Shown one piece after another: positions 1 through 64,000 of a stretch of 64,000 nt of DNA. The position numbers and the translations under genes are program-made. The notes under the pieces were generated by a model, which worked only from the letters and a program-made list of their open reading frames with translations, had not been told where the DNA came from and did no database searches. Every line of letters begins with the position of its first letter. Position 1 is the stretch's first letter. Source of the stretch: Cordylochernes scorpioides. Taxonomy: Eukaryota > Arthropoda > Arachnida > Pseudoscorpiones > Chernetidae. The stretch is from contig CP092872.1 in the NCBI GenBank assembly GCA_030710605.1, positions 94,706,922-94,770,921 of the forward strand, given 5' to 3'.

Positions 1-113
1 ATATTGTCAGACGGGTGAACCAATCACCAGCACGTGTACGAGTTGTACCTGGACTACTCACTTATATATTCCGAAGAGATTTTTCCTATCAACCATCATT
101 CCGTTTATAATGT

Positions 114-169
114 TGTATACATGTTAGTAGCTCTTGGTTTTAAGATGTGGAATACATGTTGGTAGCTTT
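114..169 (-). repeat. Isolated 1.6 units of the 35-bp satellite, inverted
   Basis: The reverse complement of this stretch is the monomer that forms the large array at 4346-7272, here about one and a half units long and in the opposite orientation. It lies about 4.2 kb from the array with unrelated sequence between. Confidence 0.85.
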
Positions 170-331
170 GAGGATGTTATTAAGATTGTAGAGCAGTGTG
201 TTTTAAGCAAATTTCTACAATTACAGAATTCTCATTCCGTAGTTTCCTTGGACATCGTCACAAAGAATAAACCTTCAAATACATACCATATAAAAACATA
301 ATGAGCAATACACTAATTGTTGCTATCTGTT

Positions 332-425
332 GGATTATATTGGCGAAATTGTGTGTGTGGCCTAAAACCACTGATGAGCCAAGCCCTCTCATTCAATAAC
401 TTTCACCATTTCAATAAGGTCTATA
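332..425 (+). mobile_element. Decayed fragment of MITE family M1
   Basis: It carries the M1 landmarks GGCGAAA, CCACTGATGAGCC and CCCTCTCATT in the right order, but the spacing and arms are eroded. M1 is defined here from better copies at 1776-2248 and 29583-29915. Confidence 0.6.
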
Positions 426-429
426 GTGA

Positions 430-1058
430 TAATATTGGATATGTGAAAAGGAACACATTGCCAAAAATATAATTATTACAAATTTTAACGATAGATGGCA
501 ATTTAATTTTAAATGTAATAGGTAATGTTATATACGCGCGATGGGTTTGCGAACTGATTTTACTTTAAGTATACTACAAGAAAATAATGTAAAATCAATT
601 GGAGTTTTGTACTCTCGAGGTGCTAAAGCCCCGCATGGTTACATATACTCTTTGCTGGGGTTAGAATCTCTTGTATATAAATTGAGATTAATTGAACAAT
701 GTATTCTGTGGTTCTACTGACCACAAACTTCGCCCCAGTTTCGAATGACGTCACAAGGAGTGCCTTCACGCGACCGCCCTGTCACGATACACCCGACACC
801 TCTGTCAGGAAAGGTGTGATGGGCAATAAACCACCGGGGAGGAATGTCAGCGAGGTCTGGCCAGGGTCAAAATGTTGGAATGGTCGACACCAGGATAGCC
901 ATTGTTAGAAATGTACAACTCCTGAATATGTCAAACACTAGAATCTACAACTCCAGAACTTACAATTCCAGAACGTACAACGTTTGAATGTCCAACACAT
1001 TAGAAACTAGAACTTACAACTTACTTACAGAACGTACAACGACTTAAAATTCCATAAA
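430..1058. other. No recognised gene
   Basis: Mostly AT-rich single-copy sequence. A GC-richer patch at about 720-900 has a 69-codon open frame, but it shows no recognisable domain or splice context. From 905 to 1060 there is a loose repetition of CAGAACNTACAAC-type words. Confidence 0.5.
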
Positions 1059-1276
1059 TACACTTATGGACAAAAATTAAAGAAGTGGAAAGTTTTTGAT
1101 GTCACAGGTCGTCTGTTGTTGTTTTTTTTTCTAAGGAGACAGATGCAATTTTATTTACACTTGATTATCTCGTATGTCTTCAATAAAGGTCACTAAAATA
1201 TATTTTAGAGTTATTGTCTGAATACCGATATACAAACTAAAAGGTACAACTTCCTTAAGTTTTGTCCATGAGTATA
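1059..1276 (-). mobile_element. MITE-A, near full-length single copy
   Basis: A TA-flanked element with terminal inverted repeats of the type TACACTCATGGACAAAACTT. One half holds a T-rich run plus a GACAGAGGCAAT-type word; the other holds the 118-bp module that elsewhere is tandemly amplified. The TA flanks and short non-coding body suggest a Tc1/mariner-type non-autonomous element. Orientation is given so that the amplified module lies at the left end on the plus strand of the 26-kb array. Confidence 0.75.
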
Positions 1277-1775
1277 CAGCACACCAGAAGGTGCGACATT
1301 AAAACTTACAATTTCAGAACTAACACAACTCCAGAATCCACAATTCCAATATAAGTAAACCAACTAATGTTTTACGCTAGAAGAGAGAATCCACACACAC
1401 AACAGAATGTCCCCATCTGTCACCATCCATCAATGAGGAAACTTACTTACACCACCCATTATCATCTCCATGTATTAATGGGGTACGCCTTAGGCTTGTT
1501 TACACCTCATTGATAATCCCTACCACGCCATCACATTGTTGGTTTATTCATCTGGGGGCGCTGCTCATCACTCAACTATATTTACACTCTCTGTCATACA
1601 CCTGATTACTGAAAACATCGCTCTCTTTCTCTCCATTCCATTTTTTATATGTTTGTTGTATACGCAAATTCCTTTCTTTATTAAGACATATAGTCTGGTA
1701 TACGGATTCATCACGGAGGCTTACAAAGGAAAATAATACAAAGGTGAACGCAATTCATATTTAATGTTAATAATA
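1277..1775. other. No recognised gene
   Basis: AT-rich sequence with a 66-codon hydrophobic open frame at 1536-1736 that matches nothing I recognise and has no start context or splice sites of note. Treated as chance. Confidence 0.5.
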
Positions 1776-2040
1776 TGATGCACTAGCGCGCCATCTGTTA
1801 TCAAAATACAAAACTATTTTAAAGGCGTAAGATTCTTTTTGATATTTCTACTGCCCTTAAAAAGAAGTTCCAAAAATGCAATATAACAGCGGTATGGTAA
1901 ATTAAACTGGCGAAACCGCTGAGAGGGTTCACCACTGATGAACCAGGCCCTCTCATTAATTTTTCCATTGCAGTAAGGGCAGTAGAAATTGTTTAATATC
2001 AAAAAGAATCTTACGCCTTTAAAATAGTTTTGTATTTTGA
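1776..2040. mobile_element. MITE M1 copy
   Basis: It starts with a GCGCGCCATCTG-type terminus and carries inverted arms (AAAACTATTTTAAAGGCGTA and its complement near 2010-2035). The centre has an M1 hairpin: a GAGAGGG strand pairs with CCCTCTC around the CCACTGA loop. In most other copies this stem is GGGAGGG/CCCTCCC, so the stem has changed on both sides while staying paired. Confidence 0.8.
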
Positions 2041-2044
2041 ATGT

Positions 2045-2248
2045 TAATAATGCATACTATCAAAACACGAAACTACTATAGACACGTATGATTCTTTTAA
2101 AAATAAAACAATTTCTACTGTCCTTACTACAATGGAAAAAATAAGGGAATGAAAAGTAGAAATTAATTTTGAAATTATTTTTGAAAGAATCATACGCGTC
2201 TAAAATAGTTTCGTATTTTGATAACAGATGGCGCGCTAATGCATCATA
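2045..2248. mobile_element. MITE M1 copy, hairpin centre missing
   Basis: Immediately follows the previous copy. Long inverted arms (ACACGTATGATTC and complement GAATCATACGCGT) end in GATAACAGATGGCGCGC. The conserved central hairpin of the family has been deleted. Confidence 0.75.
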
Positions 2249-2466
2249 ATGCATATTATATCAATTGGTAAATTTAATTAAGACAATTAGTTTTATATAA
2301 AACAAAAGGATTTAAAAGCGCGAATGTTTCTTTTAGACATAAAACGAACTTCTAACTTAGTTTTAAAAACAGGGATTTGTAGAATAATAGGAAGACAACA
2401 AAAAGAGAGATAATTAAAGGAAAAATTAGAATAAAAACACTGGTATATTTACATATTTACATATAA

Positions 2467-2510
2467 GCCTTTATTAAGATCTTTTGTCTTATGGCAAATA
2501 TATTTCTCAG
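2467..2510 (-). mobile_element. LINE 3'-end fragment (hairpin plus AATAAAGG tail)
   Basis: On the minus strand a small hairpin (AAGAC, then ATCTT) is followed by AATAAAGGC. The same arrangement marks other non-LTR 3' ends at 30517, 31099, 37320, 38190 and 61797. Confidence 0.5.
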
Positions 2511-2607
2511 ACGAAAAACTTTTTTTTTTGTAACGGGACTTGCCTACAGTAGTGTATGCTTTGCTAGAAAGAAAAAGCATAGAAGTTAGGCAATGAAATT
2601 AGAAATT

Positions 2608-3062
2608 TACTCATGGACAAAATATAAGGAAGTGGAAAGTCTTTGATGTCGCTGGTCGTCTATTTATTTTTATTATTATCTTTTTTTAAGAACACAGAGG
2701 CTGTTCACACTTGTTTATCTTGTGTGTCTACAATAAAGATCACTGTAATATCTTTCAGAGTTATTGTCTGAATCCTGATATACATGGTAAAAGGTACAAC
2801 CTCCTTATATTTTGTCCATGAATGTATATTAGTTATCTCGTGTGTCTACAATGAAGGTCACTGTAATATCTTTCAGAGTTATTGTCTGAATACCGATATA
2901 TATGGTAAAAGGTACAACTTCCATAAATTTTGTCCATGAGTGTATATTAGTTATCTCGTGTGTCTACAATAAAGGTCACTGTAATATCTTTCAGAGTTAT
3001 TGTCTGAATCCTGATATACATGGTAAAAGGTACAACTTCCTTAAGTTTTGTCCATGAGTGTA
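2608..3062 (-). mobile_element. MITE-A with three tandem 118-bp modules
   Basis: Left end is a TACTCATGGACAAAA terminus followed by the unique half with its T-rich run. Three successive modules then each end in a TTTTGTCCATGA copy. The last copy ends in GTGTA, giving TA at both outer ends. Confidence 0.8.
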
Positions 3063-3412
3063 TAGTTGTAGAATGATGACAGAGAAGGTAGCAAAGAAGA
3101 AAAAACTGAGCAAGAAGACAGAGAAAGTATCTAGCTAACTAACCAGATAACATCTTGTTCAAAGTCTATAGAAACTGTGATGATATATCACACACACATA
3201 CCGGGTAATTTGACAGAAATATTAATGGCAGAAGTCAATTCTTCTTTGATTTCTTCCTCTTTTTTCTCTCTCTTAGGGTAGTTGGCGTGTTGTACGCTCC
3301 AGGAACCCGCCGCCGGGTCATAAATATCTCTCTCTCTTGCAAAAATGGCATACTCTATATTTACATCTTCCTACATGCACACCACGTATATCTCTTTAAC
3401 AATGTAGAAATA

Positions 3413-3594
3413 TACAGTTAAACCTGTCTATAGCGACCCTCTTGTGACTCACCAAAATAGGGTGCTATAGAGAGGGCGTGCTATAGACAGGTCACTTTTA
3501 ATGTAAATCGCATCGTACTACGTATTTAAAATCGGGCCCTATAGAGAGGAAGGCGCTATTTAGAGGGGGTGCTATAGACAGAGGTTTAACTGTA
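3413..3594. mobile_element. pogo/Tigger-like MITE
   Basis: A TA-flanked element with termini CAGTTAAACCTGTCTATAGC and the near complement GCTATAGACAGAGGTTTAACTG. Termini starting CAGT with an ACCTC core are typical of pogo-type DNA transposons. About 180 bp, non-coding. Confidence 0.8.
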
Positions 3595-3721
3595 TAATGA
3601 TTTTTTTATATTTAAAATATTTTGACGTTATTTTGGTGTGTGTGTGTGTGTAAAACAGCTATGTCTAGCTAATTCAAAAAATTAATATATATATATATCT
3701 TTATGTGTGTGTGTGTGAATA

Positions 3722-4012
3722 TACACCTATCCCCCGATTTACACGGTAGATACGTTCCTGAGAAAAACGTGTAAATCGAAAATTAAAAATTTTCGCGAAA
3801 TTTTTATACGAAGAAATACAGACACAGTGTGCGTGTGCAGCAAGTCAGCACATAAGCTCGGGATTCCTCGTGAGATATGTACACAGCGCATGTGTTCAAT
3901 CACAGTAGCATTTGGTATAGTGCGATAAAAACAAAAAAAAAACTTATTTGGAAAACCGTGTAAAAGCGAAAACGTGTAAAACAAGTACCGTGTAAATCGG
4001 GGGATAGGTGTA
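3722..4012. mobile_element. pogo-like MITE, second family
   Basis: Termini ACACCTATCCCCCGATTTA and its complement TAAATCGGGGGATAGGTGT, flanked by TA. The arms carry ACACGGTA words. The 291-bp body has only chance open frames. Confidence 0.8.
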
Positions 4013-4019
4013 TTCTAAC

Positions 4020-4240
4020 TTCTCTAGGATATCTGTGGAAGAGTGGGGTAAACCGTAGATATTCGACAGCTACGACCCAGAAATTAAATCCTGCTTTAGA
4101 CCCTTTTTTTATGAAGAAAAGAGAAATGCCTAAATGGCCTTCATTTTTGTAGAAGTCCAACTCCACCAGTGAGTACAAATAACCAAACGAGACTCTGGCA
4201 CATTTGTAAGTGAAAAAAGTAGAACTCTCTCTGTTTTCTA
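4020..4240 (+). mobile_element. Diverged SINE1 copy
   Basis: Shows the SINE1 order: a GGTAAACC..TACGACCC head, then a T-run, CCAACTCCACCAGTGAG, and CGAGACTCTGGCACATTTGTAAGTG. The RNA polymerase III B box is destroyed, so this is an old copy. Confidence 0.65.
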
Positions 4241-4267
4241 TATAAGAAATTTAAGCTATTTTTTTTA

Positions 4268-4320
4268 CGCGTATGATTATTTAAAAAAAAACTATTTTTA
4301 CTGCTTTTACCACAATGTCT
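4268..4320. mobile_element. M1 arm abutting the satellite
   Basis: ACGCGTATGATTATTTAAA followed by a TTTTTACTGCTTTTACCACAATG-like stretch matches one arm of M1. The 35-bp satellite starts within 30 bp of it. Confidence 0.55.
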
Positions 4321-4345
4321 GTGGCTTGGTGGCTTTACATCAAAG

Positions 4346-7272
4346 TCAAGAGTTACCAACATGTATTCCACATCTTAAAACCAAGAGCTACCAACATGTA
4401 TTCCACATCTTAAAACCAAGAGCTACCAACATGTATTTCACATCTTAAAACCAAGAGCTACCAACATGTATTCCACATCTTAAAACCAAGAGCTACCAAC
4501 ATGTATTTCACATCATAAAACCAAGAGCTACCAACATGTATTTCACATCATAAAACCAAGAGCTACCAACATGTATTTCACATCATAAAACCAAGAGCTA
4601 CCAACATGTATTTCACATCATAAAACCAAGAGCTACCAACATGTATTTCACATCTTAAAACCAAGAGCTACCAACATGTATTTCACATCTTAAAACCAAG
4701 AGCTACCAACATGTATTTCACATCTTAAAACCAAGAGCTACCAACATGTATTTCACATCTTAAAACCAAGAGCTACCAACATGTATTTCACATCTTAAAA
4801 CCAAGAGCTACCAACATGTATTTCACATCTTAAAACCAAGAGCTACCAACACGTATTTCACATCTTAAAACCAAGAGCTACCAACATATATTTCACATCT
4901 TAAAACCAAGAGCTACCAACATGTATTTCACATCTTAAAACCAAGAGCTACCAACATGTATTTCACATCTTAAAACCAAGAGCTACCAACATGTATTTCA
5001 CATCTTAAAACCAAGAGCTACCAACATGTATTCCACATCTTAAAACCAAGAGCTACCAACATGTATTCCACATCTTAAAACCAAGAGCTACCAACATGTA
5101 TTTCACATCTTAAAACCAAGAGCTACCAACATGTATTCCACATCTTAAAACCAAGAGCTACCAACATGTATTCCACATCTTAAAACCAAGAGCTACCAAC
5201 ATGTATTCCACATCTTAAAACCAAGAGCTACCAACATGTATTTCACATCTTAAAACCAAGAGCTACCAACATGTATTTCACATCTTAAAACCAAGAGCTA
5301 CCAACATGTATTTCACATCTTAAAACCAAGAGCTACCAACATGTATTTCACATCTTAAAACCAAGAGCTACCAACATGTATTCCACATCTTAAAACCAAG
5401 AGCTACCAACATGTATTCCACATCTTAAAACCAAGAGCTACCAACATGTATTTCACATCTTAAAACCAAGAGCTACCAACATGTATTCCACATCTTAAAA
5501 CCAAGAGCTACCAACATGTATTCCACATCTTAAAACCAAGAGCTACCAACATGTATTCCACATCTTAAAACCAAGAGCTACCAACATGTATTTCACATCT
5601 TAAAACCAAGAGCTACCAACATGTATTTCACATCTTAAAACCAAGAGCTACCAACATGTATTTCACATCTTAAAACCGAAGCTACCAACATGTATTCCAC
5701 ATCTTAAAACCAAGAGCTACCAACATGTATTCCACATCTTAAAACCAAGAGCTACCAACATGTATTCCACATCTTTACCACCAAGAGCTACTAACATGTA
5801 TTACACATCAAAACCAAGAGCTACCAACAAGTATTCCACATCTTAAAACCAAGAGCTACCAACATGTATTCCACATCTTAAAACCAAGAGCTACCAACAT
5901 GTATTCCACATCTTAAAACCAAGAGCTACCAACATGTATTCCACATCTTAAAACCAAGAGCTACCAACATGTATTCCACATCTTAAAACCAAGAGCTACC
6001 AACATGTATTTCACATCTTAAAACCAAGAGCTACCAACATGTATTTCACATCTTAAAACCAAGAGCTACCAACATGTATTTCACATCTTAAAACCAAGAG
6101 CTACCAACATGTATTTCACATCTTAAAACCAAGAGCTACCAACATGTATTTCACATCTTAAAACCAAGAGCTACCAACATGTATTTCACATCTTAAAACC
6201 GAAGCTACCAACATGTATTCCACATCTTAAAACCAAGAGCTACCAACATGTATTTCACATCTTAAAACCGAAGCTACCAACATGTATTTCACATCTTAAA
6301 ACCAAGAGCTACCAACATGTATTTCACATCCTAAAACCAAGAGCTACCAACATGTATTTCACATCTTAAAACCAAGAGCTACCAACATGTATTTCACATC
6401 TTAAAACCAAGAGCTACCAACATGTATTCCACATCTTTACCACCAAGAGCTACCAACATGTATTTCACATCTTAAAACCAAGAGCTACCAACATGTATTC
6501 GACATTTTAAAACCAAGAGCTACCAACATGTATTTCACATCTTAAAACCAAGAGCTACCAACATGTATTTCACATCTTAAAACCAAGAGCTACCAACATG
6601 TATTTCACATCTTAAAACCAAGAGCTACCAACATGTATTCGACATTTTAAAACCAAGAGCTACTAACATGTATTACACATCTTAAAACCAAGAGCTACCA
6701 ACATGTATTCCACATCTTTACCACCAAGAGCTACCAACATGTATTTCACATCTTAAAACCAAGAGCTACCAACATGTATTTCACATCTTAAAACCAAGAG
6801 CTACCAACATGTATTTCACATCTTAAAATCAAGAGCTACCAACATGTAATAACATCTTAAAACCAAGAGCTACCAACATGTATTCCACATCTTAAAACCA
6901 AGAGCTACCAACATGTATTTCACATCTTAAAACCAAGAGCTACCAACATGTATTCCACATCTTAAAACCAAGAGCTACCAACATGTATTTCACATCTTAA
7001 AACCAAGAGCTACCAACATGTATTTCACATCTTAAAACCAAGAGCTACCAACATGTATTCCACATCTTTACCACCAAGAGCTACCAACATGTATTTCACA
7101 TCTTAAAACCAAGAGCTACCAACATGTATTCCACATCTTAAAACCAAGAGCTACCAACATGTATTTCACATCTTAAAACTAAGAGCTACCAACATGTATT
7201 TCACATCTTAAAACCAAGAGCTACCAACATGTATTTCACATCTTAAAACTAAGAGCTACCAACATGTATTTC
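4346..7272 (+). repeat. 35-bp satellite array, about 83 copies
   Basis: Direct head-to-tail units of CCAAGAGCTACCAACATGTA plus a 15-base remainder. Monomer variants are patterned: TTCCAC versus TTTCAC, a run with CATCATAAAACC at 4500-4630, CTTTACCACC units at about 5775, 6435, 6715 and 7065, TTCGACATTTT units at about 6500 and 6640, and shortened ACCGAAGC units at about 5675, 6195 and 6265. Recurring variants at a distance imply duplication of multi-unit blocks. No spacers are present. Confidence 0.97.
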
Positions 7273-7299
7273 ACATCAAAGCACCAAGAACTCCACACA

Positions 7300-7641
7300 T
7301 ATCTCTATATAGATGGAAATTTTTGCCGGGAGGAAATTATCTAAAGAGACAAGGGTCACCTCTCCCGTCAAAATAGACGTCTAAAACCAGACGCCATCTA
7401 TTGACCGTCGCCGCAAGACGCCGTGTGGATCTCATGGAATAAAGTCCGCCCTAGACTGACGAGGGCCATTAGCCCGAAACCATGGTCTCTAGGTGGACGC
7501 TTTTCAGTTTGCCAAAGCTGATGTTGTGGCTTTGTCACCGACCCGAGGCCGCTAGTTGCGGCGACGGTCAATAGATGGCGTCTGGTTTTAGACGTCTATT
7601 TTGACGGGAGAGGCGACCCTTGTCTCTTTACATATCTCTAT
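7300..7641 (+). mobile_element. Foldback element M2, copy 1, with central hammerhead
   Basis: Two inverted arms of about 75 bp (roughly 7340-7417 and 7556-7632) share CTCCCGTCAAAATAGACGTC and CCATCTATTGACCGTCGCCG with their complements. The region between them holds a hammerhead ribozyme fold (see 7444-7498). Both outer edges carry ATATCTCTAT, possibly a target duplication. No protein is encoded. Related copies lie at 15405, 25365, 28305, 49205 and 56515. Confidence 0.85.
7444..7498 (+). ncRNA. Hammerhead ribozyme, apparently complete (M2 copy 1)
   Basis: Parts in order: the 5' strand of stem I (GTCC, a two-base bulge GC, CCTAGA); the core CTGACGA, which fits CUGANGA; stem II (GGGC and GCCC around CATTA); the core GAAA; stem III; the cleavage triplet GTC ending at 7487; and the 3' strand of stem I (TCTAGG, a T bulge, GGAC). 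Stem I has 6 plus 4 pairs and stem II has 4 GC pairs. Stem III is only ACC/GGT with a two-base loop, but ACCATGGT is self-complementary, so it could form better between two RNA copies. Short stem III is known from hammerheads in Penelope-like elements and satellites. Activity is inferred, not shown. Confidence 0.85.
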
Positions 7642-8289
7642 TTTATTTACAAACCAAAAGATCACAAATTGTTTTTTTTTCATAACAAGGCCTACATACC
7701 TTCCCCCATTTTGTAAATTTCACCAAAAGATAGTTATTAGCCGCCATTTTATATTCTAACAAGAATAAAAAAATCGAACATTCCTAGAAACCGTATTTGT
7801 GTTTTATTTGTTTTTGTCTATTTCTTTTGATTTTATTAGAATTGCCTGGAAAATTACCAAATGGGGAGAAACCAATTGGAGAACATTAAGTAAATAAAAA
7901 AAAGGTAGAAATGGGTGTGTAGAGAAAAAAAAAGATAATGTGGTTTTTCTTTTGGTATAAAAACAGTGTGGTCGATTCAAAACTTGAAAAAAAAAACTTT
8001 TTTCTATTATAAACTACGGGGGATTTGGTAGGTAAAATGGATTTAGTAGAAATTCAGAGGAAAAATGTTTATATTTTGTGTGAACTCTGAAAACATTTAA
8101 AAACTTCGTAAAGAACAAATCTGAAATGATACAAAACTCGTGTTCAGGGTTGTGTTAACCATTTATTTTTAAATCTTATATTAAACTTATAAATTAACAC
8201 AAAGCAAAGCATATATAAATGAATACATAAGTATTTATACTTAATTGAAGCTATGAAGAGCATTGTTCGATGCAAATATTTTAATGTAA
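7642..8289. other. No recognised gene
   Basis: AT-rich sequence with homopolymer A runs. No coding signal or familiar repeat was seen. Confidence 0.5.
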
Positions 8290-8476
8290 TTCTACTGAAC
8301 TACAAGCTTATGTCCATAGTTTTCTTGAAAACCATTTCTGAGATTCTACCCTTCAGTGCTGCGTATATAAGCAGAATCGTCCAATACAGTATTAGAGCTC
8401 TGAGAAGCGGTCTGGTGGATTAAATTGGCGAAACCGCTGGGAGGGTTCACCACTGATGAGCCAAGCCCTCCCAATA

Positions 8477-9899
8477 TACACTGCGTGACATTGAAAATGG
8501 AACACCAAGAAATAGTGGCCAGAAAATTATGCAAATTTCAGGGTAGACGCGCCTAACCGAGTTATGCAAATGATGTAAAATGCGCAGCTCTCGTGCGCAC
8601 ATGGAGTAAGATATAAGGGAAGGAACTTGCAGAAAGGACAGTATTCGTTTCGTTATTTCTTCAAGGAAAATCATTGTAGAAATTTTGTTTTTGTGTCAAA
8701 AGACACGTGTAATAACAGAGAATGCCAGGTCATCGTAAACGGAGGCAGTTCAAGCAGACAGACGCTTTTACGAGGGGCATGGTGATCGGACTGAAAAGGG
8801 CAGGTTGGTCCATACGTCAAATCGCAGCTGATACACACCTTGGTGCGTCCACGGTGCACCGACTGTGGAGAAGATGGTTGGAACAAGGAAATGTGGCAAT
8901 TTATAGGAATGTCGGTGCAACCAGAGTGACGTCAGCACATGTGGATCGGCGTATCCTTCGACAAGCAGTGGCGGCCCCACAAGCAACTTGTACCGCCATC
9001 CTGCAACATGTGCAAGACACCCTAGATCATTCCATCTCGACCAGAACCATTTCCCGTCGATTGGTTGCTAATGGCTTGCACTCATGCCGTCCGCTAAGAA
9101 GACTGCCATTGACCCCACCGAATAGGCGCCAACGTTTGGGATGGTGCCGGGCTAGATCGACGTGGATGACGGAATGGCACAGGGTCGTGTTCTCAGATGA
9201 GTCGCGTTTCTGCTTGTCCAGTGATAGTCGCCGTGTACGCGTGTGGCGTCGACGTGGAGAAAGGTCCAATCCGGCAGCAATTGTGGAACGCCCCACCGTG
9301 CGACAACGTGGAATCATGGTTTGGGGCGCAATCGCCTATGATTCCAGGTCACCTTTACTTCGTATTCAGGGCACTATGACGGCCCAACGATACGTTGATG
9401 ATGTGCTGCGACCGGTGACACTCCCCTACCTTCAGGGGGTACCCAATGCCCTTTATCAGCAGGATAACGCCCGACCGCACACTGCTCGCATTAGCCAACA
9501 AGCTCTGCAAGATGTACAGATGCTTCCCTGGCCACCGTACTCTCCTGAACTCTCACCAATCGAGCACGTCTGAGACATCATTGGACGCCGTTTGCATGCC
9601 TTGCCACAGCCGCGTTCAGAAGACGAACTGTGGCAAATGGTTGAGAGGGAATGGAGAGCCATCCCTCAGGATGCCATCCGTACTCTGATTGACTCTCTAC
9701 CTAGACGTGTTGCTGCGTGCATCGCCGTCCGCGGTGGTCCTACTTGCTACTAAGCCGACGCCGTTCTCGCTCTGTATTATGACTATCATTTTGAAATAAA
9801 GATCACTTATTGTTCGTCCCTGTCTCTCTCTGTCTGCCGAGTTTCATCACTTTCTGGCCACTATTTCTTGGTGTTCCATTTTCAATGTCACGCAGTGTA
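8477..9899 (+). mobile_element. Tc1-like transposon with perfect 49-bp terminal inverted repeats
   Basis: The first and last 49 bp (8477-8525 and 9851-9899) are exact reverse complements, beginning TACACTGCGTGACATTG and including the TA target. The 1423-bp unit holds one transposase frame on the plus strand. Identical ends and a nearly open transposase point to a recent insertion. The host site is an M1 MITE. Confidence 0.97.
8722..9753 (+). pseudogene. Tc1/mariner-superfamily transposase with one internal TGA
   Basis: This would encode the enzyme that binds the inverted repeats and cuts and pastes the element at TA sites. The reading frame runs 343 codons from ATG 8722 to TAA 9751 and is broken only by TGA at 9571 (codon 284), directly after SPIEHV, where this family normally has tryptophan. 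The N-terminus has a helix-turn-helix (GWSIRQIAADTHLGASTVHR, residues about 33-52). Catalytic acidic residues are visible in VVFSDESRF, LYQQDNARPH and LSPIEHV. I count 32 residues between the second Asp and the Glu; Tc1 usually has 34. A single point change inactivates an otherwise well-preserved copy. Stop-codon readthrough or a consensus error are alternatives. Confidence 0.93.
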
Positions 9900-10154
9900 T
9901 TTTTTCATTGCAGTAAGGACAGTAGAAGTTTGTATTGTGTATAAAAGAAACATTCGTGATTTTAAATCCTTTCATTTTATATTATACTTATAGTTAATTT
10001 TTGAATACAATTTTACAGAGAGAGGGAGTGAATTTACAGCGAGTCACATCTCACACATATGTTGATAGAAATTATATAAATGAATTACCGCAAATTGAAA
10101 AAATATTTTTGGAAACTTTCGAGTTTTTTCCCTATTTCAAAACCTGTCGATATT

Positions 10155-10945
10155 TGCACTCATGGACAAAACTTAAGGAAGTGGAAAGTCTTTGTTGTCG
10201 CCAGTCGTCTGTTCTTTTGAAGGAAACAGGGACAATTTTGTTCACACTTGGTTATCTGGTTTGTCTTCAATAAAGGTCACTGTAATATCTTTCAGAGTTA
10301 TTGTCTCAATCCCGATATACATGGTAAAAGGTACAACTTCCTTAAGTTTAGTCCATGAGTGTATATTGGTTATCTCGTGTGTCTTCAATAAAGGTCACTG
10401 TAATATATTTCAGAGTTATTGTCTCAATCCCGATATACATGCTGAAAGGTACAACTTCCTTAAGTTTTGTCCATGAGTGTATATTGTTTATCTCGTGTGT
10501 CTTCAATAAAGGTCACTGTAATATCTTTCAGAGTTATTGTCTGAATCCCGATATACATGCTAAAAGGTACAACTTCCTTAAATTTTGTCCATGAGTGTAT
10601 ATTGGTTATCTCGTGTATCATCAATAAAGGTCACTGTAATATCTTTCAGAGTTATTGTCTGAATCCCGAAATACATGCTAAAAGGTACAACTTCCTTAAG
10701 TTTTGTCCATGAGTGTATATATGTGTGTCTTCAATAAAGGTCATTGTAATATCTTTCAGAGTTATTGTCTGAATCCCGATATACATGCTATAAGGTACAA
10801 CTTCCTTAAATTTTGTCCATGAGTGTATATTGGTTATCTCGTGTGTCTTCAATAAAGGTCACTGTAATATATTTCAGAGTCATTGTTTGAATCCCGATAT
10901 ACATGCTGAAGGGTACAACTTCCTTAAGTTTTGTCCATGAGTGTA
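10155..10945 (-). repeat. MITE-A array, six to seven 118-bp modules
   Basis: Begins with an ACTCATGGACAAAACTTAAG terminus and the unique MITE-A half. The module ending GTCCATGA then recurs at 10351, 10469, 10587, 10705, 10815 and 10933, giving spacings of 118, 118, 118, 110 and 118. The array ends in GTGTA, so the whole array is bounded by the two transposon ends. Confidence 0.93.
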
Positions 10946-11246
10946 TATCCCTTGTAGGAGCCAGTAGGGGGAATTGGATGGAGGACGTGTGTAAGCTTCT
11001 TTTACTAATTTAACTGCTACCTATTTCCATATATCCCATGTGGATGGCAATTCACTGCAAGTAGATCTTTCTATGTCAGATCTTCTTAGTTATTCTGTGA
11101 GTTGTGTACTATGTGGTATTATGAATATATCCCGTGTATGCTGAATGACACCAGGTTATCTGCAAGAGGATCTCCATTCCAATATCAAAATGTAATTCTA
11201 GTTTAAGTGGGCGAAAAAAGATAGAAAATATAGACAATACAATATT
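10946..11246. other. No recognised gene
   Basis: Single-copy AT-rich sequence without a coding signal. Confidence 0.5.
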
Positions 11247-11362
11247 TAAAAAATCAATAAGCTTGAGGGATGAGTATCTTTAGCAAATAAATTTATTTCA
11301 ATCTTTTGGGCTCAACCGCCCTTCGACAGGAAAATTACGCTACTGACGTTTTCGGATCTAAT
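11247..11362 (-). mobile_element. One arm of the 59-kb palindromic element family (M6)
   Basis: It matches in order the left arm of 59351-59652: AATCAATAAGCTTGAGGGAT, TTTATTTCAA, GGGCTCAACCGCCCTTCGAC, AGGAAAA, GTTTTCGGATCTAA. Only one arm is present. On the minus strand it contains a CTGTCGA..GGGC..GCCC hairpin followed by an AATAAA-type run. Confidence 0.75.
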
Positions 11363-11789
11363 CCATATATATATACACACGAAGAAGCCGAAAATATACT
11401 ACAGTTATGCAAAGAGCTGATTTACATAGTGAATAAAACAATAAAACTGAAATTTAAGCATACATATATAGAGAATTTGAATGTCTACAATATGAACTGA
11501 TATGGAATAAGACAAAGAATATGGCATATTTTGGAAAAACAATATTATTAAAAGCTATATGTTTCTTTGATATTTGACCTGTTATGTAATTAGGTATGAG
11601 AAACTGACAATGTTTGTCTTTCTCCCTGAAATCATGAACAATGAAGAATCCTATTGAACATCCTATCCTGGATACCATCTCCACATAACTCACATTTCAG
11701 TATCATCAGAATCTGTATATTATAGATGTAACGTTTCAAATTTCAAATTACCTATGGTAATTTATAGAAATGTATTTTTGCTAAAAAAA
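11363..11789. other. No recognised gene
   Basis: AT-rich, with an AT dinucleotide run near 11365. No coding signal. Confidence 0.5.
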
Positions 11790-12180
11790 TATCTTTATTA
11801 TGTATTTAAAAGGTAAGTTATTCGAGCTAAGACTCTTCTCAACGCTTCTAAAATTACGAAGTATACCTGTTAGAGTTTGAAGAAGTATTTGCTATAAATA
11901 TCTTTATTATGTATTCCAAAGGTAAGTAATTCGAGCTAAGGCTCTTCTCAACGCTTCTAAAATTACGAAGTATACCTGTTAGAGTTTGAAGAAGTATTTG
12001 CTATAAATATTTTTTTATTATGTATTTAAAAGGTAAGTTATTCGAGCTAAGGCTCTTCTTAACGCTTCTAAAATTACGAAGTATACCTGTTAGAGTTTGA
12101 AGAAGTATTTGCTATAAATATCTTTATTATGTATTCCAAAGGTAAGTTATTCGAGCTAAGACTCTTCTCAACAGGCCTAT
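11790..12180 (+). repeat. About 3.6 tandem copies of a 109-bp unit
   Basis: Each unit contains AGGTAAGTTATTCGAGCTAA, CTCTTCTCAACGCTTCTAA and ATTACGAAGTATACCTGTT. The last unit is cut by CAGGCCTATTTATAAG and followed by TGTTGAAGAGCCTCGACTCG, an inverted partner of the CTCTTCTCAACA end, so the array lies in one arm of a foldback. Confidence 0.9.
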
Positions 12181-12916
12181 TTATAAGACGACCCTTTAGT
12201 CTGGTAAATATGTCTGTTGAAGAGCCTCGACTCGAAAGTTTTATTTTTGAATAATAAAGATATTTATTTTGAAAATAAATCCTCTCTAAACTAAAAAAAA
12301 GGGTCTGTATCTTATAGTATCTCTAAGTAGGCAAAACAGATCACATAGATTAATTTCTTGTAAATATGTAAATAAATTATGTATATATATGTAATTGTGG
12401 TGAATAAAGTGGATCAATGAGTGAATCGGGTTGGGTAGTTCTTGTTAGAGTAGATTCCGTATATTCCGTGGTAAATGTCAAGTTGAAGACAAATTAAGAA
12501 CAAAGCGATATTCTATCCCAACTACAGGGAGATCAAAGCTTGTTCTGATCACCATTAGAGAGAGCCAATCAGCAATCTTAGAAACAAAAGTACCGCCCTG
12601 TGTTGGTACATCGTGTCACACGACCCACACACAACTTTCACGCATCATCCAATCTAAAAATAACGCCGTGCGCACTCAACATTCCCGATCACAATAATTC
12701 AATAAGTTCCAATATTGAACTTTGGGTGAATCTTTTAAAAAGTCACGTTTTAAATAGGAAATTAACTTCGATCATCAATATTCTGGAGACGTCTTTCCAG
12801 AAATTTCATTCCCTTCTTCCTCACACTGCACACACCATTGCTGATTCTACTGTCTTCCACTCAACTTTACTGACGGTGTTGTTAGAGACTTTAACACAAT
12901 TGTAGAGATATTCTTA
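12181..12916. other. No recognised gene
   Basis: Mixed single-copy sequence. A 101-codon open frame at 12600-12905 has no motif I recognise and is treated as chance. Confidence 0.45.
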
Positions 12917-13195
12917 CTAGCCGAATGACCCGGGCAATGCCCGTGTTTTACCCGATTGAATGTTTTGATTCAAATACTATTTGTTACAATTATAAATTGG
13001 CGCCTTATATAAATGCATATGTTAGTTAATAACTATAGCCTATGTGCTTTATCTGTCTATGTACTGTTGGCTTCCGTAGGCGTCTCTTACTGGGAAAAAG
13101 AAAGAGAGGATTCCATTTGGTTATTAACTAATATATGCATTTATTTAAGGAGCGACCCGCTCCAACACAATGGTTACAAAAACGAAAAAGCGAGT

Positions 13196-13235
<40 letters not shown>

Positions 13236-13344
13236 GCAAAGGTGGCGTGATCGTAGCCGACCAATAGGAGGGCGCCATTCCAAAAAAAAGCAAACGGTGA
13301 CAGAGATGACTGAAGAAGAATGACGCTCGTAACTGTATATAGAA
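12917..13344 (-). mobile_element. Helitron-like non-autonomous element, copy 1
   Basis: On the minus strand the element ends with ACGGGCATTGCCCGGG, a short hairpin, 10 bp before the terminal CTAG followed by T. This is the Helitron 3' signature (hairpin near CTRR, inserted between A and T). The 5' end TTCTATATACAGTTACGAGC is shared with copy 2 at 33799. The body holds inverted GCATATATTAGTTAATAAC words and a 39-base G run at 13196-13234. No Rep/helicase gene is present. Confidence 0.75.
13196..13234 (+). repeat. Run of 39 G residues
   Basis: An uninterrupted G homopolymer inside the Helitron-like element. The inverted copy at 33910-33923 has a short C run at the same place. The exact length may be an assembly estimate. 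Confidence 0.95.
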
Positions 13345-13354
13345 TTCCTGGTTC

Positions 13355-13527
13355 AAATTCACATTAATAGGTACCGCTCAGCAAGAGCAACCTAGTTCAC
13401 GATAATTGAAACAGTGAATAATATGTGAAGGTTATTCACATATTAAACAAAACTTTAACGCGGGATTCAATCCCGGTTCATGACTGTCGGGAATCGAGGG
13501 TGTTACCCTCTCATCCACCGACTTTTT
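13355..13527 (-). mobile_element. SINE2 copy 1 (tRNA-derived type)
   Basis: On the minus strand the head GTCGGTGGATGAG is followed by CGGGATTGAATCCCGCGTTAA, a B-box-like arm, and a tail with AGGTTGCTCTTGCTGAGCGG. The same arrangement is found at 48542-48718, where 12-bp target duplications flank it. Confidence 0.75.
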
Positions 13528-13544
13528 TATATTCTTATTGCATT

Positions 13545-14095
13545 AGAGAACCATCTATAGATAGATAATAAAACTAAAAAACGCGAATTTTAAATTATTT
13601 TTGAATCAAATAAAATAAATTTTATAGTATCCTTCTACTGTTTATTCTCATATATACACTCATGGAGACAAAACTTAGAAGGAAGTTGTACCTTTTAGCT
13701 TGTATATCGGGATTTATAGAATAACTCTGCATTAGCGCGCCATCTACAGGTAGAAAATAAAACTAATAAACGCGATTTTTTTTCAATCAATTAAAACAAA
13801 CTTTCTAGTATCCTTCTACTGTTTGTCACGTATACACTCATGGACAAAACTTAGAAGGAAGTTGTACCTTTTAACATGTATATCGGGATTGAGACAATAA
13901 CTCTGAAAGATACACTCATGGACAAAAATTAGAAGGAAGATGTACCTTTTAACATGTATATCGGGATTGAGACAATAACTATGAAAGATACACTCATGGA
14001 CAAAACTTAAGGAAGTTGTACCTTTTAACATGTATATCGGGATTTAGATAATAACTCTGAAAGATATTTAATACATATAGTGACCTTTATATATA
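13545..14095 (+). repeat. Composite of alternating M1 and MITE-A pieces
   Basis: Two similar blocks, each pairing an M1 end (CATTAGCGCGCCATCTA) with a stretch ending TATCCTTCTACTGTTT and then a MITE-A terminus (ACACTCATGGACAAAAC). They are followed by three shortened MITE-A modules at about 13835-14065. A composite of two MITE families has itself been duplicated in tandem. Confidence 0.7.
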
Positions 14096-14537
14096 AATTA
14101 AATCGGATAGATAGTGGGACATTTCGTTTGTAGTTTTTATTCAGCAAAGCTTTGCAATAAATGGTTTCATTTTTGATGATTTGAAGGTGATCGTGTTTTA
14201 AGAGTGTTGATGTGTAATTCGGACTTGTGTGTAATGTATCCTATTTTAACACATTCCTGACTTTACAATTTTATAAAATAAACAAACAATACAGGGCTAG
14301 GTGTCTTTAACTATTCTTCATCTCTTTCTAGCTTACTCGGGGCAACATGTCCTTGAGCAGGAGAACTAGACCGCATAGCGCGTAGAGTGTTAACATATTT
14401 TTAAAATAAACTTAGTCTTCTTAGCTTGATTATTAATTTTTGCCTCTTTTTTCGCGTTTTACCTAATCTCGAATTTTGGGCTGATCAAAAGGGGGGTTCT
14501 TTCTTTAATAAAAGGTTATTCCTTGATAGAATAAATA
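14096..14537. other. No recognised gene
   Basis: Single-copy sequence, AT-rich. No coding or RNA signal seen. Confidence 0.5.
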
Positions 14538-14552
14538 GGGGGGGGGGGGGGG

Positions 14553-14866
14553 GTCGGTGGAAAGCTGGTTAAACCGTTTGGTTTTCGACCACTACGACCC
14601 GGGTTCGATTCCCGCATTGGACACTTTTTTTCTGATTTAAAAAAAAAACATGCTCCAATCGCCCCCGATTCTTGTCAAAAGTCAAACCCCACCAGCGAGT
14701 TCAAGTAACCAAACGAGACTCTGGCACATTTGTAAGTGCAAAGTCGAACTGCTTTTCACATGTGTAGACATGTGGTGCGCTTACAGTAAAAGCAGTCGCT
14801 AACTACCCACCATGATTATCATGGCCTGTACCACGTGTACTTAGGGATAAGTAAAAAAAAAGAATA
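14553..14866 (+). mobile_element. SINE1 copy, near full length
   Basis: Head GTCGGTGGAAAGCTGG..GGTTTTCGACC..CCCGGGTTCGATTCCCGC carries a good polymerase III B box (GGTTCGATTCC). The body has CAACCCCACCAGCGAG, CTCTGGCACATTTGTAAGTG and ACCATGATTATCATGG, and the tail is ACTTAGGGATAAGTAAAA. A G run (14538-14552) precedes it. tRNA-derived by its B box; the parent tRNA is not clear. Confidence 0.85.
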
Positions 14867-14870
14867 AATA

Positions 14871-15404
14871 GACTATTTAAAGACTTAGAAGGTTTATTTG
14901 ATCATTACAAATGACTCCAGGATTCTGATAAGATAATCAAAAACATTTTGGTAACCTTTAAGACAAACGGGAAGTTTGGAGTGGTAAATATGCAATACAG
15001 TCAATACAAACTATTACATACTGAACGAACAGACTACATATGATATTATTAGTTATCTCTAGTTAAGTAATGCGCTAACCATTATAACGATATATATATC
15101 TCCATATTCATCTAACTAATTAGAAACTGGGGCAATTAAACGTAATTATCGCGCTAATTGGTTAGTAATTTACAAACCACAGGCTCTCTAATCGAACGGT
15201 GTTTTTTGCCAGGTGTAGCTGGGTTGAACAAAGATAAGACAATGTCATATTCCTCACCCCATTCTCACTGTGCTATAGCTATTCCTTAACTGAAAATAAC
15301 GGTAGGAAATTGATATATAAAAATAAATGTCGACTCTCAAAGAATGACACTTAGTTTTAACGTCTATTTTGACGGAAGAGGTGACCTTCATTTCTATAGA
15401 TCAA
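14871..15404. other. No recognised gene
   Basis: AT-rich single-copy sequence. The last 40 bp resemble an M2 arm (GTCTATTTTGACGGAAGAGG). Confidence 0.45.
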
Positions 15405-15890
15405 TATCCTCCGACAAAATTTCCATCTATATTTTGGTCATAGATTTGGTCTAGCCATTCTATCAGTTAAACACCTCTTCCCATCCCTGGACACTCTTAT
15501 TTTTCCGTTCATCATTACTCTTCATAATTCATCCTTTCATACCTCATCCAAAAAGGTTAGAAATAGTCAATATTTCACCTTGAAATAAATTTAGATTTTT
15601 CATTGAAAAGAAACTCATGCGGTGAAACTTTAAGTGTTGTTTTACAAACACCTCTTTGTCAGATTGTGAAGATTCCATTTGATCCCTTGTGGATCTCATG
15701 TAATAAAACCAGTCCTGGACTGAAAAGGGCCATTAGCCCGAAATTATGGTCTTCAGGTGGGTTCTTCTCAGTTTACAAAATATGATGTAGTGGCTTTGTC
15801 ACCGACCTGAGTCCGTTAGTCGTTCAATATATGACGTTTAGTTTGAGTATCTATTTTGACGGGAGAGAGGAGACCTTTATTATAGTTAAT
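15405..15890 (+). mobile_element. Foldback element M2, copy 2, decayed
   Basis: Carries M2 landmarks in order: TTTCCATCTATATT, AAACACCTCTT, GATCCCTTGTGGATCTCATG, a degraded hammerhead (15710-15758) and the right arm GTCTATTTTGACGGGAGAGA. The left inverted arm is mostly lost. Confidence 0.7.
15710..15758 (+). ncRNA. Degenerate hammerhead ribozyme (M2 copy 2)
   Basis: Stem II GGGC/GCCC and GAAA are intact. The core reads CTGAAAA, so the essential G after the variable base is lost. Stem I is CCTGGA pairing with TTCAGG, against CCTAGA/TCTAGG in copy 1: one A-U pair has become G-C on both sides. This covariation supports the fold even though this copy should be inactive. Confidence 0.7.
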
Positions 15891-16153
15891 GTCAGGTAAA
15901 TCAACAGGATGTTTGAGTTTTATAGAGAGATCGGACACTTGAAACCCCAAATATAGCACCATGTCAGGCGAATAAGGATCATAGGCTAAAAAAAGAACTA
16001 AACATGGTATATCGCGGCAACTACATCATTACTCGCCAGAGGTTGAAGTGTAGACGTTGACAAGGTTCTGGACTAGATAACAACAGACGGAGTTGAAAAA
16101 TACAATAATGGCTGCAGTTCTGACATGTGCAAGACAAGGGGATACTTCCATAG

Positions 16154-16562
16154 TATACTCATGGACAAAACTTAAGGTGTTTGTACCTTTCAGAATGTAT
16201 ATCGGGATTCAGATAATAACTCTGAAAGATATTACAGTGACCTTTATTGAAGACACTCATGGACAAAACTTAAGGAAGTTGTACCTTTTAACATGCATAT
16301 CGGGATTCAGACAATAACTCTGAAATATATTACAGGGACCTTTATTGAAGACACACTCATGGACAAAACTTAAGGAAGTTGCACCTTTTAACATGTATAT
16401 CTGGATTCAGACAATAACTCTGAAAGATATTACACTGACCTTTATTCAAGACATACGAGATAACCAAGTGTGAACAACTTTGCCTTTGTCTCCTTAAAAA
16501 AAAAAACAGACAACCGGCGACATCAAAAACTTTCCATTTCCTTAAGTTTTATCCATGAGTAT
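16154..16562 (+). repeat. MITE-A with three tandem modules
   Basis: Starts TACTCATGGACAAAACTTAA. Three modules each contain a GTATATCGGGATTCAGA-type word. The unique half (AACCAAGTGTGAACAACTTT, A run, GACAACCGGCGACATC) and an inverted terminus ending GAGTATA follow. Confidence 0.85.
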
Positions 16563-17758
16563 ATATATACACAAGTGAAATATATTACCAAGAGACCTGA
16601 AACAACCTATTAAAAAGTAACACTAAAACTTTTATTTATTTTATAGATTAATGAATTAAAAATATTTTGATTTTCTCACGAGAGGTCCTTTAATTTTAAA
16701 TCTAGTTTAGCAATTCTAGTTTTATTTTTTTTATCTATAAAGGATGATCTTCTGTTATTTTATTCTGATGTGTATGAATGATGAGTATCTATATATATTT
16801 ATTAAATTATAGGTTGATTTTTTATTTACCTACAAAGGATGATGTGTGTTCTGTAAGTTTGTTCTGATGTGTATGGGATATAACTATCTGATGTGTATCT
16901 AATTTTTAATTAAAAAGGCATATATTGGATCAAAATATCATTTATTTTACCAATATTTCAGTTGGCTTAACGCCAACCTTTATCAAGGTCTTATAACATT
17001 TTAAAGTGTGTCAACAACAAACTCAGCGCCACATAACGTCAACAGAATCAAAAACAGAAAAAATATATTGAATATTCTGTGTAGAACACATAGGGATATG
17101 TAAATAACGATCTATGCAACTGGGATATTCTACCCAAGTTATTATTACTTCGAATAGAGAATTGAAGGAATTTAGGAAGGCAGCCGATAGTTGAGGCAAA
17201 GTTATGGTGAATCAGACGATGCCTCCGGGACATCCCTAGAAATGGCGGGAAAAAATATATAACAGAAAAGATAAGTCTTATGCCAAAATGAATGAGAGAG
17301 AGAAAATATTCCATTCACAGACTAACTAAGTTTTTATTATTTTTGACCATGTTTATAATAACAGTAATTTCGTAATTGGGTATAACTTTTTTTTTTGTTT
17401 ATTATTATTCTTTTAGTCGCGCGCGTTTAATTTATCTGCTGCCTAAACCTTCTGGGAATATTTATTTTCGTCTGCACGCGTAATTACGATATTTAATTAT
17501 CAATTTATTTAACAAATTTACATACCATGTTTTTGTCTATATAAGTTCGAAATCAATACAACATATAAAAAAAATTACAATTCCAAAAAAAAAAAAATCT
17601 AGGTAAAAGTTTCTTAAATTAACCAAATAACTGCTGTTTTTATTAAATATGCAAATAATAGCGGTGAATAGATGTGCCTAATTGAATACGAATATTTTTT
17701 ATGAGATTCATTTGACTAATTCCATTTTTATAAAAGAAAATTTCGCTTATTTTCGTTA
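16563..17758. other. AT-rich region; one hammerhead-like hairpin
   Basis: No gene seen. At about 16940-16990 the minus strand reads CTTGATAAAGGTTGGC, then GCCAAC, TGAAATATTGG and AATAAA, resembling the hairpin-plus-GAAA-plus-AATAAA modules found in the foldback elements. An 88-codon minus-strand frame at 17048-17314 has no recognisable motif. Confidence 0.45.
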
Positions 17759-17855
17759 TGACCAAGTGTGAACAAAAAATTGCCTCTGTTTTCTTAAAAA
17801 AAAAAGACCGGCGACATCAAAGACTTTCCACTTCAAGTTTTGTCCACGAGGGTAA
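17759..17855 (+). mobile_element. MITE-A, unique half only
   Basis: GACCAAGTGTGAACAAAA, A run, GACCGGCGACATCAAAGACT and an AAGTTTTGTCCACGAG terminus are present. The module half is absent. Confidence 0.75.
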
Positions 17856-18636
17856 AACATTACCAACCTGAAATTCTGATTGTTTACTAAAATTTAAGGT
17901 GTTTATAACGTTTATTGAAGCAATTCTTTCAGGTTTAGAATAACAGGAAAAACCCAAACGATAACAAAATGAATGCAGGGTGACCAGATTTCAAAACATT
18001 CTATATTCTATGAGATATAATCTAATTGAAATATTATTCCATAAAGTATCTCGCAAGGAAGACGAAGAAAAAAAATATTCAACGAATAAAGAAAAAACCA
18101 TTAGAATTGAATTTATATTTGCTTCCTAGAATAAGGGAAAAGTAATTTGAGACTAAAAACTTTTTTCTTTAAAAAAAAAAACGAAGAAAATTTTGAAGAA
18201 TTTGCTAAGTATTGGTATAATGGCGGATTGTCCATATTATTACCATTTTATTATATCCAGTCCATTAGAGAATTTGGTAGATCTTCCATTGTGAGGAGAG
18301 GAATGTAATTATGCCATTTAAATCTACACAAACAATGGTTTTAATTAATAGTTAAATATAGAGAGAGCGCCCCACAATAACTATTATATTTTACTATCTC
18401 GTAATTAACTCGTGCTCTCTCGCTCTCAAGATATTAATTAAATAATATTTAATTACATTAAATATAGTAGAACAATATCCAATTAGAAGTTGGACAAATT
18501 CTTCATCGTTTCTTGCGTTCTATTTTAATTAGTTTTTAAATAATCCTACAAGAAATTAAAGTTAACGCAATTTTCCTTAGTTTTATTAAAATTAACTTTT
18601 AGAATTTTGAAAATACATATGTAAATTAGGGATCAA
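17856..18636. other. No recognised gene
   Basis: AT-rich. A short inverted pair of GAGAGAGCG-type words at 18360-18425 flanks an AT-rich centre. No coding signal. Confidence 0.45.
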
Positions 18637-19089
18637 CATATATAGTCACGACCGTCTTTCCACCGTCAATTCCTCATGTCACGGATGCGCGCGCATCATC
18701 ATTATGATTATTATCACTATCTAATGATAATAATAATAATTATTATTATTATATTATTATTATTATTTTATTATTAATTTATATAGTCACGACCGTCTTT
18801 CCTCAATTCCTCATGTCACGGATGCGCGCGCATCATCATTATGATCATTATCTTCTATAGAAGCTTCTATCTTTATAATTATGTATATTTACAAAAAGTC
18901 AATTCGCTCGCTCATCTAGCGGTGAAAATGAGGGGTAATACAAGCTGACCTAATGTACACGTAAAGTTTGGAGCGGGACGTTTCACAAGAGTGACATCCA
19001 CGGCTCCAATTTATAATTGTAACAAATAGTATTGGAATAAAAACATTCAATCGGGTAAAACACGGGCGTTGCCCGGGTCATTCGGCTAG
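18637..19089 (+). mobile_element. Helitron-like element, copy 3, with duplicated 5' end
   Basis: The 3' end matches copies 1 and 2 closely: AAACACGGGCGTTGCCCGGG hairpin, then TCATTCGGCTAG followed by T. A 5'-like sequence, TATATAGTCACGACCGTCTT with TTCCTCATGTCACGG, occurs twice (about 18639 and 18780), separated by an ATT-rich microsatellite at 18716-18778. Confidence 0.65.
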
Positions 19090-19204
19090 TACTACATATA
19101 TAATTCATCTACAATAAATTGAAATCAAATATTTAGGTGTTACTTTTGATATCATTTATGTCTTCCATCTATAAATTTTTATAATACTCAATTTGTTACA
19201 TACC

Positions 19205-19565
19205 ACGGAAATTTCTAAAGTTTTTTAAATAGAATAAAGGCAGTGGAAGATTCAAGTTGCTTTTGTGGTATTGAGGAACAAACATCAAGACATCTACTGA
19301 TCGATTGCCCAGCATTTCAAGATTATAGAATGAAGAATGAACTAGTTGTTTGTGAACTTAACGATTTGATTTCCGATAAAAAAAAATCATATTTAAAGTT
19401 CAATTCACATTTTGTAAATACATTCTAAACTTTCTACAAAATCTGGATCTCTAATGTTTTCATGCGTTGAATAATGTAAATAACTTATGTAAATAAACTT
19501 TTCTCCTTGTTTGGCGCAAATATCCCTTGCGGGATATAGCGCTTTGGAAATAAAATAATTGTAAT
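19205..19565 (+). pseudogene. LINE ORF2 C-terminus and 3' end
   Basis: A short frame encodes SSCFCGIEEQTSRHLLIDCP, the Cys/His cluster found at the C-terminus of many non-LTR ORF2 proteins (CxC..H..CP). It is followed by a 3' UTR with a hairpin at about 19520-19545 (ATATCCC, then GGGATAT) and AATAAAATAATTG at the end. It is a 5'-truncated retrotransposon copy; the clade cannot be assigned from this piece. Confidence 0.75.
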
Positions 19566-19942
19566 CTATACCTCATGTTCCCTCTTTTTATCCTACTTAT
19601 TTATTTCATCTATACCATTTTGGTATCTATATCATGCCATTTATGTATTCTGCATGTTCCCCAGATATTTAACCAATTAAGCATGTGGGGGACATGAAGG
19701 GGAGGAAAATTTGGCAATCTACATAGCCAAGTAATCTTCAACAACTTCATCAAAAATTGAAAAGGCTTGGTCTAGCATTCTACAAGAAGCCATAGAAATA
19801 ACTATGACAGTATGTCTTACCGTATAGCTGCTTGTATATGTGTAAAAGGAAGACACACCAAATATTGATAAAAAGCTGTGAATATAAAAAATTTACATCC
19901 TTTTTAAAAAAAATTTCAATCAATTATTTTTCACAATAACAT
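19566..19942. other. No recognised gene
   Basis: AT-rich single-copy sequence. No coding signal. Confidence 0.5.
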
Positions 19943-20188
19943 TACAGTAAACTCTCCTATAACGCGATTAATGTGTTCCGTATTGTATGAAATCGCGTTA
20001 TAGGAATTCGCGTTGTACGAAATAAAACTTGTATAACGCGAATGTTGTTAGGGTAAATTGTTAGTGACAAATATCATGTATTTTATTTTATAACGCGTTT
20101 TATACGAAAATTCGCGTTGTATAAATAAAATTGTCGCAATTTTTTTTATCACGTTGTAAAAACTCGTGTTATAGGAGAGTCTACTGTA
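19943..20188. mobile_element. pogo-like MITE, third family
   Basis: TA-flanked, with termini CAGTAAACTCTCCTATAACGCG and the near complement TTATAGGAGAGTCTACTG. Internal words TAACGCG and CGCGTTATA repeat in both orientations. Confidence 0.85.
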
Positions 20189-20284
20189 TATAGCTCACCA
20201 AATTTCAGAAAATTTGCATAAGTATTTCTGAGTGATACTTTGTGTGACCAGTATAACCAGTAATATAAATATTCGATTTCCAAC

Positions 20285-20525
20285 AGCCACGATTAAGGAT
20301 TGAATCCCGCATTGGAAACTTTTTTTTTTATGAATAAAATAATCGCTCCAATGGCTCCCGATTCTTTCAAAATTCCAACCCCACCAGTGAGTGGTGTAAA
20401 GTAACCAAACAGAGGCTCTGACATATTTGTAAGTACAAAAAGACAAACTGCTATCTTCATATGTAGACATGTGGTGCTCTTACAGTAAAAGCAGTCTCTA
20501 ACTACTACCCACCATGATTTTCATA
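20285..20525 (+). mobile_element. SINE1 copy with eroded head
   Basis: GATTGAATCCCGCATTGGAA, a T run, CCAACCCCACCAGTGAG, GCTCTGACATATTTGTAAGT, and CCACCATGATTTTCATAG follow the SINE1 order. The tail lacks the CTAGGGATAAGC end. Confidence 0.75.
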
Positions 20526-20682
20526 GTATATACAACACACAATAACAATAAAAATCCTGTTGAAGAACCTATGCTCGAAATTTAGCCTTCTCACTCTATC
20601 TAAATAAATGGAATTCATTACCTAATTTGATTTTATTTATAATATGGATTTAAAAAAAAAAACTATACACTACGTTAACCTT

Positions 20683-20853
20683 ATTTCTTGAAATTAAAGA
20701 TACTTCGGCCAGTGAATCTTTTTTATTATCTTGACGTTTCGACAGAAATATTTTGTCATCTTCAGGAGCAAACAAAAATTAAAACATTTAGTAATACTTA
20801 GAATTATTTTTAACGCCTTGCTACTGGCTGAAGTATCTTTATTTTCAAGAAAT
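20683..20853. mobile_element. MITE with TTTCTTGAA ends and a hammerhead-like hairpin
   Basis: Inverted ends ATTTCTTGAAATTAAAGATA and its approximate complement at 20824-20853, each joined to a CTTCGGCCAGT-type word. On the minus strand at about 20728-20757 it carries CTGAAGA, T, GACA..TGTC, GAAACGTC, which resembles a hammerhead core with a one-base interruption of stem II. The GGCCAG arm is also found at 50338-50434. Confidence 0.65.
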
Positions 20854-21947
20854 ATGAATGCCGGCTCAGGCAGCCTTTATCTTTACAATAACTCTAAACT
20901 TAGTTAACGGATATGATCATCTGCAAGTTAACTATTAGAAAACGCTGTCTAGATAAAAGGAACACGTTACTAAATATGATTTTATATATTATAATATAGA
21001 TTTATAAAACTACATAATACGCTAACCCTAGTTAGTGGATGATCGTCTCTAAGTGACCTATTAGAAAAAGCTATCTAAATAGAAGGGATGTATTGCTAAA
21101 TTTGATTTTATTTATACTCGTAATATGGATTTCTAAAAGCTCTAAATCCCCCCTAGTTAACGCGGATTATCTGCAATTGAACACTTACAAAACGTAATAT
21201 ATAACCCATCTCTTATTTCCAAGACATCAAGAACGATATCAATGTCGCCCCCAAATGTCTTGTAATAATGTCACGCGGGGTGTTGACACTTGACACTTTT
21301 AATCTTCTGCCAAAATGGCGACATAACTATCAGACGACTATATCACGTGTCATCTGCCCGAGTTCTTCGTTTTCAATTAGATTCGGTCACCCTGTCGTTA
21401 CCATGACAACCGTTGTAGGTTACCAGAGATTACTGGGAATGTTTTTAATATATAAAAAAAAAAAAGTTTTTTTTTTTTAAAGTTGTTTTTTTTTCTTCCT
21501 TCTTCCATTTCTTATCACTCTCTTGAGTAAAACAAAACAACGATTTAAAACTATTGTTATCATTAAAGTAATCGAAAAGGTAGCTACCAGCTCGCTATTG
21601 GTGGAAATCCTGATAGCAGATAGGGTCACTTTGTTCGATTTCCTACCGTATTTGCATATTGGAGTTTCCGTAAATAAATTATAGTTTTTAAGACGACCAC
21701 TCTGCATTAATTCCCTCTTTTTTGTATGTCAAAATAGTGTCCAAACCATATCTTCTATTGTAACAACAAAAGCCTTTTATTAAAATATCTCGTCTAATAT
21801 ACGAGGTCATCCTCAGCGGCAAAGTACGCGATCTACGTATTCTTCGTAGATCGCGAAATGCGTGGTGTCGCTGGAGACCCACTGGCGATTTTCCACCAAA
21901 CTCTGCAGCGCTGGCAGAGGCGCCACATTCATTGTACATAGTTAATA
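20854..21947. other. Mostly single-copy sequence; no gene recognised
   Basis: Three loose repeats of a block with CTAAATTTGATTTTATTTAT and GTTAACG occupy about 20900-21200. A GC-richer, non-repetitive block at 21200-21440 contains GTTACCATGACAAC (21397-21410), which fits the RFX X-box. Another GC-rich block at 21790-21935 contains an inverted GCGATCTACG pair. None forms a recognisable exon. Confidence 0.45.
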
Positions 21948-22181
21948 TACGAGGTCTGTTTGAAAGTATCTGAACTTTTTTTAATGGTGGATTTTAATGA
22001 AGCGCGCTTGCACGAAGCGACCTTGAACCTTCATACGCATATGTAAATTTTTTCCCGCCTGTCAATAGCGTCAGTTGATGGCAAGCAGCTTTTGAGTGAG
22101 GTAGTGTATAGTGCACTTTCGTCGGATTTTCATTGTAAGGAAAATGACGAAGCAACTGGAGCAGCGCTACTGTATCAAATT

Positions 22182-22999
22182 TTTCCATTTCAAGTTCCAA
22201 AATAACTTTATTAGGTGCCGCTCAAAAAGAGAAACCTAGCTTATTTTTTAAATTTTATTTATTGTTACAAAAGCACGAAGTCCAAAGGCCTATTGTGCTG
22301 TGCTAGTATTATTTACATATATATGATTAATTATTTACACGATGGGTTAGTAGTGTTTTGTAAATTATTGTACAAATAGTTCTAAACTTAACAAAGTTCT
22401 CATAAGATAGAGTATATACACAAAGAGAATTTGGTAATGTTTCAAAGTATCTACATACAATTTGATTAGTCAGAGGGCAAGTTAAAAGAAGATGCTCTGG
22501 TGATTCAACATCTAAGCGGCATTCACATGTTGGATCATTGATAACATTCAGCTTGAATAGGAAACTTAAGAAGGGTCCTTTGCCTGTTAAGAATAAAGTA
22601 GTGAATTTATCAGAAGAAATGAAATTTGGGACAGCAATTGGAAATATTTTTTTTAACAGTTCATTAGATTGAGAAAGATAAAACTTAAATTTTAGATCCA
22701 GATATAGTTTATTTAATTTTTTTTGAAGGGTTTTTTTGAGTGTTTGATCTGTGAGAGAATTTGTCATATTATACTTTGTTTGTGATAATTCAAGATAATC
22801 GGCCAGTAAAGGAGTTTTCGCTAGTAAATGTGTGATGTAAGAAGATGAAGTCCTATAAGCATGAATGCATCTAATAAGAATTTGATATTGTATAGAATTC
22901 AACTTGGATCTTTTTGCTGCAGTGATAAAATGATATTTACATTGAATAATATGTACAGGTTCTTCACATTTACAGTGTATTTACATATTTACAAGGTTG
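22182..22999 (-). pseudogene. LINE ORF2 C-terminal fragment inserted in the mariner
   Basis: A 191-codon frame at 22327-22902 ends in a Cys/His cluster (CECRLDVESPEHLLLTCP), characteristic of the C-terminus of non-LTR ORF2 proteins. The 3' side on the minus strand has TTGTAACAATAAATAAAATT, a plausible retrotransposon tail. A 35-bp SINE2 tail fragment (GGTGCCGCTC..CCTAGC) lies at 22213-22245. The insert separates the mariner N-terminus from the rest. Confidence 0.75.
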
Positions 23000-23180
23000 A
23001 TATTTTTACAGAAACTGAGCGACAGCCAGGTGGAAATCATTCGAAAGATTCAGATGGATTTCGTTGACGATGTCATGGACATTCCACGTCACAAAGACCA
23101 AAGAAGGCCTGTCAGGTGCGCAGCAAAGTCAAAGTGATGTTGACTGCTTTCTATGACTCCCGCGATGTGGTCCACCAGGG

Positions 23181-23920
23181 GTCGGTGGAAGGATGGTCTA
23201 AACCAGTCCTGGCCAACCTAAATGACGCCGCACGGAATCGTAAACAAGGTCTAAAAACTTTATATCAAAATTTTAACTTTAAAATGTAATTTAAAAATAC
23301 TTAATACTTCCTTGATGCTTAATGTTTTTATTTATTATTTTTCGGCTGCTTTTTTAAAATAAAAATAATAATCAATTTAAAATTTAAAAAATAATTCTCT
23401 ATTAATTACCATTATTCCTGACTTTTTTCTTCCTTTTTATGGAATCAAATATGTATTTTAAAAATTGTGGGACATATTTCAAATAAAAAAATTATTATAA
23501 TTATTTCAATATATATTTTCTGTTTTTAAATATACAGACGAGAAATGAAAGTTACAAAAGAAATATAAAGTTAAATGGCGAGCCGCAAAATATTTTACGG
23601 CGTGCCGCGGGTTGGCCAGGCCTTGTCTAAACCGTTGGTTTTCAACCGCTACGACCCGGGTTCGATTCCCGCATTGGGCACTTTTTTCTGATTAAAAAAA
23701 TACTCCAATGGCCTCCGATTCTTGCAAAAGTCCAACCCCACCAGCGAGTTCAAGTAATCAAACGGGGCTCTGGCACATTTGTAAGTGCAAATTCGAACTG
23801 CTTTTCACATGTGTAGACGTGCGATGCACTTAGAGTAAAATCAGTCGCCTTCTTCTACCCACCATGATTATCATGGCCTGTACCCACGTGTACTAGGGAT
23901 AAGCAAAGAAAGAAGAAGAA
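23181..23920 (+). mobile_element. SINE1 copy inserted in the mariner, itself interrupted
   Basis: The head GTCGGTGGAAGGATG is followed by a foreign 421-bp block and then by CCGTTGGTTTTCAACC..GGGTTCGATTCCCGC and a full SINE1 body to GGGATAAGCAAAGAAAGAAG. Flanks GTCCACCAGGG (23170-23180) and GTACACACAGGG (23921-23932) look like a diverged target duplication; joining across them restores the mariner order. Confidence 0.85.
23204..23624. mobile_element. hAT-type MITE inside the SINE
   Basis: Ends CAGTCCTGGCCAACC and GGTTGGCCAGGCCTT are near reverse complements. The element is flanked by an exact 8-bp duplication GTCTAAAC (23196-23203 and 23625-23632). Eight-base duplications and CAG-type ends are typical of hAT transposons. 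The 421-bp interior is AT-rich and non-coding. Confidence 0.9.
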
Positions 23921-24262
23921 GGTACACACAGGGTATGCACCACAGAGTCAAACAATCACCAAAAAGTACTACAGGGATGTCCTACGTGATGCTGTGCGGT
24001 GTAAGAGACCGGAGTTGTGGTCAATAGGCAATTGACGCCTCCATCATGACAATGTTCCAACACATTCCTCGCACTTGATTCAGACTTTCCTGGTGAAAAC
24101 CCATACTTCTGTGGTTCGCCAACCTCCTTACTCTCCTTATATGTCTCCCCGCGACTTCTAGAGGTCATTGAAAAGGAAGCGATTTAAGACAAGACATTTT
24201 ATGAGGTATTTTAATAGGGAGGGGAGATATTTTAATTTATATAAAATAAGTATAATATGAAA

Positions 24263-25145
24263 CATTAGTGCGCCATCTGTTATCAGAATTTAAAACTATT
24301 ATAGACATGTATGATTCTTTAAAAAATTAAACTACAGTGGTACCTCGACATACGAGTTTAATTCGTTCCGCAACCTTGCTCGTATCTTGAAATACTCGTA
24401 TCTCGAAGCAAATTTCCCCATACAAAACAATTGAACTACCATTAATCCGTTCCAACCTCCAAAATGTCACCCCAGTTATTTTTGTTACGTAGTTTTAAAT
24501 AATAAAAACGTATTTATAAATATCAAATATTTATTGCACAAAAACAAAAAAGAGAATGTAAAGAAATAAATTAGATATCCACACTGGTCTTTGCCGTTTT
24601 CGCTACATTTTTCTCGCTTTCACCTGTAGGCCGTTTAGAAAAAAACATGTCCAAGGAGGTTTGTTTCTTCCTCCCTCTCAGAATGTTCGGAAGCACGCTG
24701 CTAACTGATCGTAATGGCGCGACTGCGTGTTACTACCTGTTGTGTTTTAACTTTAAAAGCACACAAAAATATAATAAACTTGAATTTTTTTATTCAAGTC
24801 TCAAAAAACAAAGCTTTGCATATAGAACAAATAATAGTGAAGAAGAAGAAAGAAACATTTAAGGAAAAGCTAAAACAGAACAAAAGTACTGGTCAAAAAG
24901 AAACATTTAAAATCACAGATTAATATCTTCAACACTACCGAACCGAACTCGTATCTCGAATTTCGCTCGTAACTAAAAGCAAAAAATCACTTGCTCGTCG
25001 GCTCGTATCTCGAAAAACTCGTATGTTGGGGCGCTCGTATGTCGAGGTACCACTGTATTTTCTACTGCCTTTATTGCAATCAAAAATTAATGGGAGGGCC
25101 TGGCTCATCAGTGGTGAACCCTTCCAGCGGTTTCGCCAGTTTATA
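24263..25145. mobile_element. MITE M1 copy split by a pogo-like element
   Basis: 24263-24332 holds one M1 end (GCGCCATCTGTTATCAGAAT, then ACATGTATGATTCTTT). 25058-25145 continues with TTTTCTACTGCCTTTATTGC, the M1 hairpin (GGGAGGG..CTCATCAGTGG..CCCTTCC) and GGTTTCGCCAGTTTA. The junction order equals intact copies once 24333-25057 is removed. Confidence 0.8.
24333..25057. mobile_element. Tigger/pogo-like deletion derivative, 725 bp
   Basis: TA plus CAGTGGTACCTCGACATACG at the left and CGAGGTACCACTG plus TA at the right. Subterminal ACTCGTATCTCGAA words repeat in both orientations. The interior has only short frames, so the transposase is deleted. Confidence 0.9.
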
Positions 25146-25215
25146 GGTATATCCTGACCGTACCCATAAATATCAGCACCTGACCTTTTTTCTATTTTTT
25201 TTTTCAATAAAAAAT

Positions 25216-25305
25216 ACATATCCTGACCAGGAGCACATGTGCTTTTCAGAAGGCAGAGCGCTAACGAACTTCTGAAAAGCACATATGCTCCTGGTCAGGA
25301 TATGT
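25216..25305. repeat. Palindrome with 37-bp arms
   Basis: ACATATCCTGACCAGGAGCA and the following CATGTGCTTTTCAGAAG are repeated as the reverse complement with one mismatch around a 16-bp centre. Outside it, the words ATATCAGCACCTGACC (25171) and ATATCAACACCTGACC (25319) form a direct repeat, as if a foldback had inserted or duplicated a target. Confidence 0.85.
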
Positions 25306-25364
25306 CTTTTTTATTTTTAATATCAACACCTGACCTTTTTATTTTTTGTTTTTTCATATATATA

Positions 25365-25700
25365 TATATGGAAATTTTTACCGGGAGGAAATCAATACAT
25401 AGAAGCAATGGACGCTTCTCCCGTCAAAATTAACGTCAGAATCTGACGCCATCTATTGACCGTCGCCGCAACTAGCGGCATCGGGTCGGTGACAAAGCCA
25501 CAACACCAACTTTGGCAAACTGATAAGCGTCCACCTAGAGACCATGGTTTCGGGCTAATGGCCTTCGTCAGTCTAGGGCGGACTTTATTCCATGAGATCC
25601 ACACGGGATCTAGTTGCGGCGACGGTCAATGGATGGCTTCAGATTCTGACGTTTATTTTGACGAGAGAAGTGCCCATTGCTTCTATATATATATATATAT
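25365..25700 (-). mobile_element. Foldback element M2, copy 3
   Basis: Both inverted arms are present (CTCCCGTCAAAATTAACGTC side and GACGTTTATTTTGACGAGAG side) with GCCATCTATTGACCGTCGCC and complement. The hammerhead is central, on the minus strand. Confidence 0.85.
25529..25583 (-). ncRNA. Hammerhead ribozyme, nearly complete (M2 copy 3)
   Basis: Same parts as the 7444 copy: stem I GTCC+CCTAGA / TCTAGG+GGAC, core CTGACGA and GAAA, triplet GTC. The first stem II pair is changed from G-C to A-C, which should weaken stem II. Everything else is retained. Confidence 0.75.
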
Positions 25701-26040
25701 ATGTCGTAAAATGAATATTCAAATCATACCAAGAGTGTAGATGTGTCAATTATCTAAATCGACGTACAAGAAGTTGAACACGTGTATTACTCTGGGAAGA
25801 GAGTCGTCCTGTACAAGGTAATTGTGGTGTGTAATAACGGGTGACCTGTCATTTGGAATCTATGCAATTACCCCCAGCAGCCCCGGGGACTCTGTGACAT
25901 TGTCACGTGGCGCAGTTTGACATTTGGGCGACCATTTAGAACGGTATTGAGGACGTACGTTACCATTAGATCGAATGGTTACCTTGACTTTCGGTGTAGT
26001 TCTGTTGAATATTTAGCTGTGTGTCTTGTAATATTTAGTA
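25701..26040. other. Single-copy sequence, no gene
   Basis: GC-richer than its surroundings, with a CACGTG box at 25904-25909. No exon or RNA gene recognised. Confidence 0.45.
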
Positions 26041-27297
26041 TCTACAGTCATGGGGACAAAACTTAAGGAAGTTGTACCTTTCAGTATATATATCGGGATT
26101 CAGACAATATCTCTGAAATATATTACAGTGACCTTTATTGGTAACACACCTATATACACTCATGGACAAAGCTTAAGGAAGTTGTACCTTTCAGTATGTA
26201 TATCGGGATTCAGACAATAACTCTGATAGATATTACAGTGACCTTTATTGAAGACACACGAGATAACCAATATACACTCATGGACAAAACTTAAGGAAGT
26301 TGTACCTTTTACCATGTATATCGGGATTCAGACAATAACTCTGATAGATATTACAGTGACCTTTATTGAAGACACACGAGATAAACAATATACACCCATA
26401 GACAAAACTTAAGGAAGTTGTACCTTTTACCATGTATATCGGGATTCAGACAATAACTGTGAAAGATATTACAGTGACCTTTATTGAAGACATACGAGAT
26501 AACCAATATACACTCATTGGGACAAAACTTAAGGAAGTTGTACCTTTCAGTATGTATATCGGGATTCAGACAATAACTCTGAAAGATATTACAGTGACCT
26601 TTATTGAAGACACACGAGATAACCAATATACACTCATGGACAAAACTTAAGGAAGTTGTACCTTTCAGCATGTATATCGGGATTGAGACAATAATTCTGA
26701 AATATATTACAGTAACCTTTATTGAAGACACACCTATATACACTCATGGACAAAACTTAAGGAAGTTGTACCTTTTACCATGTATATCGGGATTCAGATA
26801 ATAACTCTGAAAGATATTACAGTGACCTTTATTGAAGACACACGAGATAACCAATATACACTCATGGGGACAAAACTTAAGGAAGTTGTACCTTTTACCA
26901 TGTATATCGGGATTGAGACAATAATTCTGAAATATATTACAGTAACCTTTATTGAAGACACACCTATATACACTCATGGACAAAACTTAAGGAAGTTGTA
27001 CCTTTTACCATGTATATCGGGATTCAGATAATAACTCTGAAAGATATTACAGTGACCTTTATTGAAGACACACGAGATAACCAATATACACTCATGGGGA
27101 CAAAACTTAAGGAAGTTGTACCTTTTAACATGTATATCGGGATTCAGACAATAACTCTAAAATATATTATAGTGACCTTTATTGAAGACACACGAGATAA
27201 CCAAGTGTGAACAAAATTGCTTCTGTCTCCTTCAATACAGACGACCGGCGATATCAAAGAATTTTTAACTTTCTTAAGTTTTGTCCATCAGTGTATA
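26041..27297 (+). repeat. Largest MITE-A array, about ten 118-bp modules
   Basis: Modules start with CTCATGGACAAAACTTAAGG and contain TATATCGGGATTCAGACAAT and TATTACAGTGACCTTTATTG. From 26633 to 27099 they alternate in two types, one with GAGACAATAATTCTGAAATA and one with CAGATAATAACTCTGAAAG, making a higher-order dimer of about 234 bp. The unique MITE-A half and an inverted terminus close the array (27200-27297). Open frames here arise because the module is poor in stops. Confidence 0.95.
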
Positions 27298-27836
27298 TTC
27301 GGGATTCTTTTTTAAATCTACGATTTTAGTTGAAATACATTCTAATAGATGGCGAAAGTCATCATTATGTTTTAGTTACTGAATCAAAGGAAATGTTAAG
27401 TTTATGTAATTACATATTCGGTTTCAGCATTTACATATTCCATCTCGATTTTATTTACATATATACATAATCTTTCGCTAGAGCCAAATGGGTATTTCAA
27501 AATGCACATATCTATAAGGGCTATGTATAGAACAAAATGCTTTTTTTATATTGATTCTCATCAATTCTTTGACTGCGTGGAAACTATATCCAGTTACAGA
27601 TGTGGTTTTCTCTCGATCAGAAATTGCATGGAGGCGATATTGCGTGCGGCAAAATAAAATCAAGGAAAGAGTATAAAACATATTTTGAATTGTAGATTAC
27701 TATCCTACTGTCACAAAATACTGGGAAAATAAGCTCTATTAGAATCTAATATATGAGCTATATATATATTAATTGCATAATTCCCATATGCAAATATGTA
27801 TTACAAGGATATATGCAAATATGTATTATACGACTA
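27298..27836. other. No recognised gene
   Basis: AT-rich. A 67-codon minus-strand frame near 27478-27681 has no recognisable features. Confidence 0.45.
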
Positions 27837-28162
27837 TACAGTGGACCCTCGGTTTACGAGCACCTTGGAGTACGAGCTTTTCGCAGTACGAGCAAAATTT
27901 TTTGAAAAATTTTACCTCGGATTACGAGCAACTCGTGATGGTTGCCCGTAATCGTGATGGATGAAAATTCACTGGGATCCCTCCCTTCAGATCAGATTCG
28001 GAAAATATGTAAAATGTGGTAAACTGTGCAATTGTTCGTAGCAAGAAGAATTGCCCGAGTTTCAATTATTAAAAATAAGAAATTAGTTTCGCACTACGAG
28101 CGTTTTGGAGTACGAGCATGGCTCTGAAACGGATTATGCTCGCAAACCGAGGGTCCACTGTA
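27837..28162. mobile_element. pogo/Tigger-like MITE, fourth family
   Basis: TA, CAGTGGACCCTCGGTTTACG at the left; AACCGAGGGTCCACTG, TA at the right. Subterminal GAGTACGAGC words occur in both halves. 326 bp, non-coding. Confidence 0.93.
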
Positions 28163-28304
28163 TGTATTTATGTATGCATTCATGTTGTAAAATCTAGCAA
28201 AAGGTTTTGAAATCGATAAAAAAAGGTTTATTTTCACAACACGAGTATCTTTAGTTGAGTTTAAAATGTAACCCTTCAAGCAAAAAAAAACCACTTATAT
28301 ACAC

Positions 28305-28560
28305 ATTATAGATGGAAATTTTGCCGGGAGGATATTGATTTAAAGAGACAAAGGTCGCCTCTCCCGTCAAAATAGACGTCAAAACTAGACGCCATCTATT
28401 GACCGTCACCGCAAACTAGCGGTCTCGGGTCGGTGAAAGCTGGTGTTGTGGCTTTGTCACCGACCCGAGACCGCTAGTTTGCGGTGACGGTCAATAGATG
28501 GCGTCTAGTTTTGACGTCTATTTTGACGGGAGAGGCGACCTTTGTCTCTTTAAATACACA
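28305..28560. mobile_element. Foldback element M2, copy 4, hammerhead lost
   Basis: Consists almost only of the two M2 arms: an exact 99-bp inverted repeat (28338-28436 against 28457-28555) around a 20-base centre AAGCTGGTGTTGTGGCTTTG. The hammerhead segment found between the arms in copies 1, 3 and 5 is missing. Confidence 0.95.
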
Positions 28561-28574
28561 TTATATACAATAAA

Positions 28575-28715
28575 AGGATTTAAAAGCGCGAATGTTTCTT
28601 TTATACATAAAACGAATATCTACTGTCCTTACTGCGATGAAAAAATATATTGGGAGGGCTTGGCTCATCAGTGGTGAACCCTTCCAGCGGTTTCGCCAAT
28701 TTAATCCACCAGATC
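28575..28715 (-). mobile_element. M1 fragment
   Basis: Contains GAATATCTACTGTCCTTACT, the hairpin GGGAGGGCTTGGCTCATCAG..GAACCCTTCC and GCGGTTTCGCCAATTTAATC. Upstream arm words differ from typical M1. Confidence 0.65.
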
Positions 28716-28879
28716 GCTTCAGAAATAGTGACTAATTATTATATCTAAGACTGTTTCATATGCGTATACTCATATACAGACCTTGTGTTGGGTGTGTGTT
28801 GATTAAGTTTAAAAGATCATTTAAGACATTCAAATTTGATAATTATTTTTGTTGTACAAGCTGTACCTCAACGACCAAA

Positions 28880-29038
28880 AAAAGCTTGTCTTTGGGTCAT
28901 TCAACAGCCCGAAACGCGTACGTGGTTAGCTTTTCTTGATTAATCAAGAGAGAGTATTTGACCAATTCTGGAATAATACAAAAATAAACGATTAGTTGAT
29001 ATTTATTCCGACAGATGGCGCAAGCCATCAGTAACTTT
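28880..29038 (+). mobile_element. Element M3 copy, hammerhead remnant
   Basis: CAACAGCCCGAAACGCGTAC, GTGGTTAGC, CTTGATTAATCAAG, GACCAATTCTGGAATAAT, and GATGGCGCAAGCCATCAG in M3 order. The CTGATGA core half is lost (GGGTCATTCAACAGCCC), leaving only the GAAA side. Confidence 0.7.
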
Positions 29039-29049
29039 AAGTTGCCTTT

Positions 29050-29373
29050 TTTTTTTTGCTTATCCCTAGTACACGTGGTACAGGCCATGATAATCATGGT
29101 GGGTAGTTAGCGACTCCTTTTTTTTTTTACTGTAAGCGCACCACATGTCTACACATGTGAAAAGCAGTTCGACTTTGCACTTACAAATGTGCCAGAGCCC
29201 CGTTTGGTTACTTGCACTCGCTGGTGGGGCTGGACTTTTGCAAGAATCGGGGGCCATTGGACAATTTTTTTAAATTTATTTTTAAAACAGAAAAAAGTGT
29301 CCAATGCGGGAATCGAACCCGGGTCGTAGTGGTCGAAAACCAAACGGTTTAACCAGCCTTCCACCGACCCCCC
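29050..29373 (-). mobile_element. SINE1 full-length copy with 11-bp target duplication
   Basis: Flanked by exact AAGTTGCCTTT repeats (29039-29049 and 29374-29384). On the minus strand the head GGTCGGTGGAAGGCTGG is followed by the B box GGGTTCGATTCCCGC, a T run, CAGCCCCACCAGCGAGTG, CTCTGGCACATTTGTAAG and the tail TAGGGATAAGCAAAAAAA. Insertion occurred in an M3 element (GCAACTTTAAGTTGC region). This is the reference copy for the family. Confidence 0.95.
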
Positions 29374-29582
29374 AAGTTGCCTTTGTTAATTTATCCACCT
29401 GATTCAGGTACACGTTTGTACTATTTTTTCACAATATGTAATTATAAAATAAGAAATATTTCTTGTTTACAAAATTGAGACAACCATAACCTCCCCTATT
29501 CGCTGTAGAAAACGAAACAGAGGACTTCTCCCCCGACCTGGGTTTATTTTTCTAAAATACAAAAACGAAACAATCTTAGAGA

Positions 29583-29915
29583 CATGATGCACTAGCGCGC
29601 CATCTGTTATCAAAATTATCAAAATATATTCATAATTGTATGTAATTCTACTGTCCTCACAAAGCTTATGTCCATAGTTCTTCTAAAATACCCATTCCAA
29701 GAGTCTAGCAACAGTATCACTATAAAAGGAAGTTCCAAAAATGTAATATAACAGCGGTATGGTAGATTAAACTGGCGAAACCGCTGGGAGGGTTCACCAC
29801 TGATGAGCCAGGACCTCCCATTAATTTTTCCATTGCAGTAAGGGCAGTAGAAATTGTTTATTTTTTCAAAAAGAATCTTACACGCCTTTAAAATAATTTC
29901 GAATTTTGAATCTTA
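29583..29915 (+). mobile_element. MITE M1, extended full-length copy
   Basis: Begins GATGCACTAGCGCGCCATCT and ends near TTTAAAATAATTTCGAATTT. It includes CAAAGCTTATGTCCATAG, AACAGCGGTATGG, the hairpin GGGAGGG..CCTCCCA and CAGTAAGGGCAGTAG. This is the longest uninterrupted M1 form in the window, about 330 bp. Confidence 0.85.
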
Positions 29916-30034
29916 GAGATATTGGGATATTGAAACCAAAATTTTGGAAGCTGTTTTGAAGAGGCTGTAAACTCCCGTTATTTCATTCTTCTGTTGAGAA
30001 AACACAGTCATACATCCTAGACAATAGTATCGGA

Positions 30035-30185
30035 AATAGGTTTATTTACGGGGCTGCTAACCAGAATAAATGATTTTTGAGCCCCGATGGACGCATAAAG
30101 CGGACTATATACATTGCACAGGGGCCTGGGGATGGGTGGCCAGGGGATCATCGCCGGGTGAGGCCAGGAGAGCCGGGATGTAGAG
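30035..30185 (+). repeat. GC-rich dispersed repeat R30
   Basis: GGGGCTGCTAACCAGAATAA, GAGCCCCGATGGACGCATAA, GGGGCCTGGGGATGGGTGG and GCCGGGATGTAGAGGAGGAT. The reverse complement is at 46625-46805 next to a LINE 3' region, so this is probably part of a retrotransposon 3' end. Confidence 0.75.
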
Positions 30186-30514
30186 GAGGATAAGCGACAA
30201 AAGTATCTCTTAACACTATAAAGACATTCAACTGTTTGTTTAATGGTCAGATATGATCAAACACATCTCATTCTTTCTTGTTCAACAGAAGGATATATTG
30301 TCTATAATTGTCAATAATAAACAAAAGACGGGTCAGAGAATATGTTTCTTGTGCTTTATTATCTTATATTGATAATTGGCTAACAAAGAGTTTTCAGTTT
30401 TAAAGTTTGAAGCTATCTCCGAAATCTTGAGATAATATTTTAAAAAGGCAAGTAAACTTCTCCTCGGAACCCATGTTTTGTTTATTATTTATATTGTAGA
30501 GGATTTTATTTTTC
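30186..30514. other. No recognised gene
   Basis: AT-rich single-copy sequence. Confidence 0.5.
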
Positions 30515-30780
30515 AACAACAACACAACAAAAAAGCCTTTATTGAGGACCTCTCGTCCTATATAGGATTCGCCAGTTTACAGAGTAAGAGAAGAGAACTA
30601 AGAATACAGAGAGAAACCTATAAGTAGTAGGTATAGTATAGTATTTTCTACACTGTGACTATATACAACAGCAACAACAAGCTTTTTACTGGAATCAAAG
30701 TCCCATACAGGATTCGTCATTCTAGTCCTGACATAGATTATTTGAATATATTTATTTACATCAATTAGATTATATATATA
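30515..30780 (-). mobile_element. LINE 3' end, 5'-truncated
   Basis: On the minus strand GAATCCTATATAGGACGAGA, GGTCCTCAATAAAGGC and then (TTG)n. The hairpin AGGAC/GTCCT precedes AATAAA. A close relative lies at 38177-38413. Confidence 0.75.
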
Positions 30781-31081
30781 GCCTCCTTTTATGGATTTTA
30801 TTTTTGTATATCAATAAATTCTTTTTTTTTTTATTATTATTATTTTATTTTGGGAGCTTTTCTTTGTCTATCCCTTTCTCTATCCGAAGTTACAATGAAA
30901 TAAAATATGCAACAAGGTGGATAAAAGTTGTGTGGCTTTACATCATTCCATCTTCTATATTTTGTAATTTTATATTCTTGACGTCTCTGGGATTGTAAAT
31001 CATACTAAGTCTAGACTTCGTGAACCTGAAAAGGAACAAGATAAACTAGCTAGAATTATTCCACAATTGGCCAAATACGCT

Positions 31082-31470
31082 TTCTTGATTAATCACATAT
31101 ACAGCTTTATTAAGACCACCGGTCTTATACAGATTCACCGCATAAAGGAAGCATAGATGGAGCTCCTATACTCCAGGCAACACAGAAACCAACAACAGCC
31201 TCCAGCTTTCTTGATTAATCACACACACATACAGCTTTATTAAGACCACCGGTCTTATACAGATTCACCGCAGGAAGGAAGCATAGATGAAACTCCTATA
31301 TTCCAGGCAGTACAGAACCCAACAACAGCCTCTAGGTTTCTTGATTAATCACACACAGCTTTATTAAGACCACCGGTCTTATACAGATTCACCGCAGGAA
31401 GAAAATATAGATATACTCCGGGCGCACATAACCCAACAACAGCCTCCAGGTTTCTTGATTAATAAAGAAA
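31082..31470 (-). repeat. Three tandem copies of a LINE 3'-end-like unit
   Basis: Starts TTTCTTGATTAATCACA at 31082, 31207 and 31338 (and partially at 31451). Each holds CAGCTTTATTAAGACCACCG, GTCTTATACAGATTCACCGC and ACCCAACAACAGCC. On the minus strand each has an AAGACC/GGTCTT hairpin followed by AATAAAGC. Confidence 0.85.
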
Positions 31471-31471
31471 A

Positions 31472-31520
31472 GCAACCACGTACGCGTTTCGGGCTGTTGG
31501 CCCTCATCAGCGTGGTGCAA
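31472..31520 (-). ncRNA. Hammerhead ribozyme, apparently complete (M3 type)
   Basis: On the minus strand: stem I strand GCACCACG; core CTGATGA; stem II GGGC and GCCC around CAACA; GAAA; stem III; triplet GTA; stem I strand CGTGGTTGC. ACCACG pairs with CGTGGT over 6 bp, with two more pairs beyond a bulged T. Stem III is the self-complementary ACGCGT, with no room for a loop, so it would need two RNA copies or be very short. The cleavage triplet GUA is allowed by the NUH rule. All core nucleotides are present. It differs from the M2 hammerhead in every helix. Confidence 0.82.
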
Positions 31521-31924
31521 GCTGTACCTCAACTACCAAAAAGTTGGTCTTTGGGACATCCAACAGCCTTTGACATTCGAACAATAGTCCGAGTCCAATA
31601 CAACGAAGTCCCAACGACAGAGGGAATCGATGTGTCCCCAAATAGCCAATCCTCAGGACAGCGGGCTTTGTGCTGTCCGCCGGATTTAGCCACAATCCAT
31701 CCTTGCCAACCCAAATCCCGTAGGTAACCTCAGCGATCTGTTTCTCAACGTGTCTTTCCTCGTGTAATTGATTGATGAAGCATCGATGTTTGTGTTTCTC
31801 TTTCTTACTCAGATTTCTTGGGATTTCTTTGATAACATAACGTCTCCTTTATCTGTATTAATACATATAAAAGAGAAAGGTTAGGCGTGTCTTCCTATAA
31901 CGTAACTCTATTTAAGAAAAAATC

Positions 31925-32080
31925 ATAAGACTGCTCAACTCTTTTTATTTACTTGATTAAAGGAAGCTTTCGAGCAAGCCCTTCTTCAGCTAACTAAAAC
32001 GTTTTAGTAACCTGAAGAAGGGCTTGCTCGAAATATTCCTTTAAATAAATAAATAAAAGAGTTGCGTCGTTTTATAATAT
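31925..32080. mobile_element. Foldback element with hairpin modules in both arms
   Basis: AACTCTTTTTATTTACTTGA.. AGCTTTCGAGCAAGCCCTTC TTCAG is mirrored by CTGAAGAAGGGCTTGCTCGA ..TAAATAAAAGAGTTG. Each arm has CTGAAGA, GGGC..GCTC, GAAA and AATAAA in that order, reading outward. Confidence 0.8.
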
Positions 32081-32104
32081 ATATTTTTTCAAGTCAATAA
32101 CCTC

Positions 32105-32190
32105 CTACTGGCGAAACCATTGTGAGGGTTCACCACTGATGAGCCAGGCCCTCCAAAATATTTTTCCATCGTAATAAGGATAGTAATAAT
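32105..32190 (+). mobile_element. M1 fragment
   Basis: GGCGAAACCATTGTGAGGGT, CCACTGATGAGCCAGGCCCT, CCATCGTAATAAGGATAG. Stem strands are GTGAGGG and CCCTCCA, partly unpaired. Confidence 0.65.
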
Positions 32191-32694
32191 TCAGTTTTAT
32201 TTGCATCGCGTTGCGGGTGCAAGTAGTTTGATTTATTATAGAAGAAAAATTAATCCACAGATTTGGCAGAAAGCTATGCAAATCTTCCAGAAACCCTCTA
32301 GGCGGGCTGATAGAACAAACAAAGTAAATCTAGGGAACGTCTAAAAAAGAATTGCTCTAAAAATATATTAACTTGGAATTTTTATTTTAAAAACTAATTT
32401 CGCTATTTTTAGCTTGAAGGCAGATGTTGATGGTTGAAAAATACCGTCTGCTTACTTATTTAATTTATAAAGAGTTGGGAGAACGCTTCTTTACCTCTCT
32501 ACTAGGAGAGAGCTTTTTATTTATCTTTCGTGTAAATAGCGGGTTTGGAGGAGTTGATTTTTTTAAAAAATGTACTCAACGGATTCCTATATTTTTAAAA
32601 AGGTTTTTCATTGCAGTAAGAACAGTGGGATTTTGATTTTTTTATTAAAAATAAATAAATATTCGTGCTCAATATCTCCATTTCGTATAAAATA
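32191..32694. other. No recognised gene
   Basis: AT-rich. A 70-codon frame at 32424-32636 shows no known motif. Confidence 0.45.
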
Positions 32695-33035
32695 TACACT
32701 CATGGATAAAACTTAAAGAAATGGAAAATCTTTGATATTGACGGTCGTCTATTTATTTTATTTATTATTATTTTTTTTTGAAGGAGACAGAGGCTGTTCA
32801 CACTTTGTTATCTCGTGTATCTTCAATAAAGGTCACTGTAATATCTTTCAGAGTTATTGCCCCGATATACATGCTAAAAGGTACAACTTCCTTAAGTTTT
32901 GTCCATGAATGTGTATTGGTTATCTCGTGTGTCTTCAATAAAGATCACTGTAATATCTTTCAGAGTTATTGTCTGAATCCCGATATACATGGTAAAAGGT
33001 ACAACTTCCTTAAGTTTTGTCCATGAGGGTATATA
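32695..33035 (-). mobile_element. MITE-A with two modules
   Basis: ACACTCATGGATAAAACTTA terminus, unique half with a T run and GGAGACAGAGGC, then two modules each ending TTTTGTCCATGA, and a final GGGTATA. Confidence 0.85.
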
Positions 33036-33113
33036 GATGTAAAGATATATGTGAACTGTCACTTCTTTATGTTTAATTTAAGTATAAATTGTTTTTTATC
33101 AATCGTTTATTGA

Positions 33114-33321
33114 ATAAAGCATTTCTCGATATTGAAACATAGAAAATTAGGGAAGACCAACTTCAGGAGGAGACAACAATTTATTTCAGGCAAGAACAAA
33201 CTATGAATGGTAAACAAAAGATAAGCCACGAGGGAAATTTACAGAGTAGCAAAATATAAACATAAAAATGACCAGTCTGTTAATAAAAATAATAAAATTA
33301 ATAAATATTTTGTTACAATTT
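33114..33321. mobile_element. Dispersed repeat with TG..CA ends, possible short LTR
   Basis: Shares GCAAGAACAAACTATGAATG, GTAGCAAAATATAAACATAA and TTTTGTTACA with 50134-50291. The better copy starts TGTCACGTGG and ends TTGTTACA. No internal retroelement sequence is attached. Confidence 0.5.
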
Positions 33322-33798
33322 ATATAATTCTACTGTTTCCACGAAGCTTGTATGTTTATAGGTTGTTTAACTACCATAGCCAATATTCCACCCAACAATG
33401 TTTGACATACAAAACAGAAGTATATCCAATACAATAGTAGAGATTTCTAAAAAGTGGTATTGGCATACAAAACAGAAGTATCCAATACAATAGTGGAGAT
33501 TTATAAAAAGTAGTATTACGGATTAATCTGTTAACCAGTTTTACTGGGATTAATAGTTAGCGCCATCTCTGACCCCAGTACATCACTTTTGTACTTTTTA
33601 TCACAAATAAAAATTAATAAAGACTGTTTACAAATAAAAGAAGTAAACTATTAAAAAGTGGTTTAAAAACACATATCTAAAATTTTGTTGTTTCTTTTCT
33701 TATTTGACAGCGGGTCACTGCTGTTTGTGTTCTCTTTCTTACTCAGGTTTCTTGGTATTTCTTTGATGTCAGACATAACGACATCTTTATCTGTCTTA

Positions 33799-34217
33799 TT
33801 CTATATACAGTTACGAGCGTCATTCCTCATCAGTCGTCTCTGTCACCGTTTGCTTTTTTTTTTTTTTTGAATGGCGCCCTCCTATTGGTTGGCTACGGTC
33901 ACGCCGCCTTTGCCCCCCCCCCCCATCATGCCTCCCCCACTCGCTCTTTCGTTTTTGTAACTATTGTTTTGGAGCGGGTCGCTCTTTAAATAAATGCATA
34001 TATTAGTTAATAACTAAATGGAATCCTCTCTTTCCTTTTCCCAGTATGAGACGTCTACGGAAGCCAACAGTACATAGACAGATAAAGCACATAGGCTATA
34101 GTTATTAACTAATATATGCATTTATATAAGGCGCCAAATTATAATTGTAACAAATAGTATTTGAATAAAAACATTCAATCGGGTAAAACACGGGCGTTGC
34201 CTGGGCCATTCGGCTAG
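33799..34217 (+). mobile_element. Helitron-like element, copy 2
   Basis: 5' end TTCTATATACAGTTACGAGC after an A. The 3' end has AAACACGGGCGTTGCCTGGG, then CCATTCGGCTAG and a T. The body matches the reverse complement of copy 1 (TGGAGCGGGTCGCTC, GCATATATTAGTTAATAAC, CAACAGTACATAGACAG). 419 bp, no coding capacity. Confidence 0.78.
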
Positions 34218-34224
34218 TTACATA

Positions 34225-34580
34225 TTTATTTATGCTTATGAGGTGATACAGCAGCGTATTTACAATTAGAGAGGAGACAAAATGAATTAAATCTAGAAAA
34301 AAGAAGTGAGGACATATCGGTCATTAAAGTCTGAGAGGCAAGGCCTTCAGCCAGTTCAGGGCTTCCGGGGTGACAGAATGGAGATTGGAGATTCCTCCAT
34401 TGAATTTGTACAGCGGGCAGTCATCTAGTATATGGGACATTGATTGTGGGACGTTGCAGGCACAATTTGGATCTTTGGTGTAGCCCCATATCTTCATCAG
34501 CTCTGCACACCTTCCCTGACCTGTCCTAATGCGGTTTAGAAGCACCCATTCTCGTCGAGGGAGGGAAAAACCTGGGATCT
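34225..34580 (-). pseudogene. LINE ORF2 C-terminus and 3' UTR
   Basis: A minus-strand frame (34324-34545) encodes RIRTGQGRCAELMKIWGYT, CACNVPQSMSHILDDCPLY, then PEALNWLKALPLRL. This CxC..H..DCP cluster with the PEA..WL end is typical of arthropod and mollusc non-LTR elements. The 3' UTR at 34225-34308 is shared with 46357-46442. Truncated at its 5' side. Confidence 0.85.
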
Positions 34581-34689
34581 TGACACTTGGGAGTTACATA
34601 TAAAAGAGAAAGGTTAGGCGTGTCTTCCTATAGTGTGGAGTTTAAATATATTCATTTATAATTCAATAAACTCTCTATAAGTGAAAAAA

Positions 34690-34930
34690 TAGTACAAATG
34701 TGATATTGTACTGGGATTAGGTGCAGAAATTAAGAAAACGGCATCTCCATAACGATATCCAATAGCCCGAAACGCGTCCGTGATTAGCCTTTTCTTAATT
34801 AATCAAGAATGGGTATAGGGCCAATTCTGGAATAATTAAAAATCAACGTGAATAGTTGATATTTATTCCGATAGATGGCGCAAGCCATCAGCAACTTTAA
34901 GTTGCACGATAAGGAGATGCCGTTTTCTTA
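34690..34930 (+). mobile_element. Element M3 copy
   Basis: ATATTGTACTGGGATTAGGT, AACGGCATCTCC, AATAGCCCGAAACGCGTCCG, CTTAATTAATCAAG, GATGGCGCAAGCCATCAGC and TTGCACGATAAGGAGATGCC. The hammerhead keeps only GCCC, GAAA and the GTC triplet; the CTGATGA half is missing. Confidence 0.75.
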
Positions 34931-35290
34931 AAACTCTATAAATGTTCTATTGTTTTCAGGTGTAGAACATACCTATGGAGCTGAAGTTGGTATATGTATT
35001 TTGGATTTACTCACTATTTGTTGTTTCTTTTCCTATTTGACAGCGGGTTGCCAAAACGTAAATAAAATATAAAAAGAAGTTTGATAAACTTTATTTATAA
35101 TTCAATGAACTCTATAATTTCTATTGTTGTTAAGTGTGGAGCACACCTATACCTGAAGTTTGTAGATGTAATTTGAATCACTCGCTATTTGTTGTTTCTT
35201 TTCTATTTAACAGCGGGTTGCCAAAACGCAAATAAAATATAAAAAGAGTTTGATAATCTTCATTTATAATTCTATAAACTCTATAATATC
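34931..35290 (+). repeat. Two tandem copies of a unit of about 175 bp
   Basis: CTCTATAAATGTTCTATTG, GTGTAGAACATACC, CTATTTGTTGTTTCTTTTC, GACAGCGGGTTGCCAAAACG and AAATAAAATATAAAAAGA appear twice in order, with partial copies at 33687-33715 and 35580-35650. Confidence 0.8.
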
Positions 35291-35480
35291 TAAGGGAAAA
35301 AAAGGCATCTCCTTATCGTGAAACTGAAAGTTACTGATGGCTTGCGCCATCTATCGGAATAAATATCAACTATCCATTGATTTTTAATTATTCCAAAATT
35401 GGCCAAATACCCATTCTTGATTAATCAAGAAAAGCTAACCACGTACGCGTTTCGGGCTGTTGGCCCTCGTCAATTTTATT
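35291..35480 (-). mobile_element. Element M3 copy with broken hammerhead
   Basis: GGCATCTCCTTATCGTG, AAGTTGCTGATGGCTTGCGC, GGCCAAATACCCATTC, CTTGATTAATCAAG and GTACGCGTTTCGGGCTGTTG. On the minus strand the core reads TTGACGA rather than CTGACGA, and the 5' stem I strand does not pair, so it should be inactive. The GGGC/GCCC stem II and GAAACGCGTA are intact. Confidence 0.8.
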
Positions 35481-36009
35481 ATAATTTATGCACTTTATCC
35501 CAGTACAATATCACATTTGTACTATCTTTTTACATTGTTTAGCGTTCTCACGCAATTCTGGCCTTAATTACCCGTCTATAATTTCTATTGTTTTAAGTGT
35601 AGAACATACCTACGCCTGAAGTTGGAAGATGTATTTTGAATTCACTCTGTAGTTATATCGAAACAATGTTTATAACCGAATTTTCTACAAATTGCGTCAT
35701 TTAGGAATTCATTTCGTGCCGATACCCCAGCACGCCATGTTCCAGATAACCCCAGGACTGTAAACCCTTCTGTTACCCCTCGACCTGCAACTCTCTTCAA
35801 TCAAATTTTTCAGATACTGGAGTAATATGTAAATATGATTTCACATTGTTCCCCAATCAGGAACGTCCACATTGATCTTTATTTTAGAGATCTTTTTTAG
35901 AAAAAATAGCATTTATATAACAATATATAGTATAGAATTGCTGAATACTTATATTCAAAGCTATGCAAGTTTGCACAATATAATTTTATATGAAGATATA
36001 AAAAACTAA
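35481..36009. other. No recognised gene
   Basis: Single-copy sequence plus a partial copy of the 175-bp unit. No coding signal. Confidence 0.45.
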
Positions 36010-36095
36010 CGGATACAATTTTATTTATTAAAGAGATATAAGCTTGGCAAGCCTTCGGACAATAACCTCCTTCAACAGGCTGTTATACGAATAAA

Positions 36096-37090
36096 AGGCC
36101 GCCGATTGTGTAAGATCTCGTATTTCTTAGCTTCTGTTTCAACAAGGCAACTGGAGACCTGGACAAGAACAGAGAAACTGAAGAATTGGACTGATGGACT
36201 GGATGGGAAGTTATGAAGAAATAAAGAACTCAAGATAGAGAAGTATGACGTCACTGGAGACCTGGACAAGAACAGAGAAACTGAAGAATTGGACTGATGG
36301 ACTGGATGGGAAGTTATGAAGAAATAAAGAACTCAAGATAGAGAAGTATGACGTCACTGGAGACCTGGACAAGAACAGAGAAACTGAAGAATTGGACTGA
36401 TGGACTGGATGGGAAGTTATGAAGAAATAAAGAACTCAAGATAGAGAAGTATGACGTCACTGGAGACCTGGACAAGAACAGAGAAACTGAAGAATTGGAC
36501 TGATGGACTGGATGGGAAGTTATGAAGAAATAAAGAACTCAAGATAGAGAAGTATGACGTCACTGGAGACCTGGACAAGAACAGAGAAACTGAAGAATTG
36601 GACTGATGGACTGGATGGGAAGTTATGAAGAAATAAAGAACTCAAGATAGAGAAGTATGACGTCACTGGAGACCTGGACAAGAACAGAGAAACTGAAGAA
36701 TTGGACTGATGGACTGGATGGGAAGTTATGAAGAAATAAAGAACTCAAGATAGAGAAGTATGACGTCACTGGAGACCTGGACAAGAACAGAGAAACTGAA
36801 GAATTGGACTGATGGACTGGATGGGAAGTTATGAAGAAATAAAGAACTCAAGATAGAGAAGTATGACGTCACTGGAGACCTGGACAAGAACAGAGAAACT
36901 GAAGAATTGGACTGATGGACTGGATGGGAAGTTATGAAGAAATAAAGAACTCAAGATAGAGAAGTATGACGTCACTCCATCACAGTCCATCAGTCCAATT
37001 CTACAGTTTCTCTGTTCTTGTCCAGGTCTCCAGTTGCGCCTTGTTGAAACAGAAGCTAAGAAATATGAGGCCTGACACAATCGGCGGCCT
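36096..37090. mobile_element. Foldback element whose arm seeded a 103-bp minisatellite
   Basis: Left arm (36096-36206) and right arm (36976-37090) are inverted, about 110 bp each, beginning AGGCCGCCGATTGTGT. Between them, seven almost identical 103-bp units start GTCACTGGAGACCTGGACAA at 36250, 36353 and so on to 36970, preceded by a first unit beginning in the left arm. Each unit contains the inner part of the arm. I saw no differences between the seven units. Confidence 0.93.
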
Positions 37091-37159
37091 AAAGAAAGCG
37101 TGGGTGGAGCTCTGTAATAACATTAACTTCATGTGTGAAAAAATATCTTACAAATGTGT

Positions 37160-37240
37160 GAAATTGTATTTGGGAGGGTGGTCAAAACCGGTGGTTTTCG
37201 ACCGCTACGACCCGGGATCGAAACCCTAATTGTTCACTTT
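37160..37240 (+). mobile_element. SINE1-type head, isolated
   Basis: GGTGGTTTTCGACCGCTACG then ACCCGGGATCGAAACCC. Similar to the tRNA-like head of SINE1 but with a damaged B box and no body. Confidence 0.55.
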
Positions 37241-37299
37241 TTAAAATGCCTTTTTTTCTAATTAACTTCAAGATTCCTTTGTCTCACTGCTTTGTTCTT

Positions 37300-37375
37300 A
37301 TGCATACCTCTGGTAAATCCTGTATAGGGTCAGTGACCCTAAATAAAGGCTTTTTGTTGTTGTTATTGTTAATTA
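37300..37375 (+). mobile_element. LINE 3' end
   Basis: GTAAATCCTGTATAGGGTCA, GTGACCCTAAATAAAGGC and (TTG)n. The hairpin AGGGTCA/TGACCCT lies directly before AATAAA. Confidence 0.75.
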
Positions 37376-37499
37376 ACTTCTAGATTTACCGAAAAAGCCA
37401 ATTATATCTCTGGAAATATAAGGAGATAGTGAAGGTGTCTAGGTATTATAAGAAATATAAGAGAGAAATGTCATAAATAAATATCGTTAAACAAGGTTT

Positions 37500-37990
37500 G
37501 AAATTAAGAAAAGGCATTTACCCCCCTCTCCCCTGATTGTACAACTAAACCTTGTATGAGTTGATGCAACTGATTGAGTGGGCCAATTCTGGAATAAATA
37601 AAGATAAACGAGTAGTTGATATTTATATCGACAGATGGCGTAAGCCATCAGCAATTTTTAGTTACACAATCAGGAGATGTCTTTTTTCCTTAATTTATCT
37701 ACCTGATCCCAGTTCAATTTCTCACTTTATTAAGAAAAAGGCTTCTTCTTATCGTGCAATTGAAAGTTGCTGATGGCTTGCGCCATCTATCGGAATAAAT
37801 ATCAACTATTCTCGTTGATTTTTAATTATTCCAGAATTGGCCAAATACCCAATCTTGATTATATATATATTATAATCAAGAATGGGTATTTGGCCAATTC
37901 TGGAATCAAGAATGGGTATTTGGCCAATTCTGGAATCAAGAATGGGTATTTGGCCAATTCTGGAATAAGAAGAAGCCCTTTTTCTTAATT
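37500..37990. mobile_element. Two M3 copies, with a 29-bp tandem repeat
   Basis: M3 words (GATGGCGTAAGCCATCAGC, GATGGCTTGCGCCATCTATC, GGCCAATTCTGGAAT) occur in both orientations. At 37879-37965, TCAAGAATGGGTATTTGGCC plus AATTCTGGAA repeats three times head to tail. Confidence 0.75.
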
Positions 37991-38104
37991 TATGCACCTT
38001 ATCCCAGTACAATATTACATTCTCACTTTATGTACTAATTTTTTATAAGAGAAGAGAGAGAGAGAAGTTTGAAATAGTTTTAAATTTTAGATTAACCATT
38101 ATAT

Positions 38105-38530
38105 TTTAAGAAAAAGGCATCTCCTTATCGTGCAACTGAAAGTTGCTGATGGCTTGCGCCATCTATTGGAATAAATAACAACAACAACAAAAGCCTTTAT
38201 TGAGGACCTCTCGCCCTATACAGGATTCACCAGTTTACAGAGTAAGAGAAGAGAACTAAGAATACAGAGATATAAGTAGTAGGTATAGTATAGTATTTTC
38301 TACACTGTGACTATATACAACAGCAGCAACAAGCCTTTTACTGGTCTACGTCATTCTAATCCTGACACAGATCACCTGCATACAATTATTTACATCAATT
38401 AGACCATGTATACCTATCGGAATAAATATCAACTATTCTATAACTGATTCCGATAGATGGCGCAAGCCATCAGCAACTTTCAGTTGCACGATAAGGAGAT
38501 GCCTTTTTCTTAATTTATGTACCTTATCCC
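38105..38530. mobile_element. M3 copy split by a LINE 3' end
   Basis: The left half ends GCGCCATCTATTGGAATAAA and the right half starts CCTATCGGAATAAATATC. The duplicated CTATYGGAATAAAT (38163-38176 and 38414-38427) is a 14-bp target duplication with one mismatch. The arms GGCATCTCCTTATCGTGC and the complement close the palindromic M3 unit. Confidence 0.88.
38177..38413 (-). mobile_element. LINE 3' end inserted in M3
   Basis: On the minus strand the 3' sequence is GAATCCTGTATAGGGCGAGA, GGTCCTCAATAAAGGC and (TTG)n. It is truncated at its 5' side after 237 bp. Target duplications as above show target-primed insertion. Confidence 0.85.
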
Positions 38531-38607
38531 AGTACAATATTACATTTGTACTATTTTTTTTCACTTTATATTTTAGTCCATTTTTAAAATACCTTATTAA
38601 ATTATGA

Positions 38608-39170
38608 TGCATTAGCCCGCCATCGGTTATCAAAATTCAAAACTATTATAGACACGTATGATTCTTTTTTAGAATAAAAACAATTTCTACTGTCCTTACT
38701 GCAATAGAAAAATTAATGGGAGGTCCTGGCTTATCAGTGGTGAACCCTCCCAGAAAAATGCAATATAACAGCGGTATTTATTATTTATTATCATTTACAA
38801 AGCACGCGATATCCGTCTTGGATATTTGCATGCATACCCAAGTTTGGGAGCTTATTTACAGTAATTATTAATATGATTTTAGTTATTATAATAGAAATTA
38901 TTAACATATATTTGTCAGTTAGTTAACGGTTTAATTACCCTATAATGAATATTAGTGAACATCACAGATAAGAACAGAAATTTAGAGCTATTTACAGCAT
39001 ATAACTATATATCAGTTATTACAGCACATAGGCGAAACCGCTGGGAGGGTTCACCACTGATGAGCCAGGCCATCTCATTAATTTTTACATTGCAGTAAGG
39101 ACAGTAGAAATTGTTTATTTTTAAAAAGAATCATACGCGTCTATAATAGTTTTGAATTTTGAAAACACCC
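38608..39170. mobile_element. M1 copy split by another retrotransposon 3' end
   Basis: The left M1 arm and hairpin (38608-38780) and right hairpin and arm (39030-39170) flank 38781-39029. On the minus strand the insert has GGGTATGCATGCAAATATCC, GGATATCGCGTGCTTTG and AATAAATAATAAA, the same hairpin-plus-tail seen at 19515-19560. Confidence 0.7.
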
Positions 39171-39540
39171 ATCTCGCAGAGTACATTGCCATTCAGTTTT
39201 ATAAGTCGTACACCGATATCATATAAGAATAGTTGTGTGGAAGGAAATCTATTCCAAAGTGAGAAATGGGCATTTTCCCGCAATTGAGGAAAGTTTTAAA
39301 AGGGGGAGTCTGCGGCGACATCCACTCAATCAATCCATCGCTATCAATAAACAACGGCCAAGATCGAACGCCACGGAAGAAATTTAACTATTCAGCCGAT
39401 AGTTCAGGGAAATCAAAGTTGTCGTTCGGTTACAACTTGAAATTAGTCGATTTTCTGGTCTTCTCCCAGCTTGGAGAAATTTGGGATTCTTCGTACGATA
39501 TGTCTGTCTGTTCATTTATGTGTTTCTCGGGAGATTTAGC
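39171..39540. other. No recognised gene
   Basis: Single-copy sequence. A 101-codon open frame at 39266-39571 begins MGIFPQLRKV and has no recognisable domain; it runs into the following minisatellite. Possibly chance. Confidence 0.4.
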
Positions 39541-40060
39541 GATCTATCTCCTGGGATATCGGGATATGTAACGGTAAATTCTGTGGGATATCGGGATATT
39601 TAACGGTGAATCTTGGGGTTATCGGAAAATTTAACGGTAAATCCTGAGGGATATTGGGATATGTAACGGTGAGAATCCTGAGAATATAGAGATATAAAAC
39701 GGTCTATCTCTGGGATATCGGAATATGTAACGGGGAATCCTGGGGAATATCGGGATATATAATGGTATATCCCTGGGATATCGGAATAGGTAACGGTAAA
39801 TCCTAAGAGATATTGGGATATGTAACGGTCTATCTCTGGGGATTCACAAAACTGGCGGATATCGGGATATATAACGTTGAATATGAGAGTTACCGGGATA
39901 TTTAGCGGTATATTCCTGGGATGTCGGCATATATAACGGTCAATCCTAGGAATAGCAGGATATATAGTTGTCAATCCTAAGGATATATCGGGATATTTAG
40001 CAACCAATTTCGAAATATTGGGATATTTGGCTTTCTATCTCGGAGAGTAGTTTGATATTC
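39541..40060 (+). repeat. Diverged minisatellite, unit about 45-50 bp
   Basis: Around eleven imperfect copies containing GGGATATCGGGATATGTAAC and GGTAAATCCTGAGG-type words. The long minus-strand frame comes from the repeat. Confidence 0.85.
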
Positions 40061-40310
40061 CTAAGATTAAAATATAAGAAATTCTTTAATTGAGTATTTT
40101 GGGATATTCTGTAATTTTTTTGAATATTTGTCGGACAACTACAAGATGTCGTAAAGGTATTTGTTCAGAAGTTTTTTTTTTTAATATTTCCAAAATCCCT
40201 GAATTTGAAATCTCCAAAACTCTCCCATCAATATTTGAGGTTGATTTAGAATTTAGTGTAGGCATTTCGGGAGATATCTATCTCACACATAATAATGATT
40301 AACTCCATAT

Positions 40311-40516
40311 TACCACTCATGGATAAAACTTAAGGAAGTTGCACATTTTAACATGTATATCGGGCTTCAGACAATAACTCTGAAAGATCTTACAGTGACC
40401 TTTAATGAAGACACACGAAATAACCAAGTGTGAACAAAATTGCCTCTGTCTCCTTAAAAAAAATGACCTGCCACACCAAAGACTTTCCACTTCCTTAAGT
40501 TTTGTCCATGAGTGTA
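40311..40516 (+). mobile_element. MITE-A, canonical single-module copy
   Basis: TACCACTCATGGATAAAACT at the left; TTTTGTCCATGAGTGTA at the right. One module and the unique half, 206 bp in total. This is the likely ancestral layout from which arrays grew. Confidence 0.92.
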
Positions 40517-40876
40517 TATTAGCATTATCTGAAAACCACCAGCCTAGCATTACATTATACAAGTAACATTCACATTAGGAACTGAGGCTGTTGAAGCAGA
40601 GAGAATAACACTAGAGGAACAAAACCACCAAGAAACCAACACCTCTTTGATAATTAAAAACGAACAGTTTGAAGAGAGTAGGTGTAAAAATGTTCACATA
40701 TGATTATCATAATTAATTACTTCATCCCTTCTTCTCTCCCTTGTATAAGGAAATATATTGTAAAATCAATAAAGGTTTATTAAGAGTAGAATTTCCACTT
40801 TTCTTGACGTTATATTTAGATAAATACGATATATATATATGAGACATATAAACGTATATATACACGTTGTATAGGT
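40517..40876. other. No recognised gene
   Basis: Single-copy AT-rich sequence. Confidence 0.5.
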
Positions 40877-41690
40877 GTCCTGTACGCTGTCTAGCTACAC
40901 GGTTCAATGTCCAGATACACGGTACAGTGTCTAGCTACATGGTTCAATGTCCATTTACACGGTACAGTGTCTAGCTTTACGGTACAATGTCTAGATACAC
41001 GGTACATTGTCTAGATACACGGTACATTGTCTAGATACACGGTACATTGCCCAGATACACGGTACATTGTCTAGATACACGGTACACTGCCCAGATACAC
41101 GGTGCATTGCCCAGATACACGGTATATTGTCTAGATACCCGGTACACTGCCCAGATAAACGGTACATTGCCCAGATACACGGTACACTGCCCAGATACAC
41201 GGTACATTGCCCAGATACACGGTACATTGTCTAGATACACGGTACACTGCCCAGATACACGGTGCATTGCCCAGATACACGGTATATTGTCTAGATACCC
41301 GGTACGTTGTCTTGTTACACGGTACACTGTCTAGATACACGGTACATTGCCCAGATACACGGCACATTGTCTAGATATACGGTACATTGTCTAGATACAC
41401 GGTACGTTGTCTAGATACACGGTACACTGCCCAGATACACGGTACATTGTCTAGATACACGGTACACTGCCCTGATACACGGTGCATTATACCGGGTATC
41501 TAGACAATATACCGTGTATCTGGGCATTGTCTAGATACACGGTACATTGTCTGGATACACGGTACATTGTTTAGATTTACGGTACATTTCCCAGATACAC
41601 GGTACATTGTCTAGCTATACGGTATATTGTCGTTCAGATACACGGTACATTGTCTAAATACACGATTCAATGTCAAGATACACGGTGCTG
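40877..41690 (+). repeat. 20-bp minisatellite, about 40 units, with an internal inversion
   Basis: Units alternate between GTCTAGATACACGGTACATT and GCCCAGATACACGGTACACT types. The block at about 41067-41147 recurs at 41227-41307, a 160-bp (eight-unit) shift. At about 41490-41530 two units are inverted (ACCGGGTATCTAGACAATAT and the next unit). Confidence 0.95.
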
Positions 41691-41964
41691 CGGAACAGGA
41701 ATTCCGTGGAGGAATGTCCCAAGATCGATGCAGTCGGCAGCAGGTTAATGGTTTCTTGGAGGCACCTAAATTAAATATTGATGAGGCTTGTCATACACTT
41801 GTCTGGGAGCCACCTTAATGGATTCTCTTTCTTGTCACTTGTATGATGGGATGACTGTACGTGTCACGACGCCAGCCTCCCTTCATTACCTGACAACACC
41901 AGTGGCTTACATGGAGATAAAAGGATATTTAAATGCTATATGAAAGATCCAGAAGGAAGGAAAA

Positions 41965-42900
41965 TGGTTTCCTCACGAATTGAGTGAAAAGAAAAAGGAA
42001 AATCGAAGAACGATATCTGAAATCCTGCTGGAAAAGTTTAAAAAAATTCTTTTTTTCGTCGTATTGTGACTGGGAATGAAAAATGAGTGTATTTCGACAA
42101 TCCGAAGCGCAATAAAGCATGGGTAAGTCCAGGACAGCCAACAACTTCGACCGCCAAACCAAATTCAATGGCAATAAGGTTCTTCTGTACATCTGGTGGG
42201 ATCAGCGCGGCATACTTTACTACCAAATTCTACAACCAGGCGTCGCTGCTCATCGCTATCAACAATTAACACAGTTACGTCAAGAAAACGCAGTGAAACG
42301 AACCGAATGGGCGCAACGACATGGCAAGTTGATACTGCTTTATGGCAACGCAAAGCCGCATGTCGCACATTCGGTAAAAGGCACCCTGAAAGACTTCAAA
42401 TGGGAAGGCTTACCCTACCCGCCATACTCTCCAGACACCGCTCCATCGGATCATCGCCTCTTCCGGTCGTTTAATATATGTGTTTACAATTCTTCTATAT
42501 TTATAAGTTCAATTGAAAATGAAAAAGGAGGAGGGGGAGAAGAAACAAGCTCACTAAAAATCCTGGGTTCATCTGGCCCGCCTGATAGTACCCTGTAAGG
42601 GCTCCTGATCCAGGGATACAATATGAGCAGCGTCTGTACTCCATGTTAGGAGCGGCTGCACATGGGCTGGCTAACCAGCGCTTCCAGAATCGCGAAGAAG
42701 TTGAAAATTGACTTGATGAATGGATTGCTTCGAAACCAAATCTTTTTATATTTTTTTATGATTGCATCCATAAACTACCCAGTTTATGGAAGAATGATGT
42801 TGTATAAAACAATGGTAATTATTATTTTTATCTAGTACAATTTTCTTTCAATTTCATTAAATTTTCTAATAGAAAATAACGCGTAGTCATACTTGCGCAC
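41965..42900 (+). pseudogene. Mariner transposase relic, catalytically dead
   Basis: Frames encode PHELSEKKKENRRTISEILL, RRIVTGNEK, then a stop, VYFDNPKRNKAWVSPGQP, then (shifted frame) VLLYIWWDQRGILYYQIL, NAVKRTEWAQRHGKLILLYG and PPYSPDTAPSDHRLFRSF. This is a DD34D mariner of the type with WWDQ and SPDxAPSD. The first catalytic Asp (TGDEKW position) is Asn, the next Trp is a stop, and the second catalytic Asp (HDNA position) is Gly. The sequence is interrupted at about 42470-42655 and resumes as HGLANQRFQNREEVEN and LDEWIASKPNLFFYDCIHKLP. Confidence 0.9.
42470..42655 (+). mobile_element. Unidentified insertion in the mariner relic
   Basis: It falls exactly between FRS and the HGLANQRF segment of mariner. 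It contains AAAAATCCTGGGTTCATCTG, GCCCGCCTGATAG and CCATGTTAGGAGCGGCTGCA. I do not recognise the family. Confidence 0.5.
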
Positions 42901-42924
42901 CGAATAAATATTAAAAAAAATTCC

Positions 42925-42995
42925 CAATGCGGGATTCGATCCCAGATCTTGGCTGTAGAAAACCGACGGTGTATACCCCCGTCCACCGACCCCAC
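42925..42995 (-). mobile_element. SINE1-like head
   Basis: On the minus strand GGGTCGGTGGACGG and CTGGGATCGAATCCCGCATT, with a B-box-like GGGATCGAATCCC. Only the tRNA-like part is present. Confidence 0.6.
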
Positions 42996-43440
42996 CTATA
43001 AGTAATAAACTGTGTGGTACTTTAAGAACACGACAAGGTTCTATTAAAACGTATTTGTTGATGGTTGAAAAAATTCCAATTTGCTATCCCGGCGTTTATC
43101 TTCTTTCAATTTTTTTTTCGACGTGCCCATCACAGTTTCTCATCAATATTGGAAGTTGTGGCGAGGGACCAATTGTGTCAGCGATGTAATATTAACATGG
43201 CGGGCGACTTGAGCCGGCAATCCATCAGCCAATAGCGTGCCTTGGAATTTTTCTACCCATTTTGTTGTAGCCGTTGGGCCGTGTCTTTTATAAGAGGTAC
43301 ACTCACCTGTGTGTAGTGTTGTTTATTGATTGTATAGTATGAGTGATTTTTAGTCGAAATATCAAATTAATATTCAAGAAATGAGACTATTAATGGAAGA
43401 ATTTTTCTTTCCAAAAAAAGCACGTGCTTTCTAATGTCTT
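42996..43440. other. No recognised gene
   Basis: Single-copy. A GC-richer stretch at 43190-43330 has GCCAATAGCG and TTTTATAAGAGG within 75 bp, loosely promoter-like, but no transcript is recognisable downstream. Confidence 0.4.
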
Positions 43441-43461
43441 TAACGAAGATGAAGAATATTG

Positions 43462-43498
43462 AGAGGGCCTGGATCATCAGTGGTGAACCCTCACAGCG
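43462..43498 (-). mobile_element. M1 hairpin core
   Basis: GAGAGGGCCTGGATCATCAG and TGGTGAACCCTCACAGCGG; the 55-bp array starts at its edge. Confidence 0.7.
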
Positions 43499-44405
43499 GG
43501 TGGGCCACATGGTCTCTCCATATACCTCTCCTTCAGTGTCTTCCTCTACTGAGGGTGGGCCACATGGTCTCTCCATATCTCCCTCCTTCAGTGCTTTCCT
43601 CTACTGAAGGTGGGTCACATGGTCTCTTCATATCTCCCTCCTTCAGTGCTTTCCTCTACTGAAGGTGGCCCACATGGTCTCTCCATATCTCCCTCCTTCA
43701 GTGCCTTCCTCTACTGAGGGTGGGCCACATGGTCTCTATATTTCTCTCCTTCATTGTCTTCCTCTACTGAAGGTGGGCCACATGGTCTCTCCATATCTCC
43801 CTCCTTCAGTGCCTTCCTCTACTGAAGGTGGCCCTCATGGTCTCTCCATACCTCCCTCCTTCAGTGCCTTCCTCTACTGAAGGTGGCCCACATGGTCTCT
43901 CCATATCTCCCTCCTTCAGTGTCTTCCTCTACTGAAGGTGGGCCACATGGTCTCTATATTTCTCTCCTTCATTGTCTTCCTCTACTGAAGGTGGGCCACA
44001 TGGTCTCTCCATATCTCCCTCATTCAGTGCCTTCCTCTACTGAAGGTGGCCCACATGGTCTCTCCATATCTCCCTCCTTCAGTGTCTTCCTCTATTGAAG
44101 GTGGGCCACATGGTCTCTCCATATCTCCCTCCTTCAGTGTCTTCCTCTACTGAAGGTGGGCCACATGGTCTCTCCATATCTCCCTCCTTCAGTGTCTTCC
44201 TCTACTGAAGGTGGGCCACATGGTCTCTCCATATCTCCCTCCTTCAGTGTCTTCCTCTACTGAAGGTGGGCCACATGGTCTCTCCATATCTCCCTCCTTC
44301 AGTGTCTTCCTCTACTGAAGGTGGGCCACATAGTCTCTCCATATCTCCCTCCTTCAGTGTCTTCCTCTACTGAAGGTGGGCCACATGGTCTCTCCATATC
44401 GCCAT
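43499..44405 (+). repeat. 55-bp minisatellite, about 16 copies
   Basis: Unit GGTGGGCCACATGGTCTCTC, CATATCTCCCTCCTTCAGTG, TCTTCCTCTACTGAA. Variants TCTATATTTCTC and GTGCCTT recur with a period of several units, showing block duplication. It begins at an M1 hairpin. Confidence 0.95.
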
Positions 44406-44649
44406 CCGCTTCATCTCCTCATATGTCCATTGTGTCGTCCATATATTCTGGCCGTCTTTTTACGCACGGTGTCTACCCGTAGATCTTTCCCCCCAGAACC
44501 GTCATCAGTGTCTCTCCCATTGATCCACCAATCACATGTTATCAAACGTCAGTTTTCGTTTTTTTTTTTATGGCCATCACAAGCTGACGCTCTGTTCCCA
44601 TTCGATCTAATATTTTCGTTGATTTTTAAAATTTATTTTCAACAATGGT
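44406..44649. other. No recognised gene
   Basis: Single-copy sequence following the array. Confidence 0.45.
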
Positions 44650-44850
44650 GGCCTACTTAAGCTAACGAGGGCCAAAAACCTGAAACGCGTGCGTAATTAG
44701 ATTTTCTTGATTAATCAAGAAAGAAATAGTTTGACCAATATTCTGGAAATTAATTGAAAACCTCGAGTGGTTGATATTTATTTCGTTAGATGGCGATAAT
44801 ATATCAACAACTTTCAGTTGAAAGATCATGAGATACATTTTTCCTAAAAA
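44650..44850 (+). mobile_element. Element M3 copy, hammerhead degenerate
   Basis: CTAACGAGGGCCAAAAACC, TGAAACGCGTGCGTAATTAG, CTTGATTAATCAAG, GACCAATATTCTGG and GATGGCGATAATATATC. The core is CTAACGA and the stem II partner is ACCT, so it is inactive. Confidence 0.7.
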
Positions 44851-44899
44851 ATAAATAATTCAACAGGTTTTACAAAGATGAGTTTTGTTTCATTTTTAT

Positions 44900-45705
44900 T
44901 TCAAACGTTCGGGAATTTCCACTCATCAACAGGAGTACAAAATATGAAACGCCCTTTGATGCTGTCTATAATCGAATTATATTTTTCATTAAGTTGTTAA
45001 CGTGATAATCCTGTTGAAGGATTGACAAGTCCGAAAGCTTGAAAATAAAAAGTTGCATAAGAAACTTAACCCTGGAAGCTTCATTTCATAATAATCGAAT
45101 GAAGCTTTCGGTCATTTCCGCCTGTCTACAGGAGTACAAAATATGAAACGCCCTTTGATGGTATTTATAATCGAATTGTATTTTTCATTAAGTTGTTAAC
45201 GTGATACTCCTGTTGAAGGACTCACAAGTCCGAAAGCTTGAAAATAAAAAGTTGCATAAGAAACTTAACCCTGGAAGCTTCATTTCATAATAATCGAATG
45301 AAGCTTTCGGTCATTTCCGCCTGTCTACAGGAGTAGAAAATATGAAACGCCGTTTGATGGTATTTATAATCGAATTGTATTTTTCATTAAGTTGTTAACG
45401 TGATAATCCTGTTGAAGGACTGACAAGTCCGAAAGCTTGAAAATAAAAAGTTGCATAAGAAACTTAACCCTGGAAGCTTCATTTCATAATAATCGAATGA
45501 AGCTTTCGGTCATTTCCGCCTGTCTACAGGAGTACAAAATATGAAACGCCCTTTGATGCTGTCTATAATCGAATTGTATTTTTCATTAAGTTGTTAACAT
45601 GATACTCCTGTTGAAGGATTGACAAGTCCGAAAGCTTGAAAATAAAAAGTTGCATAAGAAACTTAACCCTGGAAGCTTCATTTCATAATAATCGAATGTA
45701 GATAT
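44900..45705 (+). repeat. Four tandem copies of a 199-bp unit with a hammerhead-like hairpin
   Basis: AGGAGTACAAAATATGAAAC starts at 44931, 45130, 45329 and 45528, exact 199-bp spacing. Each unit has CTGTTGA, then AGGACTGACAAGTCC (a GGACT/AGTCC hairpin), then GAAAGCTTG and AAAATAAAAAG. This matches the order of a hammerhead core, but the first box is CTGTTGA (A replaced by T at the sixth core position) and no convincing stem I is seen. Confidence 0.9.
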
Positions 45706-45986
45706 TTGTTTTAAAAAACAACGGTGAGTTTTATAATCTATATAATATCTATCTCCTCGTTGGTATTCCAATCTCTCCTGTTTTGGAAAAGTACTAAAGG
45801 GAAATTACTAATACAGAAGGTCATAAACACTTTATGATAACGAGCTCCCGTGAGAAAAAGGAATAGAAGCGTGCTTAGAATTATCTGTTTCTACAGCGTT
45901 AGGTCTAAAATCAATCTAAATATTTCGTTTAGCATTTATATATATTGTAGTAAAGTATTTTATTAACAGTTTATATAAACATTTTA

Positions 45987-46126
45987 ATGATTGTAAAACG
46001 ACATTTGAAATACTATCACGCATGTGTTTCTTTTCAACGGAAAATCAAAATTTATTTCAAGGAGAAATAACGATGATAGTATTGTGATGAACCGTGATAG
46101 AATTTCAAATGTCGTTTTACAATCAT
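45987..46126. mobile_element. Short MITE with about 33-bp inverted ends
   Basis: ATGATTGTAAAACGACATTT and GAAATACTATCAC at the left match GTGATAGAATTTC and AAATGTCGTTTTACAATCAT at the right. The 140-bp interior is non-coding. Confidence 0.9.
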
Positions 46127-46356
46127 AAGCCCCATTATATTATATTGTATTTTAATGTTTATATTTTTCTACTCTCAGTAAACCTCCCTCGTTGCTTTTC
46201 TGATATATTTTGTGAATGTTAATTTAGACTTGCCTTAAATATATTTTGGTATCATCTTGAAGTGGGTCTTTCCTAATTTTACTACGTTACAATATTGAAA
46301 AAAAAAACATATTGTTTGTTTATATCTTATGTAAGGAATAATGTAGGTATTCTTGT
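46127..46356. other. No recognised gene
   Basis: AT-rich single-copy sequence. Confidence 0.45.
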
Positions 46357-46810
46357 ACTATTTATTTATGCTTATGAGGTGATACAGCAGCGTATTTACA
46401 ATTAGAGAGGAGACAAAATGAATTAAATCTAGAAAAAAGAAGAGCTGCTGTATTGTCCGTGAGGTCAAGAGACGTACGGACCTCTGTGGTGTTGATCTCT
46501 TGGCGGAACGACTTGGAAGTGGGACTCGGGCCCCCCCACTGCGGCAAAGTGGATCAACTTCGGGGGGGATTCTTGTACTAAAAAAGACTATTGGACCCAT
46601 CTTTGCCTCCCCCTGATCTCCGCGGATCACCACCCTACCCTCCCTGATCCTCCTCTACATCCCGGCTCTCCTGGCCTCACCTGGCGATGATCCCCTGGCC
46701 ACCCATCCCCAGGCCCCTCCAGCAGTTCTTTGTATATATTCCGCTTTATGCGTCCATCGGGGCTCAAAAATCATTCATTCTGGTTAGCAGCCCCGTAAAT
46801 AAAGATATTT
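46357..46810 (-). pseudogene. LINE 3' region plus repeat R30
   Basis: 46357-46442 equals the 3' UTR at 34225-34308. The adjoining minus-strand frame has GGPSPTSKSFRQEINTTEVR, a likely ORF2 tail. 46625-46805 is the inverted copy of the GC-rich repeat at 30035-30185. Confidence 0.7.
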
Positions 46811-47134
46811 CCGTACTAAAAAGAAGTACCTCTCCCTTTAAAACTTCTTAAAACTCTTAAATCATAGCCACCTCATGAATTGGATTTCCACTATCATTGT
46901 GAATAAAACAAAGAAAACTTAAATGTTGAAGGAAAGCCTGGGTAGAGAGTTGGTGACTTCAGTACATGGCTCCAGGAATCCGGATTGCCTCAAGAGAGAG
47001 GGAGCTGTATCATCTTGAAGTGTGTCTTCCTAATTGTCTACCTATACAATATATCTCAAAATAGGCTACCTCTCCCTTTAAAAACATATTAAAATAATGC
47101 ATTTCTCGAATTACCATACCCAGTTCTAACATTG

Positions 47135-47345
47135 TTTTTTTTTTATTTATTTATTTCGTCTCAATTTACAGGTGTTACATTCGAGCACAGCTCGCGAGTC
47201 ACCTTGTCCTGGCTATTTACACATGGCGAGTTGGTGAAGTAGATGTGGTCCCCCTAGGCCTTGCAGGAGGGCAGCTGTTGGGCGATGAGCTCTTGACTAA
47301 GTGTCAGGGCCGGGTCGTCGGAATCGGGGATTGATATCTCCTTTA
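47135..47345 (-). pseudogene. Probable LINE 3' end
   Basis: On the minus strand a GC-rich frame (SDDPALTLSQELIAQQL) leads to TGTAAATTGAGACGAAATAA and a (AAAT)n tail at 47138-47160. The frame has stops. Retrotransposon origin is inferred from the composition change and tail. Confidence 0.5.
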
Positions 47346-47500
47346 TTTTGTAGAATATCTTGTATGGTTGGACATATTGTTTTGGCGTATTTTCTGCTTA
47401 TATAGTAGCTGGTCCTATAGATGGAATTATTATTTGAGAAATCTATAAGCTGTGAAAGCTGTTGTGTTATATATTTATTATCTTAGATAAAATTATTATA

Positions 47501-47716
47501 GTACACCCATGGATAAAATTTAAGGAAGTTGTTCACATCTTTTAACATATATATCGGGATTGAGACAATAACTCGGAAAGATATTACAGTAACCTTTATT
47601 GAAGACGCGAGATAACCAAGTGTGAACAAAATTGTCTCTGTCTCATAAAAAAAAAAAAAAAGAAGACCCGGGCGGCATCAAAGACTTTCCACTTCCTTCA
47701 TTTTTTGTCCACTAGT
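47501..47716 (+). mobile_element. MITE-A single copy
   Basis: ACACCCATGGATAAAATTTA at the left and TTTTGTCCACTAGTG at the right, with one module and the unique half (A run, GGCGGCATCAAAGACTTTCC). Confidence 0.88.
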
Positions 47717-48134
47717 GAATTTTCTAATTGTTTTTACACAATTAATATTAACAATAAGTTTCATTATTAAATTAAATAATAGAGCATTCGAGAAAATTTA
47801 TGCTATTATGGGTTTGTGATATTTATGAATCTTTGCTCTTCCGCAAATATCCCAATATTTCCTGATCCCAAAGGACAGTAGGAAGTTGTTTTATTAATTT
47901 TTTTTATCGTGCTAAATGGATTCTATATCGTACGCCTATTTTGCGTGGACTGGAGAAATCATTTCACTTGAACGAGGATTCCTTGAAGAAAGAGAAAGAG
48001 AGAGAGAGATTTATAACCTAGGTTCCTGGAGCCCAGAACACCAACAACCTGGGCTGTCCAGCTCACTAGTAAGTAACTAGTGTTGAGTGCTACAACAAGC
48101 AAGATATATTCTGTCTTTTAAAACTATATTATCA

Positions 48135-48218
48135 GTCAGGATGGCCGAGCGGTCTAAGGCGCTGCGTTCAGGTCGCAGTCTACTCTTGTAGGCGTGGGTT
48201 CGAATCCCACTTCTGACA
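48135..48218 (+). tRNA. tRNA-Leu(CAG)
   Basis: The acceptor stem GTCAGGA pairs with TTCTGAC (one G-U). The D arm carries the A box TGGCCGAGCGG, the anticodon arm is CTGCG..CGCAG with loop TTCAGGT and anticodon CAG, and the long variable arm is as expected for leucine. The T arm GTGGGTTCGAATCCCAC holds the B box. There is no intron. A TTCTTTTT run right after it can stop RNA polymerase III. Likely a functional nuclear gene, as all stems are paired. Confidence 0.97.
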
Positions 48219-48239
48219 TTCTTTTTATTATTATTATTA

Positions 48240-48375
48240 TTATTTTTTTTTACACCCAGATATATTTTCGACTAAGAAAATTTCTCATATAACGTATTAG
48301 TACAAGCTTTCAAACTTTACCGTTCTTCTTCAGGTGTTCTCTAATATGAAAAAGAGTTTTAGTTTCGTAGCAGAG
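48240..48375 (-). mobile_element. Half of a foldback-type element
   Basis: TACAAGCTTTCAAACTTTAC and CGTTCTTCTTCAGG form, on the minus strand, CTGAAGA, AACGGTAAAGTT and TGAAAGCTTG, the arm module seen at 31925 and 59351. Confidence 0.55.
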
Positions 48376-48479
48376 AGAGAGTACGTGTAGAAATGTTTTA
48401 GAATCTGTATCAATACGTTACATTAAAAATAAACCTTTTTTTCTTAAAGTTATAGTCATCATAAAAACACAAGGTAATA

Positions 48480-48900
48480 AGACCAAATCCAAATAAATAA
48501 ATAAATAGTTTTATTTTATTTATTTGGATTAGGTCTTATTATAAGTTCAAAATCACATTAATAGGTACCGCTCAGCAAGAGCAACCTAGTTCATGACAAT
48601 TGAAACAATGAATAATAAGTGAAGGTTATTCACATATTAAACAAATTTTAACGCGGGATTCAATCCCGGTTCATGACTGTCGGGAATCGAGGGTGTTACC
48701 TACTCGTCCACCGACTTATAGGTCTTATTACCTTGTGTTTATAATCTTTAATCCAAATTGTACCTTATCAAGACTAAATCTAAGTAAATAAATAGTGTGT
48801 GACGTTTCGGTAACAACATTGTTATCTACACACTCTTTATTAAATTTGGATTTGGACTTATTAACTCTCTTGTGTATCTAATCTATAATCCAAATTGTAC
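48480..48900. mobile_element. Foldback element interrupted by SINE2
   Basis: GACCAAATCCAAATAAATAA is mirrored by TTTATTTGGATTAGGTC. On the right flank further AAATCTAAGTAAATAAATAG, GACGTTTCGGTAACAAC and TTTGGATTTGGAC words continue the same motif set. Confidence 0.6.
48542..48718 (-). mobile_element. SINE2 copy with 12-bp target duplication
   Basis: Flanked by TAGGTCTTATTA (48530-48541 and 48719-48730). On the minus strand the tRNA-like head GTCGGTGGACGAGTAGG and ACCGGGATTGAATCCCGCGT is at the right edge and the tail with GCTCTTGCTGAGCGGTACC at the left. Confidence 0.9.
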
Positions 48901-49078
48901 TTTATCATAAAAACGATCTTTTAGTGGTCAAGATATCTTTCCCCCCCTTTTTTTTTCAAGAAAAAATGGTTATTTTTTGGCCGGAAAATGTCATACTATC
49001 GACCCTTCTTGACAAAACTATGTCTTCGTCATTATTGAGTGAAATATAGCAATATAAAATTGCGGAAGAGGATATTGT

Positions 49079-49206
49079 TCATGTGCCAAAAAAGCACCTC
49101 TCCCTTCAAATATGCATTAGAGCAATTTTTTTTACTAGGGTGATATAAGTAATGTATTGTTCTAATGAATATTTAAAGGGAGATGTGCCTCTTTTTGGTA
49201 CATGTA
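49079..49206. mobile_element. MITE M7
   Basis: CATGTGCCAAAAAAGCACCT, CTCCCTT at the left and AAGGGAGATGTGCCTC, TTTTTGGTACATG at the right, with GGTGATATAAGTAATG between. Related pieces lie at 50615-50745, 51128-51245, 51315-51370 and 51400-51500. Confidence 0.8.
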
Positions 49207-49610
49207 TATATGTAGATGGAAAATTTGCCGGTAGGAAATTAATCCATAGAAGCATAGGGCGCCTCTCCCCTATGCTTCTATGGATTAATTTCCTCCCGGC
49301 AAATTTTCCATCTATATTCTAGCCATAGATTTGGCCCAGCCACCTTGTCAGCAAAACACCTCTTTGGTAGATTGTCAAGATTCCATTAGATCCCGTGTGG
49401 ATCTCATAGAATAAAGTCCGCCCTAGACTGACGAGGGCCATTAGCCCGAAACCATGGTGTCTAGGTGGATGCTTCTCAGTTTTCCAAAGCTGGTGTTGTG
49501 GCTTTGTCACCGACCTGAGGCCGCTAGTTGCGGCGACGGTCAATAGATGGCGTCAGGTTTTGACGTTTATTTTGACGGGAGAGGCGACCATTGCTTCTAT
49601 GTATATATGT
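49205..49610 (+). mobile_element. Foldback element M2, copy 5
   Basis: The left side is a near-perfect palindrome (49213-49313, arms about 47 bp, TAGATGGAAAATTTGCCGG and complement). M2 landmarks follow (GGATCTCATAGAATAAAG, the hammerhead, GGCGACGGTCAATAGATGG and TATTTTGACGGGAGAGGCG). Confidence 0.85.
49426..49469 (+). ncRNA. Hammerhead ribozyme with mutated cleavage site (M2 copy 5)
   Basis: Stem I CCTAGA/TCTAGG, core CTGACGA, stem II GGGC/GCCC and GAAA are intact. The triplet is GTG (49457-49459) instead of GTC. The hammerhead requires any base except G at that position, so self-cleavage should be blocked. Confidence 0.78.
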
Positions 49611-49796
49611 GTGGTTGGAACTTTGAAGAAGCGTAAAGTCCTTTCTTAGAGAGATTTGAAGGTTCAAAACATGTTTATAGATGTAGGTTAAGGATGTATT
49701 CATGAAAATAAGCATTGTGCTGGGATTGGCTAGTACGTGTTATAAATAGAATTAAATGGTATATACTTTAAATACTTAATATCAAGTACTCCGGAA

Positions 49797-50108
49797 AAAG
49801 TTTATTTTCTAATTTATTAGCATTGGTAAGTTTTCGAGTTAACTCTTTCACAGGCGTTTCTTCCAAATAATACATTTTAAAATAGATATTTTTAAACAGC
49901 CCTTACGTATGACTGGACTCCAGCCTATCAGAATTACTTTAAATATTGCTTTTATAAGTCTAATAGACTCGAATGTAGAGTCATACGTAAGAGCTGTTTA
50001 CAAATTTTTATTTCGGAATGTATATACTTGGAATAAACGGCCTGTGAAAGAGTTCTTTAACTCGAAAGCTTGGCAATAATAATAAAATTGGAAAATAAAC
50101 TTTTTCTT
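49797..50108. mobile_element. Foldback element with hairpin modules
   Basis: Left arm AAGTTTATTTTCTAATTTAT, AACTCTTTCACAGGC; right arm GCCTGTGAAAGAGTTC, ACTCGAAAGCTTGGCAATAA, TTGGAAAATAAACTT. Inner arms GCCCTTACGTATGACT and AGTCATACGTAAGAGC also pair. Target-like TACTC and GAGTA lie outside. Confidence 0.8.
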
Positions 50109-50133
50109 GAGTATTTGATATTGTCACGTGGAG

Positions 50134-50291
50134 AATTAGGAAAGACAAACTTCAGGATGACACAGCAATTTATTTAAAGGCAAGAACAAACTATAAATGA
50201 TAAGAAACGAGGGAAGTGTACAGAGAGTAGCAAAATATAAACATAAAAATGATACTCTGTTAATAAAATAATAAATACTTTGTTACAATAT
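50134..50291. mobile_element. Dispersed repeat with TG..CA ends, possible short LTR
   Basis: TGTCACGTGG at the left, TTGTTACA at the right, with ATAT on each side as a possible 4-bp duplication. Shares its interior with 33114-33321. At 158 bp it is short for an LTR. Confidence 0.45.
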
Positions 50292-50337
50292 TTAATCGAA
50301 AAGATAGAGGCTGCCTGGCCGGCATTCATATTTATAT

Positions 50338-50434
50338 GAAAAATAGACACTTCGGCCAGTTGGAGTTTTTTATTTTCTCTTTACTTTTACTTTCTTTAAA
50401 TAAAAAACTCCAACTGGCCGAAGTGTCTATTTTT
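50338..50434. repeat. Palindrome with about 36-bp arms
   Basis: AAAAATAGACACTTCGGCCA, GTTGGAGTTTTTTATT is mirrored exactly around a 24-base pyrimidine-rich centre. The CTTCGGCCAG word and the adjoining GGCTGCCTGGCCGGCATTC link it to the MITE at 20683-20885. Confidence 0.88.
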
Positions 50435-50539
50435 TATATAAACAATATTTAATGTTCGATTTAAATTGATTGATAGCGCGGTCTATAGCTAATCGCAGCA
50501 CAATGTTTATTTACGTTAAAACATCCTTAATCTGCAACT

Positions 50540-51500
50540 ATAAATATGTTTTAAACCTTCAAATCTCTAAGAAAAGGAGCTTACGTTTCTTCAAAGTTTC
50601 AAACAAACATATATAAACGTACCAAATTAAGGTACCTTACCTTTTAAATATACATTTGTAGAATGCATCACTTATATCACCCTAGTAAAAATTGATCTAA
50701 TGTATATTTAAAGGGAGAGGTGGTTCTTCTCTCAAACCTTTAAGTCTCTAAGAAAGGAGCTGATTGTAACAATAGACTAAGAGGGTCATTAAAATATACT
50801 TCTTCTTCTTCTTTGCTTATCCCTAGTACACGTGGTACAGGCCATGATAATCATAGTGGGTAGAAGTTGGCGACTGCTTTTACTGTAAGCGCACCACATG
50901 TCTATACATGTGAAAAGCAGTTCGACTTTGCACTCACAAATTTGCCAGAGCCCCGTTTGGTTACTTGCACTCGCTGGTGGGGTTGGACTTTTGCAAGAAT
51001 CAGGGGGCATTTGGAGCATTTTTTTTCTTAAATCAGAAAAAAAGTGTCCAATGCGGGATAAAATATACTTAATTGTCTAAGAAAAGGACTTTAGGTTTCT
51101 TCAAAGTTTCAACCAAACATATATACACGTACCAAATTAAGGTACCTTACCTTTTAAATATGGATTAGAACAATGCATTACTTTTTATCATCCTACTGAA
51201 AATTGATCTAATGTATTAAAATAAAAACATAAAGCTTCCAGGGAAAAGTTTCTTTTAAAAATATTTTTTTATTTAAAAAATATCTCGAGCTTTCGGGCAA
51301 GTAAGCCCTTCTACGGGAGAAAATGATCTAATGTATATTTAAAGGGAGAGGTGTTTTTCTCTCTCAATTCTTCAAATCTCCTAAAAAGGAGCTAACGGTT
51401 CTTCAAAGTTCCAACCACACATTTATACATGTACCAAATGGGGCACCTTAACTTTTAAATATACATTGGAACAATGCATTACTTATATCATTTTACAATA
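50540..51500. repeat. Region of repeated M7 pieces
   Basis: The word group CTAAGAAAGGAGC, TTCTTCAAAGTTTCAACCA, TACCAAATTAAGGTACCTTA and ATGTATATTTAAAGGGAGAG recurs three times (about 50560, 51080 and 51370), with a SINE1 in one gap and an M6-type arm (CGAGCTTTCGGGCAAGTAAG) at 51290. Confidence 0.7.
50802..51059 (-). mobile_element. SINE1, 5'-truncated, with 11-bp target duplication
   Basis: Flanked by AAAATATACTT (50791-50801 and 51060-51070). The tail side GCTTATCCCTAGTACACG is at the left. The copy breaks off at ATGCGGGAT within the B box, so it lacks the tRNA-like head. Truncation with a duplication is as expected for LINE-driven insertion. Confidence 0.92.
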
Positions 51501-51578
51501 TTTTCTGCAACGTGATGGTATAAATTGTAGCTAAATGATGTATTCTGGCATGCAGAGGGTCTCCAGAAAGTGACTTAC

Positions 51579-51768
51579 CGAGACCTGGTACAATGATGTT
51601 GAAGAAACAGAGGAGAAAGGCCAACGGTAGTGGCATCATTGGTACAGCCTTGCGGAAACGGCCATGCCTCTCCCTGACTTGTACAATCTCATAGTTGTTG
51701 GTGGGGCGGTCGAATTGGTCAGGTGTGCCTATGGCGGACACCACCTGAGTCTTGGTGACCACTCCCAT
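51579..51768 (-). CDS. First coding exon of a Stum/SPEC3-like membrane protein
   Basis: The SPEC3/Stum family comprises small membrane proteins; Drosophila Stum is needed in mechanosensory neurons. ATG at 51768 has a good context (GACATGG) and an in-frame TAG 13 codons upstream. The exon encodes 63 residues plus one base: MGVVTKTQVV.., a polar N-terminus with GTPDQFDRP, basic RERHGRFRK, then the conserved start of the first hydrophobic segment MPLPLAFLLCF and NIIVPGLG. The PxMPxPxAxxC and N..xPGLG pattern is the family signature. The coding sequence ends at a donor reading G|GTAAGT on the minus strand, so the rest of the gene lies to the left beyond an intron. I did not find a second exon in the window. 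It is the only convincing host coding sequence here. Confidence 0.82.
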
Positions 51769-52106
51769 GTCAGAGCGTGCAACTAACTGACTCCGTGCCG
51801 CCCTCTACCGGCCGTATGGATCGACGCGTTCTGTCCTAACTCCCGCACTACACGGACACATCTGTTATCTCTGTTTTATACTATTCATTAGATGTATTTG
51901 TCATTAGAAAAGTTACGACAATGTATTTCTACCCCTCTTGTACACAAAATGAATGAGTCTACAGAAAATAGTCTACATGAAACTAGGACATAGTTAATCT
52001 ATCTCTTTTATTTCTATATTTTATACCTGGCCTGGGGAATCTAACCTTTTTGAACAACTTTGGTTGCGTTCAGCACCTTGATACTTTGATATAGTGCATT
52101 AAGATC
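51769..52106 (-). promoter_or_regulatory. Probable 5' UTR and proximal upstream region of the Stum-like gene
   Basis: Single-copy sequence just upstream of the ATG, GC-richer at 51770-51860. No TATA box or initiator can be named with confidence. Confidence 0.4.
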
Positions 52107-52303
52107 CATAATACTTAAAGTGGAAAGTCTTTGATGTCACAGGTCATCTGTATTTTTTTAAGAAGACAGAGGCAAATTTATTCTCACTTGGTTATCTCGT
52201 GTGTCTTCAATAAAATCACTGTAATATCTTTCAGAGTTATTGTCTGAATCCCGATATACATGCTAAAAGGTACATCTTCCTTAAGTTTTGTCCATGAATG
52301 TAA
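52107..52303 (-). mobile_element. MITE-A, one terminus lost
   Basis: Unique half (GTGGAAAGTCTTTGATGTCA, AAGACAGAGGCAAA) and one module ending TTTTGTCCATGAATGTA. The outer 25 bp of the left end are missing. Confidence 0.8.
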
Positions 52304-52739
52304 ACCCAACTCAAACTAAATTAACTTAACATTTTGACCATGAATCACTAAACCCCATTTCAACTTAACCTGAATAAACCTAATTTAACCTCATATCTAA
52401 GAATAACTAAACCCAAATTAACCTAATTTAACTCGAGTCATAAAATGCTAATTAGATAAATCAGTCTATATATATAGTCATACCTCACTTTAGTTTTCTT
52501 TAAAACTGCTACAAGAGACATTTGTTTTAGAAGAATAAACAATCAAGGAACAGATGACATGGTCTCACAGGTTGTTTTTTTTTAACACAGGTAGACGTAC
52601 TAAGAGATTTGCCTCGTATAACAAGCGCGCGCTCCAGCGCAAGTTTTATTGCAATTTAATACAAGTATAGGATATCGTCCTAGCTTTTGGAAATGACAGC
52701 GATACACTCCACCCTACCACATTTCCATTATCCTCTTGT
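52304..52739. other. No recognised gene
   Basis: AT-rich. At 52310-52440 ACTTAACC/AACCTAATTTAAC words repeat loosely. Confidence 0.45.
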
Positions 52740-53215
52740 ACAGTAGAACAACCTCCATGAGAGGACACTCTCATTATAGGACACCTCTTTACAAAGGACA
52801 GTTTTCATCGCCAAAATATTCCCATTTTTACTAATTAACAACTCTTCGGTAAGAAGACACCTCTACAAAGGACAGTTTTCATCGCTAAAATTTTCCCATT
52901 TTTACTAATTAACAACTCTTCGGTAAGAAGACACCTCTACAAAGGACAGTTTTCATCGCTAAAAATTCCCATTTTTACTAATTAACAACTCTTCGGTAAG
53001 AAGACACCTCTACAAAGGACAGTTTTTATCGCTAAAAATTCCCATTTTTACTGATTAACAACTCTTCGGTAAGAAGACACCTCTACAAAGGACAGTTTTC
53101 ACCGCTAAAAATTCCCATTTTTACTGATTAACAACTCTTCGGTAAGAAGACACCTCTACAAAGGACAGTTTTTATCGCTAAAAAATCCCATTTTTATTAA
53201 TTAACAACTTTTCGA
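52740..53215 (+). repeat. 73-bp tandem array in a pogo-like end
   Basis: Starts with ACAGTAGAACAACCTCCATG AGAGGACAC, like a pogo terminus. Then about six units of CTCTTCGGTAAGAAGACACC, TCTACAAAGGACAGTTTTCA and ATTCCCATTTTTACT follow at 73-74 bp spacing. No inverted right end is visible. Confidence 0.85.
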
Positions 53216-53456
53216 TAATGATTGTTTTAATTTAAAAAGTATTAATTACAATTTAGGATAATTACGATTTTTACCTTAGTTGCATATGAGATATCTCTTT
53301 ATACACTTCTTGAGAGATTCCATTTCAGATAAATGATCCGTTAAACTATATCGATATCCATTTTGACTTTGAGACAAAGAAAGTTTTAAAGTTTTCAAAA
53401 TATTAAGAATTATTATTTTTTAAATTTCCCTAGATAGGCTATCTCTTGGTTTCCCA

Positions 53457-54150
53457 TTGTTAAATTATAACCAGAGGTTCAATCTCCCGGTATCCCGATT
53501 GTTTCAGTTCGGGAAGCAAGAGAGGTTCAATCTCCCGGTATCCCGATTGTCTCAATTCGGGAAGCAAGAGGGGTTCAATCTCCCTGTATCCCGATTGTCT
53601 CAATTCGGGAAGCAAGAACGGTTCAATCTCCCTGTATCCCGATTGTCCCAGTTCGGGAAGCAAGAGCGGTTCAATCTCCCTGTATCCCGATTGTCCCAGT
53701 TCGGGAAGCAAGAGCGGTTCAATCTCCCTGTATCCCGATTGTCCCAGTTCGGGAAGCAAGAGCGGTTCAATCTCCCTGTATCCCGATTGTCCCAATTCGG
53801 AAAGCAAGAGAGGTTCAATCTCCCCGTATCCCGATTGTCCCAGTTCGGGAAGCAAGAGCGGTTCAATCTCCCCGTATCCCGATTGTCCCAGTTCGGGAAG
53901 CAAGAGGGGTTCAATCTCCCCGTATCCCGATTGTCCCAATTCGGGAAGCAAGAGAGGTTCAATCTCCCGGTATCCCGATTGTCCCAGTTCCGGAAACAAG
54001 AGCGGTTCAATCTTCCGGTATCCTGATTATCCGATTTCGGGAAGTTAAGAAGGTTCAATCTCCTAGTATGCTGGTGTTTCAGTTCGGAAAGCAAGAGCGG
54101 CCCAATCTCCCGGTATCCTGATTGTCCCAGTTTGGAAAGCCATATGTTTG
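53457..54150 (+). repeat. 48-bp minisatellite, about 14 copies
   Basis: Unit GGTTCAATCTCCCGGTATCC, CGATTGTCCCAGTTCGGGAA, GCAAGAGC. As 48 is a multiple of three and the unit lacks stops, long frames appear on both strands (189 and 193 codons). They encode only the 16-residue repeat. Confidence 0.95.
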
Positions 54151-55190
54151 ACCTCCCCATTTCCCAATTGTCCCAATTCAAGAAGCCAGGGTTTTAATTT
54201 CACGGTATTTGTTCCAGTTCGGGAAGCAAGAGATTTTCAATCTCCCAGTATCCCAATTATCCCATTTTTGGAAGCTAGATGTTTGGCCTCCCCATATCTC
54301 GATTATCCCAGGTCAAGAAGCTAGGAATTCAATCCCCCAGTATCCCGATTGTCCCAGTTCGGGGAGGTGAGACCCCTAGTATCCCTATTATTCCAAATAG
54401 GGAAACCATAGGTTTAATTCCCCATCATTGCGAATGTCTCAATACAATAAGATATAGGTTAAATCCCCCAATATCCCAATTGTGTTAGTTCAAGAAGTCA
54501 TAGTTTCGATCCGCCAGTATTCCAATTGCCCCAGTTCAAAAAGTCATAGGGTCAATCCCCCAGTATCCCGATTGTCCCATTTCGGGAAGGTTCAATCCCC
54601 CAGTATCCCGATTGTCCCATTTCGGGAAGGTTCAATCCCCCAGTATCTCGATTGTCCCATTTCGGGAAGGTTCAATCCCCCAGTATCCCAGTTGCCCCAG
54701 TTCAAGGAAGTTCAATCCCCAGTATCCCGGTTGTCCCAGTTCAAGGAGGTTCAATCCCCCAGTATCCCGGTTGTCCTAGTTCGGGAAGGTTCTATTCCCC
54801 CAGTATCCCGGTTGTCCCAGTTCAAGGAGGTTCAATCCCCCAGTATCTCGATTGTCCTATTTCGGGAAGGTTCAATCCCCCAGTATCCCGATTGTCCTAG
54901 TTCGGGAAGGTTCTATTCCCCCAGTATCCCGGTTGTCCCAGTTCAAGGAGGTTCAATCCCCCAGTATCCCGGTTATCCCAGTTCAAGGAGGTTCAATCCC
55001 CCAGTATCCCGGTTGTCCCAGTTCAAGGAGGTTCAATCCCCCAGTATCCCGGTTATCCCAGTTCAAGGAGGTTCAATCCCCCAGTATCCCGGTTGTCCCA
55101 GTTCAAGGAGGTTCAATCTCCCAGTATCCCGGTTTTCCCAGTTCAAGAAGTCATAAGTTCAATCCCCCAGTATCCCGGTTGTCCCAGTTT
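54151..55190 (+). repeat. 40-bp continuation of the minisatellite
   Basis: First degenerate units (54150-54540), then about 16 clean units of GGTTCAATCCCCCAGTATCC, CGGTTGTCCCAGTTCAAGGA. The eight bases GCAAGAGC of the 48-bp unit are gone. Variants CGGTTATCCC and TCTATTCCCC recur at intervals. Confidence 0.93.
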
Positions 55191-55480
55191 GACCCCCCAG
55201 TCCAGGAAACGAGCCAGTCCAACCACGTGGCTTTGTTGACGCCGCGTTGCCATGGCCCGAGATTGATCGGCTCCAGTCACGTGACGGGGTCCATTGAGAG
55301 ACGCCGATTTCTCACGTGACCCGGGGGCTTGATTGATAGACTAGCTACCGCGACAATTGTGGGAATGGGACACATTACTCTATCGCTGGCACGTCGCAGC
55401 ATTCTTATCATTGGGGCGTTGTTCCCCCTGACACGTCCGTTTGGTCCTGTAATTTAATTTGCATAGCGCCACTCTTATGC
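55191..55480. promoter_or_regulatory. Unique GC-rich block with three CACGTG boxes
   Basis: CACGTG at 55224-55229, 55278-55283 and 55313-55318; the last two are in TCACGTGAC. The block is non-repetitive, GC-rich and about 3.4-3.7 kb upstream of the Stum-like exon. CACGTG is the site of bHLH-zip factors. A regulatory role is inferred only. Confidence 0.4.
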
Positions 55481-55685
55481 AACTTAATACATCCGTTTCT
55501 ATATTCACTTATCTGAAATATTTAATTACTCCGCTGATTTTCTTCAAAACTATATTAACCTATTTTATTTATATATATTTATTTATATTATATTAGTTTA
55601 TATATATTTGATTATCCTCTCACAAGGTAATTATATAGATAATTTGGAATATTTTTGTCAGTTCGGAGAACTAGAATATAATCAA

Positions 55686-55844
55686 TTAAGAAAGAGGCAT
55701 CTCCTTATCGTGCAACTGAAAGTTGCTGATGGCTTGCGCCCTCTATCGGAATAAATGTCAACTATTTATTGAAATTTATTCTGATATATGGCGCAAGTCA
55801 TCAACAAATTTCAGTTGCACGATAAGGAGATGCCTCTTTCTTAA
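55686..55844. mobile_element. M3 palindrome
   Basis: TTAAGAAAGAGGCATCTCCT, TATCGTGCAACTGAAAGTTG, CTGATGGCTTGCGCC is mirrored with few mismatches. The right flank has TTTATGAACCTTATCCCAGT, the usual M3 edge. There is no hammerhead. Confidence 0.85.
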
Positions 55845-55870
55845 TTTATGAACCTTATCCCAGTAAAATG

Positions 55871-56514
55871 TCACATATAATGATGGCGATATAATCAAAT
55901 ATAGATGGCGCTATATGTGTGTTCTGGCATCGAATTTAAAAAAGAAATTTGCATAATTTTATATTTTCTCTAAACAATCAATATTTACTCTATCGATTTC
56001 ATGAAATAAACCTGTAAGAATAATACGTCTCCATACCCCTTTTAATCCATCGCCGCAAATGCTGAAAATATGCAACTTTATTAATTTTTATGCAAAAAAA
56101 CAAAACCACACACGCGTAAAAAGAGCGTGCATACCTTTCTCATTTTAAGAAATTTTAGAAGGAAGAAGAGTTCTTAATTAAAAGTCTTTTTTAAAAAATA
56201 TTTATGCAAACACAAAAATGTTTCTTCTCAAATTAATTTTCATACCGCACAACAAAAATAAAATGTTGGTTATATGTAAAAAAGGTAAATTAGTTTCGTC
56301 TGCTTGTATCATCATCAATCAAATTTTAAAATGGAAGTTTCGATATTGTGTTTTTTTAATAAATGTGTTTCTATAAGGTAAGGGGTGCAATATATAATAA
56401 CATTTTATAGGATTTGTGTTTGTTGATGATTAAGTCTTCGCCATTTAATTAAATAGGTAGTAAAGATATTTAAAAAGAGCAATGTGTATTGATATCAAAT
56501 TCTTCCAATGTAGA
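55871..56514. other. No recognised gene
   Basis: AT-rich single-copy sequence. Confidence 0.5.
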
Positions 56515-56790
56515 TGAATTTTGCCGGAAGAGAATTTTTTCAGAAAGGTTTATTTTCGTTTAAAAATGATTTTTTTCTAAATCTCTGCATTATGCATGAG
56601 TTGTGTTTTTTTAAAGTTAAAATATTTTAATATATATAATATAAAGTTGCGGGAGGATGATATTCATGTACCTAGAGTTGTGGCTTTGTCACCGACCCGA
56701 GGTCACTAGTTTGCGGCGACGGTCAATAGATGGCGTCTGGCTTTAACGTCTATTTTGACGGGAGAGGTGACATTTATCTTCATATATCTC
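56515..56790 (+). mobile_element. Foldback element M2, copy 6, fragment
   Basis: TGTAGATGAATTTTGCCGG at the left, TTGTGGCTTTGTCACCGACC, GGCGACGGTCAATAGATGG and TATTTTGACGGGAGAGGTG at the right. The hammerhead segment is not recognisable. Confidence 0.7.
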
Positions 56791-56944
56791 TTCCTTTAAT
56801 TATGCACATTAGAACGATGCATTATGATCATCACCCTAGTAAAAACCTTTACTAATGGTGATGAAATATAAGCCACAACACCAGTTTAACAAATTCAGAT
56901 AAAAGACTGTACTGATCAGTGCCAATACCCTAAACCATGGTGTA

Positions 56945-57060
56945 TAGTAAGCAAAAATTCGAGAATCACGGGACGAGTGTCTTTTGTACGAAGATTTATT
57001 GTAAATCGCTCAAGCTTTCGGGCTGACCGGCCCTTCTACAGGAGACAAGTGAAAAACATA
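56945..57060 (-). mobile_element. One arm of an M6-type foldback
   Basis: GATTTATTGTAAATCGCTCA, AGCTTTCGGGCTGACCGG, CCCTTCTACAGGAG. On the minus strand: CTGTAGA, GGGC..GCCC, GAAAGCTTGAG. Confidence 0.7.
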
Positions 57061-57099
57061 TGGCACATCAGGCACTATATAGGGATGAGACTATTTACA

Positions 57100-57260
57100 T
57101 ACAGGGTGATCCAAAAGTCCCGCACAACTTTAAAAATTAATAACTCCGCGAATATTTGCGCTAGAGCAATGCGGTAAACACCATTGTGTTCAGAATGCAA
57201 TGGGATTTTTTATGGCAAATATTGAAAATTTCGAAATTGATTTTAGTTACAATTTCATTC
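57100..57260 (-). mobile_element. Mariner-type terminus
   Basis: TA, CAGGGTGATCCAAAAGTCCC and GCACAAC resemble ends of DD41D-type mariners (CAGGGTGTTCC-like). It may be the 3' end of the relic at 58243-59311, but about 1 kb of unassigned AT-rich sequence lies between. Confidence 0.6.
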
Positions 57261-58242
57261 CCTAGATGGCGCTGTACCAGAATAAGAAATTCAGCGGCCA
57301 AATTGTTTGATTAATTGAAAAATATAACTGATCGACACGTATTTTTCCTTTTTGTATACCAGGAAAGAATCCTAATAATATCAAATCGTTAATTAATAAA
57401 GCACCATTTCGCCAAAAGTTAGAAGAAATGGTTAACGATTTTTAAATTTAATCTGAGATATGTAAAATAGGTATATGCAAATTAAAACATGTAGCAAAAA
57501 ATATTTATATTTTTGATAGAGTTTTGTCAAATATATTGAATGTTTGAAAAACATAGCTGAATTCAATACACGATTTTTTGAAATGTTAATATAGTACCAA
57601 AAATTATGATGGTACTACTAATAGGATTTCTTGCTATAAGGAATGTGTAATTTCTTGAATAATTGGCGACACTCGACTATTTAACTGGAAATTTGTCATG
57701 ACCCAACAAATGAAATATAGATGGGAGTGACAAAATACATTTGTCGTACTTTATTCCAAATATCCTATGGGCTTGTCAAATGTTATCATTGTTTATTATA
57801 CTGTACACGATTTTTTAAAATGTATCCCCTCAAATAAATATAATTTTTAAATCAACCTTTTGCGTTAAAAAACGTGGTAGTAAAATCATTTTGTATTATT
57901 TTTTTTTGCCCAAAATTTCTAAAGGTGAGGGGTTACAGAGAATATTCCTTATGCTATTTCTTTTAATGAGCGAAAAGCGATAAATTAAACATAAGGGGTA
58001 AAATTGTGTGTACAGTGTTATTCGAGAAGTTATAACACTTTGGTCTGCACGACATAATATAAGATGTGAGCAAATGACAAACAAACAAAAATTACTCTTC
58101 ACGAATAAAAAAGAGACAAGATATGAGGACAGAATTTATTTACCCATAACCCAACACAAAGAGCTGCAAAACATTGGTAGATAATATAATACATGGAAGC
58201 TTTTATAACACATGAGGTAACTGCCTTCTCTCTTGTATTAGG
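57261..58242. other. No recognised gene
   Basis: AT-rich sequence between a mariner-type terminus and the mariner coding relic. It could be mariner 3' sequence plus an unknown insertion. Confidence 0.4.
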
Positions 58243-59311
58243 TCAGAATCCTTGTTCAATGTGGCGACCTTCATTCTCAAACACCGCCTGCAGACGATAG
58301 ATGACAGAATGTACAACATTAAATAAAATATCTGATGAAATTGATGAAACGTGCCGTCTGATAGAAGCCTTCAACATGACCAATGTGGTAGGCCGACATC
58401 GATAAACACGCGACTTAATGTACCCCCATATCCAAAAATCGCAAGGCGTCAAGTCTGGTGATCTTGAAGGCCACTGGTGTATAAAGTGGCGACTTATCAC
58501 ACGATCTTCACCGAACGTATCCTTCAGCAATTGTTTGGCACCGCGGGAGATATGAGGAGGTCCTCCATCTTGCATGAATGTTATTTCGCTCAGTGCTTGT
58601 CTGTCCTGCAATATGGGGATAACCTTTTCTCTCAAAAGTTGAACATAACGTTCACCAGTTACAGAAACGGTTTTAAATGTTCTTCCATTTATTTCTTAAA
58701 AGAAAAATGGCCCAATAATAAAAGAAAAAGTGAACCCACACCAAACTATAACTCTGGGCTGATGAAGTGGCATTTCTGTAAAAATCCTAGGGTTTTCTGT
58801 TGCCCAAATGCGGCTGTTTTGAGTGTTAACTTCTCCGTTCAGAGCAAATTGAGCTTCATCTGTCCACAGAACATTCAACAGCCAGTTTTCATCAATATCA
58901 ATTTGCCGGAAAACCCATGAAGCGAATTCTTGACGCTTCTCAAAATCGCCGACTTTTAGCTCGTGAAGTCTTTGAATTTTTTTACGGGTATTTTTTAAGA
59001 CAAATTCTTAGTGCTCTCCAAACTGTTCCATACCAAATCCCCGTTTGTCGAGCACTTACTTCTCCATACGTGGATAACGTTTCAATAGCTTCAACATTCT
59101 GCGAAACCGTAGCAACCCCTGACTTGCATGTCGATGGTCTTCCACTCCGAGATTTTGCTTCCAGAGATCCAGTCTTCTCCAAAGTTTTTATCATTCGCCT
59201 TAGAGAGTAGCAACTCATGGGTCCTTTACCGCTTCGAATACCTTTAAAGGTACGAAACGCTTGTAAAGCTTCAGTGGCAGATTCTGAATTGCAATAAAAA
59301 AATTTCACCAA
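58243..59311 (-). pseudogene. Mariner transposase relic, DD41D-like
   Basis: Three minus-strand pieces in order. 59311-58982 starts MVKFFYCNSESATEALQAFR and has the DNA-binding region with RSGRPSTC. 58878-58696 has NVLWTDEAQFALNGEVN, the first catalytic Asp. 58635-58243 has FMQDGGPPHISRGAKQLL, HFIHQWPSRSPDLTPCDFWI. I count 42 residues between the second and third Asp, close to the DD41D (rosa-like) group. Frameshifts lie at about 58980 and 58640-58690. All three acidic residues survive but the frame is broken. Confidence 0.87.
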
Positions 59312-59350
59312 GAGTGATTTATCAATTAATAGGTAATCCCATAATATTAT

Positions 59351-59652
59351 GTTTAAATCAATAAGCTTGAGGGATAAGTTTCTTTTAAATACATTTATTT
59401 CAAGCTTTCGGGCTCAACCGCCCTTCGACAGGAAAAATTCTATTAGCTACTAAAGTTTTCGGATCTAAACTATAAATACATTTGTGAGACGCCTGAGTCT
59501 CGAGTCTCAGGCGTCTCACAAATGTATTTATAGTTTAGATCCGAAAACTTTAGTAGCTAATAGAATTTTTCCTGTCGAAGGGCGGTTGAGCCCGAAAGCT
59601 TGAAATAAATGTATTTAAAAGAAACTTATCCCTCAAGCTTATTGATTTAAAC
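59351..59652. mobile_element. 302-bp near-perfect palindrome (M6 foldback)
   Basis: The two 151-bp halves are exact reverse complements except for one central T/T mismatch. It starts GTTTAAATCAATAAGCTTGA and ends TCAAGCTTATTGATTTAAAC. Each arm has CTGTCGA, GGGC..GCCC, GAAAGCTTG and AATAAATG reading outward. A 12-bp direct repeat AGAGTGATTTAT flanks the insert (59311-59322 and 59660-59671), with 28 extra bases at the left. It lies just before the start of the mariner relic. Confidence 0.96.
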
Positions 59653-59899
59653 AAAACAAAGAGTGATTTATGCTGTAGTGATGGTAAAATAAATTGTTGT
59701 GCATGTAAATAGATGAAGATTATTTGCATTTTTCAAAACCTCATTATGTAAAAATATATGTGTATATAAATTGGATATTTGTTGTTGGCCGAACCAATAA
59801 CCATACACACCTCATCTCGTTAACGGAATAATGTTCTTTGTCTGGTCTGCCTTTTTTTACTCTCTTTGGAGTAGATTTGCTTTTTGATAGTTTTTATTT
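59653..59899. other. Possible LINE 5' UTR
   Basis: Non-repetitive sequence preceding LINE ORF1. The LINE 5' boundary cannot be set; pyrimidine-rich GTCTGGTCTGCC lies at about 59840. Confidence 0.4.
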
Positions 59900-61050
59900 A
59901 TGGAGCTGAACCAGAATGATGGCGGTGGTGGAGGAAGTCAGCAGGCCAACAAGCGGCCGCGTTCTGAGGACGAAGACCTCCTCCCGTCTTCCCATCACCA
60001 ATTTAAATTCAACAGCACGGCGAACTAGTTCAACTTTGAGTGCCAAACCTTCGAAACGATCATTGCCGACACCAGCCTGGACTCCCCCGAAAAAATACAG
60101 ATGGCCACCAAAGGACTGATACTGACTCTCGTCCAAGAGGCAGAACTTCTTCTTAAGGACGCCTTCAAGGGAGCCAGTCTAGGAAGACCCAATCCCACAG
60201 CCAACGTCCCGATTCCCTCCACCTTTTTCGCCTCGGTAGTGGCAGAGAAAGACAAGCCGGTAAAGCCTGCATCTCCGAAACCCAAAGCGAAATCCACATT
60301 TGTGAATCTGGCTCCTTCCTTCGAATCGCATGTCGTCGTCAGGTCGGCTAACCCCAAAGCAACCCAAGGGAATTTTTGAGGGAAATTCAAAAGATTCATC
60401 CTTCCCTAGCGTCATCAAAACACGTGGTGGCGTCCATCAACACCAGCGGCGAGGTGGTTTTCCACCCCAAAACAACCCAAATGGCAAAGTAGCTGGCCAC
60501 TGGGCTGACCTCCCTGCCAACGGGCCTAAGCTGCCCCGAGTGCCCGGTTATCCTACCAAGATACTGCCTCTTCAGAGTGGACGGGGAGGTGCTGGACGAT
60601 GAGATATGCGAGAGCTTCCGCTCCAACCACTCCGTGCAGTCACTCCTGGAAAAGCGTGAAATCAGGGTAGTCCATCGATCGAATAATGCGGCACACAGCA
60701 CTAGTACAGTGTTCATCGAAGTGGACAACCAAGTCGCCGAAATCCTCGGTCAACATGGACGTATTCCTGTGGCGGGTCTAGTGCACAGGTATGAGCGCAG
60801 TCATACTTTAAAGCAATGCTTCCGTTGCTGTGGCTTCGGCCACCGCGCTTCTGCCTGTCCAGCTGCCCATCCAATCTGCTATCGCTGCGGCTCTGCAGAG
60901 CATGAGGGCATCCGATGCTCGGTCGAGCCAAGCCAAAGCCGCTGCTGCCTCTGCAGAAAAAAAATCTGGAGCTCCCACAACCACTTTGCCACATTATCTA
61001 CCTGTCCCTTTGTAAAAGAGAGAATAGCCAGAACAAGAAACAATGTCTAG
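59900..61050 (+). pseudogene. Non-LTR retrotransposon ORF1 (Gag-like, CCHC knuckles)
   Basis: ORF1 proteins of R1/Jockey/I-type LINEs bind the element RNA. ATG 59900 opens a frame MELNQNDGGGGGSQQANKRP; TAG at 60026 interrupts it, then ATKGLILTLVQEAELLLKDA continues to about 60379. A frameshift near 60380 and TAG at 60490 follow; the frame then runs through VDGEVLDDEI to RIARTRNNV and stops at 61050. Zinc knuckles CFRCCGFGHRASAC and CYRCGSAEHEGIRC fit CX2CX4HX4C, with a third Cys/His cluster CCLCRKK..H..C. ORF2 starts within its last 8 bases. Two stops and one frameshift make it inactive. Confidence 0.9.
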
Positions 61051-61796
61051 GCCATTGCGTGTCCTGCAGATGAACGCTAAAAAATCACCAACTGTCATTC
61101 TTGAAATTGCAAATTTGGCAAATTCGACACAGGCCGACATCGTGCTCCTGCAAGAACTCTCAACTAACTTCTTCTGGCCCACACGTGGGTTTCAGGCTTT
61201 TTTTTTTTGTCCCAGGCGCCTACATCCCCTCGGGAATTGTGGCATGTAGCAACCTTCATCCCATCCCTCTAACCTCCCCAGACACCGCCATAACCTCCAT
61301 AGCCATATGTCTAGAGCAGAGCATCATCGTGGTGCACTCGGCCTACTGGCACGGCCTTAGAGCTGCCGATGATTTCATCCCTCTTCTGGAAGATACGATA
61401 AGACGGGCGTCTCTTCCAGTGATCCTGGGTATGGACACTAACGCCCACTCTCCTACCTGGGGCATCCGTGCGAGGTTGGACTTCCGGGGTGCTAATCTTG
61501 AAGAGTTCGCCAGCTTCAATGATCTTCATTTCTTGGGACCTCCTGTGGACTCGACCTGGTCAAATGGGCCTTTATCTTCTTCTATAGATGTAACTCTGGC
61601 ATCCAGCTCACTGGCTATCCATGTCACTAGAGGTTTATCAGATGAGATGGCCTTCACTGACCATATACCTATCTGGACTACATTCCTAGACATGGTCAAT
61701 AACGAGACAAAATCCTCCTGGGTTGAATCCTCATGTAAAGAACAGACCTTTAAATCCTTCCTCAACTCTTCTCTCCACCAGGTAACTACCCTATTA
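61043..61796 (+). pseudogene. LINE ORF2, endonuclease part (interrupted)
   Basis: ORF2 begins ATG 61043, overlapping ORF1. It encodes an exonuclease-endonuclease-phosphatase domain that nicks target DNA: VLQMNAKKSP, IVLLQELS, then after a one-frame shift in a T run at 61199-61208, ILGMDTNAHSPTWG, SSSIDVTLASS and FTDHIPIWT. These are the N, E, D-N, D and D-H catalytic motifs of R1/Jockey-type endonucleases. The frame is cut at 61796 by another LINE and resumes at 63696. The T-run frameshift could be a sequencing error. Confidence 0.9.
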
Positions 61797-63695
61797 CAAC
61801 AACAACAACAAAAACCTTCATTAAGACACTATTGTCTTACAAGGGGATTCCCCAAAGAGGTTATATATGTAATAATGAATAGATTCAAAAAGGATGAGTT
61901 TCTTTATTTTTTTTTATATATGTACATGAGTGAGGAGGAAAAGCAATTTAGAGGGGAGGTGGAGCAATCAGCCGTTGTCTGGGGAGTTGAGCACTTCTTC
62001 CCTCATTTTGTCAATCGCCTTGAAAAATTTTAAATATTTATAAACAAATGTTTTATCCAGCTGGAGAGTAGTAAAAATTGTATATACATGTTGTTCATTA
62101 TAGTGAGTTAGCCCCGAAATTTCGCGAATTTCCAGTCTCTTTTCCTGTAGGAATGGGCAATGGAATAGATAATGAACCAAATTTTTTGGATGCCAGCATT
62201 GCAGAAGTAGAAATTTAAAGGGTCGCTGTTCCAAAATCCCGTGATATCCTCGGGGAAAAATAGCCATAGCATCCTTTGACGGGCTATTTTCAAAGAGAGG
62301 TTTGATAGTAAGTAGTCCTCCGTCATAAAGGAGATACTTAGAGATTGATAGTGAATACAATGAGTTGAGGTTTGTATCTTAGCTCGGTCAAATTGGAGTA
62401 GCTGGTCCACTGTGGTTTGAACTATTCTAGGCATTTCTCCTCGCAAAACCATATAATCTTCACAGTTCTTAAGAAAAGAAAAACCCCAAGAGTCAATGAT
62501 GTTATTCAGGTTATAAATAAAGTTGTTTCCCGCTTTTCCCAAAATTGAAACTTCCTAGAGCTGAAACAAGCAAACATAAGGTAATCTTGTCCTGTCCATT
62601 TTTAAAATCCGATCTAGAACTTTATAATCAATTTCGTAATGTTTAATTCAAGGGACATCCTTTCGGTTTCTGTTCGTAAGATATAGCCCGGAGTGTAAAT
62701 TTGCGAAGGTCAAGAAATCGCCGTAAGAAAAATATCCTGGATCTGGTTTACAACTCCTATCTGATTCGTCGCCCACAGTGGGGCCGAGTATAATAACGTG
62801 GATAAAACTATGGAGGCAAGTAATTTCATCACTGCTCCGAACGATATGGTTCTTGACTTAGATAGTATTCTCCATACTGCGTTTGTAGCAATCAATGCTT
62901 TGCTTTTAAAGTGCTGCGCCACGTAAGCAGTTGGATTCTTGAATGTTAAGGGGTAGCCAAGATACGTATATTTTGAGGTAACTGTCAAAGGTTGTTGGCC
63001 CCAAAACCAAACGTCAGATCTAGCCAAGCGGCCTCCTTTTCGAAACGCTACGATTTTAGACTGGAATTGGTTCAGAGTTAAACTATTTTCCTCAAAATAT
63101 TTTTTATTAAATTAATCTTTATTTGGATATTTATCTTGGATTCACCACGGAAGACTATATCATCCGCGAACAGGAGCAGGTGTATAGTTCCATGGCCCGG
63201 TAAGTATATACCTGGCAGGTCAGAATCATCCAGCGTAGCAACCAGATCGTTATTGAAAATAATAAATAAATACGGTGAAAGAGGTTCACCCTGAAGTACA
63301 CCTGATTGTATTTTGATAAATTCTGTAAAAGAGCCACTCCATCTGACCGCTGCCATCATTTGAGCATAGTAGTTCTGTATAAGTTTGATAAATCGCCCAC
63401 TTAAACCAACAAGCGCAAGCTTTCTCCATAATAGTAGATGTGTAACTGTATCAAACGCTTTTTAAGATCAAAAAAGAATGTGTAAAGTTTCCTCCTTTTG
63501 CGGTTTAATGTCATTTGAATTAGTGACGTAAGCGTGAAGATATGGTCTTTGCACGAGTAGCCCTTTCTGAATCCTGCCTGGTTTTCCGCTATGAGTTTTC
63601 TATTTTCAATCCAATTACTTAGTCTATTTTTTAATATGGATGTAAAATGTTTTGACAAGTTGCTTATAAGGGCAATGCCCCTATAATTTGATGGT
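61797..63695 (-). pseudogene. 5'-truncated LINE inserted in the first LINE (RT and C-terminus)
   Basis: Inserted opposite to the host LINE and flanked by GTAACTACCCTATTA (61782-61796) and GTAACTACCTTATTA (63696-63710), a 15-bp duplication with one mismatch. Reading from 63695 down: TPSNYRGIALISNL and NQAGFRKGYSCKDHIF (RT start), KIQSGVLQGEPLSPYLF and LLLFADDIVF (catalytic FADD), YTYLGYPLTF, then a C-terminus with WHPKNLVHYLFHCPF. The 3' end has AAGACAATAGTGTCTTAATG and a (TTG)n tail. It starts inside the RT domain, so about the first half of ORF2 is absent. At least three frameshifts. Confidence 0.93.
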
Positions 63696-64000
63696 GTAAC
63701 TACCTTATTAAACGAGGCCTCTAGCCCAGAAGATATTGACAGGGTGGTCCTCCTTCTGACTTCCATCCTGCAATCAGCTTGTGACTCTTCCATGGGGAGA
63801 CGCTCCAATACTACAAGACCGTCAAAGCCGTGGTGGACCCCCGAACTGAGTCGGATCAGAAGGTTGGTTATCTCCCTCCGCCGTTATAGTCAGAAAGTCC
63901 GGTGTTCTATTAGGAACTTCTTCCGCGGTTTATACCGAGCGTGTCATAATCGACTGAAGGCGGCTATACGGAAAGCTAAAAGTAAATCCTGGTTTAATCA
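63696..64000 (+). pseudogene. LINE ORF2 continued, between endonuclease and RT (runs off window)
   Basis: Resumes the frame left at 61796: VTTLLNEASSPEDIDRVVL, SILQSACDSSMGRR, then KPWWTPELSRIRRLVISLRR and LKAAIRKAKSKSWFN. The KPWW..EL and RKAKSxSW motifs stand just before the reverse transcriptase in R1/Jockey-type LINEs. It continues beyond the window. Confidence 0.88.

What the first reader, a model, noticed from the sequence alone, without database searches (positions are those of the whole stretch)
7444..7498. Apparently complete hammerhead ribozyme inside a foldback (inverted-repeat) element
All invariant parts are visible: CTGACGA, GAAA, GTC, stem I (6+4 pairs with an internal bulge) and stem II (4 GC pairs). 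It sits between two 75-bp inverted arms. Known hammerhead hosts are Penelope-like elements, retrozymes, satellites and some SINE-like repeats; I am not aware of a foldback or MITE host. Stem III is self-complementary (ACCATGGT), suggesting that two RNA copies form it. This is the best candidate here for an undescribed system.
Basis: partly seen in the sequence, partly recalled or inferred. Interest (0 to 1): 0.88.

Follow-up and report, generated by a model that had tools for sequence, protein, structure and literature searches.

The report
Hammerhead ribozyme in Penelope-type foldback insertion
The self-cutting RNA motif is really there, but its host is probably not a new kind of foldback transposon: it looks like a short non-coding mobile element inserted by Penelope-type reverse-transcription machinery, and its ends may help show which enzyme moves such small ribozyme elements.

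Summary
7444-7498 (+) fits a complete type I hammerhead (stem I 6+4, stem II 4 GC, stem III ACCATGGT, cleavage after 7487) between 79-nt arms, 97% complementary. Rfam's hammerhead models report nothing. Three more copies exist, all damaged, plus a second hammerhead family, intact at 31.5k. The novel-host reading does not hold. M2 copies carry the insertion signature published for Penelope-like elements (PLEs): 12-nt target-site duplications at 3 of 6 copies, inverted head-to-head terminal copies, and a 29-34 nt tail on exactly one end in 6 of 6. The second family shows one tail at 4 of 4 loci assessed, with longer tails (44-52 nt in three). This asymmetry argues against a symmetric foldback or MITE. 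No PLE enzyme gene was found among 30 of 163 ORFs, and no genome is held, so PLE machinery is inferred from structure. Two copies keep a short non-coding unit, 318 nt in E3, the size of animal retrozymes, whose mobilising enzyme is unknown and suspected to be a PLE. Best reading: a retrozyme-sized hammerhead element inserted by PLE machinery; the foldback is a by-product of insertion.

The parts
7297..7308 (.). left target-site duplication ACATATCTCTAT
   Evidence: exact 12-nt repeat of 7630-7641; 12 nt or more at about 2e-4 of random sites outside tandem arrays
7309..7342 (-). tail (34 nt), present on the left end only
   Evidence: tail score 54 on the left end, 12 on the right end; random-site 99% level 19; length
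7338..7416 (-). left inverted arm
   Evidence: 97% complementary to 7556-7634; 1 difference in 75 aligned columns from the right arm, and a shared private 1-nt insertion
7444..7498 (+). type I hammerhead ribozyme, cleavage expected after 7487
7514..7555 (+). sense terminal-repeat sequence between hammerhead and right arm (AAAGC...GCTTT; the turning point in the 28.3k copy)
7556..7629 (+). right arm; holds ATAGATGGCG, which also stands downstream of the hammerhead in the second family
7630..7641 (.). right target-site duplication
25529..25583 (-). hammerhead of copy E2 (A.C mismatch at the base of stem II); element about 25362-25692, tail on the sense arm instead of the inverted arm
49202..49610 (+). 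copy E3 with 12-nt TSDs, inverted tail arm, internal tail, short body and hammerhead 49416-49470 (G at the cleavage position); 318-nt unit
28299..28565 (+). copy E4: arms without ribozyme, 12-nt TSDs, arms differ at 0 of 74
15300..15885 (+). old copy E5 with broken hammerhead 15708-15762 and the same short body, interrupted by an insertion; tail score only just above the random 99% level
56511..56791 (+). old copy E6: left tail and right arm, no ribozyme between them; hammerhead relic nearby at 56911-56947
31475..31518 (-). intact hammerhead of the second family (stem III ACGCGT, cleavage GTA)

Best explanation
M2 is a short, non-autonomous, hammerhead-bearing retroelement inserted by Penelope-like (PLE) machinery. 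Proposed cycle: transcripts of adjacent ~318-nt units are cut by the hammerhead, probably as a dimer, giving unit-length linear or circular RNA. A PLE endonuclease/reverse transcriptase cuts an AT-rich target with a ~12-nt stagger and starts cDNA synthesis inside the RNA at one of two sites about 30-34 nt apart, from both broken target ends. The two cDNAs of the same RNA are then joined head to head at short homology. One end therefore carries the tail, the arms are inverted copies of one template, and the hammerhead sits in the longer cDNA. Shown here: TSDs in 3 of 6 copies, one-sided tail, inverted arms, near-identical arms in E1 and E4, the short unit in two copies. Inferred: self-cleavage, RNA circles, the PLE enzyme, two-ended priming.
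For: TSDs of exactly 12 nt in E1, E3 and E4, about 2e-4 by chance each. Tail on exactly one end in 6 of 6 M2 copies, on the inverted arm in 5 and on the sense arm in 1; the same dichotomy in 4 of 4 assessed loci of a second hammerhead family, with 10-nt TSDs at 2 of these 4 and an 11-nt one with 1 mismatch at a third. Arms of E1 differ at 1 of 75 and of E4 at 0 of 74, while arms of different elements differ at 4 to 18. Published PLE insertions have inverted pLTRs, a 31-bp tail on one of them and 8-10 bp TSDs (PMC3846280, passages). A purified PLE extends both target strands and starts at two internal sites that bound the tail (PMC11167929, passages). PLE terminal repeats carry type I hammerheads (PMC7761336, section). 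The 318-nt unit lies in the 170-400 nt range of animal retrozymes (PMC7229834, passages).
Against: No PLE RT or GIY-YIG gene found: 30 of 163 ORFs of 70 aa or more were scanned; RVT_1 hits at 63.1-63.9k and a sub-cutoff zf-RVT hit at 22.3-23.0k came without GIY-YIG. E2's arms differ at 7 of 74 while E2's right arm differs from E3's at only 5. E1 and E2 join arm and ribozyme side within about 4 nt of the same place (by eye), which also fits a foldback copied as a unit. E5 and E6 have no TSD; E2's lies in an AT repeat; one of four H2 loci has none. H2 tails of 44, 46 and 52 nt exceed the published 30-40 bp. M2's stem III is fuller than the minimal PLE type. In the published assay the RT start site did not differ between target strands, so it does not predict one tail per copy; there hammerhead mutants did not affect insertion, and no reads ended at the cleavage site (PMC11167929).
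Confidence: 0.78

Rival explanations
1. The M2 pieces are simply 5'-truncated or internally deleted copies of one ordinary autonomous PLE; the short unit is a deletion product and there is no separate retrozyme-like family. (This shares the PLE insertion step with the best explanation.)
For: Same terminal signature. ATGGCG stands in the right arm of 5 of 6 M2 copies; from it the frame is open to the end of the arm without tail in 4 of these 5 (E1 has a stop; E2 a stop in the tail), as expected if the pLTR holds the first codons of a PLE ORF (12 to 22 codons in A. vaga, PMC3846280). 15 to 18 codons open is weak evidence.
Against: E3 and E5 share the same body of about 100 nt between tail and hammerhead although they are only 78.7% identical over the ribozyme part, so it is not a one-off recent deletion.
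Confidence: 0.35
2. The foldback itself is the replicating unit: a DNA foldback/MITE that captured a hammerhead.
For: E1 and E2 share nearly the same arm-ribozyme junction; arms also occur without the ribozyme (E4).
Against: Ends are not symmetric: one-sided tail in 6 of 6; the tail side switches between E1 and E2; 12-nt TSDs; E3 and E5 have other junctions. No link between M2 ends and the Tc1-type gene at 8.7k was noticed, but none was searched for.
Confidence: 0.08
3. Head-to-head arms arise by self-priming at hairpins on antisense templates, as proposed for A. vaga PLEs, not by priming from both target ends.
For: In E4 the turn lies at AAAGC...GCTTT, a natural hairpin; the A. vaga authors propose self-priming (PMC3846280, passage).
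Against: On simple self-copying the left arm cannot be longer than the right arm, yet the tail is on the inverted (left) arm in 5 of 6.
Confidence: 0.25
4. The hammerhead is a relic without catalytic activity.
For: Three of four M2 copies are damaged; the monomer fold is not the hammerhead; Rfam is silent.
Against: E1 and the 31.5k copy fit the full descriptor; the two-copy fold of each is a double hammerhead, though the energy gain is not above shuffles (114 and 102 of 200 at least as good).
Confidence: 0.2

Closest known systems
Penelope-like elements (Penelope/Poseidon type; A. vaga Pen families, Anolis PAc)
   Same: Type I hammerhead in the terminal repeat, inverted head-to-head repeat, tail of about 30-40 nt on one of the inverted ends, TSDs, AT-rich targets (passages of PMC3846280, PMC11167929, PMC8969392).
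   Different: No RT/endonuclease ORF in M2; TSDs of 12 nt against 8-10 bp in A. vaga; M2 stem III longer than the minimal PLE type; H2 tails longer (44-52 nt in three loci).
Animal non-LTR retrozymes
   Same: Non-coding, type I hammerhead with two-pair stem III and tetraloop, 318-nt unit within 170-400 nt, TSDs longer than 4 bp (passages of PMC7229834, sections of PMC7761336).
   Different: M2 copies are inverted and at most slightly over one unit long, not tandem dimers; the word 'inverted' does not occur in the main text of PMC7229834; its supplements were not read.
Foldback elements / MITEs (definition recalled)
   Same: Short, non-coding, long inverted arms.
   Different: Asymmetric ends, long TSDs, junctions that differ between copies.

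Membership tests
Penelope-like element (autonomous) | ORF with RT and GIY-YIG endonuclease | tested here: not met
   M2 copies hold no such ORF; no GIY-YIG or PLE gene among 30 of 163 window ORFs scanned
Penelope-like element (terminal structure) | inverted pLTR copies with optional short tail on one end | tested here: met
   6 of 6 M2 copies (29-34 nt where measured), 4 of 4 assessed H2 loci (44-52 nt in three)
Penelope-like element (terminal structure) | type I hammerhead in the pLTR | tested here: met
   4 of 6 M2 copies, intact only in E1; intact H2 copy at 31.5k
Penelope-like element (terminal structure) | target-site duplication | tested here: met
   12 nt in 3 of 6 M2 copies; none in 2, ambiguous in 1
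Animal retrozyme | 170-400 nt non-coding unit with type I hammerhead | tested here: met
   318 nt between equivalent sites of E3; same body in E5
Animal retrozyme | tandem (dimer or longer) genomic copies | tested here: inconclusive
   E3 and E5 are a little over one unit; no full dimer seen in the window
Animal retrozyme | circular RNA and self-cleavage | not testable with these tools
   needs RNA
Foldback/MITE DNA transposon | symmetric terminal inverted repeats | tested here: not met
   tail on exactly one end in 6 of 6
Rfam hammerhead families | covariance-model match | tested here: not met
   no match at gathering or E<=10; sensitivity not controlled

The most novel reading that the evidence does not exclude
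M2 is a true retrozyme (a 318-nt ribozyme circle) whose genomic copies bear the end signature of PLE insertion, so its ends name the machinery that moves animal retrozymes, which published sequence analysis could not deduce. The one-tail rule seen in two families further suggests that PLE insertion primes once from each broken target end, using a different one of the two start sites at each end.
Probability: 0.4. Interest if true: 0.72.

Novelty: new variant of a known kind. Interest (0 to 1): 0.5.

Why it matters
A review states that animal retrozyme repeats show no conserved motif that would reveal which autonomous element moves them, with PLEs as likely candidates (PMC7761336, two sections; also PMC7229834, discussion passage). 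A retrozyme-sized hammerhead element with PLE-type ends would make this directly testable by comparing ends genome-wide. The one-tail rule, if it holds, would also constrain how PLEs complete both ends of an insertion, steps that one study calls yet to be validated (PMC11167929, passage).

Tried and rejected
Whole-genome search: no genome is held for the window, so genome-wide copies and a full-length PLE could not be sought. Rfam: only a tRNA at gathering; many microRNA matches below gathering lie on other inverted repeats. IMG/VR scans with the M2 core pattern: 0 stretches; with a looser core: 1 stretch, L001, which by eye lacks a fitting stem III and cleavage site and has no Rfam hit at gathering; I read it as a chance match. 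Dimer folding: one evaluation of a hand-written dimer structure failed (meaningless energy); the cofold replaced it. Its gain over two monomers is not above dinucleotide shuffles (E1 114 of 200, H2 102 of 200 at least as good), so only the shape, not the energy, supports dimer action. Whether E1 and E2 share a junction by descent or by a hot spot was not resolved.

Limits of the counts. Element ends and windows were chosen by me after inspection. The M2 tail reference is the internal copy of E3; the H2 reference is the tail of the 38.5k copy itself, so that locus scores itself (76). The random-site null contains the real tails. H2 loci at 28.9k, 31.5k, 37.6-38.0k and 44.7k were not scored for tails, and no null was run for H2 TSDs. 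The arm comparison used 8 of the 12 aligned arm pieces; E5's two and E3's two short pieces were left out. Pfam saw 30 of 163 ORFs.

Literature. Searches listed no paper that I recognised as reporting a hammerhead in a foldback or MITE element; four lists were cut (30 of 42, 15 of 32, 15 of 24, 15 of 71), and most listed papers were seen only as listings. The library lacks Cervera and De la Pena 2014, Lunse 2017 and Craig 2021, so absence from print is not shown.

Full report
Observation. The stretch 7444-7498 (+) is as described: all invariant hammerhead positions, stem I in two blocks, stem II of four G-C pairs, stem III ACCATGGT, cleavage expected after 7487. Arms are 79 nt and 97% complementary. 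A full descriptor finds 2 hits in the window and 1 in 300 Markov sequences of 64 kb; it was written with the motif known. Rfam is silent at gathering and at E<=10, for the second intact hammerhead too, and I ran no positive control.

Copies. Self-comparison and inspection give six M2 copies: E1 7.3k, E2 25.5k (minus strand), E3 49.4k, E4 28.3k (arms only), E5 15.5k (old), E6 56.7k (old, no ribozyme between its arms). Four hold a hammerhead, intact only in E1: E2 has an A.C pair at the base of stem II, E3 a G at the cleavage position, E5 a broken core. A second family (H2, stem III ACGCGT, cleavage GTA) has an intact hammerhead at 31.5k and damaged or partial ones at 34.7k, 35.4k, 44.7k and 28.9k.

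Ends. E1, E3 and E4 are flanked by exact 12-nt repeats (ACATATCTCTAT, ATGTATATATGT, ATACACATTATA); 12 nt or more occurs at about 2e-4 of random sites outside tandem arrays. E2 lies in an AT repeat; E5 and E6 show none. In all six copies one end extends beyond the other by a tail, 34 nt in E1 and E3 and about 29 nt in E4. Scored against an internal tail copy, the tail ends of E1 to E6 give 54, 46, 66, 51, 20 and 26, the opposite ends 12, 14, 14, 11, 11 and 12; random sites give 12 at the median and 19 at 99%. E5's 20 is only just above that. The tail is on the inverted arm in 5 of 6 and on the sense arm in E2. In H2, 4 of 4 loci assessed show the same dichotomy (tail ends 56, 44, 76, 61; others 10, 13, 11, 14; random 99% level 23; the 76 is the reference scoring itself). 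Their TSDs are 10, 10 and 11 nt (1 mismatch) at three and none at the fourth, without a null of their own. Three H2 tails measure 44, 46 and 52 nt, longer than the published 30-40.

Arms. The two arms of E1 differ at 1 of 75 columns and share a private inserted base; those of E4 differ at 0 of 74. Arms of different elements differ at 4 to 18 (8 of 12 pieces compared). E2 is an exception: its arms differ at 7 while its right arm differs from E3's at 5. So E1 and E4 fit one template per insertion; E2 does not decide.

Unit. E3 and E5 read from a tail through a short body of about 100 nt into the next hammerhead. The repeat length in E3 is 318 nt; E5 has the same body, interrupted by 176 nt that contain a dispersed repeat and are bounded by 11-nt AAACACCTCTT repeats. 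A short non-coding unit is therefore shared by a younger and an older copy.

What it is. Published PLE copies have an inverted, often shortened pLTR, a 31-bp tail on one of the inverted pLTRs and 8-10 bp TSDs (PMC3846280, passages), and inverted pLTRs and short 3' extensions are listed as PLE peculiarities (PMC8969392, passage). A purified PLE extends both target strands and starts at two internal RNA sites that bound the tail, with no difference in start site between strands (PMC11167929, passages). PLE terminal repeats carry minimal type I hammerheads (PMC7761336, section). M2 matches in structure. It is not itself an autonomous PLE: no RT or GIY-YIG gene was seen in it, nor a GIY-YIG among 30 of 163 window ORFs scanned. 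Its 318-nt unit and its two-pair stem III with tetraloop fit animal retrozymes (PMC7229834, passages).

How it works. I propose hammerhead processing of unit RNA, then PLE-driven insertion priming from both target ends, giving head-to-head cDNAs of one template and a one-sided tail. Two RNA copies of E1 fold as a double hammerhead, while one copy prefers another fold, but the energy gain is no better than in shuffles. In RNA the arms of E1 would form a long hairpin with the ribozyme in its apical part, where the predicted local fold is the non-hammerhead one. Against a role for cleavage in insertion, hammerhead mutants did not affect insertion by one PLE in vitro, and no RNA reads ended at its cleavage site (PMC11167929).

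Verdict. Real ribozyme, known kind of host architecture, with one point of interest: it may link retrozyme-sized elements to PLE machinery.

Noticed in passing
31475-31518 (-); damaged or partial at 34.73k, 35.45k, 44.66k, 28.9k: A second hammerhead family with minimal stem III ACGCGT; several head-to-head inverted copies, the same one-sided tail at the 4 loci assessed, and a CTTGATTAATCAAG palindrome just after the ribozyme.
   Followed up: partly
7571, 28494, 34871, 38453, 49543, 56726 (+) and six minus-strand places: ATAGATGGCG stands downstream of the hammerhead in both families, a possible shared ORF start; from recall it also resembles an insulator-protein (CTCF) site. Further copies at 27345 (an H2 remnant) and 55901.
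   Followed up: partly
44929-45698 and about 57010-57037 (-): A 199-bp tandem unit contains CTGACAAGTCCGAAAGC, like a decayed hammerhead core; a similar stretch lies near 57.0k.
   Followed up: no
31968-31989 (-) and 32012-32033 (+): Inverted pair of CTGAAGAAGGGCTTGCTCGAAA, hammerhead-like but not a hit of the full descriptor.
   Followed up: no
60.4-63.9k: Non-LTR retrotransposon pieces on opposite strands: endonuclease-type match (+) at 61.1-62.0k, reverse transcriptase matches (-) at 63.1-63.9k.
   Followed up: partly
8716-9570 (+): Open Tc1-type transposase reading frame of 285 codons; a repeated GGCGAAACCGCTGG...CACTGATGAGCC-like motif lies near 8.45k, 25.1k, 28.65k and 32.1k.
   Followed up: partly
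51496-51804 (-): Weak Pfam match to Spec3, ectodermal ciliogenesis protein (27.6 bits, cut-off 27), a possible host exon.
   Followed up: no
4347-7277: A 35-bp satellite array of about 84 units ends 20 bases before the E1 target-site duplication.
   Followed up: no
L001 12262-12286: A hammerhead-like core in an IMG/VR contig; no fitting stem III or cleavage site seen by eye.
   Followed up: partly
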